Assembly: GCF_027111295.1 (NCBI RefSeq)
Contig: NZ_CP114287.1
Coordinates: 1,860,001-1,924,000, forward strand
DNA from: Flavobacterium gelatinilyticum
Lineage (GTDB): Bacteria > Bacteroidota > Bacteroidia > Flavobacteriales > Flavobacteriaceae
Direction: 5' to 3'
DNA length: 64,000 bases
Made by a program: the position numbers and the translations under genes. Under the pieces are notes generated by a model. It did no database searches and was not told where the DNA came from. It saw nothing but the letters and a program-made list of their open reading frames with translations. Shown here piece by piece: positions 1 through 64,000 of this stretch (within the stretch, counting starts at the first letter, position 1; each line of letters opens with the position of its first letter).

Positions 1-409
1 TTTCGAAAACTTGTGCGGGGTATTTTATAATATTCTGCCCTCCTGTATAGGCAGGAACCGGATAAGGAATAGTCTCCATAATCTCATCATTGGCATTTAT
101 AAGCTGCAGATTTAGATAGAAAGATCTGTCGATTGTATTTTCGATTTCGATATCAAAATCGACTCTCTTTAAGCGATTATTGAAAAACTTATCTTTAAAA
201 ATATCAAAATTACGGGCATCATATCCGGCATGAATTCCCCCGTCATCAATTAACTGATTGGCAGGAACATCAAAATAAGCAAGGTTGGCTGCAAAAACGG
301 GTTCGAGTTTTAAATCCTTTACCTGATCGAAATCTAAATTGCTGGAACAGGAAAAAAATATAAGCGGTATTAGTACTCTTGAAATTCGGGCAAATAAGTT
401 AGCTTTCAT
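1..409 (-). CDS. Partial lipoprotein, function unknown (cut by left edge)
   Basis: An open frame of 136 codons starts at an ATG on the minus strand and runs off the left edge without a stop, so only the N-terminal part is visible. The first residues form a lipoprotein signal peptide: basic residues near the start, a short hydrophobic stretch, then FFSC with Cys21 as the likely lipidated residue. The rest is soluble and acidic, with a stretch near residue 75 (VDFDIEIENTIDRSF) that looks like beta-sheet. The family is not recognised. It is probably attached to the inner or outer membrane on the periplasmic or surface side. It lies tail-to-head upstream-to-downstream with the HMG-CoA lyase gene on the same strand, separated by about 150 bases with no clear terminator. 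Confidence 0.8.
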   Translation of the reverse strand, partial: MKANLFARISRVLIPLIFFSCSSNLDFDQVKDLKLEPVFAANLAYFDVPANQLIDDGGIHAGYDARNFDIFKDKFFNNRLKRVDFDIEIENTIDRSFYLNLQLINANDEIMETIPYPVPAYTGGQNIIKYPAQVFE

Positions 410-562
410 AACAACTAATAAACTGATAATACATATTAGAACTCTTTTTTAAGTTCCTTATTATCTGTGAATAGTAAATATAGTTATTTTTTTTATGAAA
501 TTACTTATAATTTTAGGTTCTGATACTTTTTAAAATTCATTCAAAGCCAATCAGTCATTTTT

Positions 563-1429
563 TTAATGAAACTTACCAAATACTTTTGATGCTTCGTTAT
601 AAGCACTTTCAAAGCTTAAAGAATTAAGTCCGGTTACTTTTTTATTAGCTGTAAAATAAGAAACCAGTTTCTCTGTAGGCATATTTCCTGTTAGTTTATC
701 TGTTGCCATTGGACAGCCTCCAAACCCCTGAATTGCACCATCAAAACGGGTACAGCCTGCTTTTGCCGCTGCGTCGATTTTTTCAAACCAGGTGTCGGGT
801 GTTGTATGGAGATGCGCACCAAATTCGATTTCAGGATATTTCGGAATTAAATTAGAAAACAAATACGTAATAACTTCAGGAGTAGAACTTCCAACTGTAT
901 CTGAAAGCGAAAGAATTTTTACGCCCATTCCGGCCAGTTTTTCGGTCCATTCGCTTACTATTTCAACATTCCACGGATCGCCGTACGGATTTCCAAATCC
1001 CATTGAAAGATAGGTTACGACTTCTTTATTCTTTTTATCGGCAATTTCCAGAATCTCTTCCAGAGTAATTAGAGATTCGGCAATGGTTTTATGAGTATTA
1101 CGCATCTGAAAGTTCTCAGAAATAGAAAAAGGAAATCCTAAATACTGAATCGCTTCATGTTCTGATGCCTGAGCAGCACCTTGTGTGTTCGCAATTATCG
1201 AAAGAAGTTTACTTGATGTCTGCGATAGATCAAGCTGCGCCAGGACCTCAGCCGTGTCCTGCATCTGAGGAATAGCTTTGGGCGATACAAAACTTCCAAA
1301 ATCAATCGTATCAAATCCTACACGAAGCAGTGCCTGTATGTATGTAACTTTATTTTTGGTTGGAATAAAAGTTTTAATACCCTGCATGGCATCTCGTGGA
1401 CATTCGATAATCTTGATTTTTGTATTCAA
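563..1429 (-). CDS. Hydroxymethylglutaryl-CoA lyase family protein
   Basis: HMG-CoA lyase splits 3-hydroxy-3-methylglutaryl-CoA into acetoacetate and acetyl-CoA, the last step of leucine breakdown. The protein has the expected TIM-barrel order and catalytic residues: ECPRDAMQG at the N-terminus (Arg12-Asp13), the metal-binding HLH pair near residues 206-208, and the glycine loop GFGGCPM with Cys239. At 288 residues it has the usual bacterial length. No ATG precedes the catalytic Arg-Asp: in frame there are only TTG codons at 1447 and 1429, with a stop just upstream. The 1447 TTG sits inside a CCTTTGCA motif that resembles a promoter -7 element, so the 1429 TTG is preferred. The gene is divergent from satD across the palindrome array. 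A related DRE-TIM metallolyase function is possible, but the Cys loop favours HMG-CoA lyase. Confidence 0.85.
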   Translation of the reverse strand: MNTKIKIIECPRDAMQGIKTFIPTKNKVTYIQALLRVGFDTIDFGSFVSPKAIPQMQDTAEVLAQLDLSQTSSKLLSIIANTQGAAQASEHEAIQYLGFPFSISENFQMRNTHKTIAESLITLEEILEIADKKNKEVVTYLSMGFGNPYGDPWNVEIVSEWTEKLAGMGVKILSLSDTVGSSTPEVITYLFSNLIPKYPEIEFGAHLHTTPDTWFEKIDAAAKAGCTRFDGAIQGFGGCPMATDKLTGNMPTEKLVSYFTANKKVTGLNSLSFESAYNEASKVFGKFH

Positions 1430-1555
1430 AACTTTTTTCTTTTGCAAAGGCTAAGGTAGTTCCTTTTTTAAACAAATAAAAATTAATACTCTTTCCATGT
1501 TAATTTATTTAAATATGAAACTAATGATTCTGGTTTATAAATTAGATAGATTATT

Positions 1556-1713
1556 ATTACTCAATATTGTAATAATGAACAATACTACGTAAAAAGGTAA
1601 TAATTGCGAATATGATTTAAAAATGTAATATTTACTTATATTACCAAAAAGTGTAATATTTTTAAATATTACCAAAAAACGTAATAATAAAAGTTATTCC
1701 TTATATTTGTAAT
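1556..1713. promoter_or_regulatory. Array of six ATTAC-N8-GTAAT palindromes at exact 28-bp spacing
   Basis: Six 18-bp sites of form ATTAC-N8-GTAAT start at 1556, 1584, 1612, 1640, 1668 and 1696. The right half GTAAT is perfect in all six. The left halves are ATTAC, ACTAC, ATGAT, ATTAC, ATTAC and ATTCC. The 10-bp linkers and 8-bp centres differ, so the spacing is kept while the sequence between drifts. The last site contains the likely -7 element TATATTTG (1702-1709) of the satD promoter. The array lies between the divergent HMG-CoA lyase and satD genes. It is most simply read as a cooperative operator. The protein that binds it is not known; the HTH-bearing SatD product just downstream is the obvious candidate. 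Confidence 0.75.
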
Positions 1714-1745
1714 ACAAAGTTTATTATTTTTAATTATATTTGATT

Positions 1746-2357
1746 ATGACTAGTGTAATTACAGGAGATATAATTGGCTCAAGACAGCATGAATCTGAAC
1801 ATTGGGTTGAAGATTTGAAACAAATCTTAGCACCGCTTGGGAAAACACCAAGTCAATGGGAAGTCTATCGCGGTGATGAATTTCAAATAGAAATTAAAAA
1901 TCCTGAAGAAGCTTTATTGACCGCTATTTTGCTTAAAGCACGTCTTCGAGCCATAAAATCAGATGCGCGAATGAGTATTGGCTTTGGAGATAAAACCCAC
2001 GATGCCGAAAAAATATCCGAAAGCAACGGATCTGCTTTTATACATTCGGGAGAACTTTTTGAAACTTTGAAAAAACAAAAAGTCACACTGGCTTTACGAA
2101 CGGATGAAACTGATATTGACGAAAGACTGAATTTAATGCTGCAACTGGCTTTGACGTTTATGGACAGCTGGCTGGTACAATCGGCAGAATTTGTGGCTCT
2201 GGCTATAGAAAACCCGACACTTTCTCAGGAAGAACTGGGACAAAAATTAGGCATTAATCAGGCTGCGGTGAGCCGAAGACAAAAACGCGCGCAGTTTGAT
2301 CTGGTTATGAATTTAGATCGTTATTTTAGAACTCAAATAAAACAACTTACCTTATGA
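1746..2357 (+). CDS. SatD family protein with C-terminal helix-turn-helix
   Basis: The opening residues MTSVITGDIIGSRQ and the following RGDEFQIE and MSIGFGDK segments match the SatD family, whose biochemical role is not established. Residues 159-182 (LSQEELGQKLGINQAAVSRRQKR) form a clear helix-turn-helix, so the protein probably binds DNA. The ATG at 1746 was chosen over a TTG two codons earlier because it gives the normal family start. Its stop overlaps the start of the next gene in an ATGA, so the two are translationally coupled. The gene sits directly behind a six-site palindrome array, which makes autoregulation likely. That link is inferred from position only. Confidence 0.8.
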   Translation: MTSVITGDIIGSRQHESEHWVEDLKQILAPLGKTPSQWEVYRGDEFQIEIKNPEEALLTAILLKARLRAIKSDARMSIGFGDKTHDAEKISESNGSAFIHSGELFETLKKQKVTLALRTDETDIDERLNLMLQLALTFMDSWLVQSAEFVALAIENPTLSQEELGQKLGINQAAVSRRQKRAQFDLVMNLDRYFRTQIKQLTL

Positions 2358-3070
2358 TTTTATTTATAAAACTGCTTCTGGCACATTTGTTAGGCGATTT
2401 TATCTGGCAGCCCAATTCGTGGGTAGCTCACAAAGAAGCAAATAAACATAAAAGTATTTATTTATATCTTCATATTTTACTTCACGGGGTTTTAGCTGCA
2501 GTTTTGGCGGGAGAAATCCGTTTTATTCCGTATGCCTTTTTAATTGCCGTCACACACGGTATTATTGATCTCATTAAACTGAATTTTCAGAAAAATAAAA
2601 CCAAACGCACCTGGTTTGTAGTCGACCAGATTGCACATCTTTTAATCTTAATTGGGGTTGTCCTTCTTTACAAAAACGATAACATCAGTTTTCTTTGGTT
2701 CGACAACCGATTCTGGATTTTGATTACCGGAATTATACTGGTTACAAAGCCGGCTTCAATTTTCATCAAAACCATTATTTCGATCTGGAGTCCGGAAAGC
2801 CCAAACAGCCATCAGGAAAATTCGCTCTCACATGCCGGAAATTATATCGGCATATTAGAGCGTCTCCTTACTGTGCTTTTTATTCTCACAGGACATTTTG
2901 AAGCTATCGGTCTTTTATTGGCAGCCAAATCTATTTTTAGGTTTGGAGATTTAAAAGAAGCCAAAGACCGAAAACTTACTGAATATGTAATGATTGGTAC
3001 TTTAATTAGTTTCGGAATTGCTATAATTACCGGACTAATTATGCAGACACTGCTGCTACAGCTGCTTTAA
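2354..3070 (+). CDS. DUF3307 family integral membrane protein
   Basis: This 238-residue protein starts [27 protein letters not shown], the typical DUF3307 opening (HLLGDF followed by a Trp/Asn-rich turn). It has about six hydrophobic segments, and the HGIIDLIKL and DQIAHLLI stretches are characteristic of the family. Function is unknown. It shares an ATGA overlap with satD and is surely cotranscribed; SatD/DUF3307 pairs recur in Bacteroidota, suggesting that the membrane protein and the cytosolic SatD partner work together. The last 15 bases overlap the 3' end of the convergent pyrD gene, leaving no room for a separate terminator. Confidence 0.8.
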
Positions 3071-4090
3071 AAGCTTTTTGTTAATTGCTTTGATTAATCC
3101 CGGTCCTTCGTAAATAAATCCGGTATATAACTGAATTAAACTTGCTCCTGCATTTAATTTTTCGATTGCATCGTCGGCAGAATGTATTCCTCCTACTCCA
3201 ATTATCGGGAAAGCTTTATTGCTTTTTTCCGAAAGAAAACGGATTACTTCTGTAGAACGTTTTGTTAATGGTATTCCGGATACCCCTCCTATTTCTGTCT
3301 GATTAGCAGATTGTAAACCATCTCTTGCAATGGTGGTATTCGTAGCAATTACACCTGCAATCTGAGTCGTTTTTACAATATCAATAATATCCAATAACTG
3401 CTCATCTGTTAAGTCCGGAGCAATCTTCAACAGAATTGGTTTTGTTTTTTGACCGCTTGCTTTTTCTTTTTCAATATTTCGGTTTTGCAAAGTCTGCAAT
3501 AAAGCCGTTAAAGGTTCTTTGTCCTGTAAAGCTCTCAAATTAGGTGTGTTTGGCGAACTTACATTGACTACGAAATAATCTACGTGATCAAACAAGGCAT
3601 CAAAACAAATAATGTAATCATCGACTGCATTTTCGTTTGGTGTCACTTTGTTTTTTCCGATGTTTCCTCCAATCAGAACGCCTTTATTTTTTTTCAAACG
3701 TTCTACAGCTTCGAGAACACCGCCGTTATTAAATCCCATTCGGTTAATAATCGCCTGATCTTCTTTTAACCGGAACAAACGTTTCTTTGGATTTCCTTCC
3801 TGTCCAACCGGAGTTACAGTTCCAATTTCGATAAAACCAAAACCAAAATCATCAAATTCCTTGTAAAGCTTGGCATCTTTATCAAAACCTGCTGCAAGTC
3901 CAACCGGATTTTTAAATTTAATTCCGAAAACTTCTCTTTCTAATCTACTGTCTTTTACCTCATAAACCGATCGTATTATCGCCGAAACTCCAGGTATTTT
4001 TGAAATGAATTTTACAAATGAAAAGGTAAAGTAATGCACTTCTTCGGGATCAAACCAAAAAAGTATCGGACGGATAATTAATTTGTACAT
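3056..4090 (-). CDS. pyrD: Dihydroorotate dehydrogenase (quinone), class 2
   Basis: PyrD oxidises dihydroorotate to orotate in pyrimidine synthesis and passes electrons to the quinone pool at the inner membrane. The protein has the class 2 layout. An N-terminal amphipathic membrane-binding extension of about 45 residues is followed by the FMN barrel with [18 protein letters not shown], the catalytic-serine region [25 protein letters not shown] and [11 protein letters not shown]. At 344 residues it is full length for class 2. It is convergent with and slightly overlaps the DUF3307 gene. It stands alone among unrelated neighbours, as pyrimidine genes often do in this group. Confidence 0.95.
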
Positions 4091-4493
4091 GGGTTATGTT
4101 GTTGTGTTGTTAGTTTTCAGGTGCAAATTTAACTATTAAACTTGGAACTACGGGGCTTTTAGCCAAACAAATGCGCCAATTTTTATAGAATTCTCCAGCA
4201 AAATCAAATAATTTTTTTAAAAAAACACGCATTTCAATCCAATAAAAAAATTGCGTTAAAAAACAGGGTTTTAGGTTGCAAATTATAATATGAAACCTGT
4301 TAAGTCTCTTATGAAACCTGGCTCAAGCCACTTATTACCTAATTTTGAAGCACTTAAATCTCTACTTAAAATCTACAAGCCCTTAAGTACTTCTCTTTCT
4401 GGGAAAATAAAAACGCCACTTTCATATTAATTTTTATAGAGAATTTTTAAAAGTCCCCCTAAAAAGATCAATAATAATTAATACCGCAAAATC
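4091..4493. other. Intergenic region between divergent pyrD and sulfatase genes
   Basis: About 400 AT-rich bases without a credible ORF. A TAATTTTG at 4340-4347 fits the Bacteroidota -7 consensus and could drive the sulfatase locus with a leader near 140 bases, but no convincing -33 element lies 19 bases upstream. A short direct repeat (ATGAAACCTG at 4290-4299 and 4311-4320) lies before it. No riboswitch-like fold was recognised. Confidence 0.35.
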
Positions 4494-6935
4494 ATGAAAG
4501 TAATTAAAAATTCAATGTTTCAAAAGTTTTCTTTTACACTTTTGCTCTGTCTTTCATTAGGCTTAACCCTAAAGTCAAATGCTCAGGCAGACCCTCAACA
4601 AGTAACTAAAGAAACTTTTCATGGCAAAATAGCTTTGGATATCAGAGATTCTAAAAGCGACTGGACTCCTTACCTGCCCAAGAAAGCACCAAAAGGTTCT
4701 CCAAACATTTTATTCATTTTATATGATGACACCGGACTTGCTGCCTGGTCTCCGTATGGAGGTGCCATTAATATGCCTACTATGCAGAAACTGGCAGAAA
4801 ATGGTATTACATATTCACAGTGGCACACCACTGCTTTATGTTCGCCTACACGTTCCACTTTACTAACGGGGCGTAACCATCATCTTAATGGTATGGCCGC
4901 TATCACAGAAACTGCAGACGGTTATCCCGGAGCAAGCGGCAGAATTCCAAAACAAGCTGCTACAATTGGACAGATTCTACAGGAGAACGGCTACAGTACC
5001 TTCTGGATAGGAAAAAACCACAACGTTCCGGAACAGGATGTTGCTTCGGGAGGACCTCGTTCTACCTGGCCATTGCAAATGGGATTTGACCGATATTACG
5101 GATTTCTTGGCGGCGAAACCAATCAGTGGTATCCTGATTTAGTAGAAGACAACCATTTTATAGAACCGCCGGCAACTCCGGAAGAAGGTTACCATTTATC
5201 TAAAGATCTGGCCGATCATGCATTGGAATATATTAAAGACCAGCAGGCAACCAATCCTTCAAAACCCTGGTATATGTGGTATTGTCCCGGGGCTAATCAT
5301 GCTCCTCATCATGCTCCTGCTGAATATATTGCTAAATACAAAGGAAAATTTGACGAAGGTTATGATGCTTATCGTAAATGGGTTTTACCGCGTATGATTG
5401 CTAAAGGAATTTTACCGCAAGGAACAAAATTTGACAATTTTAATCCAATACCTCCCGGAATTGCAAATGAAGCTGACAGTGTACTGGACTGGAATAAATT
5501 AAAACCTGAAGAAAAAAAACTATTTTCAAGATTAGCTGAAGTCTATGCCGGTTTTTCTGAATACACCGATGTACAGGTTGGACGAATTATTGATTATTTG
5601 GAAAAAACAGGTCAACTGGAAAATACCGTTGTAATTTATGCTGCAGATAATGGTGCTTCAGGAGAAGGTTCTCCGTCCGGCTCTGTAAACGAAAATAAAT
5701 TCTTTAACGGATATCCGGATGAATTGGCTGAAAACCTTAAATATCTAGACAAATTAGGCGGGCCTGATACTTACGAACATTATCCTACCGGCTGGGCTGC
5801 TGCTTTTTCGACACCATTCAAAATGTTCAAAAGATATAGTCAGTATGCCGGAGGAACCTGCGATCCTTTAGTAATTTCATGGCCAAAAGGAATTAAAGCA
5901 AAAGGAGTTGTACGCGATCAGTTTCATCATTCAACAGACATTGTACCCACTATTTTGGATATCTGCGGTCTGGAAATGCCAAAAGTATACAACGGAGTAT
6001 CGCAATATCCGTTATCCGGAGTTTCTATGCGATATACTTTTGACGCTGCCCCAAATACAAAAACACAGAAACATATTCAATATTTTGCCATGCTAGGAAG
6101 CCGTGCTTTGTGGAAAGACGGCTGGAAAGCTGTAGCATTACACGCTCCTCTTGGAGGAAAAGGGAATTTTGATAAAGATACATGGGAATTGTACAACACA
6201 GATATTGACCGTTCTGAATCAAACAATTTAGCCAAAAAATATCCGGACAAATTAAAAGAATTAATCAATGACTGGAATCAGGAAGCAGCCAAAAATCTGG
6301 TACTTCCGTTAGACGACCGTTCTGCCATAGAAGTTTTAGGAACTGAAAGACCATCATCTGAAGAACCGCGAGATCAATATGTGTATTATCCGGGCACTTC
6401 ACCGGTACCTGAAGGTGTCGCTGTAAATGTTCGCGGCCGTTCGTATAAAATTGTAGCCGATGTCGATGTAAAAGATGCAAATGCATCGGGAGTTCTTTTT
6501 GCTCATGGCTCGCGTTTTGGAGGACACAGTTTATTTATAAAAGATAAAAAACTGCACTATGTCTACAACTTTTTAGGAATTGCACCTGAACAAAAATTCA
6601 CTTCAAATACTACCATAACACCGGGAAAACATGTTTTTGGAATGGAATTTAACCGGGAAAAAGCAGGTCCGAACGGTGAATCCATCGGAACCATGAAACT
6701 CTATATTGACGGAAAAGAAATCGCTTCCGGACCAATGAGAACTCAAACCGGAAAATTTACACTCTCAGGAGATGGTCTTTGTGTAGGTTTTGACAGCGGT
6801 GATGCTGTAAGTAAAGAATACAAAACACCAGGAACATTTAAAGGGGGCGAAATTTACGGTGTGGGTGTAAACGTTGGAAAAATCGAATACTCTGATTTAA
6901 ACAATGAAGCAAGAAGAGCTTTAGGCAGAGATTAA
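4494..6935 (+). CDS. Exported arylsulfatase (type I, formylglycine-dependent)
   Basis: Hydrolyses sulfate esters using a formylglycine made after translation from Cys116 in the motif C-S-P-T-R (residues 116-120), followed by STLLTGRN. Other S1 sulfatase landmarks are the metal-binding LYDDTG (78-79) and the AADNGASGEGS segment. A Sec signal peptide ends near residue 31 (LKSNA-QADP), so the enzyme is periplasmic or beyond. At 813 residues it is longer than short arylsulfatases; the last 180 residues or so look like a beta-sandwich domain, as in long arylsulfatases. It heads a same-strand cluster with a porin and a formylglycine-generating enzyme, which would activate it. The substrate cannot be read from the sequence. 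Confidence 0.93.
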   Translation: MKVIKNSMFQKFSFTLLLCLSLGLTLKSNAQADPQQVTKETFHGKIALDIRDSKSDWTPYLPKKAPKGSPNILFILYDDTGLAAWSPYGGAINMPTMQKLAENGITYSQWHTTALCSPTRSTLLTGRNHHLNGMAAITETADGYPGASGRIPKQAATIGQILQENGYSTFWIGKNHNVPEQDVASGGPRSTWPLQMGFDRYYGFLGGETNQWYPDLVEDNHFIEPPATPEEGYHLSKDLADHALEYIKDQQATNPSKPWYMWYCPGANHAPHHAPAEYIAKYKGKFDEGYDAYRKWVLPRMIAKGILPQGTKFDNFNPIPPGIANEADSVLDWNKLKPEEKKLFSRLAEVYAGFSEYTDVQVGRIIDYLEKTGQLENTVVIYAADNGASGEGSPSGSVNENKFFNGYPDELAENLKYLDKLGGPDTYEHYPTGWAAAFSTPFKMFKRYSQYAGGTCDPLVISWPKGIKAKGVVRDQFHHSTDIVPTILDICGLEMPKVYNGVSQYPLSGVSMRYTFDAAPNTKTQKHIQYFAMLGSRALWKDGWKAVALHAPLGGKGNFDKDTWELYNTDIDRSESNNLAKKYPDKLKELINDWNQEAAKNLVLPLDDRSAIEVLGTERPSSEEPRDQYVYYPGTSPVPEGVAVNVRGRSYKIVADVDVKDANASGVLFAHGSRFGGHSLFIKDKKLHYVYNFLGIAPEQKFTSNTTITPGKHVFGMEFNREKAGPNGESIGTMKLYIDGKEIASGPMRTQTGKFTLSGDGLCVGFDSGDAVSKEYKTPGTFKGGEIYGVGVNVGKIEYSDLNNEARRALGRD

Positions 6936-6944
6936 AATAACAGC

Positions 6945-6993
6945 AGAGAGGTATTTTCAGAAACTATACTGTTTTTGAAATACCTCTTTTTTA
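6945..6993 (+). terminator. Intrinsic terminator after the arylsulfatase gene
   Basis: Inverted arms AGAGGTATTT and AAATACCTCT, with partial extra pairing inside, are followed by six T. It separates the sulfatase from the porin gene, so the porin may depend on read-through or its own promoter. Confidence 0.75.
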
Positions 6994-7042
6994 ATCACCA
7001 ATAAAAGATAAATGCCGATAAAACACTAATACAAATGAGACT

Positions 7043-8266
7043 ATGACACACTGCTTAAATTTACTTTACAAATTCGCTAAATATTTACATATCATCTCAT
7101 TTCTTATAATTAGTACTGCTTTATCTGCTCAGCAGGAAAAAGACACTGCCAAACTCATGAATGTACGTTATGGCGATAAAGGAATTGAACTTCGCACCAG
7201 AGATAATAAATTTCTTTTTCAGCTGCAAAGTCGTTTACAATTTCGTTTTTCTACTCCTTACGATGCAGATCCTCTAACGTATGACGATTACAGCCAGGAT
7301 GCGCAGACAACTTTTAAAATAAACCGAGCCCGATTAAAGGTGGGCGGTCATGCCTTTGAACCCTGGCTCAATTATTATTGGGAATATGAATTAAGTCAGT
7401 CCAATCTGCTTGATTTTAGAATCATGATCGAAAAATGGGACTGGCTGAGTTTTAAAGTAGGACAATGGAAAACCGAATTTACACGTGAACGTTACATTAG
7501 CAGCGGCGAACAACAGATGGTTGAGCGATCTTTAATTAACCGTCCGTTTACCGTTGACAGACAGTTAGGAGTCGAAGTGTATGGTCATTTAAAAGGCTCC
7601 GGCATTGCCGATTTTAACTATTGGGCAGCTGCTTTAACCGGAACCGGACGAGGCAGTACCGCCAATGACGACGGTAATTTAATGTACTTTGGAAGGGCAC
7701 AATGGAATTTCCTTGGCCGATTTTTGGATTTTGAAGGCTCTGATTTAGAATTTCACGAAAAACCTACTCCAATTATCGCTTTTTCGGCCATAACCAACCG
7801 AAGCCCGTATACGAGATTTTCTCAGGCCGGAGGAGGTTCTTTAGACGGTTATGAGAATGGTGCGCCGGGACAATACAGGGTAAACCAGTGGAATTTGGAA
7901 ACTGCCTTTATGTACCGCGGTTTTTCCTGGCAGAGCGAATGGCACACTAAAGAAATTATAGACAAACTGAACAACGATGAAACAACTATTTTAAAAGGTT
8001 ACTACATTCAGGCCGGATACTTCTTTCATAACATTTTCGACTGGTGGCCGCAACATTTGGAAATGGCCGGAAGACATGCCGCATACAGACCGGATAATTC
8101 AGTTAGACAAAACAGACAGGACGAATCTACTATAGCATTTAACTGGTTCTTCAAAGGACATAAAAACAAGCTGACTTCAGAGTTCAGTTATTTTAGTTTT
8201 CAGGACAAAACACTTCCGCTCGAACAGGGCTGGCGTTTTAGAATTCAATGGGATATTTCACTATAA
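7043..8266 (+). CDS. Porin of the OprO/OprP (phosphate-selective porin) family
   Basis: An outer membrane beta-barrel. A signal peptide ends near residue 29 (LSAQQEKD), followed by the typical start of this porin family: YGDKGIELRTRDNKFLFQLQSRLQFRF. Many alternating hydrophobic strands with aromatic girdles follow, and the last residue region RFRIQWDISL forms a closing beta-strand. At 407 residues it has family length. Members pass small anions such as phosphate or pyrophosphate. Between a sulfatase and its activating enzyme, a role in taking up sulfate esters or exporting or importing anions is plausible but not shown by sequence. It lies 107 bases downstream of the sulfatase stop, behind a terminator. 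Confidence 0.85.
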   Translation: MTHCLNLLYKFAKYLHIISFLIISTALSAQQEKDTAKLMNVRYGDKGIELRTRDNKFLFQLQSRLQFRFSTPYDADPLTYDDYSQDAQTTFKINRARLKVGGHAFEPWLNYYWEYELSQSNLLDFRIMIEKWDWLSFKVGQWKTEFTRERYISSGEQQMVERSLINRPFTVDRQLGVEVYGHLKGSGIADFNYWAAALTGTGRGSTANDDGNLMYFGRAQWNFLGRFLDFEGSDLEFHEKPTPIIAFSAITNRSPYTRFSQAGGGSLDGYENGAPGQYRVNQWNLETAFMYRGFSWQSEWHTKEIIDKLNNDETTILKGYYIQAGYFFHNIFDWWPQHLEMAGRHAAYRPDNSVRQNRQDESTIAFNWFFKGHKNKLTSEFSYFSFQDKTLPLEQGWRFRIQWDISL

Positions 8267-8360
8267 CACTCAATATCAAATTCATGTATTAAAAGTTTTA
8301 CTTTTTTTGGCTTAAACCAATTCATTTTTTCATAACTTTAATTCATATAAATCACTGAAA

Positions 8361-9320
8361 ATGAAAAACATATCCAGCACATTCAAAAAATCGGCATTAC
8401 TCTGTCTGATTGGAACATTTTTCCTTATTTCAATTGATAGTTTAGCCCAACGCCGCGGGAATACCGGAGGAAGAGGAAACGCCGGAAATACACGCCCCGG
8501 AGCAGGCGGTTCAGGAGTTCAGAGACCCACCGCACCATCTGCAAACAGAACCAGACCGGCAAATACTAATAACAGAGCTGCAAGACCCGCAAACTCCACA
8601 AACAGGGTTACAAGACCTGCAACACAAAATACGAGGGATAACAACATAAATAATAATCGAAACTATTCCAACCGAAACAATAATAACAGAACAGGCAATA
8701 GAAACACCAATATCAGCGGTAACAATGTAAATGTCAATGTAGACCGAAGCAGAGACATCAACGTTTACAATCGTAATACCGTTGTGCGTAGAAATACAGT
8801 CGTATATGCACGACCTCCTTATGTATATGGCGGTTATCGCTACAATGCCTATCATCCGTATTATTATCATCCGTACAGACCTTATTCCTGGGGACCGGTT
8901 TGGCATCCGTGGGGATTTTTTATTACAACACTGGCCGTTACTGCTATTGTAGTCAGTGTAGAAAGCACTCAGTATCATTACGATCAGGGGGTCTGGTATA
9001 CACCTTCAAATGGTGGTTATCAGGTTGTTCCGGCACCTGTTGGCGGTACTGTAAACAATATCCCAAGCGGGGCGCAGACTGTAAATACCGGAACAGTCAA
9101 CAACTACTATTATGGCGGTACCTATTATGAAAAAGACGGAAACTCATACAAAGTCGTTCCTCCTACTGCCGGAACTTTAGTAGATAATCTTCCTGAAGGC
9201 GGCAAAGAAGTAACCATTGGCGATGTAAAATATATCAAGTTTGGAGAAACCTACTATCAGCCTGTTCAGGTTGATGGCAAAAATAAATATGAAGTCGTTC
9301 TTGTTGAGCAGGATAAATAA
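8361..9320 (+). CDS. Secreted low-complexity protein, DUF6515-like
   Basis: A signal peptide ends near residue 29 (DSLAQRRG). Residues 30-135 are low complexity, rich in Asn, Arg, Gly and Thr, with short repeats such as RNNNN and NRNTN. Then comes an aromatic block (residues about 150-190) rich in Tyr, His, Pro and Trp: YNAYHPYYYHPYRPY followed by WHPWGFF. One hydrophobic segment and two similar C-terminal units follow; each has GGTxNNxPxGAQTV or AGTLVDNLPEGGKEV leading into a YGGTYY or FGETYY turn. This plan fits the DUF6515-like family of Bacteroidota, of unknown function. It sits inside the sulfatase locus, but whether it belongs functionally is unclear. Confidence 0.7.
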   Translation: MKNISSTFKKSALLCLIGTFFLISIDSLAQRRGNTGGRGNAGNTRPGAGGSGVQRPTAPSANRTRPANTNNRAARPANSTNRVTRPATQNTRDNNINNNRNYSNRNNNNRTGNRNTNISGNNVNVNVDRSRDINVYNRNTVVRRNTVVYARPPYVYGGYRYNAYHPYYYHPYRPYSWGPVWHPWGFFITTLAVTAIVVSVESTQYHYDQGVWYTPSNGGYQVVPAPVGGTVNNIPSGAQTVNTGTVNNYYYGGTYYEKDGNSYKVVPPTAGTLVDNLPEGGKEVTIGDVKYIKFGETYYQPVQVDGKNKYEVVLVEQDK

Positions 9321-9431
9321 CAAAATAGTTTTATTTTATTAATTCTATCAAGTTAATATAATTATAAGAATTATTTTTCTATTTTTAACCTTGCTTATTG
9401 AAAACCAAAACCAGCTTAAAAACCATAAACC

Positions 9432-10574
9432 ATGAAAAATAAAACCTTTTGGATTTTCGCTTTATTAACGATCTCCATCATTTCAATTACTTATGGATTT
9501 ACAAGATTAATTACACCAAAAGAAAAAACAGCTCAAACAGCGATAGACTGTCATGAAGTTCCTAATACTGATGAAACATCGCTCTTTAAACCTACAATTG
9601 AAAACAAAAACAAACCAGCAGGAAAAGCCCCTAAAGGCATGGTTTGGATTCCGGGCGGCGAATTCTCGATGGGAAGCAATGTAGAAGACGAAAGTTTATG
9701 CAGTTTAAAAGGTGTTACAAAAGATGCAGCGCCAATTCATCGAGTATATGTCGATGGTTATTATATGGATGAAACCGAAGTAACGAACGAAGAATACGAA
9801 AAATTTGTAAAAGCAACAGGCTACATTACCGTTGCTGAACAAAAACCAACAAAAGAGGAATTTCCAACAGCAAACGAAGAAGATTTAATTACCGGATCTG
9901 TAATTTTTACTCCTACCCCAACGGCCGTTAACTTAAACAACTTTTTGCAATGGTGGTCTTACGTTCCCGGCGCTGACTGGAAACATCCTCTTGGACCGGA
10001 AAGTTCCATAAAAGGAAAAGAAAAATATCCGGTGGTACATATTACATACGAAGATGCTGCTGCTTATGCAAAATGGGCAGGAAAAAGACTTCCTACCGAA
10101 GCTGAATGGGAATTTGCAGCGAGAGGCGGAAAAGCGGGAGAAATTTATGCCTGGGGAAATGTATTGAAACCAAAAGGTAAATTTCAGGCCAATATTTATC
10201 AGGGACATTTCCCTATTAAGGACGGTGATACAGGAGAAGACGGTTTTAAAGGTATTGCTCCTGTAAAACAATATGCTCCAAATGCATACGGATTGTATGA
10301 TGTAGCCGGAAATGTCTGGGAATGGGTAAATGACTGGTACAGCGTAGACTATTACAAATCAGTAAGCGAAAGCGGGCAGGTAACCCGAAATCCGCAGGGT
10401 CCGGATGCCTATTACGATCCTAAAGATCCAACAGAGATAAAACGCGTTCACCGCGGCGGTTCGTTTTTATGTACAGACCAATACTGCACGCGCTATATGG
10501 TTGGAACGAGAGGAAAAGGCGAAATAAGATCTGCAGCTAACCATGTAGGTTTTCGATGCGTAAAAAGCATCTAA
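9432..10574 (+). CDS. Exported formylglycine-generating enzyme (FGE, SUMF1 family)
   Basis: FGE oxidises the sulfatase active-site Cys to formylglycine using oxygen and copper. The protein has the FGE-sulfatase fold: MVWIPGGEFSMGS at the start, EVTNEEYEKFV, RLPTEAEWEFAARGG, YDVAGNVWEWV, and a C-terminal HRGGSFLC-TDQY-CTRY. The last contains Cys347 and Cys352, at the spacing of the two catalytic cysteines of true FGEs, so it is probably active rather than a mere structural homologue. Residues 1-23 are a hydrophobic signal or anchor without a lipobox, so it should act outside the cytoplasm. It is the fourth gene of the sulfatase locus; the exported sulfatase at the head is the likely client. 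Confidence 0.9.
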   Translation: MKNKTFWIFALLTISIISITYGFTRLITPKEKTAQTAIDCHEVPNTDETSLFKPTIENKNKPAGKAPKGMVWIPGGEFSMGSNVEDESLCSLKGVTKDAAPIHRVYVDGYYMDETEVTNEEYEKFVKATGYITVAEQKPTKEEFPTANEEDLITGSVIFTPTPTAVNLNNFLQWWSYVPGADWKHPLGPESSIKGKEKYPVVHITYEDAAAYAKWAGKRLPTEAEWEFAARGGKAGEIYAWGNVLKPKGKFQANIYQGHFPIKDGDTGEDGFKGIAPVKQYAPNAYGLYDVAGNVWEWVNDWYSVDYYKSVSESGQVTRNPQGPDAYYDPKDPTEIKRVHRGGSFLCTDQYCTRYMVGTRGKGEIRSAANHVGFRCVKSI

Positions 10575-10588
10575 TATGAAATTTTCTC

Positions 10589-10618
10589 AAAGGATTCTCA
10601 AAACAGAATCCTTTTTTA
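10589..10618 (+). terminator. Intrinsic terminator after FGE gene
   Basis: A perfect stem AAGGATTCT / AGAATCCTT with a six-base loop is followed by six T. It closes the sulfatase locus. Confidence 0.85.
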
Positions 10619-10666
10619 TTTGTTTTAGTTCGGAAACCGCAAAATACCTCTGCTAAAAAAAATGTC

Positions 10667-10674
10667 TATATTTG
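10667..10674 (+). promoter_or_regulatory. Probable -7 element of pepT
   Basis: TATATTTG matches TAnnTTTG and lies 17 bases before the ATG at 10692. It overlaps the codons following an upstream in-frame ATG at 10662, which argues that this earlier ATG is not the start. Confidence 0.6.
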
Positions 10675-10691
10675 CTAAAAATAAAATTAAA

Positions 10692-11969
10692 ATGCAGCAC
10701 ATCATAGATCGTTTTATCAGTTATGTAACTATTGATACTGAATCAGATCCAAATTCAAAGACAACCCCAAGTACAGAAAAACAATGGAATCTCGCCAATA
10801 AATTAGTCGAAGAACTAAAAGCTATCGGTTTACAAGATGTCACTATTGATGATAAAGCGTATATCATGGCAACGCTCCCGAGCAATGTTGATCATGAAGT
10901 TCCCGTAATTGGATTTATTTCGCATTTTGACACTTCACCGGATTTTAGCGGCGCCAATGTAAAACCTCAGATTGTAGAGAATTACGACGGAAAAGATATT
11001 ATTTTAAATGCTGAGAAAAACATCATTTTATCTCCGGATTATTTCAAGGATTTATTACAATATAAAGGGCAAACCATCATTACAACCGACGGAACTACCT
11101 TGTTAGGTGCAGATGATAAAGCGGGAATTACCGAAATTGTTTCAGCAATGGAATACTTAATTCAGCATCCTGAAATTAAACACGGAAAAATTAGAATTGG
11201 TTTTACTCCTGATGAAGAAATTGGCCGTGGTGCACATCATTTTGATGTAGAGAAATTTGGCGCTCAATGGGCTTATACTATGGACGGAAGCCAGATTGGC
11301 GAACTGGAATATGAAAACTTCAATGCTGCCGGAGCAAAAATTACTTTTAAAGGAAAAAGTGTTCACCCGGGTTATGCCAAAGGAAAAATGATCAATTCGA
11401 TGCTTTTGGCAAATGAGTTTATAAATGAACTTCCAAAAGGTGAAACACCGCAGGAAACCAGAGGTTATGAAGGTTTTTTTCATGTTCATCATATTAAAGG
11501 AAATATCGAAGAAACTGTTTTGGAATTGATTATCCGCGATCATAACAAGAAAAAATTCGAAAAGAGAAAAGAACTTATCACTAAAATTGCGAAGAGTTTC
11601 AACAGAAAATTCGCGAAGAAATTTGGTGAGGATATTGTAACTGCTGAAATAAAAGACCAGTATTACAATATGAAAGAAAAAGTACTTCCGGTGAAACATA
11701 TCGTAGATATTGCCGAAAAAGCAATGCGCGAGTTAAATATAAAACCTATTATAAAACCTATCCGCGGCGGTACTGATGGTTCTCAGTTATCTTTTATGGG
11801 ACTGCCGTGCCCGAATATATTCGCGGGCGGTCATAATTTCCATGGAAAATACGAATATGTTCCGGCAGAAAGTATTCAGAAAGCAACTGATGTGATTGTA
11901 AAAATTGCTGAATTAACAGCTGTTCCGGGAGTTTTTGATGTTACTGAAAAACCAAAAAGAAAAAGATAA
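10692..11969 (+). CDS. pepT: Peptidase T (tripeptide aminopeptidase)
   Basis: A cytosolic dizinc M20 peptidase that removes the N-terminal residue from tripeptides. Metal and catalytic motifs are in order: [14 protein letters not shown] near residue 77, [23 protein letters not shown], and the PepT-specific [17 protein letters not shown]. Near the C-terminus are [19 protein letters not shown] and [11 protein letters not shown]. At 425 residues it is slightly above the usual 410. The ATG at 10692 ([19 protein letters not shown]) gives the family start; an in-frame ATG 30 bases earlier overlaps the promoter. The following gene overlaps its 3' end by about 30 bases, so the two are cotranscribed. 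Confidence 0.93.
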
Positions 11970-12558
11970 ATTGGAACCGAAATCCGAAAATAAAGGCATT
12001 TGGAAATACAGTGAAAAGTGGACAGAAGAACTGCTTCTTCTAAAAACAATCATTGATAAAACTGAACTCACCGAAACTACAAAATGGGGCGGTCCGGTTT
12101 ATGTTTACGAAAAAAAGAATGTCGTTGGACTTGGCGGATTTAAAGATTATTTTGCTATCTGGTTTTTTAATGGTGTTTTCCTGAAAGATGAGAAAAAAAG
12201 ACTCTTAAATGCTCAGGAAGACCGAACAAAATCATTACGCCAATGGCGTTTTACATCTAAAGAAGAACTAAACGAGAAAGAAATTTTACAATATATTGCC
12301 GAAGCAATAGAAAACGAAAAACAGGGAAAAATCATCAAACCTTCTAAAAAAGAAACTATCGTTTCTGAATTTTTAGAAAAAGAAATGATTCAGAATCCGG
12401 CTTTAAAAGAGGCTTTCGAAAAATTTTCTCCGTATAAACAATATGAGTTTTTAGAATACATTGAAAGCGCAAAGCAGGAAAAAACTAAAATCTCAAGGAT
12501 TGAAAAAGTAATTCCGATGATATTGCAGAATGTGGGACTTAATGATAAATACAGATAA
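11938..12558 (+). CDS. YdeI/OmpD-associated family protein (DUF1801-like N-terminus)
   Basis: The N-terminal half ([13 protein letters not shown] to [21 protein letters not shown]) resembles the DUF1801/YdhG-like fold. The C-terminal part ([38 protein letters not shown]) carries the YdeI/OmdA signature with its conserved helix ending in the TK-x-R-I-x-K-x-I motif. Such proteins are small, cytosolic and poorly understood. The likely ATG at 11938 lies inside the 3' end of pepT, an overlap of 32 bases; a start further in cannot be excluded. A hairpin terminator follows 35 bases after the stop. Confidence 0.8.
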
Positions 12559-12591
12559 ATTAAAATTCCAAATTTAAAAAACTATAGAAGA

Positions 12592-12635
12592 GACCTTTGT
12601 CTAAGTTTAAAACTTTGACAAAGGTTTTTCTTTTT
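12592..12635 (+). terminator. Intrinsic terminator after the YdeI-like gene
   Basis: Arms ACCTTTGTC (12593-12601) and GACAAAGGT (12617-12625) are perfect complements, followed by a T-rich run. It ends the pepT operon. Confidence 0.8.
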
Positions 12636-12738
12636 GGAGTCATTGTAAACAAGGCATAATTAAAATCAATACATTAAAGAAAATCAGTTCTCTCCGATTT
12701 TAGCCTAACAATCACTTTTGACTAAAGCCTTGTAAACT

Positions 12739-12780
12739 GTTCATTTCCGGATAAAGCCTGAGGCAATTGAAGAAATGAAC
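12739..12780. repeat. Intergenic palindromic element (GTTCATTTC arms)
   Basis: Arms GTTCATTTC and GAAATGAAC flank TAAAGCCTGAGGCAATT (12752-12768). A 15 of 17 match to this core (TAAAGCTTGAGACAATT) occurs at 57971-57987, also between genes, so it looks like a dispersed intergenic repeat. No function is assigned. The rest of the 315-base gap holds only two terminators. Confidence 0.5.
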
Positions 12781-12810
12781 ACAAAGGACAAAACACCCGT
12801 TTTACAGCAA

Positions 12811-12853
12811 AAAAAATCCCAAATTCCAGCATACTGAAATTTGGGATTTTAAA
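12811..12853 (-). terminator. Terminator of the yajC gene (works on minus strand)
   Basis: A stem of ATCCCAAATT-type arms (12816-12825 and 12840-12848) has, on the minus strand, a run of seven T after the second arm. On the plus strand four T follow, so weak bidirectional action is possible. Confidence 0.8.
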
Positions 12854-12873
12854 AATTGAAATTTAATAAATAC

Positions 12874-13155
12874 CTAAGCTTTCTTAGGAGCATTTAAAGC
12901 TGAACTCATTTCTAAAGAAATAGCAGAACGCTCTAATTTTAATTTTCCTGACATTGTTTCGATTACAACAGTTGTTTCTGCTAATTCAGCAATTTTACCG
13001 TGAAATCCACTTTTTGTAACTATTCTGTCACCTACCTTTAGGTTGCTTTCAAATTCTTTTTCGTTTTTTGCTCTTTTTTGCTGTGGTCTGATCATAAAGA
13101 AATAGATTACCACAAACATTAAAAGGAAAGGCGCAAATTGAGATAATTGTCCCAT
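12874..13155 (-). CDS. yajC: Preprotein translocase subunit YajC
   Basis: YajC is a small single-pass inner membrane protein of the SecDF-YajC complex that assists Sec export. The protein shows the family order: one membrane segment (residues 6-20, FAPFLLMFVVIYFFMI), then RPQQKRAKNEKEFESNLKVGDRIVTKSGFHGKIAEL, then a basic or acidic tail. At 93 residues it has normal length. It lies 62 bases downstream of nusB on the same strand, a gene pairing common in Bacteroidota, and has its own terminator. Confidence 0.95.
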   Translation of the reverse strand: MGQLSQFAPFLLMFVVIYFFMIRPQQKRAKNEKEFESNLKVGDRIVTKSGFHGKIAELAETTVVIETMSGKLKLERSAISLEMSSALNAPKKA

Positions 13156-13217
13156 AATTTAAATTTGTTTTTGATTTATATTTAATGTTTTCTTTTTGAA
13201 ATTTGGAATTTATGATC

Positions 13218-14162
13218 TTACATTAACCCTCTTCCTACCTTCACCATCTTTTTATTGGCTTCAAGCTCTTTTACCAGATTATCTAAAATTCCGTTGATAA
13301 AAATACTACTTTTTGGAGTAGAATATTCTTTTGCAATTTCTAAATATTCGTTAAGAGTTACTTTTACCGGAATTGAAGGGAATTTCAAGAATTCGCAAAT
13401 CGCCATTTTAAGGATAATTGTATCAATTTCTGCAATCCTTTCGCTGTCCCAGTTTGGCGTTTTATCATCGTATTCTTTTGCAAAAGCAGCTTCGTTTAAA
13501 ATCGTTCTTCTAAACAAATCTTTTGCAAAATCCTTATCCTCAACATCTTTATATAACTTAGGAACTCTAAAATCGTCCGGATCTTCGGTTTTAATTGCTT
13601 TTAACTGCTTAATAATATGGGTATTTACAACCGGAATATCATCTACCCATGTTAACTTATCATCTTCTAAATACTCGTATAACTTTTCGTTCGGCACAAT
13701 AACTTCCGAAAACAAATCAGCTACAAACTGTTTATCTTCTTCAAACGTGTTAATGTTGTTCGACATGTATTTTTTGTAAATATCGCTGGCTTTAATATCA
13801 TTCAAAAGCAAAATGATATAATCATCATTTAAAGACCAGTTATTGATTTTACGATTTTCTAAAGCAATGCTTAAAGAATTACTTTCTGCAAGAAGCTGAA
13901 AGATTTTGTTTTTGATAAATTTTTCGTTTGGGTTGCGTTCTGCCGGAGTAGCAAGATGTTTTTTACTTGATAAATGTAAAAAAACAGATTCTTTTTTACA
14001 TATTTCAATCAATGAAGAAAGCATTATAAGATATAAATCCTGAATATTATCAATACTGTAAAAAAGAAACTTTTCTTCTTTTTCCATATTGTCAGAACCG
14101 CTTTGATGCATTGCATAAATGGACTGCATTACTTTAACGCGTATGTGTCTTCTATTTACCAC
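13218..14162 (-). CDS. nusB: Transcription antitermination factor NusB
   Basis: NusB binds boxA RNA with NusE (S10) and supports antitermination at rRNA operons. The N-terminus MVNRRHIRVKVMQSIYAM is the conserved RNA-binding Arg-rich opening. The C-terminal domain carries ILNEAAFAKEYDDKTPNWDSERIAEIDTIILKMAICEFLKFPSIPVKVTLNEYLEIAKEY, matching the second half of NusB. At 314 residues it is about twice the size of the E. coli protein because of a long middle insertion, which is normal for Bacteroidota. yajC follows on the same strand. Confidence 0.93.
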   Translation of the reverse strand: MVNRRHIRVKVMQSIYAMHQSGSDNMEKEEKFLFYSIDNIQDLYLIMLSSLIEICKKESVFLHLSSKKHLATPAERNPNEKFIKNKIFQLLAESNSLSIALENRKINNWSLNDDYIILLLNDIKASDIYKKYMSNNINTFEEDKQFVADLFSEVIVPNEKLYEYLEDDKLTWVDDIPVVNTHIIKQLKAIKTEDPDDFRVPKLYKDVEDKDFAKDLFRRTILNEAAFAKEYDDKTPNWDSERIAEIDTIILKMAICEFLKFPSIPVKVTLNEYLEIAKEYSTPKSSIFINGILDNLVKELEANKKMVKVGRGLM

Positions 14163-14312
14163 CTTGTAAGAACATTTTAAAATTAGTCTGCAAAAGTATA
14201 ACTTTTGACGCTTATATTAAAATTAATTTGCAAAAAAGTCGCGGTTTTCAGTGATCAGCCGTCAGATTTTAGCGATCAGTCAAAGTTCTTATTTGATCAG
14301 TTACAGTTTGCA

Positions 14313-14355
14313 GATAAAAAAAATCTCAGCTTACAGACAAACTGCAAACTGAGAC
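14313..14355 (-). terminator. Terminator of the leucine dehydrogenase gene
   Basis: Read on the minus strand, TCTCAGTTTGCAG pairs with CTGTAAGCTGAGA (11 of 13), followed by eight T. The flanking 14240-14340 stretch is full of ATCAG/CAGTT words, like the hairpin near 19450. Confidence 0.75.
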
Positions 14356-14378
14356 CTTTAACTAATGCTGAACACTAA

Positions 14379-15485
14379 TTACTTAGCTGCGTTCTCGATT
14401 TTGCGCTGATCGATACGATTTTGAGCAATTGTAAGTGCTGCTTTGTGCGTTGTAATTCCGTTTTTCACAGCGTAATCGATAATTTCTAAAGTAGTGTTAT
14501 AGATATTTTCGGTTTTTGCCATGATTTCCGTTTTACCGTAGTGCTCTAATTCAGCGTACACGTTAATAATTCCACCGGCATTAATTAAGAAATCAGGAGC
14601 ATATAAAATCCCTCTTTCTTGCAGTCTTGCACCGTGAACATTTTCGTCTGCCAGCTGATTGTTTGCTGCTCCGGCAATCACTTTAGCTTTAATTTTATCT
14701 ACTGTAGCATCGTTGATCGTTGCTCCCATTGCACATGGCGCATAAATATCGACATCAGCTGTATATAAATCTTCTCCTGTATAAATTGAAGCATTGTATT
14801 TTGAAGCAACCTGATATAATTTTTCTTCATTGATATCAGTAATAGTTACCTGAGCACCTTCTTTAGTTAAATATTCAACCAAAGTTTCACCTACGTGCCC
14901 AATTCCCTGAACCAAAACTTTTTTACCATCTAAAACATCAGAACCAAACTGAGATTTAGCAGCCGCTTTCATTCCTAAATAAACTCCGTAAGCCGTTACA
15001 GGGGAAGGGTTTCCTGAACCACCTCTTTCCTCAGATATACCTGTTACATAAGGCGTAACATCTCTTACAGTATCCATGTCTTTAGTTTCCATTCCAACAT
15101 CTTCAGCTGTAATATATCTGCCGCTTAAAGAATGAACGAATTCACCAAATTTACGCATTAACTCAGGTGTTTTCTGAGTTTTTGCATCTCCGATAATTAC
15201 TGCTTTACCCCCGCCAATATTGAGTCCGGTAATCGCAGATTTATAGGTCATACCTCTTGAAAGGCGTAAAACATCGTTTAATGCTTCCCATTCGGTATTG
15301 TAATTCCACATTCTTGTGCCTCCTAAGGCTGGTCCCATAACCGAATTATGAATACCAATAATTGCTTTTAAACCTGTATCTTTGTCATTGCAAAATACAA
15401 TTTGTTCGTGATCATCAAAAGATAACTGACCAAAAACAGGGTCCATTTTTTGAAGTTCCTTTCCAGTTGCGAAAGCTGCATTCAT
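14379..15485 (-). CDS. Leucine dehydrogenase (Glu/Leu/Phe/Val dehydrogenase family)
   Basis: Catalyses NAD-dependent oxidative deamination of branched-chain amino acids to 2-oxo acids, the first step of their breakdown or last of their synthesis. The substrate-binding part shows GPALGGTRMWNY, LSRGMTYKSAITGLNIGGGKAVIIGD (with the catalytic Lys region) and the NAD domain GKKVLVQGIGHVGETLVEYL. The segment CAMGATINDATVDKIKAKVIAGAANNQLAD is typical of leucine dehydrogenase. At 368 residues it has the expected size. It is divergent from the ABC exporter gene. Valine or phenylalanine preference cannot be excluded from sequence alone. Confidence 0.9.
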   Translation of the reverse strand: MNAAFATGKELQKMDPVFGQLSFDDHEQIVFCNDKDTGLKAIIGIHNSVMGPALGGTRMWNYNTEWEALNDVLRLSRGMTYKSAITGLNIGGGKAVIIGDAKTQKTPELMRKFGEFVHSLSGRYITAEDVGMETKDMDTVRDVTPYVTGISEERGGSGNPSPVTAYGVYLGMKAAAKSQFGSDVLDGKKVLVQGIGHVGETLVEYLTKEGAQVTITDINEEKLYQVASKYNASIYTGEDLYTADVDIYAPCAMGATINDATVDKIKAKVIAGAANNQLADENVHGARLQERGILYAPDFLINAGGIINVYAELEHYGKTEIMAKTENIYNTTLEIIDYAVKNGITTHKAALTIAQNRIDQRKIENAAK

Positions 15486-15688
15486 AGCGTTACTATTTAT
15501 TTGTTAAAATTACGAATTCGTCAAAAAGACTTCTCAAACATAAACAAAAAATATACATGTGCTAATTTTTTATCTTTAAAATAACAATTTTACAATCTAA
15601 TTGTTTTAATTAAATTGCAATTTATTATAATTTTATTTAATAATAATTCATAAAATTAAACCAATTCAATATTGAATTTCTTAAAAAA

Positions 15689-17467
15689 ATGAAAGAATTA
15701 AGCTATTTAAACAAATATTTCATCAAATATAAATACAGTTTTTCTCTAGGTATTTTAATCACCATAATCGCACAAATTTTCTTTTTATTTACTCCAAAAT
15801 TGGTCAGTCATTCTTTTGATGTAATCGAAAGGTTTCTAAAATTATCCAATACAGATCAAAAATCAGATACGATTATTGCTTTTTATCAGGAGGAACTGAT
15901 TCATAACGTACTGTTAATCATTGGAAGTGCAATTGTTGCTGGGTTTTTGACCTTTTTAATGAGACAGACTTTGATCGTAATGTCACGCCACATTGAGTTT
16001 GATTTAAAAAATGAAGTTTTCAAACAATACGAGAAACTTTCGCAGAATTTTTACAAACAAAACCGAACCGGAGATTTAATGAACCGAATCAGCGAAGACG
16101 TTTCGAAAGTGAGAATGTACGTGGGACCAGCGGTTATGTATACCATAAATACGTTTATACGTTTTGCCATTGTTATACTATATATGTATAATGTTTCGCC
16201 ATTGCTGACACTTTATACTATACTGCCTTTACCTATATTATCCTATTGCATCTTTAAGCTGAGTTCTGAAATCAATAAACGAAGCACCACTTTTCAGCAG
16301 TATTTATCAAAAGTTTCCAGTTTTACTCAGGAAATTTTTTCAGGAATCCGTGTAATAAAAGCTTATTCTTTAGAAAATCAGCATCAAAACAATATGATTG
16401 ATCTTTCTGACGAAAGCAAACGTAAAAGTTTAGAACTGGCAAAAGTGCAATCACTGTTTGGTCCTTTAATGATTGCCCTTATCGGAATTAGTAATTTGGT
16501 TGTTATTTATTTTGGAGGTGTAATGTATATCAACGGATCGATCCCTAATATTGGAACCATTGCAGAGTTTATCCTGTATGTAAACATGCTTACCTGGCCG
16601 GTTGCTTCTCTTGGCTGGGTTTCATCGATGGTTCAGGAAGCCGAAGCTTCGCAAAAACGTTTGAATGAATTCCTGAAAATTGAACCGGAAATCAAAAACA
16701 ACAACGAAAATTCATCCGACATTCAGGGATCAATTGCTTTCGAAAACGTAAGTTATACCTATGAAGATACAAACATAGAAGCCTTAAAAAATGTAAGCTT
16801 CACAGTCAAAAAAGGCGAAACACTTGCAATCCTCGGAAAAACAGGTTCAGGAAAATCCACAATATTATCTTTAATCTCTCGTTTATATGATGTAACCGAG
16901 GGCAGAATCACAATTGACGGAAGCGAAATCAGTACCTTAAATTTAAATGATTTAAGAAACAGCATCGGAATTGTGCCTCAGGATGCCTTTTTGTTTTCGG
17001 ATACAATTAAAAATAATATCAAATTTGGAAATCAATACGCAACAGATGAAGAAGTAATACTGGCCGCTAAAAGCGCTGTGGTTCACGACAACATCATTGC
17101 ATTTAATAAACAATACGACACTATTTTAGGAGAAAGAGGAATTACGCTTTCAGGAGGACAAAAACAGCGTGTATCTATCGCAAGGGCAATTATTAAAAAT
17201 CCTGCCATTTTACTTTTTGACGATTGCTTGTCTGCAGTAGATACAGAAACAGAAGAAACGATCCTGAATAATCTATATGATTTTTGCAAGAATAAAACTA
17301 CTATTATTGTCAGTCATCGAATTTCATCAGCAAAAAATGCCGACAAAATACTCATTCTTGAAGATGGTGAAATAATTCAACAAGGCTCTCATAATCAATT
17401 AATAAATCAGGAGGGGTATTACGCGTCGTTATATTTAAAACAACTTTCGGAAAAAGAATTACTTTAA
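15689..17467 (+). CDS. ABC exporter, fused permease and ATPase
   Basis: A half-transporter with an N-terminal six-helix permease (residues 15-310) and a C-terminal ATPase, so it works as a dimer in the inner membrane, exporting a lipid or drug-like substrate. ATPase motifs: Walker A GKTGSGKST near residue 382, Q-loop IVPQDAFLF, signature LSGGQKQR near 487, Walker B ILLFDD near 507 and the switch His in VSHR. The residue after the Walker B Asp is Asp rather than the usual catalytic Glu, as seen in the degenerate half of heterodimeric exporters, yet no partner gene is adjacent. The DUF3276 gene follows 53 bases later on the same strand. Confidence 0.93.
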   Translation: MKELSYLNKYFIKYKYSFSLGILITIIAQIFFLFTPKLVSHSFDVIERFLKLSNTDQKSDTIIAFYQEELIHNVLLIIGSAIVAGFLTFLMRQTLIVMSRHIEFDLKNEVFKQYEKLSQNFYKQNRTGDLMNRISEDVSKVRMYVGPAVMYTINTFIRFAIVILYMYNVSPLLTLYTILPLPILSYCIFKLSSEINKRSTTFQQYLSKVSSFTQEIFSGIRVIKAYSLENQHQNNMIDLSDESKRKSLELAKVQSLFGPLMIALIGISNLVVIYFGGVMYINGSIPNIGTIAEFILYVNMLTWPVASLGWVSSMVQEAEASQKRLNEFLKIEPEIKNNNENSSDIQGSIAFENVSYTYEDTNIEALKNVSFTVKKGETLAILGKTGSGKSTILSLISRLYDVTEGRITIDGSEISTLNLNDLRNSIGIVPQDAFLFSDTIKNNIKFGNQYATDEEVILAAKSAVVHDNIIAFNKQYDTILGERGITLSGGQKQRVSIARAIIKNPAILLFDDCLSAVDTETEETILNNLYDFCKNKTTIIVSHRISSAKNADKILILEDGEIIQQGSHNQLINQEGYYASLYLKQLSEKELL

Positions 17468-17520
17468 ATGTTGCGTAATAGATAATTTTTTATGATTTTT
17501 GAGTACTATTAATTCCAAAA

Positions 17521-17904
17521 ATGATAGAACGTATTATGAGAGAAAATGACATGTTAGAAAAAGAAGAGATTTTTTCTAAAGTATTACGAGCAGGAAGAAG
17601 AACTTATTTCTTTGATGTGAGAGCTACCAAAGCTGACGATTATTACATTACAATTACCGAAAGCAAAAAATTTACTGAGGAAGATGGTTCGTTTCACTTT
17701 AAAAAACACAAAATTTACTTGTACAAAGAAGATTTCAGTGCTTTCGCAGAAATATTAGAAGAAATGACTTCATACGTTTTAAACCACAAAGGCGAAGAAG
17801 TAATCTCTGAAAGACATCAAAAAGATTTCAAAAAAGAATACAGTTCTGATAAAGCTGAAGTACAAAGATCCAGCTTTACCGATATTGATTTTGACGATAT
17901 TTAA
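17521..17904 (+). CDS. DUF3276 family protein (PUR-domain nucleic-acid-binding type)
   Basis: A small protein with the strongly conserved Bacteroidota DUF3276 sequence: EKEEIFSKVLRAGRRTYFFDVR, YYITITESKK, and KKHKIYLYKEDFSAFAEILEEMT. The fold is that of PUR-alpha-like nucleic-acid-binding repeats, so single-stranded DNA or RNA binding is likely from family knowledge. The tail is rich in charged residues. Three in-frame ATGs (17521, 17536, 17551) are possible starts; the first is used here but the later two would also give intact domains. A terminator follows 27 bases after the stop. Confidence 0.9.
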   Translation: MIERIMRENDMLEKEEIFSKVLRAGRRTYFFDVRATKADDYYITITESKKFTEEDGSFHFKKHKIYLYKEDFSAFAEILEEMTSYVLNHKGEEVISERHQKDFKKEYSSDKAEVQRSSFTDIDFDDI

Positions 17905-17931
17905 GTCCATATAACTTTTTTAAAAAAGTAC

Positions 17932-17966
17932 GAGTCCAATTTGTTCAGCATTTTGGACTTTTTTTA
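17932..17966 (+). terminator. Intrinsic terminator after the DUF3276 gene
   Basis: AGTCCAA and TTGGACT arms (17933-17939, 17953-17959) are followed by seven T. Confidence 0.75.
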
Positions 17967-18037
17967 TATATTTAAATTCTATTAATTTAATCGATTTTAG
18001 ATTTTGAATCTGTAAATCGAAATTCAAATATTTTATA

Positions 18038-18862
18038 ATGAAAAAATTAACTTTTCTACTGAGCTTTCTGTTTATCAGCATGGCATCTCTGGCACAAAAA
18101 TTAGATTACGACACCAAATCAAACATCCAATATTATAATATCGCTGTAAACAAATCAGACTCCTATATAAACGAAAGATGTGTTTTAGATATTTATTACC
18201 CTAAAAACAATAAAGACTTTGCTACTATTATCTGGTTTCACGGCGGCGGGTTAACCGGAGGAAACAAAGAAATTCCTGAAGCTTTAAAAAATAAAGGTTT
18301 TGCGATTATTGGAGTTAATTACAGATTATCACCAAGAGCAAAAGCCGAAAAAGCCATTGAAGATGCAGCAGCAGCCGTAAGCTGGGCTTTTAACAACATC
18401 AGCAGTTACGGGGGCGATCCTTCTAAGATTTTTGTTTCCGGACATTCTGCCGGAGGTTATTTGGGTGCCATAATTGGATTAGATAAAAAATGGCTCCAAA
18501 AAGAAGGAGTCGACGCCAATAAAATTGCAGGACTTATTCCGTTCAGTGCGCAATGCATCACACATTTTGAAATAAGAAGACAAAACGGAATTCCGGAAAA
18601 ACAACCTATAATTGATGCTTTCGCACCTTTGTATTACGTTCGTGCCGATGCTCCGCCTCTTTTATTAATTACCGGCGACCGCGAACTGGAAATACTGGGA
18701 CGTTATGAAGAAAATGCTTATTTGGCCAGAATGATGAAACTGACGGGACATACACAGACAAAAATCTATGAATTAGACGGTTATAATCACGGAATGACAG
18801 AACCTGCTTTCCCTCTTCTTGTAAATGAAGTGCACAGAATTCTAAACGAACGCAAAAAATAA
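18038..18862 (+). CDS. Exported alpha/beta hydrolase, esterase of the HGGG class
   Basis: A secreted esterase-like enzyme. The signal peptide ends near residue 19 (SLAQKLDY). The oxyanion loop WFHGGGLTGG, the nucleophile GHSAGGYLG, an acid residue in ITGDRELEILGRY, and the His in LDGYNHGM give the full catalytic triad in the BD-FAE/lipase-like arrangement. At 274 residues the length fits. The substrate is unknown; a carbohydrate ester or small ester is likely. A second, cytosolic hydrolase gene starts 23 bases downstream, so the two may share a transcript. Confidence 0.85.
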   Translation: MKKLTFLLSFLFISMASLAQKLDYDTKSNIQYYNIAVNKSDSYINERCVLDIYYPKNNKDFATIIWFHGGGLTGGNKEIPEALKNKGFAIIGVNYRLSPRAKAEKAIEDAAAAVSWAFNNISSYGGDPSKIFVSGHSAGGYLGAIIGLDKKWLQKEGVDANKIAGLIPFSAQCITHFEIRRQNGIPEKQPIIDAFAPLYYVRADAPPLLLITGDRELEILGRYEENAYLARMMKLTGHTQTKIYELDGYNHGMTEPAFPLLVNEVHRILNERKK

Positions 18863-18885
18863 ATCACTAAATAAAATCCACGGCA

Positions 18886-19431
18886 ATGGAGACACAACTA
18901 TTAATTTTACCAGGACTGGGAAACTCAGGCGAAAAACACTGGCAGACCTTTTGGCATGAGAAATTCAAAAACTCAATTCGTTTAGTACAGGACAACTGGG
19001 ATGAGCCGGTTCGCGAAGACTGGATCGCCCGCTTAAACGAAACGGTATTAAAACTGGAAAGTCCAACTATTTTAGTAGCGCACAGTCTGGCAGTTTCTTT
19101 AGTACTGCACTGGGCCGAAAACAATAGCAATAAAAATATAATTGGCGCTTTATTAGTAGCTCCTGCGGATGTTGATTCACCAGAACATACTCCGGATAGT
19201 ATCCGAAATTTTTCACCAATGCCTTTGTACACGCTTCCGTTCCCGTCGATAGTTGTAGCAAGCGAAAATGATCCTTACGCCTTATTTGAAAGAAAAAAAT
19301 ATTTTGCCGAAAAATGGGGAAGCGATTTTATAAACGTAGGCCTACAAGGACACATCAACTCTGATTCTGATTTGAAATATTGGGAAGAAGGACAGGAAAT
19401 TTTGAAGCAGCTTATTGAAAAGATTAGTTAA
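18886..19431 (+). CDS. RBBP9/YdeN-family serine hydrolase
   Basis: A small cytosolic alpha/beta hydrolase of the RBBP9/YdeN family. It shows LLILPGLGNSGEKHWQTFW, the nucleophile segment TILVAHSLAVSLVLHW (Ser with Ala in place of the usual second Gly), the acid in VVASENDPYA, and the catalytic His in LQGHINSDSDLKYWEEG. At 181 residues it has the family size. No signal peptide is present. Family members have poorly defined substrates. It ends at a bidirectional hairpin shared with the convergent tRNA-binding protein gene. Confidence 0.85.
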   Translation: METQLLILPGLGNSGEKHWQTFWHEKFKNSIRLVQDNWDEPVREDWIARLNETVLKLESPTILVAHSLAVSLVLHWAENNSNKNIIGALLVAPADVDSPEHTPDSIRNFSPMPLYTLPFPSIVVASENDPYALFERKKYFAEKWGSDFINVGLQGHINSDSDLKYWEEGQEILKQLIEKIS

Positions 19432-19448
19432 GTTATCAGGTTTTTAGT

Positions 19449-19495
19449 ATTCAGTCTCAGATTACAGTCATCAGATTCAAACTGAGACTGAACAC
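19449..19495. terminator. Bidirectional hairpin between convergent genes
   Basis: Arms TTCAGTCTCAG (19450-19460) and CTGAGACTGAA (19482-19492) are perfect complements. It lies between two stop codons, but no strong T-run follows on either side. It belongs to the same CAGT-word class as the hairpin near 14330. Confidence 0.55.
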
Positions 19496-19502
19496 TATAA
19501 AA

Positions 19503-19838
19503 CTATCCAATCCTAAGTCCATTTTCAATTTTAAAATCAGGAGCTAATAAAATTACATCTCCCTCCTCGCCTACAGCACCAAGAACCAGACATTCGCTCA
19601 TGAATTTCCCTATTTGTTTTTTCGGAAAGTTTACTACTGCAACGATTTGTCGGTTTACCAAATCTTCTTTTTTATAGCGTTTTGTAATTTGTGCCGATGA
19701 TTTTCGGATTCCAATTTCGGAACCGAAATCTATTGTTAACTGATAAGCCGGTTTTCTGGCTTCGGGAAAATCATTTACCTCTACAATTGTTCCCACTCGC
19801 ATATCGGTTCTTTCGAACTCGCTCCAGGTTAAATCCAT
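19503..19838 (-). CDS. CsaA-like tRNA-binding domain protein
   Basis: A 111-residue protein made of a single OB-fold tRNA-binding domain as in CsaA and the C-terminus of MetRS. Diagnostic segments are FERTDMRVGTIVEVNDFPEARKPAYQLTIDFG and IVAVVNFPKKQIGKFMSECLVLGA. CsaA binds tRNA and has been described as an export-related chaperone. The final GLRIG matches the conserved end. It is convergent with the RBBP9-like hydrolase and divergent from the chloroperoxidase-like hydrolase. Confidence 0.9.
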   Translation of the reverse strand: MDLTWSEFERTDMRVGTIVEVNDFPEARKPAYQLTIDFGSEIGIRKSSAQITKRYKKEDLVNRQIVAVVNFPKKQIGKFMSECLVLGAVGEEGDVILLAPDFKIENGLRIG

Positions 19839-19967
19839 ATTTTAAAAGGTTTATTTACAAACCTATAAATTTTGTAATTAATAGTACTAATTCTATAACC
19901 GCTTTTTTACAGGTCAAATTAATTTTACTAATCAATTTTCTTGAACTAATCGTAAAAAAATATACAG

Positions 19968-20861
19968 ATGGAAAACAATATCATTAATCCGGAAACATCT
20001 CTGCGAGATTTAGACTTTAATATTCACCAGCAAAATACAGATAAATACATAGAAACAGCCACAAACGTAAAACTTTATGTAAAGGATTATGGAAAAGGAA
20101 AACCGGTAATTTTAATTCATGGATGGCCTCTTTCTAACGAAATGTGGGAATATCAAATTGACTTTTTGGTACAAAATAATTTCAGGGTAATTGCTTATGA
20201 CCGCCGCGGTTTTGGCAAATCGTCACAGCCATGGAACGGATATGATTATGATACCCTTACAGATGATTTGAGCGAAATCATCAATCAGCTGCAATTAGAA
20301 AATGTTACTTTAGTAGGTTTTTCTATGGGAGGCGGCGAAGTAGTTCGTTACTTTAGCAGGCATCATGGAAAAGGTGTTGAGAAAGCAGCTTTAATTTCTT
20401 CTATAATTCCATTTTTATTAAAAACCGAAGATAATCCGGAAGGACGTCCAAAAGAAAAGAGTGAAGCAACAGCAGCTTCTATAAACGAAGACCGAATTGG
20501 CTTTTTGGATAATTTTGGCAAAATATTTTTTGGAGTTAACATCATCAACAAACCTTTAAGTACAGCATTATTAGAATATTACAGAAATTTATGTTCTGCA
20601 GCTTCACCAAGAGCAACATTAAAATGTGCAGAATCTTTAAATACGACCGATTTTAGAGATGAACTTCATACCATTAACGTTCCTACTTTAATAATTCATG
20701 GAAACGATGATAAAAATGTACCGCTTGAAGTGAGCTCAGAAAAAACAGCCAAAGCAATCAAAAACAACACTTTCATAGTTTATGAAGGAGCACCTCATGG
20801 TTTGTTTTATACTGAAAAAGACAGGCTGAACAGGGATTTAGTTGACTTTTTGAATTCATAA
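19968..20861 (+). CDS. Alpha/beta hydrolase, non-heme chloroperoxidase-like
   Basis: A 297-residue cytosolic hydrolase of the cofactor-free haloperoxidase type. It has HGWPLSNEMWEYQ (oxyanion loop), YDRRGFGKSS, the nucleophile LVGFSMGGGEVVRYFSRH, the acid in IIHGNDDKNVP, and the His in YEGAPHGLFYT. The N-terminal 30 residues extend beyond the usual start, but the ATG at 19968 directly follows an A/T-rich leader and no better start is obvious. Real substrates of this family are mostly esters or lactones; halogenation is a side reaction. Confidence 0.87.
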   Translation: MENNIINPETSLRDLDFNIHQQNTDKYIETATNVKLYVKDYGKGKPVILIHGWPLSNEMWEYQIDFLVQNNFRVIAYDRRGFGKSSQPWNGYDYDTLTDDLSEIINQLQLENVTLVGFSMGGGEVVRYFSRHHGKGVEKAALISSIIPFLLKTEDNPEGRPKEKSEATAASINEDRIGFLDNFGKIFFGVNIINKPLSTALLEYYRNLCSAASPRATLKCAESLNTTDFRDELHTINVPTLIIHGNDDKNVPLEVSSEKTAKAIKNNTFIVYEGAPHGLFYTEKDRLNRDLVDFLNS

Positions 20862-20872
20862 GAAAATTTTCT

Positions 20873-20930
20873 GCCACAGATTGAATGATTTTAAAGATTA
20901 TAATCTATTTTGATCTTTAAAATCTGTGGC
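20873..20930. repeat. Intergenic hairpin, GCCACAGATT class
   Basis: GCCACAGA and TCTGTGGC outer arms, with inner arms TTTTAAAGAT / ATCTTTAAAA, form a long interrupted stem downstream of the hydrolase gene. No T-run follows, so it is more like a dispersed palindromic element than a terminator. Confidence 0.5.
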
Positions 20931-21041
20931 TAGGATATGCATCAAAAATTACCTCATCCTCGGCATAACCTTATATTTATTCCTGCATTATTTTTTTTAC
21001 AGATAATTAAAGTTAATTTTGAAATCTAATTATTTGTAAAA

Positions 21042-21596
21042 ATGGCACGTACAAATTCAAATATGATTCCGCTTGGAACAATTGCTCCGGAGTTTTACCT
21101 GAAAGACACCAATTCAAACAATACCTATTCGTTTGAAGATTTAAAAGGATCAAAAGGTACTCTTGTTGTTTTTATGTGTAACCATTGTCCGTTTGTGCTT
21201 CATGTTATCAATGAAATTGTGATGATCGCCAATGATTATCGTGTTCAGGGATTGGGCATTATTGCTGTTTCGAGCAACGATGTCGAAAAATATCCTGAAG
21301 ATTCACCGGAATTAATGACTGAATTTGCTTTGCAAAACAGAATCGACTTTCCGTATTTATATGATGAAAACCAGGAAACAGCAAAAGCGTATGATGCAGC
21401 CTGTACCCCTGATTTCTATTTATTTGACAGTCAGAACAGATTATTCTACAGAGGACAGCTGGACGATTCCAGACCCGGAAACGGAATCCCTTTAAGCGGA
21501 ACTGATTTAAGAAATGCAATAGACGCATTGATTTACAATCGTACATTAAGCGAGATCCAAAAACCAAGTATTGGGTGCAATATTAAATGGAAATAG
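21042..21596 (+). CDS. Thioredoxin-like (AhpC/TSA-type redoxin) family protein
   Basis: A 184-residue thioredoxin-fold protein with APEFYLKDTNSN near the start and the redox motif FMCNHCPF (Cys46 and Cys49, a CxxC in place of the single peroxidatic Cys of true peroxiredoxins). The cis-Pro region is CTPDFYLFD. No signal peptide is present, so it is cytosolic. This class (redoxin with CNHCPFV) is widespread but poorly characterised; a thiol-disulfide reductase role is likely. It stands alone on the plus strand before the structured leader of the next gene. Confidence 0.85.
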   Translation: MARTNSNMIPLGTIAPEFYLKDTNSNNTYSFEDLKGSKGTLVVFMCNHCPFVLHVINEIVMIANDYRVQGLGIIAVSSNDVEKYPEDSPELMTEFALQNRIDFPYLYDENQETAKAYDAACTPDFYLFDSQNRLFYRGQLDDSRPGNGIPLSGTDLRNAIDALIYNRTLSEIQKPSIGCNIKWK

Positions 21597-21626
21597 ACTT
21601 TTATAACTCATTTAAAAAAAGTTTAC

Positions 21627-22004
21627 TATCTTTGCAAAATAAACAAAACTACTCATTGTGAACACTATAACAATATTTACAGTTTCTGCTTTGCTTTTTT
21701 CTTTCAGGAGAAAGCCGCTTTCTGCTGTACTTATTTCACAGAGTAAGGCCTTTATTAATTAGGCCTCCGTCTATTTCACTTTTCTTCTTTCAGGCGGAGG
21801 ATTTACATCAATTTTAAACATTTATTTATTTGACAAATTCAAATTTGGTCAGATATTTTTTTGTTTTTCAAATTAATTTTTTCATGCATAAATCCTGTTT
21901 TTAAACAAGCAGGCAGGAGAAAAACTCGTTACGAAAAGCACAAAAGAAGAAAAATCATTCAAAAAAATTAAATAACAAAGTATAATAATAAAATTCAAAT
22001 AGAT
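21627..22004 (+). promoter_or_regulatory. Promoter and structured leader of the GreA/Rnk-like gene
   Basis: TATCTTTG (21627-21634) is a good -7 element and puts a leader of about 360 bases before the ATG at 22005. The leader has three hairpins: 21705-21727 (CAG-AGAAA arms); AGGCCT at 21746-21751 pairing with 21761-21766; and a nine-pair stem of 21764-21772 with 21792-21800 (CCTCCGTCT / AGGCGGAGG). The second and third share 21764-21766, so they exclude each other. The ten-base word TTCTTTCAGG occurs twice (21699 and 21785). A short GTG-started ORF spans the first two hairpins. This is the layout of an attenuator; no known riboswitch class was recognised. Confidence 0.5.
21658..21762 (+). CDS. 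Possible 34-residue leader peptide (GTG start)
   Basis: From the GTG at 21658, 24 bases after the -7 element, an ORF of 34 codons ends at TAG 21760-21762. The peptide has an N-terminal hydrophobic run (TITIFTVSALLFSF) followed by a basic patch RRKP. Its stop codon sits at the edge of the right arm of the second leader hairpin, so translation would affect folding. It could be a leader peptide or a chance ORF in a non-coding leader. Confidence 0.3.
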   Translation: MNTITIFTVSALLFSFRRKPLSAVLISQSKAFIN

Positions 22005-22400
22005 ATGAAACCAACACCCACTTTCTGTAAATCAGATTATCAATTTCTAAGAGAATTGATTTTAAAAAGTAAAAACTCAACAAATACAAAAGAAGCCAAT
22101 CAGCTTTCGCAGGAATTAGACCGTGCTGTAATCAGCAAAGAAAGCGATTTGGACAGTTCGGTTATACGAATTAATTCTTTTGTAACTATCGAAGATGTAA
22201 AAGCGAACAAGCAAATGAAAATACAAATCGTTTTACCATCATCTGCAGACGTAAAACAATCAAAAATATCGATCCTGGCACCTTTAAGCGTCGCTATTAT
22301 TGGTTTTAAAGAAAATGACGAAGTAGACTGGGAATTACCGGCGGGCGTTAAAACTTTAAAAATAATCGCGGTAGACAACACGGCTGTACATCATTCGTAA
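22005..22400 (+). CDS. GreA/GreB-family elongation factor-like protein (Rnk type)
   Basis: A 131-residue protein with an N-terminal short helical part (DYQFLRELILKSKNSTNTKEANQLSQELDRA) and a C-terminal FKBP-like GreA/GreB domain: DSSVIRINSFVTIEDV, KIQIVLPSSADVKQSKISILAPLSVAIIGFKENDEVDWELPAG. This is the Rnk-like arrangement, which binds RNA polymerase but lacks the long GreA coiled coil, so it would not cleave transcripts the way GreA does. It is preceded by a long structured leader and followed by a terminator. Exact role in this group is not established. Confidence 0.85.
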   Translation: MKPTPTFCKSDYQFLRELILKSKNSTNTKEANQLSQELDRAVISKESDLDSSVIRINSFVTIEDVKANKQMKIQIVLPSSADVKQSKISILAPLSVAIIGFKENDEVDWELPAGVKTLKIIAVDNTAVHHS

Positions 22401-22406
22401 CTTTTT

Positions 22407-22437
22407 AAACACCTCATTTTGTGACGGTGTTTTTTTA
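22407..22437 (+). terminator. Intrinsic terminator after the GreA/Rnk-like gene
   Basis: AAACACC and GGTGTTT arms are followed by a run of T. Confidence 0.7.
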
Positions 22438-22452
22438 TATCTATTTGAAAGC

Positions 22453-22492
22453 AAAAAAGACGATTCAATATAAAACTGAATTGTCTTTTTTT
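22453..22492. terminator. Second hairpin, likely bidirectional terminator
   Basis: AAAAAAGACGATTCA and TGAATTGTCTTTTTTT form an A/T-flanked stem that can terminate from both sides. It would end the small minus-strand lipoprotein transcript as well. Confidence 0.75.
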
Positions 22493-22523
22493 ATGGTTTA
22501 TTTTGAAAGACTACAATTGTGAA

Positions 22524-22631
22524 TCAATAAAACTTTTTATCAAAGCCAGACGGCGTTTCTACTTGCGATTGTCTTGTACCACATGCTGCAAGAAATACTA
22601 GTGTAACTGATGAAATTATAGTTCTCCTCAT
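22524..22631 (-). CDS. Very small putative lipoprotein (35 residues)
   Basis: A minus-strand ORF from ATG at 22631 encodes 35 residues with a textbook lipoprotein signal: basic Arg2-Arg3, a hydrophobic stretch (IISSVTLVFL) and the lipobox LAAC with Cys17. The mature part would be only 19 residues (CGTRQSQVETPSGFDKKFY). It lies between two hairpins: upstream the terminator of the PPIase gene (22646-22677) ends only 15 bases before its ATG, and downstream is the 22453-22492 hairpin. There is little room for a separate promoter, so expression may need read-through. The family is not recognised. Confidence 0.5.
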   Translation of the reverse strand: MRRTIISSVTLVFLAACGTRQSQVETPSGFDKKFY

Positions 22632-22645
22632 TTCTTTTATAAGTA

Positions 22646-22677
22646 AAAAAATCCCATTCGGTCGCCGAATGGGATTA
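22646..22677 (-). terminator. Terminator of the PPIase gene (minus strand)
   Basis: A perfect ten-base stem ATCCCATTCGG / CCGAATGGGAT with a three-base loop is followed on the minus strand by seven T. Confidence 0.9.
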
Positions 22678-22714
22678 TTATTTAAAAACAACTTTTAAAT
22701 TGTTTTGTAAATTC

Positions 22715-23647
22715 TTATTTCACGTCCATTAATTCAACGTCAAAAATCAAAGTTGCATTTGGCGGAATAACTCCTCCTGCACCTGATGGTCCGTAAGCTA
22801 AATCAGAAGGAATAACAAAACGAGCTTTGTCTCCTACTTGTAATAAAGCGATACCTTCGTCCCATCCTTCAATAACCTGTCCAATTCCTAATTTAAATTC
22901 GATTGGTTTTTTACGCGGGTAAGATGAATCAAAAACTTTTCCATTTTCTAAAGATCCTTCGTAGTGAACAGAAACTGTTTTTCCTGCTTCAGCTCTTTTT
23001 CCTTCTCCTTTTTGAATCATTTTGTAACGTAAACCGCTTTCAGTTTTATCAAAACCAGCTGCCAATTGTTCCATTTTAGCTTCAGATTCTGCTTTTAAAG
23101 CTGCTTCTCTTTTTAAACGAGCACCTTTTAAACCAACGAATGCTTCAATTGCATTCCATTTTTGAGCTTCTTCTCCCTCTCTGATAATTTCTACAGATTC
23201 AAGAGCATCACCCTGAGCCACTGCATCAACAATATCCTGTCCTTCTACAACGTATCCAAAAACACTGTGTTTTCCGTCTAACCAAGGAGTTGGTACGTGT
23301 GTAATGAAAAACTGAGAACCATTGCTTCCAGGTCCTGAGTTTGCCATAGATAAAACTCCCGGACGATCGTGTTTTAAACTTGGGTGAAATTCATCATCAA
23401 ATTTATAACCCGGATCTCCTGTTCCAGTTCCTTTTGGACATCCTCCCTGAATCATGAAATCAGCAATTACTCTGTGAAAAGTTAAACCATCATAGAATTT
23501 TTGTCCCTGAGGTTTTACCTTATTTTCCATATTTCCTTCTGCAAGAGCCACAAAGTTTCCTACAGTTCCAGGTGTTAAATCGTGTGTAAGTTTTACTAAA
23601 ATCGAACCTTTACTAGTATTGAATTTAGCGTATATTCCGTTTTCCAT
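22715..23647 (-). CDS. Dual peptidylprolyl isomerase: cyclophilin-FKBP fusion
   Basis: Two unrelated prolyl isomerase domains lie in one 310-residue cytosolic protein. Residues 1-170 are a bacterial-type cyclophilin ([15 protein letters not shown] with the catalytic Arg, [22 protein letters not shown]). A charged linker (residues 175-205) leads into an FKBP domain ([63 protein letters not shown]). Both domains look intact. No signal peptide is present. Dual-family immunophilins of this cyclophilin-first order are known from a few bacteria and protists. It is transcribed alone, with a strong terminator. Confidence 0.93.
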
Positions 23648-23690
23648 TGTTGTTATTTTTAATTCGAAAGCAAATTTACAAATTAATTTT

Positions 23691-24875
23691 TTAATCGTTT
23701 TGTGCTTTCCTTTTTTTAGATTTTGATTTATAAGTAAGTCCGTAAACCATTAATGATACTAAAGATAAAACCACACAGCCGATAGTGACAGCGTGCCATC
23801 CGCCCAGTTTCCAAAGCAATAATCCGTATGCAGATCCTGCAGCCGTTCCTAAAAAGCTGAACGACATAAAAACGGTATTCAATCGGTTTCTGGCTTCGGG
23901 TAATAATGAATAAACTCGGGTTTGATTTGAAATATGAACACCCTGAATCCCAATATCAATAAATACAATTCCAACAGCAACTCCAATGACACTTTCTATT
24001 GAAAAATAAAAGACCAAAAAGCTTATTAATATCAACAAACAACCATACCCAACTGCAATTCTGGAATTTCCTTTATCACCAATTTTGCCCACCAAAGGAG
24101 CTGCCAAAGCTCCCGAAGCTCCAACAATCCCAAATAAACCAATCGTGGCGCTGTTGAAGTTAAAAGGTTCGCCTGAAAGCAGTAATACCATTGTAGTCCA
24201 GAAAGCTCCAAATTGTGCAAAACTGAAAACGTTTATTGCGGTTGCTTCTCTTAAAACAGGCTGTGTTTTAATAAGTGTAAACAAAGACTGAATTAACTGA
24301 CCGTACGTTCCTTTAAACTGAGGTTTATTGACAGGGAATTTACTTTGAATGACAAAAAAGATCAGCAGACAAATTCCGGCTGCGATATAAAACATCGATC
24401 TCCAGCCTAAAACTTCTCCAATAAAACCGCTTAAAGTTCTGGAAAGTAAAATTCCAACCAGAAGACCGCTCATAATGGTTCCAACGACTTTTCCACGCTG
24501 TTCCTGAGCACTCAATGAGGCTGCGAGAGGCAGAATAAGCTGGGGTACAATCGAAGTGATTCCAATAAGCAATGAAGCAATTTGTAAAATAAGAAAACTT
24601 CTGGCCGTCGCTGCAATCAATAATGCAATTACAGAGGCAAAAGTGGTCATTAAAATCTGCCTTTTACGTTCTATTTTATCACCAAGCGGCACCATAAAAA
24701 ACAATCCCACAGCATAACCTGCCTGTGTTAAGTAGGTTATTGTTCCGGCATTGGCTTCAGGAATTTTAAATTCGTTGGCAATTAAAACAATCAAAGGCTG
24801 GCAGTAATATAAGTTTGCAACTATAAGACCAGTGCAGACTGCCATAAAAAGTACATTCGTTTTAGATAAATTCAT
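23691..24875 (-). CDS. Major facilitator superfamily transporter
   Basis: A 394-residue inner membrane protein with about 12 hydrophobic segments. Between segments 2 and 3 is the MFS loop motif [12 protein letters not shown], a variant of GxxxDRxGRR. The middle region ([10 protein letters not shown]) is the usual cytosolic loop between the two six-helix halves, and [10 protein letters not shown] repeats the loop motif in the second half. The sequence resembles the drug/solute efflux type (DHA-like). The N-terminal [29 protein letters not shown] is characteristic of one bacterial subfamily of unknown substrate. It lies 43 bases upstream of the PPIase start on the same strand. Confidence 0.88.
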
Positions 24876-24987
24876 GCTGCAAAAATACCAATCTAATTCT
24901 TATTGAAACTTTAAAAAATATATAATTTTAAAAAACCAGCATTTGATTCTCACCGTTCTAAAGACAATTTTATTGATTTTAAATCCT

Positions 24988-25329
24988 TTATGATTTCAAA
25001 AAATCCTCTCTCATTGGACTGAAAACATCAGTAAGCATTCCGGTTTCCAGACACACTACTCCATGAACTGCGTGCGGCGGAATGTAGAAACTATCACCTT
25101 CTTTTAAAGTCTGTGTTACACCGCTTATAGTTACATCAAACTTACCACCTGCCACATATGTAACCTGTGAATGGTAGTGATCGTGCAAAACACCGATTGC
25201 TCCTTTTTCAAAATGCACATTTACGAGCATTACTCTTTCATCGTAAGCCAGGATTTTACGTTTGATTCCTTCTCCTGCTGCTTCCCATTCTATTTCGTCT
25301 CCTTTTATAAACTCTTTACTTGTTTTCAT
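24988..25329 (-). CDS. Small cupin-domain protein
   Basis: A 113-residue single-domain cupin. The metal-binding motif 1 region is VNVHFEKGAIGVLHDHYHSQVTYVAGGKFDVTISG (His-x-His plus Glu/Gln) and motif 2 is GDSFYIPPHAVHGVVCLETGML. Such proteins fold as a small beta-barrel; in many the metal supports isomerase or dioxygenase activity, others only bind ligands. It has no signal peptide. It begins 10 bases after the end of the archaemetzincin-like gene upstream on the same strand, so it is probably cotranscribed with it, although no functional link is evident. Confidence 0.88.
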   Translation of the reverse strand: MKTSKEFIKGDEIEWEAAGEGIKRKILAYDERVMLVNVHFEKGAIGVLHDHYHSQVTYVAGGKFDVTISGVTQTLKEGDSFYIPPHAVHGVVCLETGMLTDVFSPMREDFLKS

Positions 25330-25339
25330 TTCTTATTTC

Positions 25340-26251
25340 TTATTTATTTTTAATCTTTTCCAGATCCTTTTGCATTAATTCTAAATCTTCGACAAGATTG
25401 TTTTCTTTAAAATATTTTTCCAGGTCTTTCAGTCTTTTTACATTGTCATAATTAAATCCTGATTGTAATTTTAGCTGGCAGAGCGAACATAATCTTATCG
25501 AATGCATATCGGTTTCTGCAATACTGTTTGTTCCGTTCATCACACAATTTGCTTCAATACAATGACGAAGCCCAAACATATGTCCAATTTCATGCGAACA
25601 TATTTTCAATAATCTTTCCAGACATACACTAAAATCTGCTCCTTCCAGATTTTCATCATGAAGTCTGTAGATTGAACTTACCGCAATTTTATCTCTGTAA
25701 GAAGCCAGTCCAAAGACAAAATTCCATTCTGGTTTTGGGTACAAATCTTTTTCTGTTATAGCCATTAAAGCGATTCCTTTATGTGGTTTTTCCTTTTTTA
25801 AAACACTGTCTAAAATATAACCTGCCAGAAATTGTTCCTGTCCCATATCTCCTATTCGTCTGGCTTGTTTTGGAACCACATCATTCGAAACTGTACTTAA
25901 AACTTTAGTTTCCAACTGAAAAAATATTTCTAAATACTGACGAATCAATTCAATCTGCTTCGTTTGCAGTGAATTGAATTTCCCCATAGGCTGTAAATAA
26001 ATAATATTTTCCTCTTTTGTCGGGACAATATGTTTTGTGTTCAGAAATTGCTCAAAACTCTGTCCTTTTTCTTTATGCGAAAAAAGCCAGTCACCATAAG
26101 CCGGCTTACCCAATTTGACGTCATTCACCTTAATATCTGTAAAATAAGGAGCTGGAGGCGGTGCCTGAATGTGGTTTGTTTTTGTTTTTTCTTCTTTATT
26201 AGACTGGCAGGAACACAAAATCACACATAATAAAAAAAAGAGTTTCTTCAT
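25340..26251 (-). CDS. Archaemetzincin-like (M54) zinc protease lipoprotein
   Basis: A zinc metalloprotease of the archaemetzincin type. The active site HEIGHMFGLRHC fits HExxHxxGxxHC, followed by C in IEANCVMNG, then the metzincin-like MNGTNS turn and a second cysteine pair LCSLCQ; the four Cys are expected to bind a structural zinc. The N-terminus MKKLFFLLCVILCSCQSNKEE is a lipoprotein signal with Cys15, so this copy is exported. Archaemetzincins are sporadic in bacteria and their substrates are unknown. At 303 residues it carries an extra N-terminal stretch compared with short archaeal forms. It is in a run of same-strand genes between the TIM-barrel isomerase and the cupin. Confidence 0.85.
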   Translation of the reverse strand: MKKLFFLLCVILCSCQSNKEEKTKTNHIQAPPPAPYFTDIKVNDVKLGKPAYGDWLFSHKEKGQSFEQFLNTKHIVPTKEENIIYLQPMGKFNSLQTKQIELIRQYLEIFFQLETKVLSTVSNDVVPKQARRIGDMGQEQFLAGYILDSVLKKEKPHKGIALMAITEKDLYPKPEWNFVFGLASYRDKIAVSSIYRLHDENLEGADFSVCLERLLKICSHEIGHMFGLRHCIEANCVMNGTNSIAETDMHSIRLCSLCQLKLQSGFNYDNVKRLKDLEKYFKENNLVEDLELMQKDLEKIKNK

Positions 26252-26263
26252 AAATTACTAATA

Positions 26264-27133
26264 TCAGATTACGTTTTTGGATATAAATTCACAACTCTTT
26301 TTAATCGATTCAAAAGAACTAAATTCAAAATTATTTTCCTGTTCCACAAAAAAATGAATCATTCCTGATTGCTTTGCTTCTTTAAAAAATGGTTTAAAAT
26401 CAATTGTACCGGAACCAACTTCTGTATTCAAATTTTGGTTTTCTTTATCCCTGTCTTTTACATGCCACATTTTAAAACGTCCCGGATTTTCATTAAACAA
26501 TTTTAAAGGATCATTTCCTGAATAGACTACCCAGTATAAATCCAATTCGAAGTAAACTTCTTTATCGGTTTCATTTAATAAAATATCGTAACCCGTTACG
26601 CCATTGTATTTTTGAAATTCAAAATCATGATTGTGATAGGCCAGTTTTAGTCCGGCATCTTTACACCTTTTTAAAGCCTCATTTAAACGGGATGCGATTT
26701 TTTTATAATCTTCACTATTTCGTCTAAAAGGTTCATCAATCCAAGGTACGGTAAGAAATTCGCTTTTCAGAGTTTTTGCCGCTTCAATTGAAGCAATTAA
26801 TTCTGATGTGTTTCCATCGTATAAAAAACTGCCCAAATTATAATGTCCGCTTACAGCTTTTAAATGATTATCATCGAGGATTTCTTTTAATTCTTCGGGA
26901 GATAATCCCCAAAAACGGTCTTTTATAGAAAACCCGTATGTTTCTACAGTTGTAAATCCTGCTTTCGCCACTTTTTCTAAAACCCCTTTTACATCTTTAG
27001 GAAGCTCATCTCGAAGGGTGTATAATTGTAAACCAATTTCTTTTCTATTCATAGTAAATGCAAATGAAGGTAAAGCCAAAACAGCTGTTGCAGCGAGACT
27101 TGTATTTATAATAAAATTTCTTCGTGTAATCAT
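26264..27133 (-). CDS. Exported sugar phosphate isomerase/epimerase-like TIM barrel
   Basis: A xylose isomerase-like TIM-barrel protein. The N-terminus MITRRNFIINTSLAATAVLALPSF has the twin-Arg motif RRNFI and a hydrophobic stretch, so Tat export is likely. The barrel shows IGLQLYTLRDELPKDV, GFTTVETYGF, LKLAYHNHDFEFQKY (metal-binding region), YFELDLYWVVYSGND, FKMWHVKDRD and VEQENNFEFSSFESIKKSCEF. At 289 residues the size fits. Members act on inositols or sugars, often near oxidoreductases, but here neighbours give no hint. It ends 12 bases before the archaemetzincin start. Confidence 0.88.
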   Translation of the reverse strand: MITRRNFIINTSLAATAVLALPSFAFTMNRKEIGLQLYTLRDELPKDVKGVLEKVAKAGFTTVETYGFSIKDRFWGLSPEELKEILDDNHLKAVSGHYNLGSFLYDGNTSELIASIEAAKTLKSEFLTVPWIDEPFRRNSEDYKKIASRLNEALKRCKDAGLKLAYHNHDFEFQKYNGVTGYDILLNETDKEVYFELDLYWVVYSGNDPLKLFNENPGRFKMWHVKDRDKENQNLNTEVGSGTIDFKPFFKEAKQSGMIHFFVEQENNFEFSSFESIKKSCEFISKNVI

Positions 27134-27158
27134 TTTACGCTAAATTCAGAAATTAAAT

Positions 27159-27698
27159 CTAATCTAAAAATTGGTTCTCAAAATTTTTTATAAAGTTTTG
27201 AAGTGCCTCTTCGGTTTCTTCATTTGTAATTTTACCTTCTCCATCAATTTTTCCACGAATACCCTGAATTAAAAGCTGTGTTTCATTATCAAACCCGGCT
27301 TCAAGTGTTTTCATAATCAGCATAAGCTGTTCATGTCCCTTTTCTCCTGATGCCGATGCTGTAATCAAACCCGTTTTTTTATTAGCAAAAATGGTTGTAG
27401 ACACACACCATTCTAAAGCATTCTTTAAACTTCCGGGGAGACTAAAAACATATTCGGGAGTACAAATTATAACACCGTCAGCTTTAGAAATCAGATCTCT
27501 GAAAACGGTAATTTCTTTTGGCGGATTCTCTATATCCAAATCGGGATTAAAATGCGGTAATTGATCCAGACCTTCAAATATTTCGACTTCAAAATTCTGC
27601 TTTATATTCTCTGAAATATATTTTAGAATTTTAAAATTACTCGAATTTTTTCTTGTACTGCCTGTTATGGCTGCAATTTTTGTTTTTTGGGAGGACAT
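27159..27698 (-). CDS. NADPH-dependent FMN reductase family protein
   Basis: A flavodoxin-fold reductase of 179 residues. The phosphate-binding loop is AAITGSTRKNSSNFKILKYI, and the second flavin contact is GVIICTPEYVFSLPGSLKNALEWCVS, both typical of FMN-dependent NADPH reductases such as chromate or azo reductases. It is cytosolic. It lies 25 bases upstream of the TIM-barrel isomerase gene on the same strand, and is divergent from trmD. The physiological electron acceptor cannot be inferred. Confidence 0.9.
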   Translation of the reverse strand: MSSQKTKIAAITGSTRKNSSNFKILKYISENIKQNFEVEIFEGLDQLPHFNPDLDIENPPKEITVFRDLISKADGVIICTPEYVFSLPGSLKNALEWCVSTTIFANKKTGLITASASGEKGHEQLMLIMKTLEAGFDNETQLLIQGIRGKIDGEGKITNEETEEALQNFIKNFENQFLD

Positions 27699-27781
27699 CT
27701 ATTCTTTTTTATTTAAAATTATTAATTTAATTCAGAAAACAGCAATTTTAAAAACACTAAAATTCTCAAATATTTACTTTG

Positions 27782-27789
27782 TATCTTTG
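27782..27789 (+). promoter_or_regulatory. Probable -7 element of trmD
   Basis: TATCTTTG followed by CAC lies 23 bases before the trmD ATG, the usual arrangement for this group. Confidence 0.65.
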
Positions 27790-27812
27790 CACTTCAAAAC
27801 CTGAATAAAAAA

Positions 27813-28493
27813 ATGCGAATTGACATTATAACGATTTTACCTGAATTATTGAGAAGCCCGTTTGAGGCATCGATTATGAAACGTGCAATTGATAAAGGTT
27901 TAGTCGAAGTACATTTTCATAATTTACGCGACTATACCACTAATAAACAAAAAAGTGTCGACGATTATCAATTTGGCGGCGGTGCCGGAATGGTTATGAT
28001 GGTACAGCCTATTGACGATTGTATTACGCATTTAAAAAGTCAGAGGGATTACGATGAAATCATTTATATGTCGCCTGACGGAGAGACTTTAAACCAGAAA
28101 ATGGCAAATAAAATGTCGATGTATGAAAACATTATTATTTTATGCGGTCATTATAAAGGTGTAGACCAGCGTGTGAGGGATCATTTTATTACCAAAGAAA
28201 TCTCAATTGGAGATTATGTTTTATCCGGAGGAGAATTAGGAGCTTTGGTTTTATCTGATGCTTTGATTCGATTGATTCCGGGGGTTTTAAGTGATGAAAC
28301 CTCGGCTTTGACTGATAGTTTTCAGGATAATTTACTTTCTGGACCTATATATACAAGGCCTGCGGATTATAAAGGATGGAAAGTTCCGGAAGTTTTAACC
28401 AGCGGACACGCCGCAAAAATCGAAAAATGGCGCGAAGATGCCGCATACGAACATACTAAAAACAGACGCCCGGATTTACTGGAAGGAAACTAA
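27813..28493 (+). CDS. trmD: tRNA (guanine37-N1)-methyltransferase
   Basis: TrmD methylates G37 next to the anticodon using S-adenosylmethionine and prevents frameshifting. The SPOUT fold is clear: [21 protein letters not shown], the hallmark [32 protein letters not shown], and the trefoil-knot SAM site [19 protein letters not shown] followed by RLIPGVL. The C-terminal domain ends with [18 protein letters not shown]. At 226 residues it is full length. It precedes rplS, an order conserved in most bacteria, though the gap holds a hairpin and a separate rplS promoter. Confidence 0.97.
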
Positions 28494-28494
28494 A

Positions 28495-28566
28495 GTTGTT
28501 TCAGGTTTAAAGTTTTATTTGTTTCAAGTTCTAAAAGCAAAACCTGAAACCTGAAACAAAAACAAC
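28495..28566 (+). terminator. Hairpin after trmD
   Basis: GTTTCAGGTTT (28498-28508) pairs with AAACCTGAAAC (28540-28550), with a further GTTGTTTCAG / CTGAAAC...CAAC option. No T-run follows, so it may be a palindromic repeat with some terminator effect. Confidence 0.5.
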
Positions 28567-28634
28567 CATAACTGCCATTTTATCAACAACTTAAAAAATT
28601 TACAATTTATAATTCATAATTTATAATTATTTTT

Positions 28635-28714
28635 TACATTTGCACCCGAATTAGACCAACCTCTGGCGAGATCCGTGAATGTTGCTCTATCTAAACAATA
28701 ATATAAAAATTATC
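28635..28714 (+). promoter_or_regulatory. rplS promoter and candidate L19 leader RNA
   Basis: TACATTTG (28635-28642) is a good -7 element. The 70-base leader that follows contains CAACCTCTGGCGAGATCC, in which CAAC can pair with GTTG about 20 bases on and GG with CC inside. Flavobacterial L19 genes are known to carry an autoregulatory leader; I cannot check this one against that model. Confidence 0.45.
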
Positions 28715-29065
28715 ATGGCAGATTTATTAAAGTTCGTTCAAAACGAATTCGTTGCTAAAAAAGATTTCCCTGAATTTGGAGCTGGAGACACAATCACAGT
28801 TTTCTACGAAATTAAAGAGGGTGAAAAAACAAGAACTCAGTTTTTTAAAGGAGTTGTTATTCAAAGAAGAGGTTCTGGTAACACAGAAACTTTCACGATT
28901 CGTAAAATGTCTGGAGCTATTGGAGTTGAGCGTATCTTCCCGGTAAACTTACCAGCTTTACAAAAAATCGAAGTTAACAAAAAAGGTGCAGTTCGCAGAG
29001 CTAGAATTTTCTACTTCAGAGAACTTACTGGTAAAAAAGCTAAGATTAAAGATAAAAGAAGATAA
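28715..29065 (+). CDS. rplS: 50S ribosomal protein L19
   Basis: L19 sits at the interface of the two ribosomal subunits. The 116-residue sequence shows the family order: ADLLKFVQNEFVAKKDFPEFGAGDTITVFYEI, TRTQFFKGVVIQRRGSGNTETFTIRK, GVGVERIFP-like SGAIGVERIFPVNLPALQKIEV and the basic end RRARIFYFRELTGKKAKIKDKRR. The ATG at 28715 gives the normal start; an in-frame ATG 36 bases earlier lies in the leader. It has its own promoter and a strong terminator. Confidence 0.97.
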   Translation: MADLLKFVQNEFVAKKDFPEFGAGDTITVFYEIKEGEKTRTQFFKGVVIQRRGSGNTETFTIRKMSGAIGVERIFPVNLPALQKIEVNKKGAVRRARIFYFRELTGKKAKIKDKRR

Positions 29066-29084
29066 TCATTTATCAAATTGTTAT

Positions 29085-29123
29085 AAAAAACTCGTTTTAA
29101 TCCAATTGAAACGAGTTTTTTTT
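29085..29123 (+). terminator. Intrinsic terminator of rplS
   Basis: AAAAAACTCGTTT and AAACGAGTTTTTTTT arms around a ten-base loop. Confidence 0.9.
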
Positions 29124-29265
29124 ATGCCTTAAGGTCAATGAATATAAATACTGCAATTTTTTAATATCTAATTCATCGATTTGATAATTTAAGGAGCCCG
29201 AAATAACAATCTCGTAATTCATACCCTCCAAATCAAAACTACACCGATTTCGGAAGGTTTTTTAT

Positions 29266-31572
<2,307 letters not shown>

Positions 31573-31576
31573 TTCA

Positions 31577-31639
31577 GAAATACGTTTTAAGCGTATTTTT
31601 ATCCTATAAAAGGACAACTCTAAAGGTTGTCCTTTTTTT
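31577..31639 (+). terminator. Tandem terminators of icd
   Basis: Two hairpins in a row: AATACG / CGTATT with T5 (31577-31600), and AAAAGGACAA / TTGTCCTTTT with T7 (31608-31639). Confidence 0.88.
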
Positions 31640-31718
31640 ATTCTTAACTAATGTTTAACAAAACTTCTGCCGTGATATTTAGTGAGAATCGTTATCTATG
31701 TATATCAAAACCAGTACA

Positions 31719-34100
31719 ATGATTACAAAAAAAATTAGTGTTTTTATAATTATTATCCTCACGGCTTTTACTTCTTACTCTCAGGAAAAATTTACCTTAA
31801 GCGGTACTATAAAAGATTCAAAAAATAATGAAACACTAATTGGCGTTACTATCTATTTCCCGGCCTTAAAAATCGGAACCATCACAAACGAATACGGATT
31901 TTACTCCGTGACCGTTCCGCGGGGCGAGCATCAAATCGAAATCAGTTACATAGGCTATCAATCAATTGAACAAACTATTGTTTTAAACAAGAATACTAAA
32001 ACTATTTTTTTACTAAACGAAAGCGGTGAAGAGCTTCAGGAAGTCATCATAACCGAAAACAAAGGCAAAATCAACATCAAATCGCCAGAAATGAGCGTTA
32101 ACAAACTCTCTATTTCGGCTATAAAAAAAATGCCGGTTGTTTTAGGAGAAGTTGATGTACTAAAATCTATTTTACTGCTCCCGGGAGTCACCAATGTCGG
32201 AGAAGGCGCTTCAGGATTTAATGTTCGGGGCGGCGGTGCAGATCAGAATTTGATTTTACTGGATGAAGCAACGATTTTCAATTCTTCTCACGTATTTGGG
32301 TTCTTCTCTGTTTTTAATCCCGATGCCATAAAGGATTTAAAATTATATAAAGGTGGTATTCCTGCACGGTTTGGCGGACGGGCTTCTTCTGTTTTAGAAA
32401 TATATCAGAAAGACGGAAACAGCAAAAATTTCCATATAAATGGCGGTATCGGTTTGATTTCCAGCCGGCTTCTTCTGGAAGGTCCTATTGTAAAAGACAA
32501 AGGTTCTTTTTTAATTGGAGGACGAACTTCTTATGCTCATTTATTCCTGAAACTTTCGGAAGACAATAAAGATAATGCTGCTTATTTTTATGACCTGAAC
32601 ACCAAATTAAGCTATAAATTAAACGACAACAACAGTTTATATTTATCCGGATATTTTGGACGTGATGTTTTCAGTCTTAATAAAAGCTTCACTAACATTT
32701 ACGGCAATTCAACTTTAAATCTCCGCTGGAATCATTTATATTCCAGTAAATTATTTTCAAATTTATCTTTAATTTACAGTGATTACTATTACGGATTAGA
32801 TCTTGATTATGTTGGTTTTAAATGGGATTCGGGAATCAAAAATTACAATTTGAAATACGATTTCAAAAATTACATTTCAGAAAAATTCAAATTGAATTAC
32901 GGTCTTAACGGAATTTATTATGATTTTAATCCCGGAACGATAAAACCGAGCAGCAAAATATCCGGAATCAACCCCGAACAGCTAGACAAAAAATATGCTT
33001 TTGAGCAATCAATATATCTGGATGCCGAAAATCAGATTTCAAAAAAAATCACATTGGCTTACGGGCTTCGTTACAGTTTGTTTTATCGTTTAGGTGCTTC
33101 AACCGTTAATTATTACGAAAACAACAATCCCGTTGTTTTTGATCCTAATACAGAGATTTATGAAAAAGGAGAACCGGTTTCTACTAAATATTTCGGCAAA
33201 AATCAGGTTATTAAAGATTATAATAATTTAGAACCGCGATTTTCTGTTTCTTATCAGTTAAACGATGATCAGGCCATTAAAGCGAGTTACAATCGTATGG
33301 CGCAGTATCTTCAGCTGGTATCTAATACCTCATCCCCTACACCGCTTGACGTATGGATGCCTAGTGATAATTACATCAAACCTCAAATTGCTGATCAGGC
33401 AGCATTGGGTTATTTTAGAAATATTAAAGACGGTGAATATTCTCTTGAAACCGAAGCTTTTTACAAAGAAATCCAAAACCGTCTGGATTACATTGACGGA
33501 GCCGATTTAATTGCGAACAATGCTATTGAACAGGTAATTCTAAACGGCCAAATGCGTGCGTATGGTTTAGAAATAATGTTCAAAAAAAATACTGGTAAAT
33601 TCAATGGCTGGATTTCGTATACTTTATCAAAATCAGAACAGCAGACACCCGGAAGAACGCCGGAAGAAACCGGAATCAATAACGGAAAATGGTACAGCTC
33701 TCCTTACGATAAAACCCATAATTTAGCGATTACTTCTGCATACAATTTAAACGAAAAATGGTCTTTTGGCGCTAACTTCGCTTTGCAGTCAGGACAGCCC
33801 GTTTCGTATCCAAATTCACAATATGAATATCTGGGAATCACGGTTCCGAGTTATGGTTTAAGAAACAAAAACCGTCTTCCTGCTTATCATCATCTGGATA
33901 TTTCGGCAACACTGACACCTTCAAAAAACAAAGGCCGAAACTGGAAAGGCGAATGGGTTTTCAGTATTTACAATTTATACAACCGCAGTAATGCCGCGTC
34001 TATTAATTTCAGACAAAATACAGATACCGGTGTAAACGAAGCCGTTCAGTTATCTATATTTGGCATTGTTCCGGCCGTCAGCTATAATTTCAAATTTTAA
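31719..34100 (+). CDS. TonB-dependent receptor with carboxypeptidase-like N-terminal domain
   Basis: An outer membrane transporter of about 793 residues. It has a signal peptide (MITKKISVFIIIILTAFTSYSQ), a carboxypeptidase regulatory-like domain (residues 23-110: FTLSGTIKDSKNNETLIGVTIYF, YGFYSVTVPRGEHQIEISYIGYQ), a plug domain (LPGVTNVGEGASGFNVRGGGADQNLILLDE), and a C-terminal beta-barrel. The start at 31719 was preferred to an in-frame ATG 21 bases earlier, since it gives a compact signal peptide. The gene is followed 29 bases later by a DUF4249 lipoprotein, a standard pairing in Bacteroidota; the cargo is not known. Confidence 0.93.
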   Translation: MITKKISVFIIIILTAFTSYSQEKFTLSGTIKDSKNNETLIGVTIYFPALKIGTITNEYGFYSVTVPRGEHQIEISYIGYQSIEQTIVLNKNTKTIFLLNESGEELQEVIITENKGKINIKSPEMSVNKLSISAIKKMPVVLGEVDVLKSILLLPGVTNVGEGASGFNVRGGGADQNLILLDEATIFNSSHVFGFFSVFNPDAIKDLKLYKGGIPARFGGRASSVLEIYQKDGNSKNFHINGGIGLISSRLLLEGPIVKDKGSFLIGGRTSYAHLFLKLSEDNKDNAAYFYDLNTKLSYKLNDNNSLYLSGYFGRDVFSLNKSFTNIYGNSTLNLRWNHLYSSKLFSNLSLIYSDYYYGLDLDYVGFKWDSGIKNYNLKYDFKNYISEKFKLNYGLNGIYYDFNPGTIKPSSKISGINPEQLDKKYAFEQSIYLDAENQISKKITLAYGLRYSLFYRLGASTVNYYENNNPVVFDPNTEIYEKGEPVSTKYFGKNQVIKDYNNLEPRFSVSYQLNDDQAIKASYNRMAQYLQLVSNTSSPTPLDVWMPSDNYIKPQIADQAALGYFRNIKDGEYSLETEAFYKEIQNRLDYIDGADLIANNAIEQVILNGQMRAYGLEIMFKKNTGKFNGWISYTLSKSEQQTPGRTPEETGINNGKWYSSPYDKTHNLAITSAYNLNEKWSFGANFALQSGQPVSYPNSQYEYLGITVPSYGLRNKNRLPAYHHLDISATLTPSKNKGRNWKGEWVFSIYNLYNRSNAASINFRQNTDTGVNEAVQLSIFGIVPAVSYNFKF

Positions 34101-34129
34101 GAATGCGTTTTTAATACACCAGTTATATC

Positions 34130-34951
34130 ATGAAAAAAGCAATCACATTTTTTGTCTTATTTGTCTCGGTTTTCATTACAAGCTGCGAAGAAGTTGTAGA
34201 TGTCGATCTGGATACAGCGCCTCCAAAATTAGTTATAGAAGCTTCTATAAACTGGGAAAAAGGCACAACAGGAAAACAGCAGACCGTAAAATTAAGTACA
34301 ACCACAGGCTATTTTGAAAATGTAATTCCAACTGTTTCCGATGCTGTTATTTATATTAAAAACAGTCAGAACGTGCAGTTTAATTTTACCGAAATTCAAA
34401 ATACAGGCCGTTATGTCTGCAATACATTTGTACCTAAAATTGACGAAACCTATACCCTTACCGTAATAAGCGGCGGTAATACTTATACCGCATCCGAAAC
34501 TTTAAAACCAGTAGCCCCAATTACCCGAATAGATCAAAACAATGAGGGAGGTTTTACGGGAGAAGATATCGAAATTCGCGCCTATTACAATGATCCGCCC
34601 GATATAAACAATTTTTATTTGTACAAATATGTATATTCGAACAAAGTAACTTCAAAATTTTATGTAGATGAAGATAAGTTTTTTCAGGGGAATGAATTTT
34701 TCAGCGTTTCAGATGATGATGAACTAAAACCCGGAGATGTAATTGAAATTACTCATTTCGGAATTTCCAAACAATATTATAATTACATGAATATACTGGT
34801 AAGCATAGCAGGAACCAATGTTGGCGGTCCTTTTCAATCACCGCCCGCGACAGTAAAAGGAAATATTATTAATACGACTGAAAAAGCCAATTATCCGCTG
34901 GGGTATTTTTCGCTGAGTGAATGTCAGACAAAAAAATTCACAATTGAATAA
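34130..34951 (+). CDS. DUF4249 domain lipoprotein, partner of the TonB receptor
   Basis: A 273-residue lipoprotein: MKKAITFFVLFVSVFITSCEEVVDVDLD, with Cys19 as the lipidated residue. The motif CEEVVDVDLDTAPPKLVIEASI is the typical opening of DUF4249. The following beta-rich region (VSDAVIYIKNS, TYTLTVISGGNTYTASETLKPVAPI) and the end YPLGYFSLSEC match the family. It is cotranscribed with the TonB-dependent receptor just upstream. DUF4249 proteins are assumed to be surface or periplasmic partners of their receptor, by analogy with SusD-like proteins; substrate is unknown. Confidence 0.9.
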   Translation: MKKAITFFVLFVSVFITSCEEVVDVDLDTAPPKLVIEASINWEKGTTGKQQTVKLSTTTGYFENVIPTVSDAVIYIKNSQNVQFNFTEIQNTGRYVCNTFVPKIDETYTLTVISGGNTYTASETLKPVAPITRIDQNNEGGFTGEDIEIRAYYNDPPDINNFYLYKYVYSNKVTSKFYVDEDKFFQGNEFFSVSDDDELKPGDVIEITHFGISKQYYNYMNILVSIAGTNVGGPFQSPPATVKGNIINTTEKANYPLGYFSLSECQTKKFTIE

Positions 34952-34960
34952 ATTAAAAAT

Positions 34961-35443
34961 ATGGAAGCAAGAATAGAAACTTCAGCCGAAAAAAAGTTGC
35001 TCGGCAGGCACATCGATATGTCTTTTATAGAAAATAAAACCTTTGAATTGTGGAGCGGTTTTATGCCTCACCGCAAAAACATTAAAAATACGGTAAACGA
35101 AAATTTATACTCTCTTGAAGTTTTTCCAAATCATCATTTTGATAATTTTGATCCCGGCAAAACCTTTCAAAAATGGGCTGCTGTAGAAGTTAAAAATTAC
35201 GATGAAATTCCGTCCGATATGGAAACCTTAATCGTTCCGGATGGTTTGTATGCTGTTTTTGTACATTATGGTCCTGCATCAAACGCACATACAACGTATC
35301 ATTCTATTTTTACCGAATGGCTCCCGAAATCTGAATACACGGTAGACGACCGCCCACATTTTGCTGTAATGGATCATAAATATAAAAAAGACGATCCTGA
35401 TTCTGAAGAAGAAATCTGGATTCCAATAAAAAACAGAAATTAA
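34961..35443 (+). CDS. GyrI-like small-molecule-binding domain protein
   Basis: A 160-residue protein that consists of one GyrI-like (AraC effector-binding) domain without a DNA-binding part. Recognisable segments are LLGRHIDMSFIENKTFELWSGFMPHRK near the start, FDPGKTFQKWAAVEV, and the effector region VPDGLYAVFVHYGPASNAHTTYHSIFTEWLPKSEY followed by DDRPHFAVMDHKYKKDDPDSEEEIWIPI. Stand-alone GyrI-like proteins bind or hydrolyse small hydrophobic molecules. It starts nine bases after the DUF4249 stop and ends one base before the next gene, so it forms an operon with the DinB-like gene. Confidence 0.88.
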   Translation: MEARIETSAEKKLLGRHIDMSFIENKTFELWSGFMPHRKNIKNTVNENLYSLEVFPNHHFDNFDPGKTFQKWAAVEVKNYDEIPSDMETLIVPDGLYAVFVHYGPASNAHTTYHSIFTEWLPKSEYTVDDRPHFAVMDHKYKKDDPDSEEEIWIPIKNRN

Positions 35444-35444
35444 G

Positions 35445-35888
35445 ATGGTAATTGAATCTTTAAAAACTCTTTTTAACAGAGATTTAGAAAAACTAAAAGT
35501 CGAAATAGAATCCTATCAAAACGAAGAAGCCATCTGGGCAATTGATAAAAATATAGCAAATTCAGCAGGCAATTTGTGTCTGCATTTGATGGGAAATCTG
35601 AATACTTATATTGGAGCTCAGCTTGGAAATACCGGATATATCCGAAATCGTCCGCTGGAATTTTCTTCAAAGGATATTCCGAAAACAGAATTAATAGTCA
35701 AAATTGAAAATACTATTATTGTTGTAAATAAAGTTCTGGACTCTCTGACTGAAACCGAACTAGAAAGCATTTATCCTGAAATTGTTTTTGAAAAAGAAAT
35801 GACAACCGGATTCTTTTTAATTCACCTTTCAACACATTTAGCGTATCATTTAGGGCAGATTAATTATCACAGAAGACTTCTTGATTAA
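35445..35888 (+). CDS. DinB-like/DUF1572 family protein
   Basis: A 147-residue four-helix-bundle protein of the DinB superfamily. The putative metal-binding His residues lie in SAGNLCLHLMGNLNTYIGAQLG, and HLSTHLAYHLGQINYHRRLL near the C-terminus. It starts one base after the upstream stop, so translation is coupled to the GyrI-like gene. DinB-like proteins include thiol-dependent transferases and many of unknown role. A second DinB-like gene occurs at 60468. Nothing in the sequence fixes a substrate. Confidence 0.85.
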   Translation: MVIESLKTLFNRDLEKLKVEIESYQNEEAIWAIDKNIANSAGNLCLHLMGNLNTYIGAQLGNTGYIRNRPLEFSSKDIPKTELIVKIENTIIVVNKVLDSLTETELESIYPEIVFEKEMTTGFFLIHLSTHLAYHLGQINYHRRLLD

Positions 35889-35936
35889 TCTAAATCTAAT
35901 TTTCGTTAAAATTATAAATCTCAACATATGTAAATG

Positions 35937-35986
35937 TTTAAAAATTAGAATTGAGAAACCTTTGCATCTTAATTCTAATTTTTAAA
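35937..35986 (+). promoter_or_regulatory. Perfect 16-bp inverted repeat upstream of the RidA-like gene
   Basis: TTTAAAAATTAGAATT (35937-35952) and its exact reverse complement (35971-35986) flank an 18-base loop containing CCTTTGCATC, a likely -7/start region. The right arm ends two bases before the ATG at 35989. It could act as an operator or fold over the start codon. Confidence 0.6.
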
Positions 35987-35988
35987 AC

Positions 35989-36444
35989 ATGAAACTTTTA
36001 CTTCTCTCTGTATTGTGTATTTGTACATTCCACGCAAAAGCGCAAACTTTCAAAAATCCCGAGTCTTTATTCAATCCTGCTCCGTATGGCTTCAGCCATG
36101 CATCTTCTGTAAAAACATCTGGAGAACTGGTATATATTTCAGGTCAGAGCGGCGGTTTAGGCAAAGAACATATTTTGAGCCCCGATTTTAGAGAACAAGT
36201 TCAGACTGCTTTGCAAAACCTTACAACGGTTCTAAACAGTTATAATTTGAAGCCGGAAAATGTAATGAAAATTACGATTCTGATTGTAGACCATTCTTCT
36301 GAAAAACTAAAAATATGGGAAGAAGAAATTAGCAAAATCTGGAAAAACAAACCATTTCCTGCCAGCACATTGATTCCTGTACCAAGATTAGCACTCGACA
36401 AAATGCAGATAGAAGTTGATGCTGTCGCTTTCAAAGCCAATTAA
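35989..36444 (+). CDS. Exported RidA-like (YjgF/UK114) family protein
   Basis: A 151-residue Rid-fold protein with a signal peptide (MKLLLLSVLCICTFHAKAQ), unusual because most RidA proteins are cytosolic. Family segments are NPAPYGFSHASSVKTSGELVYISGQSGG, QVQTALQNLTTVLNSYNLKPENVMKITILIVD and the C-terminal ALDKMQIEVDAVAF. The position of the catalytic Arg in imine deaminases (P-x-R-S) reads PASTLIPV here, so Arg is missing; canonical imine hydrolysis is therefore doubtful. A perfect inverted repeat precedes it. Function is unknown. Confidence 0.85.
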   Translation: MKLLLLSVLCICTFHAKAQTFKNPESLFNPAPYGFSHASSVKTSGELVYISGQSGGLGKEHILSPDFREQVQTALQNLTTVLNSYNLKPENVMKITILIVDHSSEKLKIWEEEISKIWKNKPFPASTLIPVPRLALDKMQIEVDAVAFKAN

Positions 36445-36479
36445 AATAATAGTTCTCCGGTCAAAGCCCATAACTTTCG

Positions 36480-36487
36480 TACATTTG
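36480..36487 (+). promoter_or_regulatory. Probable -7 element of the thiamine pyrophosphokinase gene
   Basis: TACATTTG followed by CACC lies 23 bases before the ATG at 36511. Confidence 0.65.
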
Positions 36488-36510
36488 CACCACATTTTAA
36501 ATAAACACAA

Positions 36511-37173
36511 ATGTCTTCACACCATATCGTACGCGACGACCAGGAACCTGCCTTAATTATTGCAAACGGAGCGGCCTGTAACCCTGAATTATTAGGTCAA
36601 TTACTAGAATGGTCTCCATTGGTAATTGTACTCGATTCAGCTATAGAAAGGGTTATGGAATTAGGAATAAAAGTCGATGTGCTTTTGGGTGATTTCGACA
36701 GGGGCTTTGATCCTGAATTTTACAAAACTTCTCAATATCCAATTGAAATTGTTCACACACCAGATCAGAACAAAACAGATCTTGAGAAAGCTTTTGATTA
36801 CTTAATCGAAAGAAAAATACCTGCCGTAAACGTAGTTTGGGCAACCGGAAAACGCGCCGATCATACGATTACAAACCTGACACAAATTGTTCGTTATCGC
36901 GATTTATTAAAAATTGTGATTCTCGACGATCATTCGAAAATTTTTCTTTTACCAACAAAATTCGAAAAGTGGTATACAGCAAAAACGCCTATTTCGCTTA
37001 TCCCGATTGGTATTGTAAACGGAATCTCTTCGGAAAATCTGAAATATGAGTTACATGACGATACACTGACAATGGGATACAGAACCGGAAGCAGTAATTC
37101 TGTTGAAAAAGACGGTCTTGTAACCATCACACATCGTGAAGGCGATCTTCTTTTAATGGAATGTTTTGATTAA
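36511..37173 (+). CDS. Thiamine pyrophosphokinase
   Basis: Transfers pyrophosphate from ATP to thiamine, producing thiamine diphosphate. The catalytic domain shows ALIIANGAACNPELLGQLL, VIVLDSAIERVMELGIKVDVLLGDFDRGFDPEF, and HTPDQNKTDLEKAFDYLIE with the conserved D-Q-x-x-T-D-x-x-K region. ATGKRADHTITNLTQI is also typical. The thiamine-binding C-terminal domain carries KFEKWYTAKTPISLIPIG and SSNSVEKDGLVTITHREGDLLLM. At 220 residues it is full length. It has its own promoter and stands alone on the plus strand. Confidence 0.93.
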   Translation: MSSHHIVRDDQEPALIIANGAACNPELLGQLLEWSPLVIVLDSAIERVMELGIKVDVLLGDFDRGFDPEFYKTSQYPIEIVHTPDQNKTDLEKAFDYLIERKIPAVNVVWATGKRADHTITNLTQIVRYRDLLKIVILDDHSKIFLLPTKFEKWYTAKTPISLIPIGIVNGISSENLKYELHDDTLTMGYRTGSSNSVEKDGLVTITHREGDLLLMECFD

Positions 37174-37347
37174 AAAAATCCCAACAGAACGATATATTTA
37201 TAGTTTTTAAATTTGAAAGATTTAAAGCTCTAGAGAGGTAACGCAAATTGTCATTTCACTTCTACGCAGCTTCTTTTCTTTGGTTAAATTAATAAGCTAT
37301 AAATATGAAGCTTCTCTGCTGCTTTTTCTAAACAAAAATTGAATCCT

Positions 37348-37355
37348 TATCTTTG
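37348..37355 (+). promoter_or_regulatory. Probable -7 element of rlmF
   Basis: TATCTTTG lies 12 bases before the ATG at 37367, giving a very short leader. Confidence 0.55.
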
Positions 37356-37366
37356 CTTCGAAATCA

Positions 37367-38323
37367 ATGAAAATGAAAGCAAACGACAATTCCGAAAAAA
37401 GCAATTTACACCCCAGAAATCTTCATCGTACGCGATACGATTTTGAAAAACTCATTTCAAATTGTCCGGAACTCAAAGACTTTGTTTCCATAAACAAACA
37501 CGCAATCGAAACTGTTGATTTTAGTGATCCGCTTGCCGTAAAGACTTTAAACAAAGCCTTGCTTCAAACGTATTATGACATTCAAAACTGGGATATTCCT
37601 AAAAATTATCTGTGTCCCCCAATTCCAGGACGTGCTGATTATATTCATTATATCGCTGATTTATTAACCGAGAGCAATAACAACCAGATTCCGCGAGGTT
37701 CATCTGTTTTAGGTTTAGATATTGGAACAGGCGCAAACTGTATCTATCCGATATTAGGAAATTCGATTTATGACTGGAGTTTTGTTGCAACAGATATTGA
37801 CAAAAAAGCAATAGAAAACTGCAGTAAAATTATCGAAGGTAATCCCAAATTAATAGACGCCATCAGTTTACAGCAGCAAACAGAACAGCGGTTTATCTTC
37901 AAAAATATTATTATCCCCGAAGACCGTTTTACCTTTACGATGTGTAATCCGCCTTTTCATGCTTCTGCCGAAGAAGCGAACAAAAGCGCTTCAAGAAAAG
38001 TTTCAAATTTAAATCCAAAGGACAAAAGAAACACCAATCCTGTTTTAAACTTTGGCGGTAGAAATGCAGAGTTGTGGTGCGATGGCGGCGAAATTGGATT
38101 TATAACCCAAATGATTTACGAAAGTGCCAAATATGCTTCTCAGTGTTTATGGTTCACTACTTTAGTATCTAAAAAAGAAAATCTTCCATCGATTTATAAA
38201 ACTTTAAAAAAAGTAAACGCTGTTTCTGTTAAAACCATCGATATGGCACAGGGACAAAAAAACAGCCGAATCATAGCTTGGAGTTTTTTAAGTGAAGCTG
38301 AACAAAAATCTTGGAAATTTTAA
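37367..38323 (+). CDS. rlmF: 23S rRNA (adenine1618-N6)-methyltransferase
   Basis: RlmF methylates A1618 in 23S rRNA with S-adenosylmethionine. The protein carries the family signature LHPRNLHRTRYDFEKLISNCPEL, then IDF-like VDFSDPLAVKTLNKALL, YLCPPIPGRADYIHYIADLL, the SAM site GLDIGTGANCIYPILG, the catalytic MCNPPFHASAEEA and the substrate segment GGRNAELWCDGGEIGFI. At 318 residues it matches E. coli. A second start at 37373 is equally possible. The gap of about 190 bases before it contains no gene. Confidence 0.96.
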   Translation: MKMKANDNSEKSNLHPRNLHRTRYDFEKLISNCPELKDFVSINKHAIETVDFSDPLAVKTLNKALLQTYYDIQNWDIPKNYLCPPIPGRADYIHYIADLLTESNNNQIPRGSSVLGLDIGTGANCIYPILGNSIYDWSFVATDIDKKAIENCSKIIEGNPKLIDAISLQQQTEQRFIFKNIIIPEDRFTFTMCNPPFHASAEEANKSASRKVSNLNPKDKRNTNPVLNFGGRNAELWCDGGEIGFITQMIYESAKYASQCLWFTTLVSKKENLPSIYKTLKKVNAVSVKTIDMAQGQKNSRIIAWSFLSEAEQKSWKF

Positions 38324-38380
38324 GATTTCTTAGTATTCTCTATAAATTTTGTTTCGTAACTTCGATGAAATTATTCTATT

Positions 38381-38611
38381 ATGAACACGCTTCAACTTAA
38401 AAATATTTTGATTTCTGAAATCGAAAAAATTGATGATGACACTTTTTTGGCAGCATTAAAAACCATATTAGATAGTCGAAAAACCCCCTCTAAAAACTAT
38501 TCTGAAGAGTACAATAATGATTTAAAAGTTGCCGAAGAAGATATTCAAAGCGGTAATTTTTATTCTCATGATGAAGTTAAGAATAAGATAGAGGAATGGA
38601 AAAAGAAGTAA
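38381..38611 (+). CDS. Putative antitoxin of a ParE-type module
   Basis: A 76-residue acidic protein (LKNILISEIEKIDDDTFLAALKTILDSRK, then a charged tail DLKVAEEDIQSGNFYSHDEVKNKIEEW). Its stop overlaps the next gene by 16 bases, the usual antitoxin-then-toxin order. The C-terminal half is the expected toxin-wrapping part; the N-terminal half may bind DNA, but no clear HTH or ribbon-helix-helix is visible. Similar short antitoxins are common in Bacteroidota. Confidence 0.7.
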   Translation: MNTLQLKNILISEIEKIDDDTFLAALKTILDSRKTPSKNYSEEYNNDLKVAEEDIQSGNFYSHDEVKNKIEEWKKK

Positions 38612-38901
38612 TCTGGTCAAAAACAGCTTTAAATCAACTCGAAAAAATCTACTTTCATATACTTAAAGAATCAAAAAGCAGAAATGTAACAAACAAGGTC
38701 ATTGATACTATTTATAATTCAGCAGCTATTTTACAATCAAGTTCGGAAATTTATGAATTGGATGAGATGAAGATCGATAATAATGGTAATTATCGTGCCT
38801 ACGAAATTTACAGCTACAGAATATCTTATAAAACAACTCAAAAAGAAATTCACATTTTAAGGGTTAGACATACCAGCCGAAATCCTAAAAAATTGAAGTA
38901 A
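38596..38901 (+). CDS. RelE/ParE superfamily toxin
   Basis: A 101-residue protein with the RelE/ParE fold: EVIWSKTALNQLEKIYFHILKESKSRNVTNKVIDTIYNSAAIL at the start and a C-terminal YRAYEIYSYRISYKTTQKEIHILRVRHTSRNPKKL, where the RVRHTSRNP tail is the ParE-like signature. ParE toxins poison DNA gyrase; RelE relatives cut mRNA, and sequence alone does not decide. It overlaps the antitoxin gene by 16 bases. The module is intact and lies between rlmF and a small membrane protein gene. Confidence 0.85.
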   Translation: MEKEVIWSKTALNQLEKIYFHILKESKSRNVTNKVIDTIYNSAAILQSSSEIYELDEMKIDNNGNYRAYEIYSYRISYKTTQKEIHILRVRHTSRNPKKLK

Positions 38902-38978
38902 TGTAAACACAACAAAATCAAACTTTGATTTTACAATTTACTTTTCCTACATTTATAAAAAGTATTAATATCAAAATT

Positions 38979-39212
38979 ATGGCAGAATATATAGGTTATC
39001 TCGCGTCTGTTTTTATTGTAGGTGGTTTTTTGTTGAAAAATCTCAGAGCAATCCGTTTCATTAATATGTTTGGATGTATCTGTTTTGTAATCTATGGGAT
39101 TTTTCTAAACGATTACAGAGACTTAAACCAATGGCTTTTACCCGTAATTATTCCAAATGCAATTTTAGCCTTGGTTCAGGTATATTATTTGTCCAAAAAG
39201 AATGAATCTTAA
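38979..39212 (+). CDS. Small three-helix membrane protein
   Basis: A 77-residue protein with three hydrophobic segments (EYIGYLASVFIVGGFLL, INMFGCICFVIYGIFL, LLPVIIPNAILALVQVYYL) and the loop KNLRAIRFIN. It resembles YgjV-type inner membrane proteins in layout. The ATG at 38979 was chosen over an in-frame upstream start because the extra 18 residues are not conserved in appearance and the ATG sits behind an A/T-rich leader. Function unknown. It lies after the toxin gene on the same strand. Confidence 0.7.
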   Translation: MAEYIGYLASVFIVGGFLLKNLRAIRFINMFGCICFVIYGIFLNDYRDLNQWLLPVIIPNAILALVQVYYLSKKNES

Positions 39213-39297
39213 AATTATGATACTTTAAAATAAAATTCTGATACGTTTTCCGCTTACGTTAATCGTAACTTTAAGCTGAAAATTGAATTTTATTACT

Positions 39298-40266
39298 ATG
39301 TTAAAACTATATTCCAGATTAGCTGTCGTGCTCTTTTTAGTTACAAGCTGTGCTTCTAAAAAAGCAAAATTTGACGACTATGTTTTTAAAACCAAAAACG
39401 AAGAGATAAAATATCAAACTGCTTACGATAAATCCCTGAAGCTTTGGAATGTTCCATACACTGAGGAAAATATAAAAACCAGTTTCGGGACTGCGCATGT
39501 TATACTTGCAGGTCCAAAAAACGGAAAAGATTTGGTCTTACTGCACGGAATGGACGCCAGCTCAACAATGTGGTATCCTAATATCAAAACTTTAGCAAAA
39601 AATCATCGCATTTATGCAATCGATTTTATTATGGAACCTAATAAATCTAATCTAACAGCAAAGCCGCTTTCATCTGAAGAAATAGTGGTTTATTACAATG
39701 AAATTTTCGATCATTATAAATTAAAGAAATTCGACATCATTGGAGCTTCACGAGGCGGCTGGATTGCAACATTACTCGCGTCTCAAAAAAACAATTCTAT
39801 TGATAAAATTGTTTTATTAAGTCCGGCACAAACTTTTAAATTCATCGATAAAGTTGGCAAAACAACCTCAGCGTTAATGCTGAAACTTTTTCCAAGTGAA
39901 AAGAAATTCGGAAAAACATTATCGACCTTTTCAACACATCCGGAAAACATAAGTCCGGTTTACAAAAGACAATTCTATCTGGCCAACAAATACGCAAAAT
40001 CAAATTCGAGCATGTTCAAAATGCATCCGTTTTCAGACAAGGAACTACAGTCGATTCAAAATCCCGTTTTGGTTTTAATTGGCGATAAAGACGTTATAAA
40101 TTCTGAAGAAAGCCTGGAACGTGCCCAAAAATATTTAGCAAAAAGCAAAACAAAAATTATAAAAGATGCCGGACATTTCCTGACCATCGATCAGCCAAAA
40201 ATTACAAATGATGCCATCATTAATTTTTTAGAATCGAATTCAAACTTTGTATCTTTACAAAACTAA
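39298..40266 (+). CDS. Alpha/beta hydrolase lipoprotein
   Basis: A 322-residue exported hydrolase with a lipoprotein signal (MLKLYSRLAVVLFLVTSCASKK, Cys18). The hydrolase fold shows LVLLHGMDASSTMWYPN, the nucleophile IIGASRGGWIATLLA, the acid in LVLIGDKDVINSEESL and the catalytic His in IKDAGHFLTIDQP, so the triad is complete. It should act at the membrane surface or in the periplasm. The ATG at 39298 is used; an upstream TTG in frame is less likely. The uvrB gene begins 20 bases downstream, with a TATCTTTA near-consensus -7 element inside this gene's 3' end (40250-40257). Confidence 0.85.
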   Translation: MLKLYSRLAVVLFLVTSCASKKAKFDDYVFKTKNEEIKYQTAYDKSLKLWNVPYTEENIKTSFGTAHVILAGPKNGKDLVLLHGMDASSTMWYPNIKTLAKNHRIYAIDFIMEPNKSNLTAKPLSSEEIVVYYNEIFDHYKLKKFDIIGASRGGWIATLLASQKNNSIDKIVLLSPAQTFKFIDKVGKTTSALMLKLFPSEKKFGKTLSTFSTHPENISPVYKRQFYLANKYAKSNSSMFKMHPFSDKELQSIQNPVLVLIGDKDVINSEESLERAQKYLAKSKTKIIKDAGHFLTIDQPKITNDAIINFLESNSNFVSLQN

Positions 40267-40286
40267 ATTTTTCAGCCCATAAAAAC

Positions 40287-42278
40287 ATGAAATTCCAGGT
40301 AGCTTCAGAATACAGTCCAAAAGGAGATCAGCCGCAAGCCATTCAAAAACTGGCTCAGGGCGTAGTCGACGGAGATAAATATCAAACTTTATTAGGAGTT
40401 ACAGGATCCGGAAAAACCTTTACTGTAGCCAATGTAATTCAGGAAGTTCAGCGACCTACTTTGGTTTTGGCCCATAATAAAACACTGGCAGCGCAATTGT
40501 ATTCAGAGTTCAAGCAGTTTTTCCCTAATAACGCTGTTGAATATTTCGTTTCGTACTACGATTACTATCAGCCCGAAGCTTTTATGCCTGTAACGGGAGT
40601 TTTTATTGAGAAAGATTTATCTATCAATGAAGAACTTGAAAAGATGCGTTTAAGTACCACTTCTTCCCTTCTTTCGGGACGACGTGACGTTTTGGTTGTA
40701 GCATCTGTTTCGTGTTTGTATGGTATTGGAAATCCTGTTGAATTTCAAAAAAACGTAATTGAAATCAGCCGGGATCAGGTTATTTCAAGAACTAAATTAT
40801 TACATAGTCTGGTGCAGAGTTTATACGCCAGAACCGAAGCCGATTTTAATCCGGGGACTTTTAGAATTAAAGGCGACACCGTAGAAGTATATCCGAGCTA
40901 TGCAGATGATGCCTACCGGATTCATTTTTTTGGAGATGAAATTGAGGAAATTGAATCTTTTGACGCCAAAACATCTCAGGTAATTGAAAAGTTTAAAAGA
41001 CTGACGATTTATCCGGCCAATATGTTTGTGACTTCTCCTGAAGTCCTGCAAGGAGCCATTTGGCAGATTCAGCAGGATTTAGTAAAGCAAGTCGATTATT
41101 TCAAAGAAATAGGAAAACATCTCGAAGCCAAACGTCTGGAAGAAAGAACCAATTTTGACTTAGAAATGATTCGGGAACTAGGCTACTGCTCCGGAATTGA
41201 GAATTACTCCCGCTACTTAGACGGGCGTGAAGCCGGAACAAGACCTTTCTGCCTGCTGGATTATTTCCCAAGTGATTATTTAATGGTAATCGACGAAAGC
41301 CACGTAACCGTTTCGCAGGTTCATGCAATGTACGGAGGTGACCGAAGCCGAAAAGAAAATCTGGTAGAATATGGTTTCCGGTTACCAGCTGCCATGGACA
41401 ACCGACCTCTGAAATTTGAAGAGTTTGAAGCCATGCAGAATCAGATAATCTACGTTTCTGCAACCCCAGCCGATTACGAATTACAAAAATCGGATGGAAT
41501 TTATGTCGAGCAGATTATTCGTCCAACCGGATTACTAGACCCAACTATAGAAGTACGCCCAAGTTTAAACCAGATTGATGATTTGATCGAGGAAATTCAG
41601 GTTCGATGCGAATTAGACGAAAGGGTTTTGGTTACAACATTAACCAAAAGAATGGCCGAAGAATTAGCCAAATATCTAACTAAAGTTAGTATTCGATGCC
41701 GTTATATCCATTCTGATATTGATACTTTAGAACGTATCGAAATCATGCAGGATTTACGAAAAGGACTTTTTGATGTTTTAATTGGAGTTAACTTACTTCG
41801 TGAAGGTTTAGATTTACCGGAAGTTTCTCTTGTCGCTATTTTGGATGCTGATAAGGAAGGCTTTTTAAGAAATCACCGTTCGTTAACCCAAACGATAGGA
41901 CGTGCGGCCCGAAACCTAAATGGTAAAGCAATTATGTATGCCGATAAAATTACCGCCAGTATGCAGAAAACGATTGACGAAACCAACTACAGACGTACCA
42001 AACAGATTAATTTTAATGTTGAAAACAACATAACACCTCAGGCTTTAAACAAGAAAATCGAAAGTGTATTTACTAAAAATCCTTTGGTTGAATATGAATT
42101 AGGACATACTGTACCAACTGCAGCAGAGCCTGAAACAGCCTATATGTCGAAAGCTGATCTGGAAAAAATGATTCGTGAGAAACGCAAAACAATGGAAAAA
42201 GCAGCAAAAGAACTAGACTTTATGCAGGCTGCGAAACTTCGTGATGAAATTAAAAAACTACAGGAACAGCTGCCTTAA
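40287..42278 (+). CDS. uvrB: Excinuclease ABC subunit UvrB
   Basis: UvrB is the damage-verifying helicase-like subunit of nucleotide excision repair. Motifs: Walker A [9 protein letters not shown] (37-45), the beta-hairpin region [12 protein letters not shown], the DEAD-like [51 protein letters not shown]-like segments and QTIGRAARN. The C-terminal UVR motif (about 626-661, [22 protein letters not shown]) binds UvrC. At 663 residues it is full length. It begins 20 bases after the hydrolase gene. Confidence 0.98.
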   Translation: [663 protein letters not shown]

Positions 42279-42311
42279 ACAGATTATTTAAAAAGGATAA
42301 ATAAGTTTTAT

Positions 42312-42354
42312 TTTTAAGATTTTTTAATGAAATACTTCATTAGAAATCTTAAAA
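42312..42354. repeat. Long A/T hairpin after uvrB
   Basis: TTTTAAGATT and AATCTTAAAA outer arms enclose TAATGAA / TTCATTA. Without a T-run it is a weak terminator at best. Confidence 0.5.
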
Positions 42355-42387
42355 TCAGTAGATTTATTAAAATTTTTAAATTCTGAA

Positions 42388-43617
42388 ATGAAATATTATT
42401 TTCTCTTTTTTCTTTTTTTAATTTGTGGCACGCTTTCTCAGGCACAATCCAATACTAATGAGTTTTGGAATGAAGAAATAGAAAATTCTTCAGATATTAT
42501 AAAACCTTACGTTCTTTCCACACATCCTCTTGGAATTTACATTTCCAGATTACATCATAATTTCAGCGTACGTTCTCCTGACAAATACTCCTTTTCATTT
42601 GAAGTTTCAAGCGGTAACGTCGTCCTGCCTTATGTCAAATCATATGAACTGACCGATCCTAACGATCGTGAAACATCTAAAAATTTAGTTTGGCATGTCC
42701 GCGAGTATGCTTTTGATTTAGATAAAGTCCCGGCAAAAACTAAAGAATTTACTGCCGATGGGGTCATTCGATCGTACCGATTGACTTTTACATTACCCCT
42801 AACAATTAATCATGAACTCAATTTCAGTCTCCGTTCAAATTCTCTTGACCGCGGCAAATATCCTTTTTCATTTTTTACTTCTGATGAATCTATCGAATGG
42901 TTTCACCGGAATATCGCAGGTGGGAAAGATCCTTTTTCGCGTTATCATTACGGAATAAATCAGGCAGGAATATCGTATAAAGATGAGAACGACAAGGTTT
43001 TGACAATGGATAATAATGATTTTATAATTCCGGGAATCGACATCAATTACAATTATTATCCAAAGTTAGAAATGAACAAAAAACATCGTATCTATCTTAA
43101 TTTTGGAGCACAATTAGGCATAAACACTTCTCAGTACAATCCTGCTGCCGATATTGGTTTTTCATCCTCCATCCTCAAAAAAATGATTGTCAAAAATAAA
43201 AATATTCTAACTTTTGGAGCCAGCGCCGGAGCACTTCGGCAGCATTTTATAGAATATGGAGAAGGGGTAAATATCAGCAATCGCAATTTTTTGTACAGCT
43301 TTGAAGGGCAGATCGATTACAAAGTCCGATTAAGAAACAATAACCGAATCTCTTATGGCGTTAATTATAATTTTCAAAGCTCTTACAACAAGAAAAAAGA
43401 TTTAAATTATATTATTTTAACCGGAGAAAGGATCAACACACACTGGCAGAAAACAATCTCGCATTTATACGAAGATTTAGAGGGATGGAGTTTTATATGC
43501 ACCTACTCTACTAAACGATTCTCTTATTTTGTATATTTAAGAGAAGATTTAAATCTCGACAACGCACCTGATCTTCAAACCGGTATTGGGGTAAAAATGT
43601 CGATTAAAAAAAGTTAG
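42388..43617 (+). CDS. Secreted protein, probable outer membrane beta-barrel, unknown
   Basis: A 409-residue protein with a signal peptide (MKYYFLFFLFLICGTLSQAQ). The mature part alternates short polar and aromatic strands (KYSFSFEVSSGNVVLP, YRLTFTLPLTINHELNFSLR, HRIYLNFGAQLGIN, RISYGVNYNFQSSYNK) and ends with a strand GIGVKMSI, consistent with a beta-barrel of about 12-16 strands. The HPLGIYISRLHHNFSVRSP segment near residue 45 resembles DUF3187-like outer membrane proteins, a weak match. No function can be assigned. The next gene follows 41 bases later. Confidence 0.7.
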   Translation: MKYYFLFFLFLICGTLSQAQSNTNEFWNEEIENSSDIIKPYVLSTHPLGIYISRLHHNFSVRSPDKYSFSFEVSSGNVVLPYVKSYELTDPNDRETSKNLVWHVREYAFDLDKVPAKTKEFTADGVIRSYRLTFTLPLTINHELNFSLRSNSLDRGKYPFSFFTSDESIEWFHRNIAGGKDPFSRYHYGINQAGISYKDENDKVLTMDNNDFIIPGIDINYNYYPKLEMNKKHRIYLNFGAQLGINTSQYNPAADIGFSSSILKKMIVKNKNILTFGASAGALRQHFIEYGEGVNISNRNFLYSFEGQIDYKVRLRNNNRISYGVNYNFQSSYNKKKDLNYIILTGERINTHWQKTISHLYEDLEGWSFICTYSTKRFSYFVYLREDLNLDNAPDLQTGIGVKMSIKKS

Positions 43618-43658
43618 TTTATGCTTTTAGTCAAAAATACAATCACACAGGCGTCCTC

Positions 43659-44669
43659 ATGAAACTCATTTTAAGAGAATACAATCTTAAGCTAAAACAT
43701 ACTTTTAGAATTTCCAGAAAAACAATCGATTTTCAGCCGTCACTTATTGTCCAGTTATATGAAAACGGATTTTCAGGCTATGGCGAAGCAACTTCAAATC
43801 CGTATTACAACATTACGATCGAAATAATTCAGAATGATATTGAGAAAATCAGAGATATTATTGAACAAATTTCAAACGAAACTCCCGAAGAATTTTGGTC
43901 AAAAATAAGTCCGTTTTTAAAAGACAATCCTTTTGCATTGTGCGCACTTGACAATGCATACAACGATTTATATGCCCGCAAAAAAGGCAAAAAACTGTAT
44001 GAATTATGGAATTACAACACCAGCCATAATCCGTTGACGAATTATACAATAGGAATTGACACTATCGAAAATATGGTGCTGAAAATGGAAGAACTTCCGT
44101 GGCCTATTTACAAAATCAAGCTTGGAACTCCTGATGATATTGCTATTATAAAAGAACTTAGAAAACATAGTAATGCAATTTTCAGAGTCGATGCCAATTG
44201 TGCCTGGACAGTTGAAGAAACTATAATGAACGCCAGAGAATTTAAAAACCTCAACGTCGAATTTATCGAACAGCCTTTAAAAGCAGCTGATTGGGAAGGC
44301 CAGCGAGAAGTTTATAAAAATTCTGTTCTGCCTATAATCGGCGACGAAAGCTGTATCAGCGAAGAAGATGTTGTAAAATGCCATCATTATTTTCACGGTG
44401 TAAACATTAAATTAATGAAATGCGGCGGTCTGACTCCCGGCCGAAGAATGATTGCCGAAGCAAAAAAACTCGGCTTAAAAACGATGGTAGGCTGTATGAC
44501 CGAATCTTCTGTCGGTATTTCTGCAATTGCGCATTTACTTCCGGAACTGGATTATGTGGATATGGATGGCGCTTTGCTATTGGCCGAAGATATTGCAAGC
44601 GGAGTTAAAATTGTAAACGGAAAAACTTTTTATCCGGACAGAAACGGAAACGGTGTTATTTTATTCTGA
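43659..44669 (+). CDS. L-Ala-D/L-Glu epimerase (enolase superfamily dipeptide epimerase)
   Basis: A 336-residue enolase-superfamily enzyme. The capping domain begins FRISRKTIDFQPSLIVQLYENGFSGYGEAT. The barrel shows the KxK base pair YKIKLGTPDD, metal ligands in FRVDANCAWTVEET, FIEQPLKAADWE and IIGDESC, and the second-side Lys in VNIKLMKCGGLTPG. MVGCMTESSVGISA, followed by VDMDGALLLAEDI, is typical of dipeptide epimerases. The family interconverts L-Ala-L-Glu and L-Ala-D-Glu in peptidoglycan peptide recycling. Specificity for other dipeptides is possible. Confidence 0.9.
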   Translation: MKLILREYNLKLKHTFRISRKTIDFQPSLIVQLYENGFSGYGEATSNPYYNITIEIIQNDIEKIRDIIEQISNETPEEFWSKISPFLKDNPFALCALDNAYNDLYARKKGKKLYELWNYNTSHNPLTNYTIGIDTIENMVLKMEELPWPIYKIKLGTPDDIAIIKELRKHSNAIFRVDANCAWTVEETIMNAREFKNLNVEFIEQPLKAADWEGQREVYKNSVLPIIGDESCISEEDVVKCHHYFHGVNIKLMKCGGLTPGRRMIAEAKKLGLKTMVGCMTESSVGISAIAHLLPELDYVDMDGALLLAEDIASGVKIVNGKTFYPDRNGNGVILF

Positions 44670-44689
44670 TATTTACTTTGAAAATAGTG

Positions 44690-44766
44690 TACCTTTGCAA
44701 AATAGAATAAGGAGTTGGAACCCGAAGGCTGAAAGCCGAACCGACGAAGTAAACAAAACATAAAAA
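44690..44766 (+). promoter_or_regulatory. Promoter and hairpin leader of the DUF1456 gene
   Basis: TACCTTTG (44690-44697) is a good -7 element. The leader holds a nested hairpin: GTTGG (44714-44718) pairs with CCGAC (44741-44745), and GGCT (44727-44730) with AGCC (44734-44737). The GC content is much higher than the surrounding sequence. No known regulatory RNA was recognised. Confidence 0.5.
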
Positions 44767-45234
44767 ATGACAAATAACGATATATTAAAAAAACTTCGCG
44801 TGGCATTAATGCTCCGTGACGACCAAATAGTCGAAATTTTAGAATTAGTAGATTTTAGAATTTCAAAATCAGAACTGAGCGCTTTTTTCAGAGCCGAAGA
44901 TCATCCTAATTATGTACAATGCGGTGATCAGGTTTTAAGAAATTTTCTAAACGGATTGGTGATTCATTTAAGAGGAACCAAAGAAAATCCGAAAAACCCA
45001 AATGAGGTTTTAGCAAAACATAAAGCTGAAATTCCGAAAAAAGAAACTTCTAAAGAAAGAACTGAATTTAAAGCCGTACCTAAAGATTCTGAAAAGTACA
45101 GAGGCGACCAAAGCCCATCAAAATCAGGTTCATCAGCCGGAAAACCTAAAAAGAAAGCATTCCCAAAAGGAAATGGAAAACCATCTGTTGTAGAAAAAGT
45201 GGTTTTCAAAAACGGCAATAAGAAAAAATCTTAA
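44767..45234 (+). CDS. DUF1456 family protein (YehS type)
   Basis: A 155-residue protein with the two short alpha-helical repeats of DUF1456: NDILKKLRVALMLRDDQIVEILELVDFRISKSELSAFFR and HPNYVQCGDQVLRNFLNGLVIHLRG. The last 60 residues are a low-complexity Lys/Pro/Ser tail (KAEIPKKETSKERTEF, KKKAFPKGNGKPSV) likely to be disordered and perhaps RNA-binding. Function is unknown. It has its own promoter and hairpin leader, and is followed by intergenic palindromic elements. Confidence 0.9.
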   Translation: MTNNDILKKLRVALMLRDDQIVEILELVDFRISKSELSAFFRAEDHPNYVQCGDQVLRNFLNGLVIHLRGTKENPKNPNEVLAKHKAEIPKKETSKERTEFKAVPKDSEKYRGDQSPSKSGSSAGKPKKKAFPKGNGKPSVVEKVVFKNGNKKKS

Positions 45235-45263
45235 CTGGGCGGTTTACCCGCAAAGTTTTTTTT

Positions 45264-45322
45264 GCCACGAATTCACGAATTTTTATTTTTAAAAAATTGA
45301 AAATAATTCGTGAATTCGTGGC
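45264..45322. repeat. Palindromic element with perfect 18-bp arms
   Basis: GCCACGAATTCACGAATT (45264-45281) and its exact reverse complement (45305-45322) surround an A/T loop. A degenerate single arm with AATTCGTGAAATTCGTGGC lies near 53355, which supports a dispersed element. Confidence 0.75.
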
Positions 45323-45344
45323 TATATTTTTTACACAGAATTTA

Positions 45345-45429
45345 TTGTAGAGACGCACTGTTGTGCGCCTTACGTACCGTAACCACATCGCTAAACTTTG
45401 CGTAGACGCACTGCAGTGGGTCTCTACAA
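45345..45429. repeat. Palindromic element with GTAGAGACGCACTG arms
   Basis: TTGTAGAGACGCACTG (45345-45360) and CAGTGGGTCTCTACAA (45414-45429) match at 15 of 16 positions. An inner hairpin GACGCAC / GTGCGCC sits at the left arm. GTAGAGACGC palindromes of this kind recur between genes in many bacteria. It lies next to the previous element. Confidence 0.65.
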
Positions 45430-45452
45430 TATACATTATTGGCTATAAAAAC

Positions 45453-45482
45453 AAAAAACCATTCCTTTCGGAATGGTTTTTT
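45453..45482. terminator. Bidirectional terminator between DUF1456 and sucC
   Basis: A perfect AAAAACCATTCC / GGAATGGTTTTT stem with a four-base loop and A/T runs on both sides, serving the convergent sucC gene and possibly the plus strand too. Confidence 0.9.
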
Positions 45483-45508
45483 CTATATAAATTGATTTCT
45501 TATTTTAA

Positions 45509-46702
45509 TTAAGAAAGAGCAGCTTTAACTTGGTCAGCAGCTTCCTGGAATTGAACTGCAGATAAGATAGGCATACCAGAGTTGTCAATTAATTCTTTTG
45601 CAATTTCAGCATTTGTTCCTTGCAGACGAACGATAATTGGCACTTTAATAGCGTCTCCCATGTTTTTGTAAGCATCAACAACACCCTGAGCAACACGGTC
45701 ACAACGAACGATTCCTCCAAAGATGTTAATTAAGATAGCTTTTACGTTTGGATCTTTTAAGATAATTCTAAAAGCTGTTTCAACACGCTTAGCATCAGCA
45801 GTTCCTCCTACGTCAAGGAAGTTAGCAGGCTCAAAACCAGCATATTTAATTAAATCCATAGTTGCCATTGCAAGACCTGCTCCGTTTACCATACATCCTA
45901 CAGTACCATCAAGGTCAACATAGTTAAGACCAACTTCTTTAGCTTCAACTTCGATTGGATTCTCCTCACGGATATCTCTCATTTCAGCATATTTTGGTTG
46001 TCTGTATAAAGCGTTATCGTCGATATTTACTTTAGCATCTACAGCTAAGATTTTGTTATCAGAAGTTTTTAATACAGGGTTGATTTCAAACATAGAAGCA
46101 TCAGAACCAATGTAAGCATTGTAAAGTGCATCGATGAATTTCACCATTTCTTTGAAAGCATTTCCGGAAAGTCCTAAGTTAAAAGCAATTCTTCTAGCCT
46201 GGAAACCTTGTAATCCTACAGAAGGATCAATTTCTTCAGTAAAAATTAAGTGCGGCGTGTGCTCAGCAACTTCTTCGATATCCATTCCACCTTCAGTAGA
46301 ATACATAATCATGTTGCGTCCTGTACCTCTATTCAATAAAACAGAAACATAAAATTCAGAAGTTTCGCTTTCACCAGGATAGTAAACATCTTCAGCAACT
46401 AATACTTTGTTAACTTTTTTACCTTCAGCAGGAGTCTGAGGTGTAATTAACTGCATTCCGATGATTTGTTCTGCTAACTCTTCAACTTGTTGTAAGTTTT
46501 TTGCCAGCTTAACTCCACCACCTTTTCCACGACCACCTGCGTGAATTTGTGCTTTAATTACATGCCATCCTGTTCCGGTTTCGGCAGTTAATTGTTTTGC
46601 AGCGGCCACAGCTTCAACTGCATTATTAGCCACGATTCCGCGTTGTACGCGTACTCCGTAACTCGCTAAAATTTCTTTTCCTTGATATTCGTGTATGTTC
46701 AT
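45509..46702 (-). CDS. sucC: Succinate-CoA ligase (ADP-forming) beta subunit
   Basis: SucC carries the ATP-grasp part of succinyl-CoA synthetase, a TCA enzyme, and works with SucD. The sequence starts [22 protein letters not shown]. It has the ATP-grasp elements [58 protein letters not shown] and [16 protein letters not shown], and ends with the [11 protein letters not shown] region and [11 protein letters not shown]. The start at 46702 gives the normal N-terminus. Its sucD partner is not in this window. Confidence 0.97.
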
Positions 46703-47117
46703 AATATAGAATTTGTCTGGTTCTGAATTTATTTCAGAATAAAAGTGCGACAAAAGTAGCAAAATTCAACTTAAAAGTAAAATCTTTTTTAATTTAATAA
46801 TATATAAGGAGGGTGTTCGAAGACTATTTAAAGACAACGCAAAAAAAACATTAAACAATTGTATCGAAAATGTTAACACAAAATCCCTAAAACGTTTGAT
46901 ATTTAACAAAAACTTCACTGATACCAATACCTGCGAGACGATTTTTCCTAATATATTTTAGGAGGATTTGTATTTTTAGCAATTCGCAGCGGTTTATATG
47001 ACAATATTATTAATTAAGAACCCTTTTTCTAATATTACAACAAAAATGAAAGCAAAAGCATAATTTCAATACATTATGTTTAACGAAATCTTTATTTTTG
47101 TAGAAAAAATATCAAGA
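46703..47117. other. Divergent promoter region between sucC and gltB
   Basis: Contains a TACTTTTG -7 element for sucC on the minus strand (46751-46758) and a small hairpin in the sucC leader (TTCTGAA / TTCAGAA, 46721-46739). On the plus strand TATTTTTG (47093-47100) lies 17 bases before the gltB ATG. An inverted repeat CCTAATATATTTTAGG lies near 46949-46964. No ORF or known RNA was seen. Confidence 0.55.
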
Positions 47118-50100
47118 ATGAGAGTTAAAGAACAAGGGCTTTATCTGCCTGAATTTGAACACGACAATTGTGGTGCAGGATTTATTTGTAATTTGAATGG
47201 TATTAAGTCAAATGATATTATTCACAAAGCATTAGACATCTTAATTAAATTGGAACATCGTGGTGCCGTAAGTTCTGATGGAAGAACTGGTGACGGAGCC
47301 GGAATTTTATTCGACATTCCTCATGATTTTTTTAAGAAAGTTTGCGACTTTGAAATCCCTGAAGCGCGTGAGTATGCAGTAGGAATGGTTTTTTTACCAA
47401 AAAGCAAAAACCAGGTTTCTTTTTGTATTAATGCATTTGAAGCAACTATTAAAGATCAAAACTTAAAGATCTTAGGTTGGAGAGATGTGCCGGTTGAAGT
47501 TGAGAATCTGGGAGAGATAGCCGCAGAAAAAGAACCAACAGTTAAACAAGTTTTCGTTTCGAAAAACGGTCAGGATTTAACTGAAAATGAATTTAATGCA
47601 AAACTTTTTGCAGCTAGAAAAATTGCAGAACATGCCGTAAGAGGATCTAAAACTTCTGAAAGCCATATGTTTTATTTTACTAGTTTATCGACAACTACTA
47701 TAATATATAAAGGTCTATTGATGCCGGAAGACATCAGCCGTTATTATGTTGATTTGAAAGATCCGGACCTGGTAACTCGTCTAGCACTTGTACACCAGCG
47801 TTTCTCTACCAATACATTCCCTTCCTGGGACTTAGCTCAGCCATTTAGATACATGTGTCATAATGGTGAGATTAACACACTTCGTGGAAACGTAAGCCGT
47901 ATGCGTGCTCGTGAAGAGCTTATGCAGAGCAAAGTTTTTGGCGATGATATCAAAAAATTATTCCCAATTATCTTAGAAGGAAAATCAGATTCTGCTTCTA
48001 TGGATATGGTGGTTGAACTTTTATTAATGACAGGCCGTTCTCTTCCAGAGGCAATGATGATGGTGGTTCCTGAAGCTTGGGAAAAACACCAAACAATGTC
48101 TCCGGAAAAAAGAGCATTCTATGAATACAATGCTTGTATCATGGAGCCTTGGGATGGTCCTGCTTCTATTCCGTTTACAGATGGTAACGTAATTGGTGCT
48201 TTACTTGATAGAAATGGTTTACGTCCTTCTCGTTATACTTTAACGCATAGCGGATTCGTAATTATGTCATCCGAAATTGGTGTATTAGATATCGATCCTG
48301 AAGATGTTATTCAACACGGTCGTTTAGAGCCAGGAAAAATGTTCCTGGTTGATATGAACGAAGGCCGTATCATCGAAGATGAGGAAGTTAAGAAAGCGAT
48401 AGTTACAAAACGTCCGTACCAGCAATGGGTTGACGAAAACTTATTGCCGCTTGCAAAAGTTCCTTACACAAACAACCCTACTCCTGTTGAAAAATTAGAT
48501 TTCTTAACAAGACAGCGTTTGTTTGGTTACACAATTGAAGATTTAAAAACAATCATCAACCCGATGGGAAGCGACGGAGCTGAAGCAATCAGTTCTATGG
48601 GTAACGATACGCCTTTGGCAGTATTATCAGATCAGCCGCAATTGTTGTACAACTACTTCAAACAATTGTTTGCTCAGGTTACTAACCCGCCGTTGGATGG
48701 TATTCGTGAAGAAATTATTACCGATATCAGTTTAGCAATTGGAGGAGATTTCAATATTTTCGAAATCGAATCGAAACAATGTAAAAAATTAAAAATCCAA
48801 AATCCGGTTATTTCTAATGAGGATTTGGATAAAATCAGAAATATCGATCACGCAGATTTCAAATCAGCTACAATTTCTACTTTATATAAAATAGAAAAAG
48901 GAGTTAACGGTTTAGAGCGTGCTCTTGAAAAATGTGTTCAGGCAACTTATAAAGCAGTTGAAGAAGGATGCAATATCATTATCTTATCAGATAGAGGCGT
49001 TAGCGAAGAATTAGCTCCAATCCCAATGTTATTGGCTTGTTCTTACATCCACCACTCTTTGAACATTTTACAGGTTCGTTCTAAATTCGGAATCATTATC
49101 GAATCTGCTGAACCACGCGAACCGCATCATTTTGCTTTATTGTTCGGATATGGTGCAAGTGCGATCAATCCTTACATGGTAAACGAAATCATTCACGATC
49201 AGGTCGAAAAAGGTTTCATTACAAAAGTAAAAGCAGATTACGCTGTTGTAAACTACAACAAAGCAATCGCAAAAGGGATCGTAAAAATCATGAACAAAAT
49301 TGGTATCTCTACTTTACATTCGTACAGAGCGGCTCAAATTTTCGAGATTTTAGGATTAAACAAAACATTTACGTCTAAATATTTCCCTTACACACCTTCT
49401 AGAATCGAAGGAATTGGTTTAATGGAAGTGGAAAAAGAAGTGAAAAAACGTTTCCAAAAAGCTTTCCCAAATTCAAAAATTGCAAACTTGCTTTCTCTTG
49501 AAATTGGAGGTATTTACAGATGGAGACGTGGTGGTGAAAAACACATGTTTAACCCAACTACGATTTCTAAATTACAGCAGGCAGTTCGTTTAAACAGCCC
49601 GGAAAGCTATAAAGAATATGCTAATGCTGTAAACGAGCAAAGCTCAAACTTAATGACTATTAGAGGTTTATTTGAATTCAACAATTTAGATCCTATTTCT
49701 ATTGATGAAGTAGAGCCTTGGACAGAAATCGTTAAGAAATTCAAAACTGGAGCAATGTCTTACGGATCTATCTCTAGAGAAGCGCATGAGAACTTAGCGA
49801 TTGCAATGAACAGAATTGGCGGAAAAAGTAACTCTGGAGAAGGTGGAGAAGATCCAAAACGTTTCCAGAAAGAAATTAACGGAGATTCCAGAAACTCTGC
49901 AATCAAACAAGTTGCTTCAGGACGTTTTGGTGTTTCGATCAACTATTTGACAAACGCTAAAGAAATCCAAATCAAAATGGCTCAGGGAGCAAAACCTGGA
50001 GAAGGCGGGCAGTTACCTGGAGAAAAAGTAGTGCCTTGGATTGCTGAAACCAGAAACTCTACTCCTTATGTAGGTTTGATTTCGCCTCCGCCTCACCACG

Positions 50101-51635
50101 ATATCTACTCTATTGAGGATTTATCTCAGTTGATTTATGATTTGAAAAATGCAAACCGTGAAGCTCGTATCAACGTAAAACTAGTTTCTGAAGTTGGTGT
50201 TGGAACAATTGCTGCCGGTGTTGCAAAAGCAAAAGCTGACGTGATCTTGATCTCTGGTTATGATGGAGGAACAGGTGCTGCACCATTAACTTCATTACAA
50301 CACACAGGTATTCCATGGGAACTTGGTTTAGCTGAAGCACAACAAACACTTATCTTGAATGACTTAAGAAGCCGTGTAGTTTTAGAATGTGACGGACAGT
50401 TGAAAACAGGACGTGATGTGGCTATCGCCGCTTTATTAGGTGCTGAAGAATTCGGATTTGCTACTGCTCCGCTTGTAGCTTCTGGATGCATCATGATGAG
50501 AGCTTGTCACTTAAATACTTGTCCGGTTGGTATTGCAACTCAGGATCCAGAATTGAGAAAAAATTTCAAAGGAACTCCAGAGCACGTAATCAACTTCATG
50601 TATTTTATTGCTGAAGAGTTAAGAGAAATCATGGCTCAGTTAGGTTTCAGAACTTTAAAAGAAATGGTAGGTCAGTCTCAAAAATTAAACGTAGACAAAG
50701 CTATCAAACATTATAAAGCTAATGGTTTAGACTTATCGACTATTCTATACAAACCGGAAAAAGCGAAAACGGTTCCAAATCATAATACAACAACTCAAGA
50801 TCACGCTCTTGAAAATGTATTGGATTTCGACATCATCAAAGAAGCTATTCCATCTATTTATAGAAAAGAGAAAACGAGAGTTACTTTCAAAATCAAAAAT
50901 ACAGACCGTTCTGTAGGTGCGATTTTGAGTAACGAAATCTCAAAAATTTATGGCGCACAAGGATTACCTGCTGACACTATTTTAGTTGATTTTGAAGGTT
51001 CTGCCGGACAAAGTTTTGGTGCATTTGCAACAAACGGATTGTCATTTAAAATTCACGGAAACTGTAATGATTACTTAGGAAAAGGTCTTTCTGGAGGAAA
51101 ACTAATTGTAAAAGTACCTCCTACTGCGACTTTTAAACCTGAAGACAACATCATTATCGGGAACGTTGCCCTTTACGGAGCTATTACCGGAGAGGCTTAT
51201 ATTAATGGTATCGCAGGAGAGCGTTTCTGTGTGAGAAACTCTGGAGCAACAGCAGTTGTAGAAGGAATTGGAGATCACGGATGCGAGTACATGACAGGTG
51301 GTACAGTTGTAGTTTTAGGAAAAACTGGAAGAAACTTCGCTGCCGGTATGAGCGGTGGTGTAGCTTACATTTACGATCCGAAAAAGAAATTCGATTCGAC
51401 AGTTTGTAACATGGAAATGGTTGCATTCGATCCGTTGGAAGAAGAGGACGTTACTAAACTAAGAAAACTGATCAAAAACCATTCATTGTACACAAGCAGT
51501 CCATTAGCTAAGAGAATTTTAGCAGACTGGGAAAATGAACAACAGCACTTCGTAAAAGTAATGCCGACTGATTACAAAAAAGCATTAAAACGAATTGCAG
51601 AAGAAAAACAAATAGAAGAATTAATAGCTAATTAA
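47118..51635 (+). CDS. gltB: Glutamate synthase large subunit
   Basis: Makes two glutamates from glutamine and 2-oxoglutarate. The N-terminal amidotransferase nucleophile is Cys18 in FEHDNCGAGFIC, exposed after a short propeptide is removed. The central and FMN domains show GAMSYGSISREAHENLA, GSGRFGV-like ASGRFGVSINYL, AQGAKPGEGGQLPG, SGYDGGTGAAPLTS, and the 3Fe-4S Cys set ACHLNTCPVGIATQ. The end carries the beta-helix (GGTVVVLGKTGRNFAAGMSGG). The start at 47118 was chosen because the longer in-frame start overlaps the -7 element. It is followed by gltD. Confidence 0.97.
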   Translation: MRVKEQGLYLPEFEHDNCGAGFICNLNGIKSNDIIHKALDILIKLEHRGAVSSDGRTGDGAGILFDIPHDFFKKVCDFEIPEAREYAVGMVFLPKSKNQVSFCINAFEATIKDQNLKILGWRDVPVEVENLGEIAAEKEPTVKQVFVSKNGQDLTENEFNAKLFAARKIAEHAVRGSKTSESHMFYFTSLSTTTIIYKGLLMPEDISRYYVDLKDPDLVTRLALVHQRFSTNTFPSWDLAQPFRYMCHNGEINTLRGNVSRMRAREELMQSKVFGDDIKKLFPIILEGKSDSASMDMVVELLLMTGRSLPEAMMMVVPEAWEKHQTMSPEKRAFYEYNACIMEPWDGPASIPFTDGNVIGALLDRNGLRPSRYTLTHSGFVIMSSEIGVLDIDPEDVIQHGRLEPGKMFLVDMNEGRIIEDEEVKKAIVTKRPYQQWVDENLLPLAKVPYTNNPTPVEKLDFLTRQRLFGYTIEDLKTIINPMGSDGAEAISSMGNDTPLAVLSDQPQLLYNYFKQLFAQVTNPPLDGIREEIITDISLAIGGDFNIFEIESKQCKKLKIQNPVISNEDLDKIRNIDHADFKSATISTLYKIEKGVNGLERALEKCVQATYKAVEEGCNIIILSDRGVSEELAPIPMLLACSYIHHSLNILQVRSKFGIIIESAEPREPHHFALLFGYGASAINPYMVNEIIHDQVEKGFITKVKADYAVVNYNKAIAKGIVKIMNKIGISTLHSYRAAQIFEILGLNKTFTSKYFPYTPSRIEGIGLMEVEKEVKKRFQKAFPNSKIANLLSLEIGGIYRWRRGGEKHMFNPTTISKLQQAVRLNSPESYKEYANAVNEQSSNLMTIRGLFEFNNLDPISIDEVEPWTEIVKKFKTGAMSYGSISREAHENLAIAMNRIGGKSNSGEGGEDPKRFQKEINGDSRNSAIKQVASGRFGVSINYLTNAKEIQIKMAQGAKPGEGGQLPGEKVVPWIAETRNSTPYVGLISPPPHHDIYSIEDLSQLIYDLKNANREARINVKLVSEVGVGTIAAGVAKAKADVILISGYDGGTGAAPLTSLQHTGIPWELGLAEAQQTLILNDLRSRVVLECDGQLKTGRDVAIAALLGAEEFGFATAPLVASGCIMMRACHLNTCPVGIATQDPELRKNFKGTPEHVINFMYFIAEELREIMAQLGFRTLKEMVGQSQKLNVDKAIKHYKANGLDLSTILYKPEKAKTVPNHNTTTQDHALENVLDFDIIKEAIPSIYRKEKTRVTFKIKNTDRSVGAILSNEISKIYGAQGLPADTILVDFEGSAGQSFGAFATNGLSFKIHGNCNDYLGKGLSGGKLIVKVPPTATFKPEDNIIIGNVALYGAITGEAYINGIAGERFCVRNSGATAVVEGIGDHGCEYMTGGTVVVLGKTGRNFAAGMSGGVAYIYDPKKKFDSTVCNMEMVAFDPLEEEDVTKLRKLIKNHSLYTSSPLAKRILADWENEQQHFVKVMPTDYKKALKRIAEEKQIEELIAN

Positions 51636-51639
51636 AAAA

Positions 51640-51680
51640 GGTTCTGAGGTGCTAAGGTTCAAAGGTACTAAGGTTTGAGT
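51640..51680. repeat. Simple-repeat element between gltB and gltD
   Basis: GGTTCTGAGGTGCTAAGG and AGGTTCAAAGGTAC (51654-51667) form a GGTNCTAAGG-type degenerate repeat. Its reverse complement (GTACCTTTGAGCCT, 13 of 14) lies at 53387-53400, just beyond gltD. Confidence 0.5.
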
Positions 51681-51740
51681 TTCAACTCACTTCTTACATC
51701 TTTCCTCTCACATCTCACAACTAAATCTAATTAAAATGTC

Positions 51741-53195
51741 ATGGGTAAAATAGGCGGATTTAAAGAATATAATAGAGCCGACGAAAGTAATTTAGCAGTT
51801 GCAGAACGTGTTTCAAACTACAACGAATTTACTATTCCGGTACCAAAAGATAAATTAAAAGAACAAGGATCAAGATGTATGGACTGTGGTATTCCTTTTT
51901 GCCACAGCGGATGTCCGTTAGGAAATTTAATTCCTGACTTCAACGACATGGTACATCAGGAAGAATGGCAGAGTGCATTAGAAATTTTGCAATCTACTAA
52001 CAACTTCCCAGAATTTACAGGTCGTTTATGTCCTGCTCCATGTGAGAAATCATGTGTATTAGGAATCATCAAAGATCCAGTTTCTATCGAAAACATCGAG
52101 AAAAGCATCGTAGAAAGAGGTTTTGCTGAAGGATGGATTAAACCACAAGCGCCAAAAACTAGAACAGGAAAAACTGTAGCTGTAATTGGTTCAGGTCCTG
52201 CTGGTCTTGCTGCTGCTCAACAATTAAACAGAGCTGGTCACACGGTTACTGTTTTTGAAAGAGACAACGCAATTGGAGGTTTATTACGTTACGGAATTCC
52301 AAATTTCAAATTAGAAAAAGGAATTATCGACCGTCGTGTAGCGATTCTTGAAGCAGAAGGAATCACTTTCAAAACAAATGTAAATGTTGGTGTAAACTTC
52401 AGCGTTGAAGAATTAAACCAATTCGATTCTATCGTTTTATGCGGAGGAGCAACTGAAAGAAGAAGCTTGCCAACTAAAGGAATCGAAAGCAAAGGCGTTG
52501 TTCAAGCAATGGATTTCTTGACTCAACAAACTAAAGTTTTATACGGAGAATCTATTCCAGACCAAGTTAAAGCAACTGGTAAAGATGTAATCGTTATTGG
52601 TGGTGGAGATACAGGTTCTGACTGTATTGGAACTTCTAACAGACACGGAGCTAAATCGGTAACTAACTTTGAGATTTTACCAAAACCTCCAGTTGGAAGA
52701 AGCGAAACAACTCCTTGGCCTTTCTGGCCATTACAGTTAAAAACATCTTCTTCTCACGAAGAAGGTTGTGACAGAAACTGGTTAATCAATACTAAAGAAT
52801 TCATCTCTAACGAAAAAGGGGAATTAACAGGATTGAAAACGGTTGAAGTACAATGGAAAATGACTCCGGGACAAAGACCAGAACTAATCGAAAAAGAAGG
52901 TTCTGAAAAAATCTGGCCTTGCGACTTAGCATTATTAGCTCTTGGATTTACAGGTCCGGAGAAAACATTAAGCGAGCAATTAGGCATCGAAACTGATATG
53001 AGAAGCAACTATAAAGCGCACAACTATCAGACAAACGTTCCTCACATTTTCACTGCCGGTGATATGAGAAGAGGACAATCATTAATTGTATGGGCTATTT
53101 CAGAAGGTCGCGAAGCAGCAAGAGAAGTAGATTTATTCCTAATGGGATCTACCAACTTGCCTACTAAAGGAAAAGGAGATCTTCCTAGCCTATAA
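51741..53195 (+). CDS. gltD: Glutamate synthase small subunit
   Basis: GltD feeds NADPH electrons to GltB through FAD and iron-sulfur clusters. N-terminal cluster cysteines appear in GSRCMDCGIPFCHSGCPLGN and GRLCPAPCEKSCVLG. The FAD site is TVAVIGSGPAGLAAAQQL near residue 145, and the NADPH site VIVIGGGDTGSDC near residue 285; GDMRRGQSLIVWAISEGR is the second FAD contact. At 484 residues it is full length. It follows gltB by about 105 bases, which contain a repeat element. Confidence 0.97.
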   Translation: MGKIGGFKEYNRADESNLAVAERVSNYNEFTIPVPKDKLKEQGSRCMDCGIPFCHSGCPLGNLIPDFNDMVHQEEWQSALEILQSTNNFPEFTGRLCPAPCEKSCVLGIIKDPVSIENIEKSIVERGFAEGWIKPQAPKTRTGKTVAVIGSGPAGLAAAQQLNRAGHTVTVFERDNAIGGLLRYGIPNFKLEKGIIDRRVAILEAEGITFKTNVNVGVNFSVEELNQFDSIVLCGGATERRSLPTKGIESKGVVQAMDFLTQQTKVLYGESIPDQVKATGKDVIVIGGGDTGSDCIGTSNRHGAKSVTNFEILPKPPVGRSETTPWPFWPLQLKTSSSHEEGCDRNWLINTKEFISNEKGELTGLKTVEVQWKMTPGQRPELIEKEGSEKIWPCDLALLALGFTGPEKTLSEQLGIETDMRSNYKAHNYQTNVPHIFTAGDMRRGQSLIVWAISEGREAAREVDLFLMGSTNLPTKGKGDLPSL

Positions 53196-53228
53196 GAACT
53201 ATAAAAAACACAACACATACTATTCGAC

Positions 53229-53268
53229 AAACCCTTGAATTTGCATTCAGGGGTTTTGTTTTTTATGT
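53229..53268 (+). terminator. Intrinsic terminator of gltD
   Basis: AAACCCTTGAAT and ATTCAGGGGTTT arms with a four-base loop are followed by a T-rich run. Confidence 0.85.
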
Positions 53269-53501
53269 TTACCACAACCCGAGCGTAGCGAACAGGCGAA
53301 GCAATTGCGCAAATTTTTACTAATTTTATTTTTCAGTAGCATTCATAATTAGTGCAATTCGTGAAATTCGTGGCGAAAAAAACTTTGTACCTTTGAGCCT
53401 CTGCCCCTTTGTACCTAATAATAGTTATAAAACTCCAAAAACAACAACTTTTTGTTTAAAATAAAACAATTTGTTATAATTTGTTATTTTTCTGTATTTT
53501 A
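53269..53501. repeat. Intergenic stretch with degenerate repeat elements
   Basis: Holds a degenerate copy of the GCCACGAATT element (AATTCGTGAAATTCGTGGC, 53356-53374) and the inverted copy of the gltB-gltD simple repeat (53387-53415). No ORF was found. The rest is A/T-rich upstream sequence of lysA. Confidence 0.5.
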
Positions 53502-53532
53502 TTTGTTGATACACAAAAGAGTAATAACTTTG
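53502..53532 (+). promoter_or_regulatory. lysA promoter, full -33/-7 consensus
   Basis: TTTG (53502-53505), exactly 19 bases, then TAACTTTG (53525-53532): the best complete Bacteroidota promoter in the window. The lysA ATG is 18 bases downstream. Confidence 0.85.
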
Positions 53533-53550
53533 CTTAAAATAATTTTAAAA

Positions 53551-54774
53551 ATGCAAGCAAAAGATTTACTGCAGTTAGCAGACCAATTTGGAAGTCCATT
53601 GTATGTTTACGATGCTGAAAAAATCCAATCTCAGTACAACAGATTAACTAAAGCTTTCTCTAAGGTAGAAAACTTAAGAGTTAATTACGCCATGAAGGCA
53701 TTGTCAAACGTTGCGATTCTACAGTTATTAAAGAACATGGGGTCTGGCTTAGATACTGTATCAATTCAGGAAGTTCAGTTAGGACTTCACGCTGGCTATG
53801 AACCCGAAAGAATTTTCTTTACACCAAACGGAGTTTCTCTTGAAGAAATCGAAGAAGTTGCCGCAATGGGTGTACAAATCAATATCGACAATTTATCAAT
53901 TCTGGAGCAATTCGGAACAAAACATCCTCATATTCCAGTATGTATTCGTATCAATCCGCACGTAATGGCGGGTGGAAATGCAAATATTTCTGTTGGACAT
54001 ATCGATAGTAAATTCGGAATCTCTGTTCACCAAATTCCGCATATCTTACGAATTGTAGAGAACACAAAAATGAGCATTGTGGGTATTCACATGCACACAG
54101 GGTCTGATATTTTAGATATCGAAGTATTCTTGTATGCTGCTGAAATCCTTTTTGATACAGCGAAACACTTTAAAGATTTACAATTCTTAGATTTCGGAAG
54201 CGGATTCAAAGTGCCTTACAAAAAAGACGATATCGAAACAGACATCGAAGAATTAGGTAAAAAATTATCTAAAAGATTCAACGCTTTCTGTTCAGAATAC
54301 GGAAGAGATTTAACATTGATTTTCGAACCAGGAAAATTCCTGGTGAGCGAAGCAGGTCATTTCTTAGTAAAAGTAAACGTAGTAAAACAAACAACATCTA
54401 CAGTATTTGCTGGAGTTGATAGTGGTTTCAACCACTTAATTCGTCCAATGTTATACGGATCTTCACACCACATTGAAAATATCTCAAACCCAAAAGGAAA
54501 AGAGCGTTTTTACTCTGTTGTAGGATACATTTGCGAAACAGATACTTTTGCAAACAACCGCAGAATTCAGGAAATTACCGAAGGTGACATTTTAGCTTTC
54601 AAAAATGCCGGAGCATACTGTTTCTCAATGTCTTCGAACTACAACTCAAGATACAAACCAGCCGAAGTTCTTTGGATGAACGGACAAGGAATCTTGATAC
54701 GTCAAGCCGAAACATTCGAAGATTTACTTAAAAATCAAATTCCGTTGCCAGAAGAAATTGCTGCAACAGTTTAA
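53551..54774 (+). CDS. lysA: Diaminopimelate decarboxylase
   Basis: LysA is a PLP enzyme that makes lysine from meso-diaminopimelate. The PLP-binding Lys49 is in RVNYAMKAL; other landmarks are IFFTPNGVSLEEIEEV, INPHVMAGGNANISVGHIDSKFG, GIHMHTGSDILD, LDFGSGFKVPY, FEPGKFLVSEAG, and the CETDTFANNR active-site Cys segment. At 407 residues it is full length. The start at 53551 lies just after a near-perfect promoter; upstream in-frame starts overlap the promoter. Confidence 0.97.
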   Translation: MQAKDLLQLADQFGSPLYVYDAEKIQSQYNRLTKAFSKVENLRVNYAMKALSNVAILQLLKNMGSGLDTVSIQEVQLGLHAGYEPERIFFTPNGVSLEEIEEVAAMGVQINIDNLSILEQFGTKHPHIPVCIRINPHVMAGGNANISVGHIDSKFGISVHQIPHILRIVENTKMSIVGIHMHTGSDILDIEVFLYAAEILFDTAKHFKDLQFLDFGSGFKVPYKKDDIETDIEELGKKLSKRFNAFCSEYGRDLTLIFEPGKFLVSEAGHFLVKVNVVKQTTSTVFAGVDSGFNHLIRPMLYGSSHHIENISNPKGKERFYSVVGYICETDTFANNRRIQEITEGDILAFKNAGAYCFSMSSNYNSRYKPAEVLWMNGQGILIRQAETFEDLLKNQIPLPEEIAATV

Positions 54775-54802
54775 AAATAAAAAAAAAGAGAATATCTACG
54801 AA

Positions 54803-54835
54803 GTCCCGTTTCTTAGTTGAGGCGGGATTTTTTTA
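54803..54835 (+). terminator. Intrinsic terminator of lysA
   Basis: TCCCG / CGGGA stem with a short T/A loop is followed by seven T. Confidence 0.75.
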
Positions 54836-55117
54836 TTGTAGATTTCTGATTTTAGATTTTAGATTGTTTACTACGCTTTACCAGGCCGAGCGATCACAAA
54901 ACTTCGGGAGAAGCCCACAAAAAGTAACCACAAAGTTTGTCATTTCGACGTAAGGAGAAATCTCAGCGAGTAGTTCCTCAACGAGAATCCAATCTTTGTA
55001 GAGTTTCTTACAAACCTTTCTCCTTCTTAGAAATGATACGTTTTTATATTATTACTTAACTATGAAGAATAAAAAAAACTATTTTTATCCTTCATAGTTA
55101 TCTAACTTTAACCATAT
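54836..55117. repeat. Intergenic region with degenerate TTTGTCATTTCGACG element
   Basis: TTTGTCATTTCGACGTAAGGAGAAATCT begins near 54938 and, about 70 bases on, TTTCTCCTTCTTAGAAATGATA closes a long imperfect inverted repeat. This resembles the TCATTTCGAC-type element scattered through Flavobacteriia. No gene is seen here. Confidence 0.5.
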
Positions 55118-55822
55118 ATGATTAAAAATTTAAAAAACTTTCGTAAAGACCTCTATTTGCTATTTTCTATAAGTATAAGTATTATTATATTTATGGAATC
55201 TTACTTAATTGATATTCCAGAAATAATCAATGGAGGTTACGTTATAGGTCTGATAATTTTAAAAATATGTTACTCTATAATGGCATCTATTATTTTTTAC
55301 TTTTTCGCAGTTCATTTAAAAGAGAATAAAAAAAGAAGTCATATTTCACCTCTATTAATCTCTCATTTAGAAAAACTTAAATCATTAAAGGAGGTATGGC
55401 TTTCTGAATTATACTTCATCGCATCTGTATCAAATAGAGAACAAATTAACTGGCCTAGTGAAACCGGAATAATTAAAGATTATTATCCATCAATTTCAGA
55501 AATTGAACTTTTAGCAAAATGTACTCCTTTAAATAGTACTAGAGCCAATGAAAAAAACTGGATCGAACGCACAAATAGACTTAAAAATGAAATCCAACCA
55601 ATATGTGAAGAAATTCTCAAACTTGATAGTAATTTGAAAGCAAATGAAATATTATTAATCGGTCAATTAAAAGTATGTGATTTATTTTCTAAAATTTCTC
55701 TGCACAAATTAAATTTAGATTCGGGAACTATTATAGCGAATGATAATCTTCTTTTTATTGAACCTGAAATACAAAACTTTCTAAATTTATTCGAAAAAAT
55801 CGAGAAAGAATTAACAGCTTAA
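55118..55822 (+). CDS. Membrane protein of unknown function
   Basis: A 234-residue protein with two N-terminal membrane segments (LLFSISISIIIFMESYLI and YVIGLIILKICYSIMASIIFYFFAV) followed by a long soluble, mostly helical cytosolic part (residues 68-234) rich in Lys, Glu and Leu. No family was recognised. It is noticeably A/T-rich and starts the less ordered part of the window, between repeat elements, so it may be an accessory gene. The start at 55118 follows A/T-rich sequence without a clear promoter. Confidence 0.65.
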   Translation: MIKNLKNFRKDLYLLFSISISIIIFMESYLIDIPEIINGGYVIGLIILKICYSIMASIIFYFFAVHLKENKKRSHISPLLISHLEKLKSLKEVWLSELYFIASVSNREQINWPSETGIIKDYYPSISEIELLAKCTPLNSTRANEKNWIERTNRLKNEIQPICEEILKLDSNLKANEILLIGQLKVCDLFSKISLHKLNLDSGTIIANDNLLFIEPEIQNFLNLFEKIEKELTA

Positions 55823-56017
55823 AATTATAAATATAATTCATTGCTTGCAAGAGCGATACCCGATAGCACAGATTCGTAATCCACGCTATCAATTCTAAGA
55901 AAGTTAAGCTTCGTACTTATTTACATAAGAAAAAACGTATTTTTGTTTTATTCAAAATAGTAACTTACTAAAAACCCATGTTTTTCACCAACCTCTATTT
56001 TTTCAGAAAAAAATAAA

Positions 56018-56025
56018 TACCTTTG
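56018..56025 (+). promoter_or_regulatory. Probable -7 element of the XRE gene
   Basis: TACCTTTG lies only five bases before the ATG at 56030, so transcription would start at or very near the start codon (leaderless). Confidence 0.55.
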
Positions 56026-56029
56026 AAAT

Positions 56030-56422
56030 ATGAGCACAACAACAAAACCAAGACATATCGGTAGAAATATCAGCCGAATTAGAGAACTTAAAGGTATGAA
56101 GCAGGATGCATTGGCGTATGAAATTGGCTTAAGCCAACAGACTATTTCCAGCATTGAAGGAAGCGAAACTGTTGATAAAGAAAAACTTGAAAAAATTGCA
56201 CAAGTACTTGGAGTAACTGTAGAAGCGATTGAAAATTTTTCAGAGGAAAATATTTTTAATTATTTTAATACATTTCATGAAAGTCATGGGAACTTCTTTG
56301 GAGGAAATAATAATTCTTGCACTTTCAACCCACTTGATAAAGTTGTTGAACTTTACGAACGTTTGGTTCAGGCTGAAAAAGACAAAAATGAATATTTAGA
56401 GAAATTATTAAACGGAAAATAA
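56030..56422 (+). CDS. XRE-family helix-turn-helix regulator
   Basis: A 130-residue regulator. Residues 8-62 form an XRE HTH (HIGRNISRIRELKGMKQDALAYEIGLSQQTISSIEGSE), followed by VDKEKLEKIAQVLGVTVEAIENFSEEN. The C-terminal part has an Asn/Gly-rich linker (NFFGGNNNSC) and a helical segment VVELYERLVQAEKDKNEYLEKLL that could dimerise. Similar proteins are common stand-alone regulators in Bacteroidota. The target is unknown; a terminator follows. Confidence 0.9.
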   Translation: MSTTTKPRHIGRNISRIRELKGMKQDALAYEIGLSQQTISSIEGSETVDKEKLEKIAQVLGVTVEAIENFSEENIFNYFNTFHESHGNFFGGNNNSCTFNPLDKVVELYERLVQAEKDKNEYLEKLLNGK

Positions 56423-56445
56423 TTTCCTCAATAATAAAATTCTGC

Positions 56446-56482
56446 AAAAGCACAAATATCTTATGATTTTGTGCTTTTTTTG
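56446..56482 (+). terminator. Intrinsic terminator after XRE gene
   Basis: AAAAGCACAAA and TTTGTGCTTTT arms followed by a T-run. Confidence 0.8.
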
Positions 56483-56519
56483 TAAAACCAAATCTAATAT
56501 GTAATAATTCCCAAAACAA

Positions 56520-56972
56520 ATGAAATTTACAATTACCCTATCAACTCTGCTCCTACTATTTACAACCAATTTGTTCAGTCAAACCATTGCTGATTTAAAA
56601 CTAAAGCCAAAAGAAATCCCTAAAGGCGGTTATATGGTAAGCGACGGTAATGTTTGTATTACGCCTCAAGCCTGCACTTTTTATAATGATATCGAAACCT
56701 ACAGTAATATTGTGGGAACGGTAAAAAGTAAAGCCATTCAGAGTTTTAAAAGTAAAGCAGACCGCGGCTCTATTATGTATTTTGAATTTGATCATGTTTT
56801 TAAAGGCGACCGCTTCCTTCAGGGATTACTTTGGGGAAAAGAAGGCCAGCCAACAGATGAACATCCGGAAGAATATATTGCAAAAGGAAGATTCCTGGTT
56901 ATTTGGAGTCTGCATGCAGACAGTCCTCTAAAAGAAAAATCTGAAACTAAAGTCGAAGCAATTTTACAATAA
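56520..56972 (+). CDS. Small secreted protein, unknown
   Basis: A 150-residue protein with a signal peptide (MKFTITLSTLLLLFTTNLFSQ). The mature part has two Cys (NVCITPQACTFYND) and a predicted mixed fold (MVSDGNV, SIMYFEFDHVF, GRFLVIWSLHADSPL). No family was recognised; the segment GDRFLQGLLWGKEGQPTDEHPEEYIAKGRF is distinctive. It starts about 100 bases after the XRE gene and is followed ten bases later by a lipoprotein gene, with which it probably shares a transcript. Confidence 0.75.
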   Translation: MKFTITLSTLLLLFTTNLFSQTIADLKLKPKEIPKGGYMVSDGNVCITPQACTFYNDIETYSNIVGTVKSKAIQSFKSKADRGSIMYFEFDHVFKGDRFLQGLLWGKEGQPTDEHPEEYIAKGRFLVIWSLHADSPLKEKSETKVEAILQ

Positions 56973-56982
56973 AGAATTAAAC

Positions 56983-57396
56983 ATGAAAAAACACAAATTC
57001 TCTAAAATTGTTCTTTTATTTTTTACCCTGCTCTTGTTGACAAACTGCGAAAAAACAGCAGATTGTATTCTTGGAAGAAGCCCAAATCTAATTGCCAAAG
57101 AATTAAGAAATGGTGCTGTGTCTACAGATTATAATGAGAATATCGCTTTTGAAATAAAAAATGAAAACGTCAGCAATTATATGATCTCCTCGCTTTCAAT
57201 CGATGGACTTCCTAAGGGTATAAATTACGGCGTTATCGATAATAGAATAATAAACTTAAAAGGAGTTCCTGTTGCTTCGGGCACCTACGAATTTAAGGTT
57301 ACAATAACAGTCGAGCCAATTGATTATGATGAGGAAATAGGTGATAATTTATGTGGAGACACCACAACCCGATCATACAAAATAAAAATAAACTAA
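56983..57396 (+). CDS. Small lipoprotein, Ig-like fold likely
   Basis: A 137-residue lipoprotein: MKKHKFSKIVLLFFTLLLLTNCEK with Cys22. The mature part shows beta strands typical of an Ig-like or cadherin-like domain (VSTDYNENIAFEIKNENVSNYMISSLSIDGLPKGINYGVIDNRIINLKGVPVASGTYEFKVTITVEPI), similar to putative Ig domains with the G-L-P-x-G-I pattern. Two more Cys (C31 and one near the end) may form a disulfide. Function is unknown. It is cotranscribed with the upstream small secreted protein. Confidence 0.75.
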   Translation: MKKHKFSKIVLLFFTLLLLTNCEKTADCILGRSPNLIAKELRNGAVSTDYNENIAFEIKNENVSNYMISSLSIDGLPKGINYGVIDNRIINLKGVPVASGTYEFKVTITVEPIDYDEEIGDNLCGDTTTRSYKIKIN

Positions 57397-57401
57397 AAAC
57401 C

Positions 57402-57438
57402 AATGCTCTGCAAAGTCTTCCCGGCGCTGCAGAGCATT
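57402..57438. terminator. Hairpin after the small lipoprotein gene
   Basis: AATGCTCTGCA and TGCAGAGCATT are perfect 11-base arms; only a weak T-run follows. Confidence 0.55.
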
Positions 57439-57490
57439 CAACTTTTAATGGTATATTCGTTATTAAAAACTCCATCTTAAATAGTACAAA

Positions 57491-57853
57491 ATGAAACCTC
57501 AAATACGCTTCCTGTTCTATTCAATTCTTTTCTTTTTATATCTCACTTCAACACATTTTTTACTTTCGCTGGGCGAAATCTTAAAAACAGATCCTTACAT
57601 AACTCTGGGCTGTGGTTTTGGGGTTCTAAATCTTATTTACGCCTTTTTAGGTTTAAAATGGAAGCCTCTTTTAAATATAATCTTTTCAGCCGGAATTGCT
57701 GCTTTAGCCCTGTTTCTGGCTTTACAATTTACAAATCTGCATTTATTTATAGATTATGATCCGTATCAGGTTAAAACTGCCATTTTTGCTAATGCGGTTT
57801 TCTCGATTATTTTCTGGGAAATTGTGTATCAGGTAAAAATTAGAAAGCAATAA
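57491..57853 (+). CDS. Small four-helix membrane protein
   Basis: A 120-residue integral membrane protein with four hydrophobic segments (FLFYSILFFLYLTSTHFLLSLG, LGCGFGVLNLIYAFLGL, LLNIIFSAGIAALALFLALQF and AIFANAVFSIIFWEIVYQV). No signal for a family was found. It lies between two hairpins and so is likely transcribed alone. The function is unknown. Confidence 0.7.
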   Translation: MKPQIRFLFYSILFFLYLTSTHFLLSLGEILKTDPYITLGCGFGVLNLIYAFLGLKWKPLLNIIFSAGIAALALFLALQFTNLHLFIDYDPYQVKTAIFANAVFSIIFWEIVYQVKIRKQ

Positions 57854-57903
57854 TATCAATTACCTTCAGTTTTAGCTAAAGGTTAAAAAATTAGTCCGGA
57901 ATG

Positions 57904-57947
57904 GGCTTTAGCCAAATCAATAAATTTTGGCTAAAGCCTTTTTCTTT
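57904..57947 (+). terminator. Hairpin terminator with GGCTTTAGCC arms
   Basis: GGCTTTAGCCAAA (57904-57916) and TTTGGCTAAAGCC (57926-57938) are perfect arms followed by a T-rich run. Confidence 0.8.
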
Positions 57948-57962
57948 TTTACTTCATGCTGA

Positions 57963-57987
57963 CCTCCAGTTAAAGCTTGAGACAATT
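57963..57987. repeat. Copy of the TAAAGC-GAG-CAATT intergenic element
   Basis: CTCCAGTTAAAGCTTGAG followed by ACAATT matches the core at 12752-12768 at 15 of 17 positions, also just after a TAAAGCC word. Both copies are in gaps next to hairpins. Confidence 0.45.
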
Positions 57988-58091
57988 CATTTTGACTTTA
58001 TAGAATTTTAAAATCTCAAATATGAAAATTGATTACAAATACTTACAAAATAATTCATTAGTTTTACTCTAAGCATTTAAGAATCAAAACC

Positions 58092-59252
58092 ATGAAACGA
58101 CAACCATCCATCGACATAGTCCGGGGCATCGTAATGATTATTATGGCATTGGATCATGTTCGGGATTTGATGCATGTCGATTCTATCACTCAAAGTCCAA
58201 CCGATTTAACAACTACTGCTCCTTTGTTGTTTTTTACGCGCTGGATTACACATTTATGTGCGCCTATTTTTGTTTTTCTGGCCGGAACTTCGGTATATCT
58301 TTCACTGCAAAGCAAGAATAATGTATCCGAAAAAAGATCGCATTTAATAAAAAGAGGTCTGTTTCTAATCGTGCTCGAATTTACAATTATCAATTTGGGG
58401 CTCTTTTTTGATATTGGTTTTCACACCCTTTTATTTGAGGTCATAGCCGCAATAGGTTTCGGGTTTGTTGTTTTGGGATTACTTCTTAACATACGTTCTC
58501 AAACTCTTGGAATTATCGGCTTGGTAATCATCTTCTGCCACAATCTTTTACCTCTCATTCCTTTTGCCGAAAATTCGGTTTTAAAAGTGATTTTATCGCC
58601 ATTTTTTAGTCCGGCAGCAATTCCGTTTTCCGGAAGAGTATTTGTAATGGGATATCCGCCAATTCCGTGGCTTGGCATCATGCTTACCGGTTTTGCCGCG
58701 GGAAGGTTCTTTGAATTCGATTCAGAAAAAAGAAAAAGAATATTTATCAAAATGGGGCTAAGTTCCTTAGTTCTTTTTGTCATCATCCGATTTATTAATA
58801 TTTACGGTGATCCTGCTTTGTGGACTTCGCAGAAAGATTCGGTTTTTACATTTTTATCATTTATAAATGTTACCAAATATCCGCCTTCGCTCCTCTTTTG
58901 TCTCGTAACTTTAGGAATAATGTTTTTACTGCTTTCCATTGCAGAACAATTCCAAAGCCAAATCAAAAAAGTAACTTTAGTTTACGGCAGAGTTCCTTTG
59001 TTTTATTTCGTTGTACACTTTTATGTCATTCATATTTTAACACTTATTCTGCTTTTTGCACAAGGTTTCAGCTGGTCACAATTCGAATTTGCATCTGGAA
59101 CTTTTGGAAGACCAAAAGGCTTAGAAAGCGGCCTGCCTCTTTGGTCAATTTATTTAATATGGATTTTTGTTGTGGCTTTACTTTACAAACCTTCGGCATG
59201 GTTTGGAAAATATAAAGCCCAAAAACAGCATTGGTGGCTGCGATACATTTAA
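58092..59252 (+). CDS. DUF1624 integral membrane protein (HGSNAT-like acyltransferase fold)
   Basis: A 386-residue inner membrane protein with about ten hydrophobic segments. The opening SIDIVRGIVMIIMALDHVRDLMHV and the following PLLFFTRWITHLCAPIFVFLAGTSVYLSL are the DUF1624 hallmarks shared with heparan-alpha-glucosaminide N-acetyltransferases and related acyltransferases. YPPIPWLGIMLTGFAAGR and YFVVHFYVIHILTLI also fit. It may transfer acyl groups across the membrane, but the acceptor is unknown. It starts the run of small genes towards 61.7 kb. Confidence 0.85.
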   Translation: MKRQPSIDIVRGIVMIIMALDHVRDLMHVDSITQSPTDLTTTAPLLFFTRWITHLCAPIFVFLAGTSVYLSLQSKNNVSEKRSHLIKRGLFLIVLEFTIINLGLFFDIGFHTLLFEVIAAIGFGFVVLGLLLNIRSQTLGIIGLVIIFCHNLLPLIPFAENSVLKVILSPFFSPAAIPFSGRVFVMGYPPIPWLGIMLTGFAAGRFFEFDSEKRKRIFIKMGLSSLVLFVIIRFINIYGDPALWTSQKDSVFTFLSFINVTKYPPSLLFCLVTLGIMFLLLSIAEQFQSQIKKVTLVYGRVPLFYFVVHFYVIHILTLILLFAQGFSWSQFEFASGTFGRPKGLESGLPLWSIYLIWIFVVALLYKPSAWFGKYKAQKQHWWLRYI

Positions 59253-59316
59253 TTTACAAAAAAGACAATTAATAAAATATACTGTTACATTAATAATCCC
59301 CAAAAATATTTAAAAA

Positions 59317-59805
59317 ATGACCTCCACAGAAGCCCCAATGAATGATGCAGAAGTTAAAATCGTAAAACATAAAAATATCAAATCAGTACTTTTTTTGTTT
59401 GGGTTTGCTGCTATTACCTCCTTTTTACTATGGCTTTCAATTACTGATGAATTCTCGCTGTTCCTTATTGTATTTACAATCGCTTTTGTAATTATTACCA
59501 TAGCACTTTTTATAGATGTGGTCACAAAATTCAACATAGCACAAAAAGATATTCAGCAGCAGATTAAAGTGATTGATCAATTTACAGTAATCAAAAAACA
59601 CCAAAGTAAAAACAGCGGCAACAGTTACTCCTATTATATTGATTTTAATTCGGAAGATATTAAAAGTTATGAGATCAAAAAAAAAGCCTTTGATGCTATA
59701 AATACCCACGATACAGTCGAAATCGAATATACCAAATATGCTTTCTGGATACTTAAAATCGAACATAATGGCATTAATATCGAAAATAAGTTCACAAATC
59801 AATAA
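59317..59805 (+). CDS. Two-helix membrane protein, unknown
   Basis: A 162-residue protein with two adjacent membrane segments (VLFLFGFAAITSFLLWLSI and LFLIVFTIAFVIITIALFI) and a C-terminal soluble beta-rich part (QIKVIDQFTVIKKHQSKNSGNSYSYYIDFNSEDIKSYEIKKKAFDAINTHDTVEIEYTKYAFWILKIE). The latter resembles DUF3592-like or NfeD-like small modules, but not strongly. Function is unknown. The gene stands between the DUF1624 gene and a lipoprotein gene. Confidence 0.65.
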   Translation: MTSTEAPMNDAEVKIVKHKNIKSVLFLFGFAAITSFLLWLSITDEFSLFLIVFTIAFVIITIALFIDVVTKFNIAQKDIQQQIKVIDQFTVIKKHQSKNSGNSYSYYIDFNSEDIKSYEIKKKAFDAINTHDTVEIEYTKYAFWILKIEHNGINIENKFTNQ

Positions 59806-59875
59806 ATTGATGTGATTTGGTAAGTAATTATCTATATTTACGTTCTTAAAATTTTTATCAGCCAAAATCATTATT

Positions 59876-60433
59876 ATGAAAACTAAAATTCTACTTGCGT
59901 TATCTGTAATTGCTATTTCGTGTAAAAAAGAAACAAAAACAGAAATCGAAACTTTGCAGGTCACAACAAAAGATACTGTTAAGGTTTCAGTAAAAGAAGA
60001 ACCAAAAACCCAGGAAACAGATACTATTACCATTTCAACAAAACACAAAACCAACAAAATTTTATGTGATCTTGACGGAGATCAGTTAGACGAAACTGTA
60101 GAAATTGCAAGAAGCACAAAAAACCAGAAAAGCGGTTTAAAAATTACATACGGAAACGGAAAAAGAACTGATTATCTCGGTTTTGGAAATGATATCCTGC
60201 AGCAGGGATTTGATGAAATTGACTGGGCAGGCATTTTTGAAAAAGCACCAAAAAACGAAATTTACTTTAATAATGTAAACGAAGACGGCGAAATTATTGG
60301 TGAAGAAGATATAAAAGAAGAAGACAAAATAAAACTTCCAAATGATGGAATCTTTATTCACGCCGAAGAAAGCTGCGGGGGCGGTATTATTTACCTGAAA
60401 GACGGAAAATACAACTGGATTCAGCAGGAATAA
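59876..60433 (+). CDS. Acidic lipoprotein, unknown
   Basis: A 185-residue lipoprotein with a short signal (MKTKILLALSVIAISCKK, Cys16), followed by a low-complexity Lys/Glu/Thr spacer (residues 17-60: TKTEIETLQVTTKDTVKV) and a compact C-terminal domain (ILCDLDGDQLDETVEIARST, a D-x-D-G-D calcium-like loop, then GKRTDYLGFGNDI, GGGIIYLKDGKYNWI). The DLDGDxxDE pattern is EF-hand or dockerin-like and may bind calcium. The family is not recognised. The following gene is 34 bases away. Confidence 0.7.
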   Translation: MKTKILLALSVIAISCKKETKTEIETLQVTTKDTVKVSVKEEPKTQETDTITISTKHKTNKILCDLDGDQLDETVEIARSTKNQKSGLKITYGNGKRTDYLGFGNDILQQGFDEIDWAGIFEKAPKNEIYFNNVNEDGEIIGEEDIKEEDKIKLPNDGIFIHAEESCGGGIIYLKDGKYNWIQQE

Positions 60434-60467
60434 AATTGAAATAATGAACTTCTAAATTATTCTGAAT

Positions 60468-60935
60468 ATGAAAAGTACAGTAGAAATTGCAAGTCGTTTT
60501 AGAGAAATTATCCTTAACGGAACCTGGGTCGCCAACACCAATTACAAACTCCAGCTCGAAAATCTGGATTGGAAAACGGCCGTTACTCCTATTCAAAACT
60601 TAAACACAATTGCAGTTCTCGCGCAGCATATTCATTATTACATTAACGGACTTAATCTGGTTTTTAAAGGCGGTCCGCTTGATATAAAAGACAAATTCAG
60701 TTTCGACTTCCTTCCTATTCAATCCCAGGATGAATGGGAAAATTTCCTGACTAAATTCTGGAATGATTCTGAAGAATTTGCTTCACTCATTGAACAAATG
60801 CCCGATGAAAAACTAAATGAATCTTTCGTTGACGAAAAATACGGTACTTACAGAAGAAATATCGACTGTATGATCGAACACAGTTATTATCATTTAGGAC
60901 AAATTGTGCTGCTTAAAAAATTACTTTCCCATTAA
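60468..60935 (+). CDS. DinB-like/DUF1572 family protein
   Basis: A 155-residue four-helix-bundle protein. Putative metal-binding residues are in AVLAQHIHYYINGL (His-x-His) and CMIEHSYYHLGQIVLLKKLL, the same His pattern as the DinB-like protein near 35.5 kb, but the two sequences are otherwise different, so they are not recent duplicates. It follows the acidic lipoprotein by 34 bases and precedes another lipoprotein by 17, so it may be part of an operon. Function is unknown. Confidence 0.85.
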   Translation: MKSTVEIASRFREIILNGTWVANTNYKLQLENLDWKTAVTPIQNLNTIAVLAQHIHYYINGLNLVFKGGPLDIKDKFSFDFLPIQSQDEWENFLTKFWNDSEEFASLIEQMPDEKLNESFVDEKYGTYRRNIDCMIEHSYYHLGQIVLLKKLLSH

Positions 60936-60952
60936 ATTTATATACGCCTTTC

Positions 60953-61663
60953 ATGAAAAAAATTTCAATACTATTATTGGTTATTACTCTTTTTGCAAGC
61001 TGTAAAGACGACAAAAAAGAAGAAATAAAAACCACTGCCCAAACCGAACAAACTTCAAATGATGAACCATTTGTTTTAAAGGTTGAAAAAATCGATTCGA
61101 CACAATTTCCTAAATCTATAAAATACGAAGGTTTTGTAAAAAATGCCCTTAAGTGGAAAGACAAAGCCGGTGATCATATTGTAATTATTACTGAAACGGG
61201 TTATCATATTAACAAGAAATTCGCTCATGAGTCTGATGGTTCAGATGCTGAATTGTTTGCTTATCACTACATTATTTCCGGAAATGAAGCAAAACAAAGC
61301 TGGAAGGTTTACGATTATGTTTCGGACTGTCCGGTAGATATTATTGCTTCGTTTGTTAAAAACACCCTTCAGGTCACTGATAATAACAACAACGGAATCG
61401 CCGAAATCTGGCTGATGTACAAAACCGCCTGTCATGGCGATGTGAGCCCATCTGAGATGAAAATTATTATGTACGAAGGGAGCACCAAATATGCTATGCG
61501 CGGGGAAAATAAGGTCGCTGTGGGGATTGGCGATAATGGCACAGAACAATACATAGGCGGTGAATTTAAGTTTGATGAAAACTTTAAAAAAGGACCAAAA
61601 GTATTTAAAGAGTTTGCCCAAAAATTATGGGATGATAATGTAATTGAAAAATGGGAAGATTAA
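60953..61663 (+). CDS. Lipoprotein resembling M949_RS01915-type surface polysaccharide family
   Basis: A 236-residue lipoprotein: MKKISILLLVITLFASCKDD, Cys17. After a short Lys/Thr/Glu spacer comes a compact domain (FVLKVEKIDSTQFPKSIKYEGFVKNALKWKDKAGDHIVIITETG, YDYVSDCPVDIIASFV, NNNGIAEIWLMYKTACHGDVSPSEMKIIMYEG). This matches my recollection of a Flavobacteriia family linked by name to surface polysaccharide; I cannot confirm it here. The two Cys (in SDCPVD and TACHGD) may pair. It follows the DinB-like gene closely. Confidence 0.65.
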   Translation: MKKISILLLVITLFASCKDDKKEEIKTTAQTEQTSNDEPFVLKVEKIDSTQFPKSIKYEGFVKNALKWKDKAGDHIVIITETGYHINKKFAHESDGSDAELFAYHYIISGNEAKQSWKVYDYVSDCPVDIIASFVKNTLQVTDNNNNGIAEIWLMYKTACHGDVSPSEMKIIMYEGSTKYAMRGENKVAVGIGDNGTEQYIGGEFKFDENFKKGPKVFKEFAQKLWDDNVIEKWED

Positions 61664-61718
61664 AAGATTTTCTTCTCTAGTCTGTTTTTCATTTCTTATA
61701 AAAAACAAACTTCTAATC

Positions 61719-61793
61719 CAGCCCCGATAGAGCCGGTATCCTTTTGTGGTCCCAATATCGGGGACCATAAAAGATAAAGGCAAAAGCGGGACT
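61719..61793. repeat. Intergenic hairpin element (GCCCCGATAG...GCGGGAC)
   Basis: A long imperfect hairpin: outer GCCCCG/GCGGGAC, then TATCCTTTT / AAAAGATAAAGG, and an inner perfect TGGTCCC / GGGACCA. It is more GC-rich than its surroundings. This pattern resembles a family of GC-rich structured intergenic elements in Flavobacterium genomes. Confidence 0.6.
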
Positions 61794-61897
61794 AAAGGTG
61801 TTTTGAAAACGTCTCGCCTGCTGCATAATAATTTTAAAAAAGGCATAGTTGTTGAAAGTTAAAAAGGATATATTTACACCTTCAAAAAGTGACTACT

Positions 61898-63082
61898 ATG
61901 CAAAAAACTACTTTACTATTTTCTATACTTTTTTTGGTCCTTTCGTCATGCGGCGTAAAGACCACACAGTCACTTTTAAATGATGGTGATTACGACGGTG
62001 CTATTAACCGCGCGGTCGAAGCTTTGCGAACAAAAAAAGATTCTAAAGGAAAACAAGATTATGTATATCTGCTTGAAGAAGCATTTGCAAAAGCAAAGGA
62101 CAGGGATTTACGCAGTCTTGAACTGATGATTAAAGAAGCCAATCCGGCTAATGCTGAACGTGTTTATAATACGTATTTACAACTGAATAACCGTCAGGAA
62201 AAAATTAGTCCTTTACTGCCTCTGCCTTTATTAAAACTGGGAAAAAATGCCTCGTTTCCGTTTGATAATTATTCGGACAGAATTGTGAGCAGTAAAATAG
62301 CACTTACCAAATATTTATATGAGAATGCTTCTGCCTTAATGAAATCAAAAAACAAAATGGATTTCAGAAAAGCCTATGATGATTTTGCTTATTTGGCAAG
62401 TCTTAGTCCGAATTATAAAAACACCCAAAAACTGATGGATGAAGCACAGTTTAAAGGAACTGACTTTGTTGATGTATACGCCAAAAACGAAACCGAAACG
62501 GTGATTCCTAAAGTTTTGCAGGACGATTTACTGGACTTTAAAACCTACGGATTAGATGATAAATGGACCGTATATCATAACGTAAAACAAAAAAATGTTT
62601 CCTACGATTACAGCCTGATTATCAGTTTCAGACAAATTCTGATTTCGCCTGAGCAGATAAAGGAGAAAGAATTTATAAAAGAAAAACAGGTGAAAGACGG
62701 TGTAAAAACACTTCTTGACAGTCGCGGAAGACCTGTAAAAGACAGTCTGGGTAAAGAAATTAAGGTTGATAATTATAAATTGCTTCGCGCTAATGTATAC
62801 GAATACAGACAGTTTAAATCATGTCAGGTAACGGCTAAAGTAGATTATGTAGATTTGAAAACGAATCAGTTAGTGCAGACTTTCCCGGTTAGCAGCGAGT
62901 TTGTTTTTGAGAATATTTATTCGACTTACAAAGGAAACAGAGGTGCCTGCGATGATAATTATCTGGGGTATTTTGACAAACGTGCCGTTCCTTTCCCGAA
63001 CAATGAACAAATGGTTTTTGATACGGGAGAAGATTTAAAAGCGAAGCTGAAAGATATTATTGTCCGAAATAAATTCAGATAA
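61898..63082 (+). CDS. Large lipoprotein with helical repeat N-terminus, unknown
   Basis: A 394-residue lipoprotein (MQKTTLLFSILFLVLSSCGVKTTQS, Cys18). Residues 25-90 are helical with a TPR-like look (SLLNDGDYDGAINRAVEALRTKKDSKGKQDYVYLLEEAF), and the rest is a mixed domain (YDYSLIISFRQILISPEQIKEKEFI, NVYEYRQFKSCQVTAKVDYVDLKTNQLVQTFPVSSEFVFENIYSTYKG). The start at the ATG 61898 is preferred to a GTG nine bases upstream. A TATATTTA near-consensus element lies 21 bases before it (61869-61876). Function is unknown. Confidence 0.75.
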   Translation: MQKTTLLFSILFLVLSSCGVKTTQSLLNDGDYDGAINRAVEALRTKKDSKGKQDYVYLLEEAFAKAKDRDLRSLELMIKEANPANAERVYNTYLQLNNRQEKISPLLPLPLLKLGKNASFPFDNYSDRIVSSKIALTKYLYENASALMKSKNKMDFRKAYDDFAYLASLSPNYKNTQKLMDEAQFKGTDFVDVYAKNETETVIPKVLQDDLLDFKTYGLDDKWTVYHNVKQKNVSYDYSLIISFRQILISPEQIKEKEFIKEKQVKDGVKTLLDSRGRPVKDSLGKEIKVDNYKLLRANVYEYRQFKSCQVTAKVDYVDLKTNQLVQTFPVSSEFVFENIYSTYKGNRGACDDNYLGYFDKRAVPFPNNEQMVFDTGEDLKAKLKDIIVRNKFR

Positions 63083-63124
63083 AACACAAACAATCAAACA
63101 CTTAAAAACATAATTTAATATTTG

Positions 63125-63156
63125 AAAGACGCATTCAAAAAATGCGTCTTTTTTTA
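63125..63156 (+). terminator. Intrinsic terminator of the lipoprotein gene
   Basis: AAAGACGCATT / AATGCGTCTTT stem with a short loop followed by T. Confidence 0.85.
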
Positions 63157-63195
63157 TTTATTTAACTCACTATCAAAAAAATATAGAATTATTTA

Positions 63196-63239
63196 TTGCG
63201 CAACCAAAAAGTTGCGTATATTTGCAACTGATTAGTTGC
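63196..63239 (+). promoter_or_regulatory. Promoter with two GCAAC-N6-GTTGC operators upstream of ArsR gene
   Basis: TTG (63196-63198), 18 bases, TATATTTG (63217-63224) form a promoter. Two palindromes GCAAC-N6-GTTGC at 63200-63215 and 63224-63239 are spaced by 24 bases and flank or overlap the -7 element; the first extends to CGCAAC/GTTGCG. This layout is expected for autorepression by the ArsR-type regulator encoded just downstream. Confidence 0.75.
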
Positions 63240-63257
63240 TTATTATTTTTACTTAAA

Positions 63258-63584
63258 ATGAAACGAGATATTTTTCAGGCCATTGCCGATCCGACCCGAA
63301 GAGCCATTCTGGTATTGGTTTCTTCAACTGCATTGACACCAAATGCTATTGCAGAAGAATTTGACACCACCAGACAGGCGGTTTCTAAACACATCAAAAT
63401 ATTAAATGAATGTGATTTACTGGAAGAAAAAAAAGTGGGCAGAGAAATTTATTATCAGCTAAAAATCGATAAAATGAAAGAAATAGATCACTGGCTCGAA
63501 CAATTTAAGAAAATATGGGAAAGCCGATTTAGTCAATTAGATAAAGTATTATTGAATTTAAAATCTAAAGAAAATGAAATCTAA
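63258..63584 (+). CDS. ArsR-family helix-turn-helix repressor
   Basis: A 108-residue winged-HTH regulator: DIFQAIADPTRRAILVLVSSTALTPNAIAEEFDTTRQAVSKHIKILNECDLLEEKKVGREIYYQL. There are no Cys residues for metal sensing in the usual helix positions, so it is more like the ArsR subfamily that pairs with SRPBCC proteins than a metal sensor. The ATG at 63258 gives the normal start; an upstream in-frame TTG lies inside the promoter. The next gene's start codon lies inside its 3' end. Confidence 0.9.
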   Translation: MKRDIFQAIADPTRRAILVLVSSTALTPNAIAEEFDTTRQAVSKHIKILNECDLLEEKKVGREIYYQLKIDKMKEIDHWLEQFKKIWESRFSQLDKVLLNLKSKENEI

Positions 63585-64000
63585 TCTATTAATGAATTTT
63601 TCCATAGATAAGGAAAATAAAACCGTGAATGTAAAACGCGAATTTAACGCCTCATTGTCGAATGTCTGGTCTGCCTGGACCGAAGCCGAAATTCTGGATC
63701 TGTGGTGGGCGCCGGCTCCTATGAAATCCAAAACCAAAAGTATGGAATTTAAAGAAGGAGGCAGAAGATTATACGCCATGATTGCTCCTGACGGTGTTGA
63801 GCGTTGGAGTACTTTTGATTATTCTTCGATTTCTCCTAAAACAAATTTCAAATACGCTGCTACTTTTTGTGATGCCGATGGAAATCCAAATTCTGAATTT
63901 GGAAGTTCTTACTGGGACATTTCTTTCTCTGAGCAGGGAGACTCAACTTTTGTCGACATCGTTATTAGAAGAGACAGTCTGGAAGAATTGGAAAAGATCG
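63574..64000 (+). CDS. SRPBCC (AHSA1-like) family protein, partial at right edge
   Basis: An open frame of 142 codons from an ATG at 63574 continues past the window end. The sequence VNVKREFNASLSNVWSAWTEAEILDLWWAPAPMKSKTKSMEFKEGGRRLYAM is the start of a START-like SRPBCC domain of the AHSA1 type, a hydrophobic ligand-binding fold. ArsR-SRPBCC gene pairs are widespread. The start overlaps the ArsR gene by 11 bases, so the two are coupled; an ATG at 63592 is an alternative. Confidence 0.88.
   Translation, partial: MKSNLLMNFSIDKENKTVNVKREFNASLSNVWSAWTEAEILDLWWAPAPMKSKTKSMEFKEGGRRLYAMIAPDGVERWSTFDYSSISPKTNFKYAATFCDADGNPNSEFGSSYWDISFSEQGDSTFVDIVIRRDSLEELEKI

Follow-up and report, generated by a model that had tools for sequence, protein, structure and literature searches.

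An array of inverted repeats at a conserved 28/29-bp step upstream of satD, a probable autoregulatory operator of the satD-DUF3307 operon

The window analysed here is a stretch of 64,000 nucleotides from Flavobacterium gelatinilyticum, and its satD-DUF3307 operon is preceded by an array of inverted repeats (dyads). The features are listed below, with positions counted from the first letter of the window.

1556..1713, + strand: candidate operator array of six dyads ATTAC-N8-GTAAT, at a step of exactly 28 bp (18-bp dyad plus 10-bp linker)
1556..1573, no strand: dyad 1, ATTAC/GTAAT, 0 mismatches
1584..1601, no strand: dyad 2, ACTAC/GTAAT, 1 mismatch
1612..1629, no strand: dyad 3, ATGAT/GTAAT, 2 mismatches
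1640..1657, no strand: dyad 4, ATTAC/GTAAT, 0 mismatches
1668..1685, no strand: dyad 5, ATTAC/GTAAT, 0 mismatches
1696..1713, no strand: dyad 6, ATTCC/GTAAT, 1 mismatch, with a -7-like TATATTTG (1702-1709) within it
1735..1742, + strand: second -7-like TATATTTG, 3 bp before the satD ATG (1746), a possible alternative promoter
1746..2357, + strand: satD (PF16264, E = 5.5e-8, and HTH matches), proposed repressor acting on the array
2354..3070, + strand: DUF3307 membrane protein gene (PF11750, E = 1.6e-28), overlapping satD by 4 bases, proposed target of the array

An earlier note on this DNA, made from the letters alone, had named the first gene downstream of the array as one for a SatD protein with a C-terminal HTH, and the PF16264 and HTH matches bear this out. 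The protein scored 33.1 bits against PF16264 (cut-off 29) over profile positions 4-199 of 211; we take this family to be that of the sat operon of Streptococcus mutans. Its layout comprises a predicted palm/cyclase-fold domain (approximately residues 1-118) and the C-terminal HTH, with the recognition helix at residues 172-181. For the N-terminus the SatD structure model (pLDDT 91.7) and its matches to known folds predict a GGDEF/class III cyclase/Cas10 palm fold of the order beta-alpha-beta-beta-alpha-beta; among the PDB sequence matches listed (E≤1), none fell on this domain apart from one weak row at 85-133, the others lying on the HTH. The partner protein, with about six hydrophobic segments, matched DUF3307 as its sole Pfam family above cut-off. 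No relatives of it were found in the PDB by sequence, and its structure model (pLDDT 47) was unusable. Four window proteins were scanned: HMGL-like, SatD, DUF3307, and DHO_dh. Both satD and DUF3307 were found in the same 68 of 150 genomes, and three of the 68 DUF3307 matches in the genus (G013, G015, and G109) contained one in-alignment stop codon. Searches of phages and viral contigs found no SatD, a tblastn search with the window's DUF3307 protein as query found none in phages, and PADLOC, which reports known defence families, detected neither gene. Among the open-access literature matches listed, there was nothing on a SatD operator, DNA binding by SatD, a DUF3307 partner, or a satD-DUF3307 module. 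No operator terms were found in PMC3434061.

The earlier note had described six 18-bp dyads in a fixed register, and six were found, starting at 1556, 1584, 1612, 1640, 1668, and 1696. All right halves read GTAAT (6/6, at 1569, 1597, 1625, 1653, 1681, and 1709), and the left halves of dyads 1-6 differ from ATTAC by 0, 1, 2, 0, 0, and 1 bases, both as claimed. The worry raised in the same place, that such a register might arise often in this AT-rich gap, was not borne out: the longest run of equally spaced GTAAT in the 298-bp gap upstream of satD was 6, and the maximum over 5000 dinucleotide-preserving shuffles of the gap was 3, reached in 3 shuffles. For any 5-mer, an equally spaced run of more than 4 occurred in 0 of 1000 shuffles of the gap. 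The 28-bp array was also called by Tandem Repeats Finder (69% matches). Chance, or a simple repeat, was ruled out by these shuffles together with the controls on other genes presented below.

Single dyads with at most two mismatches were not enriched in the window (60 vs. 52.8 expected), and the signal is therefore the fixed register, not the dyad. A count of sites per genome, as proposed in the earlier note, gave 21 exact dyads vs. 17 for a reversed control pattern, with 3 of the 21 inside the array. The array before satD was the sole place in the genome with an exact three-copy register. Allowing one mismatch, three further places carried a three-copy register (control pattern, one), and we judged these by eye to be chance. 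A SatD regulon was considered and rejected, since the genome held no second exact three-copy register and exact dyads occurred at approximately the control count. By eye, the array starts with a left half and finishes with a right half both in the window and in most of the relatives printed, and the unit is therefore the 5-8-5 dyad and not GTAAT-N10-ATTAC. The description of linkers and centres as unlike each other stood for the linkers, which have diverged, but not fully for the centres: in 170 units from relatives with the same word, bases other than A and T are very rare at the four innermost positions. Dyads 4 and 5 of the window have CAAAAA in common in their centres.

Comparison began close to the window, with the best 80 of 140 Flavobacterium loci (L005-L084). 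At least three GTAAT in an exact 28-bp run preceded satD in 75 of these 80, in line with the proposal that the spacing be sought in relatives. Among the loci that carry the array is L034, from a strain of Flavobacterium johnsoniae. The five others comprise one locus cut by a contig end (L079), two with two GTAAT (L069 and L072), and two with GTAAC at the same step (L082 and L084). Upstream of position 3001 in L082 and L084, many half-sites have changed from GTAAT to GTAAC (5/8 in L082, by eye), and R replaces Q172 in the SatD helix of L082. For the wider comparison the SatD frame was confirmed in all 273 loci L005-L277 by a profile built from 18 sequences. L129 and L268 had no usable start codon; the remainder plus the window made 272 entries, from which 182 representatives were retained (<90% identity, at least 160 bp upstream). 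Group A comprises 150 representatives of RGD type with a score >100, and group B comprises 32 of TITLGDEFQ type. PF16264 searches overlooked the window's own SatD, and tallies derived from PF16264 are therefore lower bounds. Besides more distant loci, the sampling took in seven plasmid loci. The residues D8 and D44 were invariant in 150/150 group A representatives, as were D10 and D53 in 32/32 of group B, and a DUF3307 relative lay downstream of satD in 150/150 group A and in 30/30 testable group B representatives.

A plain lag self-match gave 28 as the top lag in 113, 29 in 16, and 56 in 6 of the group A upstream regions (n = 150), and in group B (n = 32) it gave 29 in 24 and 28 in 3. The lag value was reached by at most 2 of 200 shuffles in 125/150 group A and 23/32 group B loci. 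We also scanned de novo for arrays of inverted 6-bp arms with periods of 20-37. The best period was 28 or 29 in 174 of 182 satD upstream regions (group A 145/150, group B 29/32) vs. 15 of 182 shuffles and 13 of 138 upstream regions of other genes from the same loci. A scan score of at least 36 was obtained for 146/182 satD upstream regions, all with period 28 or 29, vs. 0/182 shuffles and 2/138 other-gene regions, these two being from L225 and L274, where arrays lie between satD and DUF3307. Six of the 174 loci with period 28/29 scored below 29, approximately the value of the best shuffle (28.6). When loci were ordered by SatD identity, period 28/29 was found in 32/32 at >80% and in 26/29 at <25%. 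The commonest geometry in group A was period 28 with spacer 8 (93/150), and group B had mostly period 29 with other spacers. Most satD arrays consist of 3-6 dyads and are gap-free, and their half-site words differ among lineages (GTAAT, CTAAT, GGAAT, CCGAT, CAGAT, GCCAA, and others).

The same step was seen on plasmids. Each of two haloarchaeal plasmid loci carries two pairs of GTTCGCC-type dyads at a 29-bp step, and a Sphingomonas parapaucimobilis plasmid (L288) carries three dyads at a 28-bp step; 0/25 shuffles per locus reached the array score for L286, L287, and L288. At 28 bp, TTAGCC-N6-GGCTAA occurs three times in a Vibrio lentus plasmid locus, GTAACC-type dyads occur twice in one from Pseudoalteromonas, and two weak dyads occur in one from Salinivibrio. 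In Segatella (L271) the array is visible only when an ATG later than the annotated start is used. Loss of the spacing in relatives had been named in the earlier note as the outcome that would speak against the observation, and the opposite was seen. The register is kept from distant bacteria to haloarchaea while the half-site letters change, and the observation is thus confirmed and reaches well beyond the window.

Eight of the 182 loci had a best period other than 28/29 (L111, L144, L203, L207, L214, L225, L230, and L274). In L111 the array is displaced upstream, to about -290 to -200 (-288), additional sequence separating it from satD. Three dyads at a 27-bp step were seen in L203 and no more than a weak 28-bp pair in L144, and upstream of satD in L207 and L214 nothing convincing was found; immediately downstream of satD, L144, L203, L207, and L214 are all without an array. 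In the remaining three, of which L225 and L230 are one family, the array is absent before satD and two dyads lie between satD and DUF3307 instead, at 29 (L225), 29 (L230), and 28 bp (L274). The array has thus shifted to the DUF3307 gene in 3 of 7 inspected exceptions, which points to this membrane gene as a probable target in its own right. In the L274 locus, from Sphingomonas insulae (3671-3716 and 4572-6561), satD-DUF3307 with the array between the two genes adjoins a Pycsar locus of a cyclase, a cysteine-rich protein, and a Pycsar effector. Short partners of SatD were observed in L288 (3651-4067; 138 amino acids) and L207 (2104 onward; 104 amino acids, by eye), and both match only the C-terminal half of DUF3307, the site of its most conserved residues.

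Co-variation between half-site words and SatD was tested on 139 of the 150 group A loci; 11 were dropped for score, and the 32 loci of group B were left out. After control for N-terminal distance, loci with more dissimilar recognition helices also had more dissimilar words (partial r = 0.515, 0/999 permutations, n = 139), while N-terminal distance added nothing after control for the helix (0.03). The helix effect stayed under wider sampling at n = 100, 78, 53, and 24 (0/999 for each; 0.361 at n = 24), and since the Mantel permutations do not model the tree and related loci are not independent, kinship is an effect that these values reduce and do not remove. The strongest single SatD columns were A174, R177, Q172, A173, S160, R178, and I170. 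In the table for n = 100, R177 accompanied GT in 16/18, Q177 accompanied CT in 24/26, K177 accompanied GG or GC in 11/19, and E177 accompanied CC or CA in 9/16.

Three pairs of loci resemble natural swaps, although the members of these pairs differ at other SatD positions too: K177/R177 with GGAAT/GTAAT (L127/L118, N-terminal distance 0.40), R172/Q172 with GTAAC/GTAAT (L082/L226, 0.25), and A174/S174 with ACAAT/ACGAT (L248/L242, 0.25). We further compared 64 disjoint close pairs, leaving out pairs past a distance of 0.55. The word change was larger in the 16 pairs changed at 172, 174, or 177 than in the 48 unchanged pairs (p = 2.3e-6), the changed pairs being more distant overall (median N-terminal distance 0.41 vs. 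0.20). When only pairs with an N-terminal distance of at least 0.2 were used (15 vs. 27 pairs), the difference held (p = 4.5e-6). Because the half-site letters track residues 172, 174, and 177 and not the N-terminal domain, SatD very probably binds the array, and the comparison suggests SatD as its reader. The earlier note already held the idea of an operator recognised by the SatD HTH. The conserved register and the recognition-helix co-variation now lend it strong support, of a comparative kind.

We consider it probable, at about 0.82, that the array serves as an operator for autoregulation of satD-DUF3307 and that, once filled, it shuts the operon off. Comparison of the loci established what this reading builds on: the register and how deeply it is conserved, its link to satD/DUF3307, and the co-variation of half-site letters with the recognition helix. 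SatD would presumably bind as a dimer, a pair of its HTH domains reading each 18-bp dyad. Adjacent dimers, set at a fixed centre-to-centre step of 28 bp (29 bp in some lineages), may then aid each other's binding, so that occupation would be cooperative between neighbours. As 28 bp is about 2.67 helical turns and 29 bp about 2.76, neighbours would sit on different faces and their contacts would run round the DNA. The last dyad would cover the core promoter, the filled array would switch the operon off, and SatD and the DUF3307 membrane protein would both be kept low. The cyclase-fold N-terminal domain may sense or make a nucleotide that switches the repressor between active and inactive states.

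That the effect of SatD on the operon is repression we infer from the overlap of the last dyad with the -7 box, which the earlier note had pointed out and which holds in the window, where TATATTTG (1702-1709) lies inside dyad 6. At the corresponding spot inside the last dyad, TANNTTTG was found in 33/139 loci, and 33 occurrences of it were counted in the 139 loci at 40-42 bases past the start of the last dyad. A -7-like box close to the last dyad was present in just 85/139 loci. The second TATATTTG, before the satD ATG (1735-1742), recurs in Flavobacterium relatives, and a nearly leaderless transcript could start from it.

SatD might also bind the array and activate the operon, recruiting RNA polymerase from upstream sites. 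Most dyads do lie upstream of the -7 box, and inspection of the window by eye showed no clear -33 element 19-21 bp before TATATTTG, as activation would have it; we nevertheless hold it to be unlikely, as the last dyad lies over the -7 box in 33/139 loci and its end meets the start codon in both loci from haloarchaea, which are blocking positions. In the excerpted text of PMC11323703, satD of Streptococcus pyogenes is reported to be essential yet accessory, as would be expected if its loss released something harmful, which also speaks against activation, though the effect may lie at the protein level. A regulator other than SatD could read the array, with satD merely the regulated gene, given that dyads of such a size are common targets of HTH proteins and that binding by SatD is a prediction. 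The letters co-vary with SatD residues 172, 174, 177, 173, 178, and 170 but hardly with other parts of the protein, and the array stays beside satD/DUF3307 in unrelated genomes, both of which make this improbable.

A neutral tandem repeat, its step being the unit length of past duplications, deserves mention because the claim that the array is not a simple tandem duplication stood only in part. In the window the best adjacent pair matches at 23/28; adjacent units are at least 90% identical in 16/182 relatives, and spacing could persist through unit duplication without selection. As a general account it is very improbable: the linkers have diverged while arms and spacing are kept, the 28/29 step recurs with unrelated words in many lineages, and other upstream regions are without such a step. 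The earlier note had also entertained iterons for replication or partition. These, or some other array with a role in chromosome structure, share the look of fixed-step direct repeats, and some relatives are plasmid-borne, but we dismiss them almost entirely, as the window lies within a single 5.8-Mb contig, satD/DUF3307 and the array keep together across the 182 loci sampled (most contigs being unclassed as to chromosome or plasmid), the stretches of L271-L274 and L276 contain no annotated replication or partition gene, and the four scanned window proteins include no replication initiator.

The proposed autoregulatory operator has parallels in known systems. NrdR boxes come as pairs of palindromes in front of target operons, with a step that is conserved across phyla, and their repressor has a nucleotide domain; they differ in being two boxes, in serving a regulon of several operons, and in belonging to another protein family. 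Another parallel is hipBA, and the earlier note's remark that it knew of no such operator did not survive the comparison. The E. coli K-12 hipBA promoter (L298) contains four exact TATCC-N8-GGATA at -134, -106, -67, and -39 from the hipB ATG, at steps of 28, 39, and 28 bp, i.e. with the same 5-bp arms around 8 bp, several sites, and a 28-bp step within pairs as in the satD array. In both systems the first gene would encode an HTH repressor and the second its partner, as we propose for satD-DUF3307. The HipB consensus and cooperative binding with repression at hipBA are described in the excerpted texts of PMC3920265 and PMC3376134, and the former gives a bend of 70 degrees for HipB operator DNA, which the almost exclusively A/T central four bases of the satD dyads would fit. 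The shared dyad and within-pair step suggest that the array works like a toxin-antitoxin operator.

The differences from hipBA are also clear. At hipBA a 39-bp step separates one pair of sites from the other, whereas most satD arrays run without gaps. HipB, as portrayed in the excerpted sources, is a small dimeric HTH protein without a cyclase-fold domain, which SatD is predicted to have, and HipA is a kinase, whereas DUF3307 is a membrane protein. SatD scored 13.2 bits against the NCBIfam HipB model (cut-off 79) and matched PDB HipB at E = 0.12-0.19, a weak HTH kinship. Membership in a hipBA module was rejected, there being no HipA-like kinase and DUF3307 alone above the Pfam cut-off in the partner. 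For a toxin-antitoxin module of a more general kind the indications are indirect, namely the pairing of the two genes and the essentiality reported for the accessory satD of S. pyogenes.

The protein pair invites comparison with Panoptes. According to the excerpt of PMC12657218, OptS has a palm fold with two active-site Asp and is encoded in a two-gene operon with a membrane protein, and the OptS product restrains OptE. The satD operon likewise pairs a small protein, of modelled palm fold and with two Asp, with a membrane-protein gene. No HTH is mentioned for OptS in that excerpt (PMC12657218), whereas SatD has one; OptE is a two-helix membrane effector, unlike DUF3307 with its approximately six hydrophobic segments; and nucleotide synthesis by SatD would be hypothetical. 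An S-2TMbeta effector of the OptE type was rejected for the partner, which among Pfam models above cut-off matches DUF3307 only, no S-2TMbeta model being named.

A wider reading is tentative, and we would sooner expect it to fail than to hold. Under it, satD-DUF3307 would be an unrecognised guard or addiction module of bacteria and archaea, in which SatD, a palm-fold nucleotide enzyme or sensor with its own DNA-reading head, restrains a harmful membrane partner in two ways, by closing its promoter through the 28/29-bp array and by a nucleotide-based signal; were this signal lost or diverted, the partner would be freed in a Panoptes-like manner. Unlike in Panoptes, transcriptional control would be built into the same protein, SatD.

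With these results SatD, a family of unknown function, gains a candidate job, binding DNA at its own operon, and a partner in DUF3307. Changes at residues 172, 174, and 177 accompany changes of operator bases at a constant spacing, which amounts to a putative natural recognition code and makes the locus a good system for the joint change of operator and repressor. The 28-bp geometry common to hipBA suggests a shared packing rule for neighbouring HTH dimers on DNA. A cyclase-like domain joined to a DNA-binding head, beside a membrane protein, may open the way to a new module, present in bacteria and archaea, for signalling, addiction, or defence.
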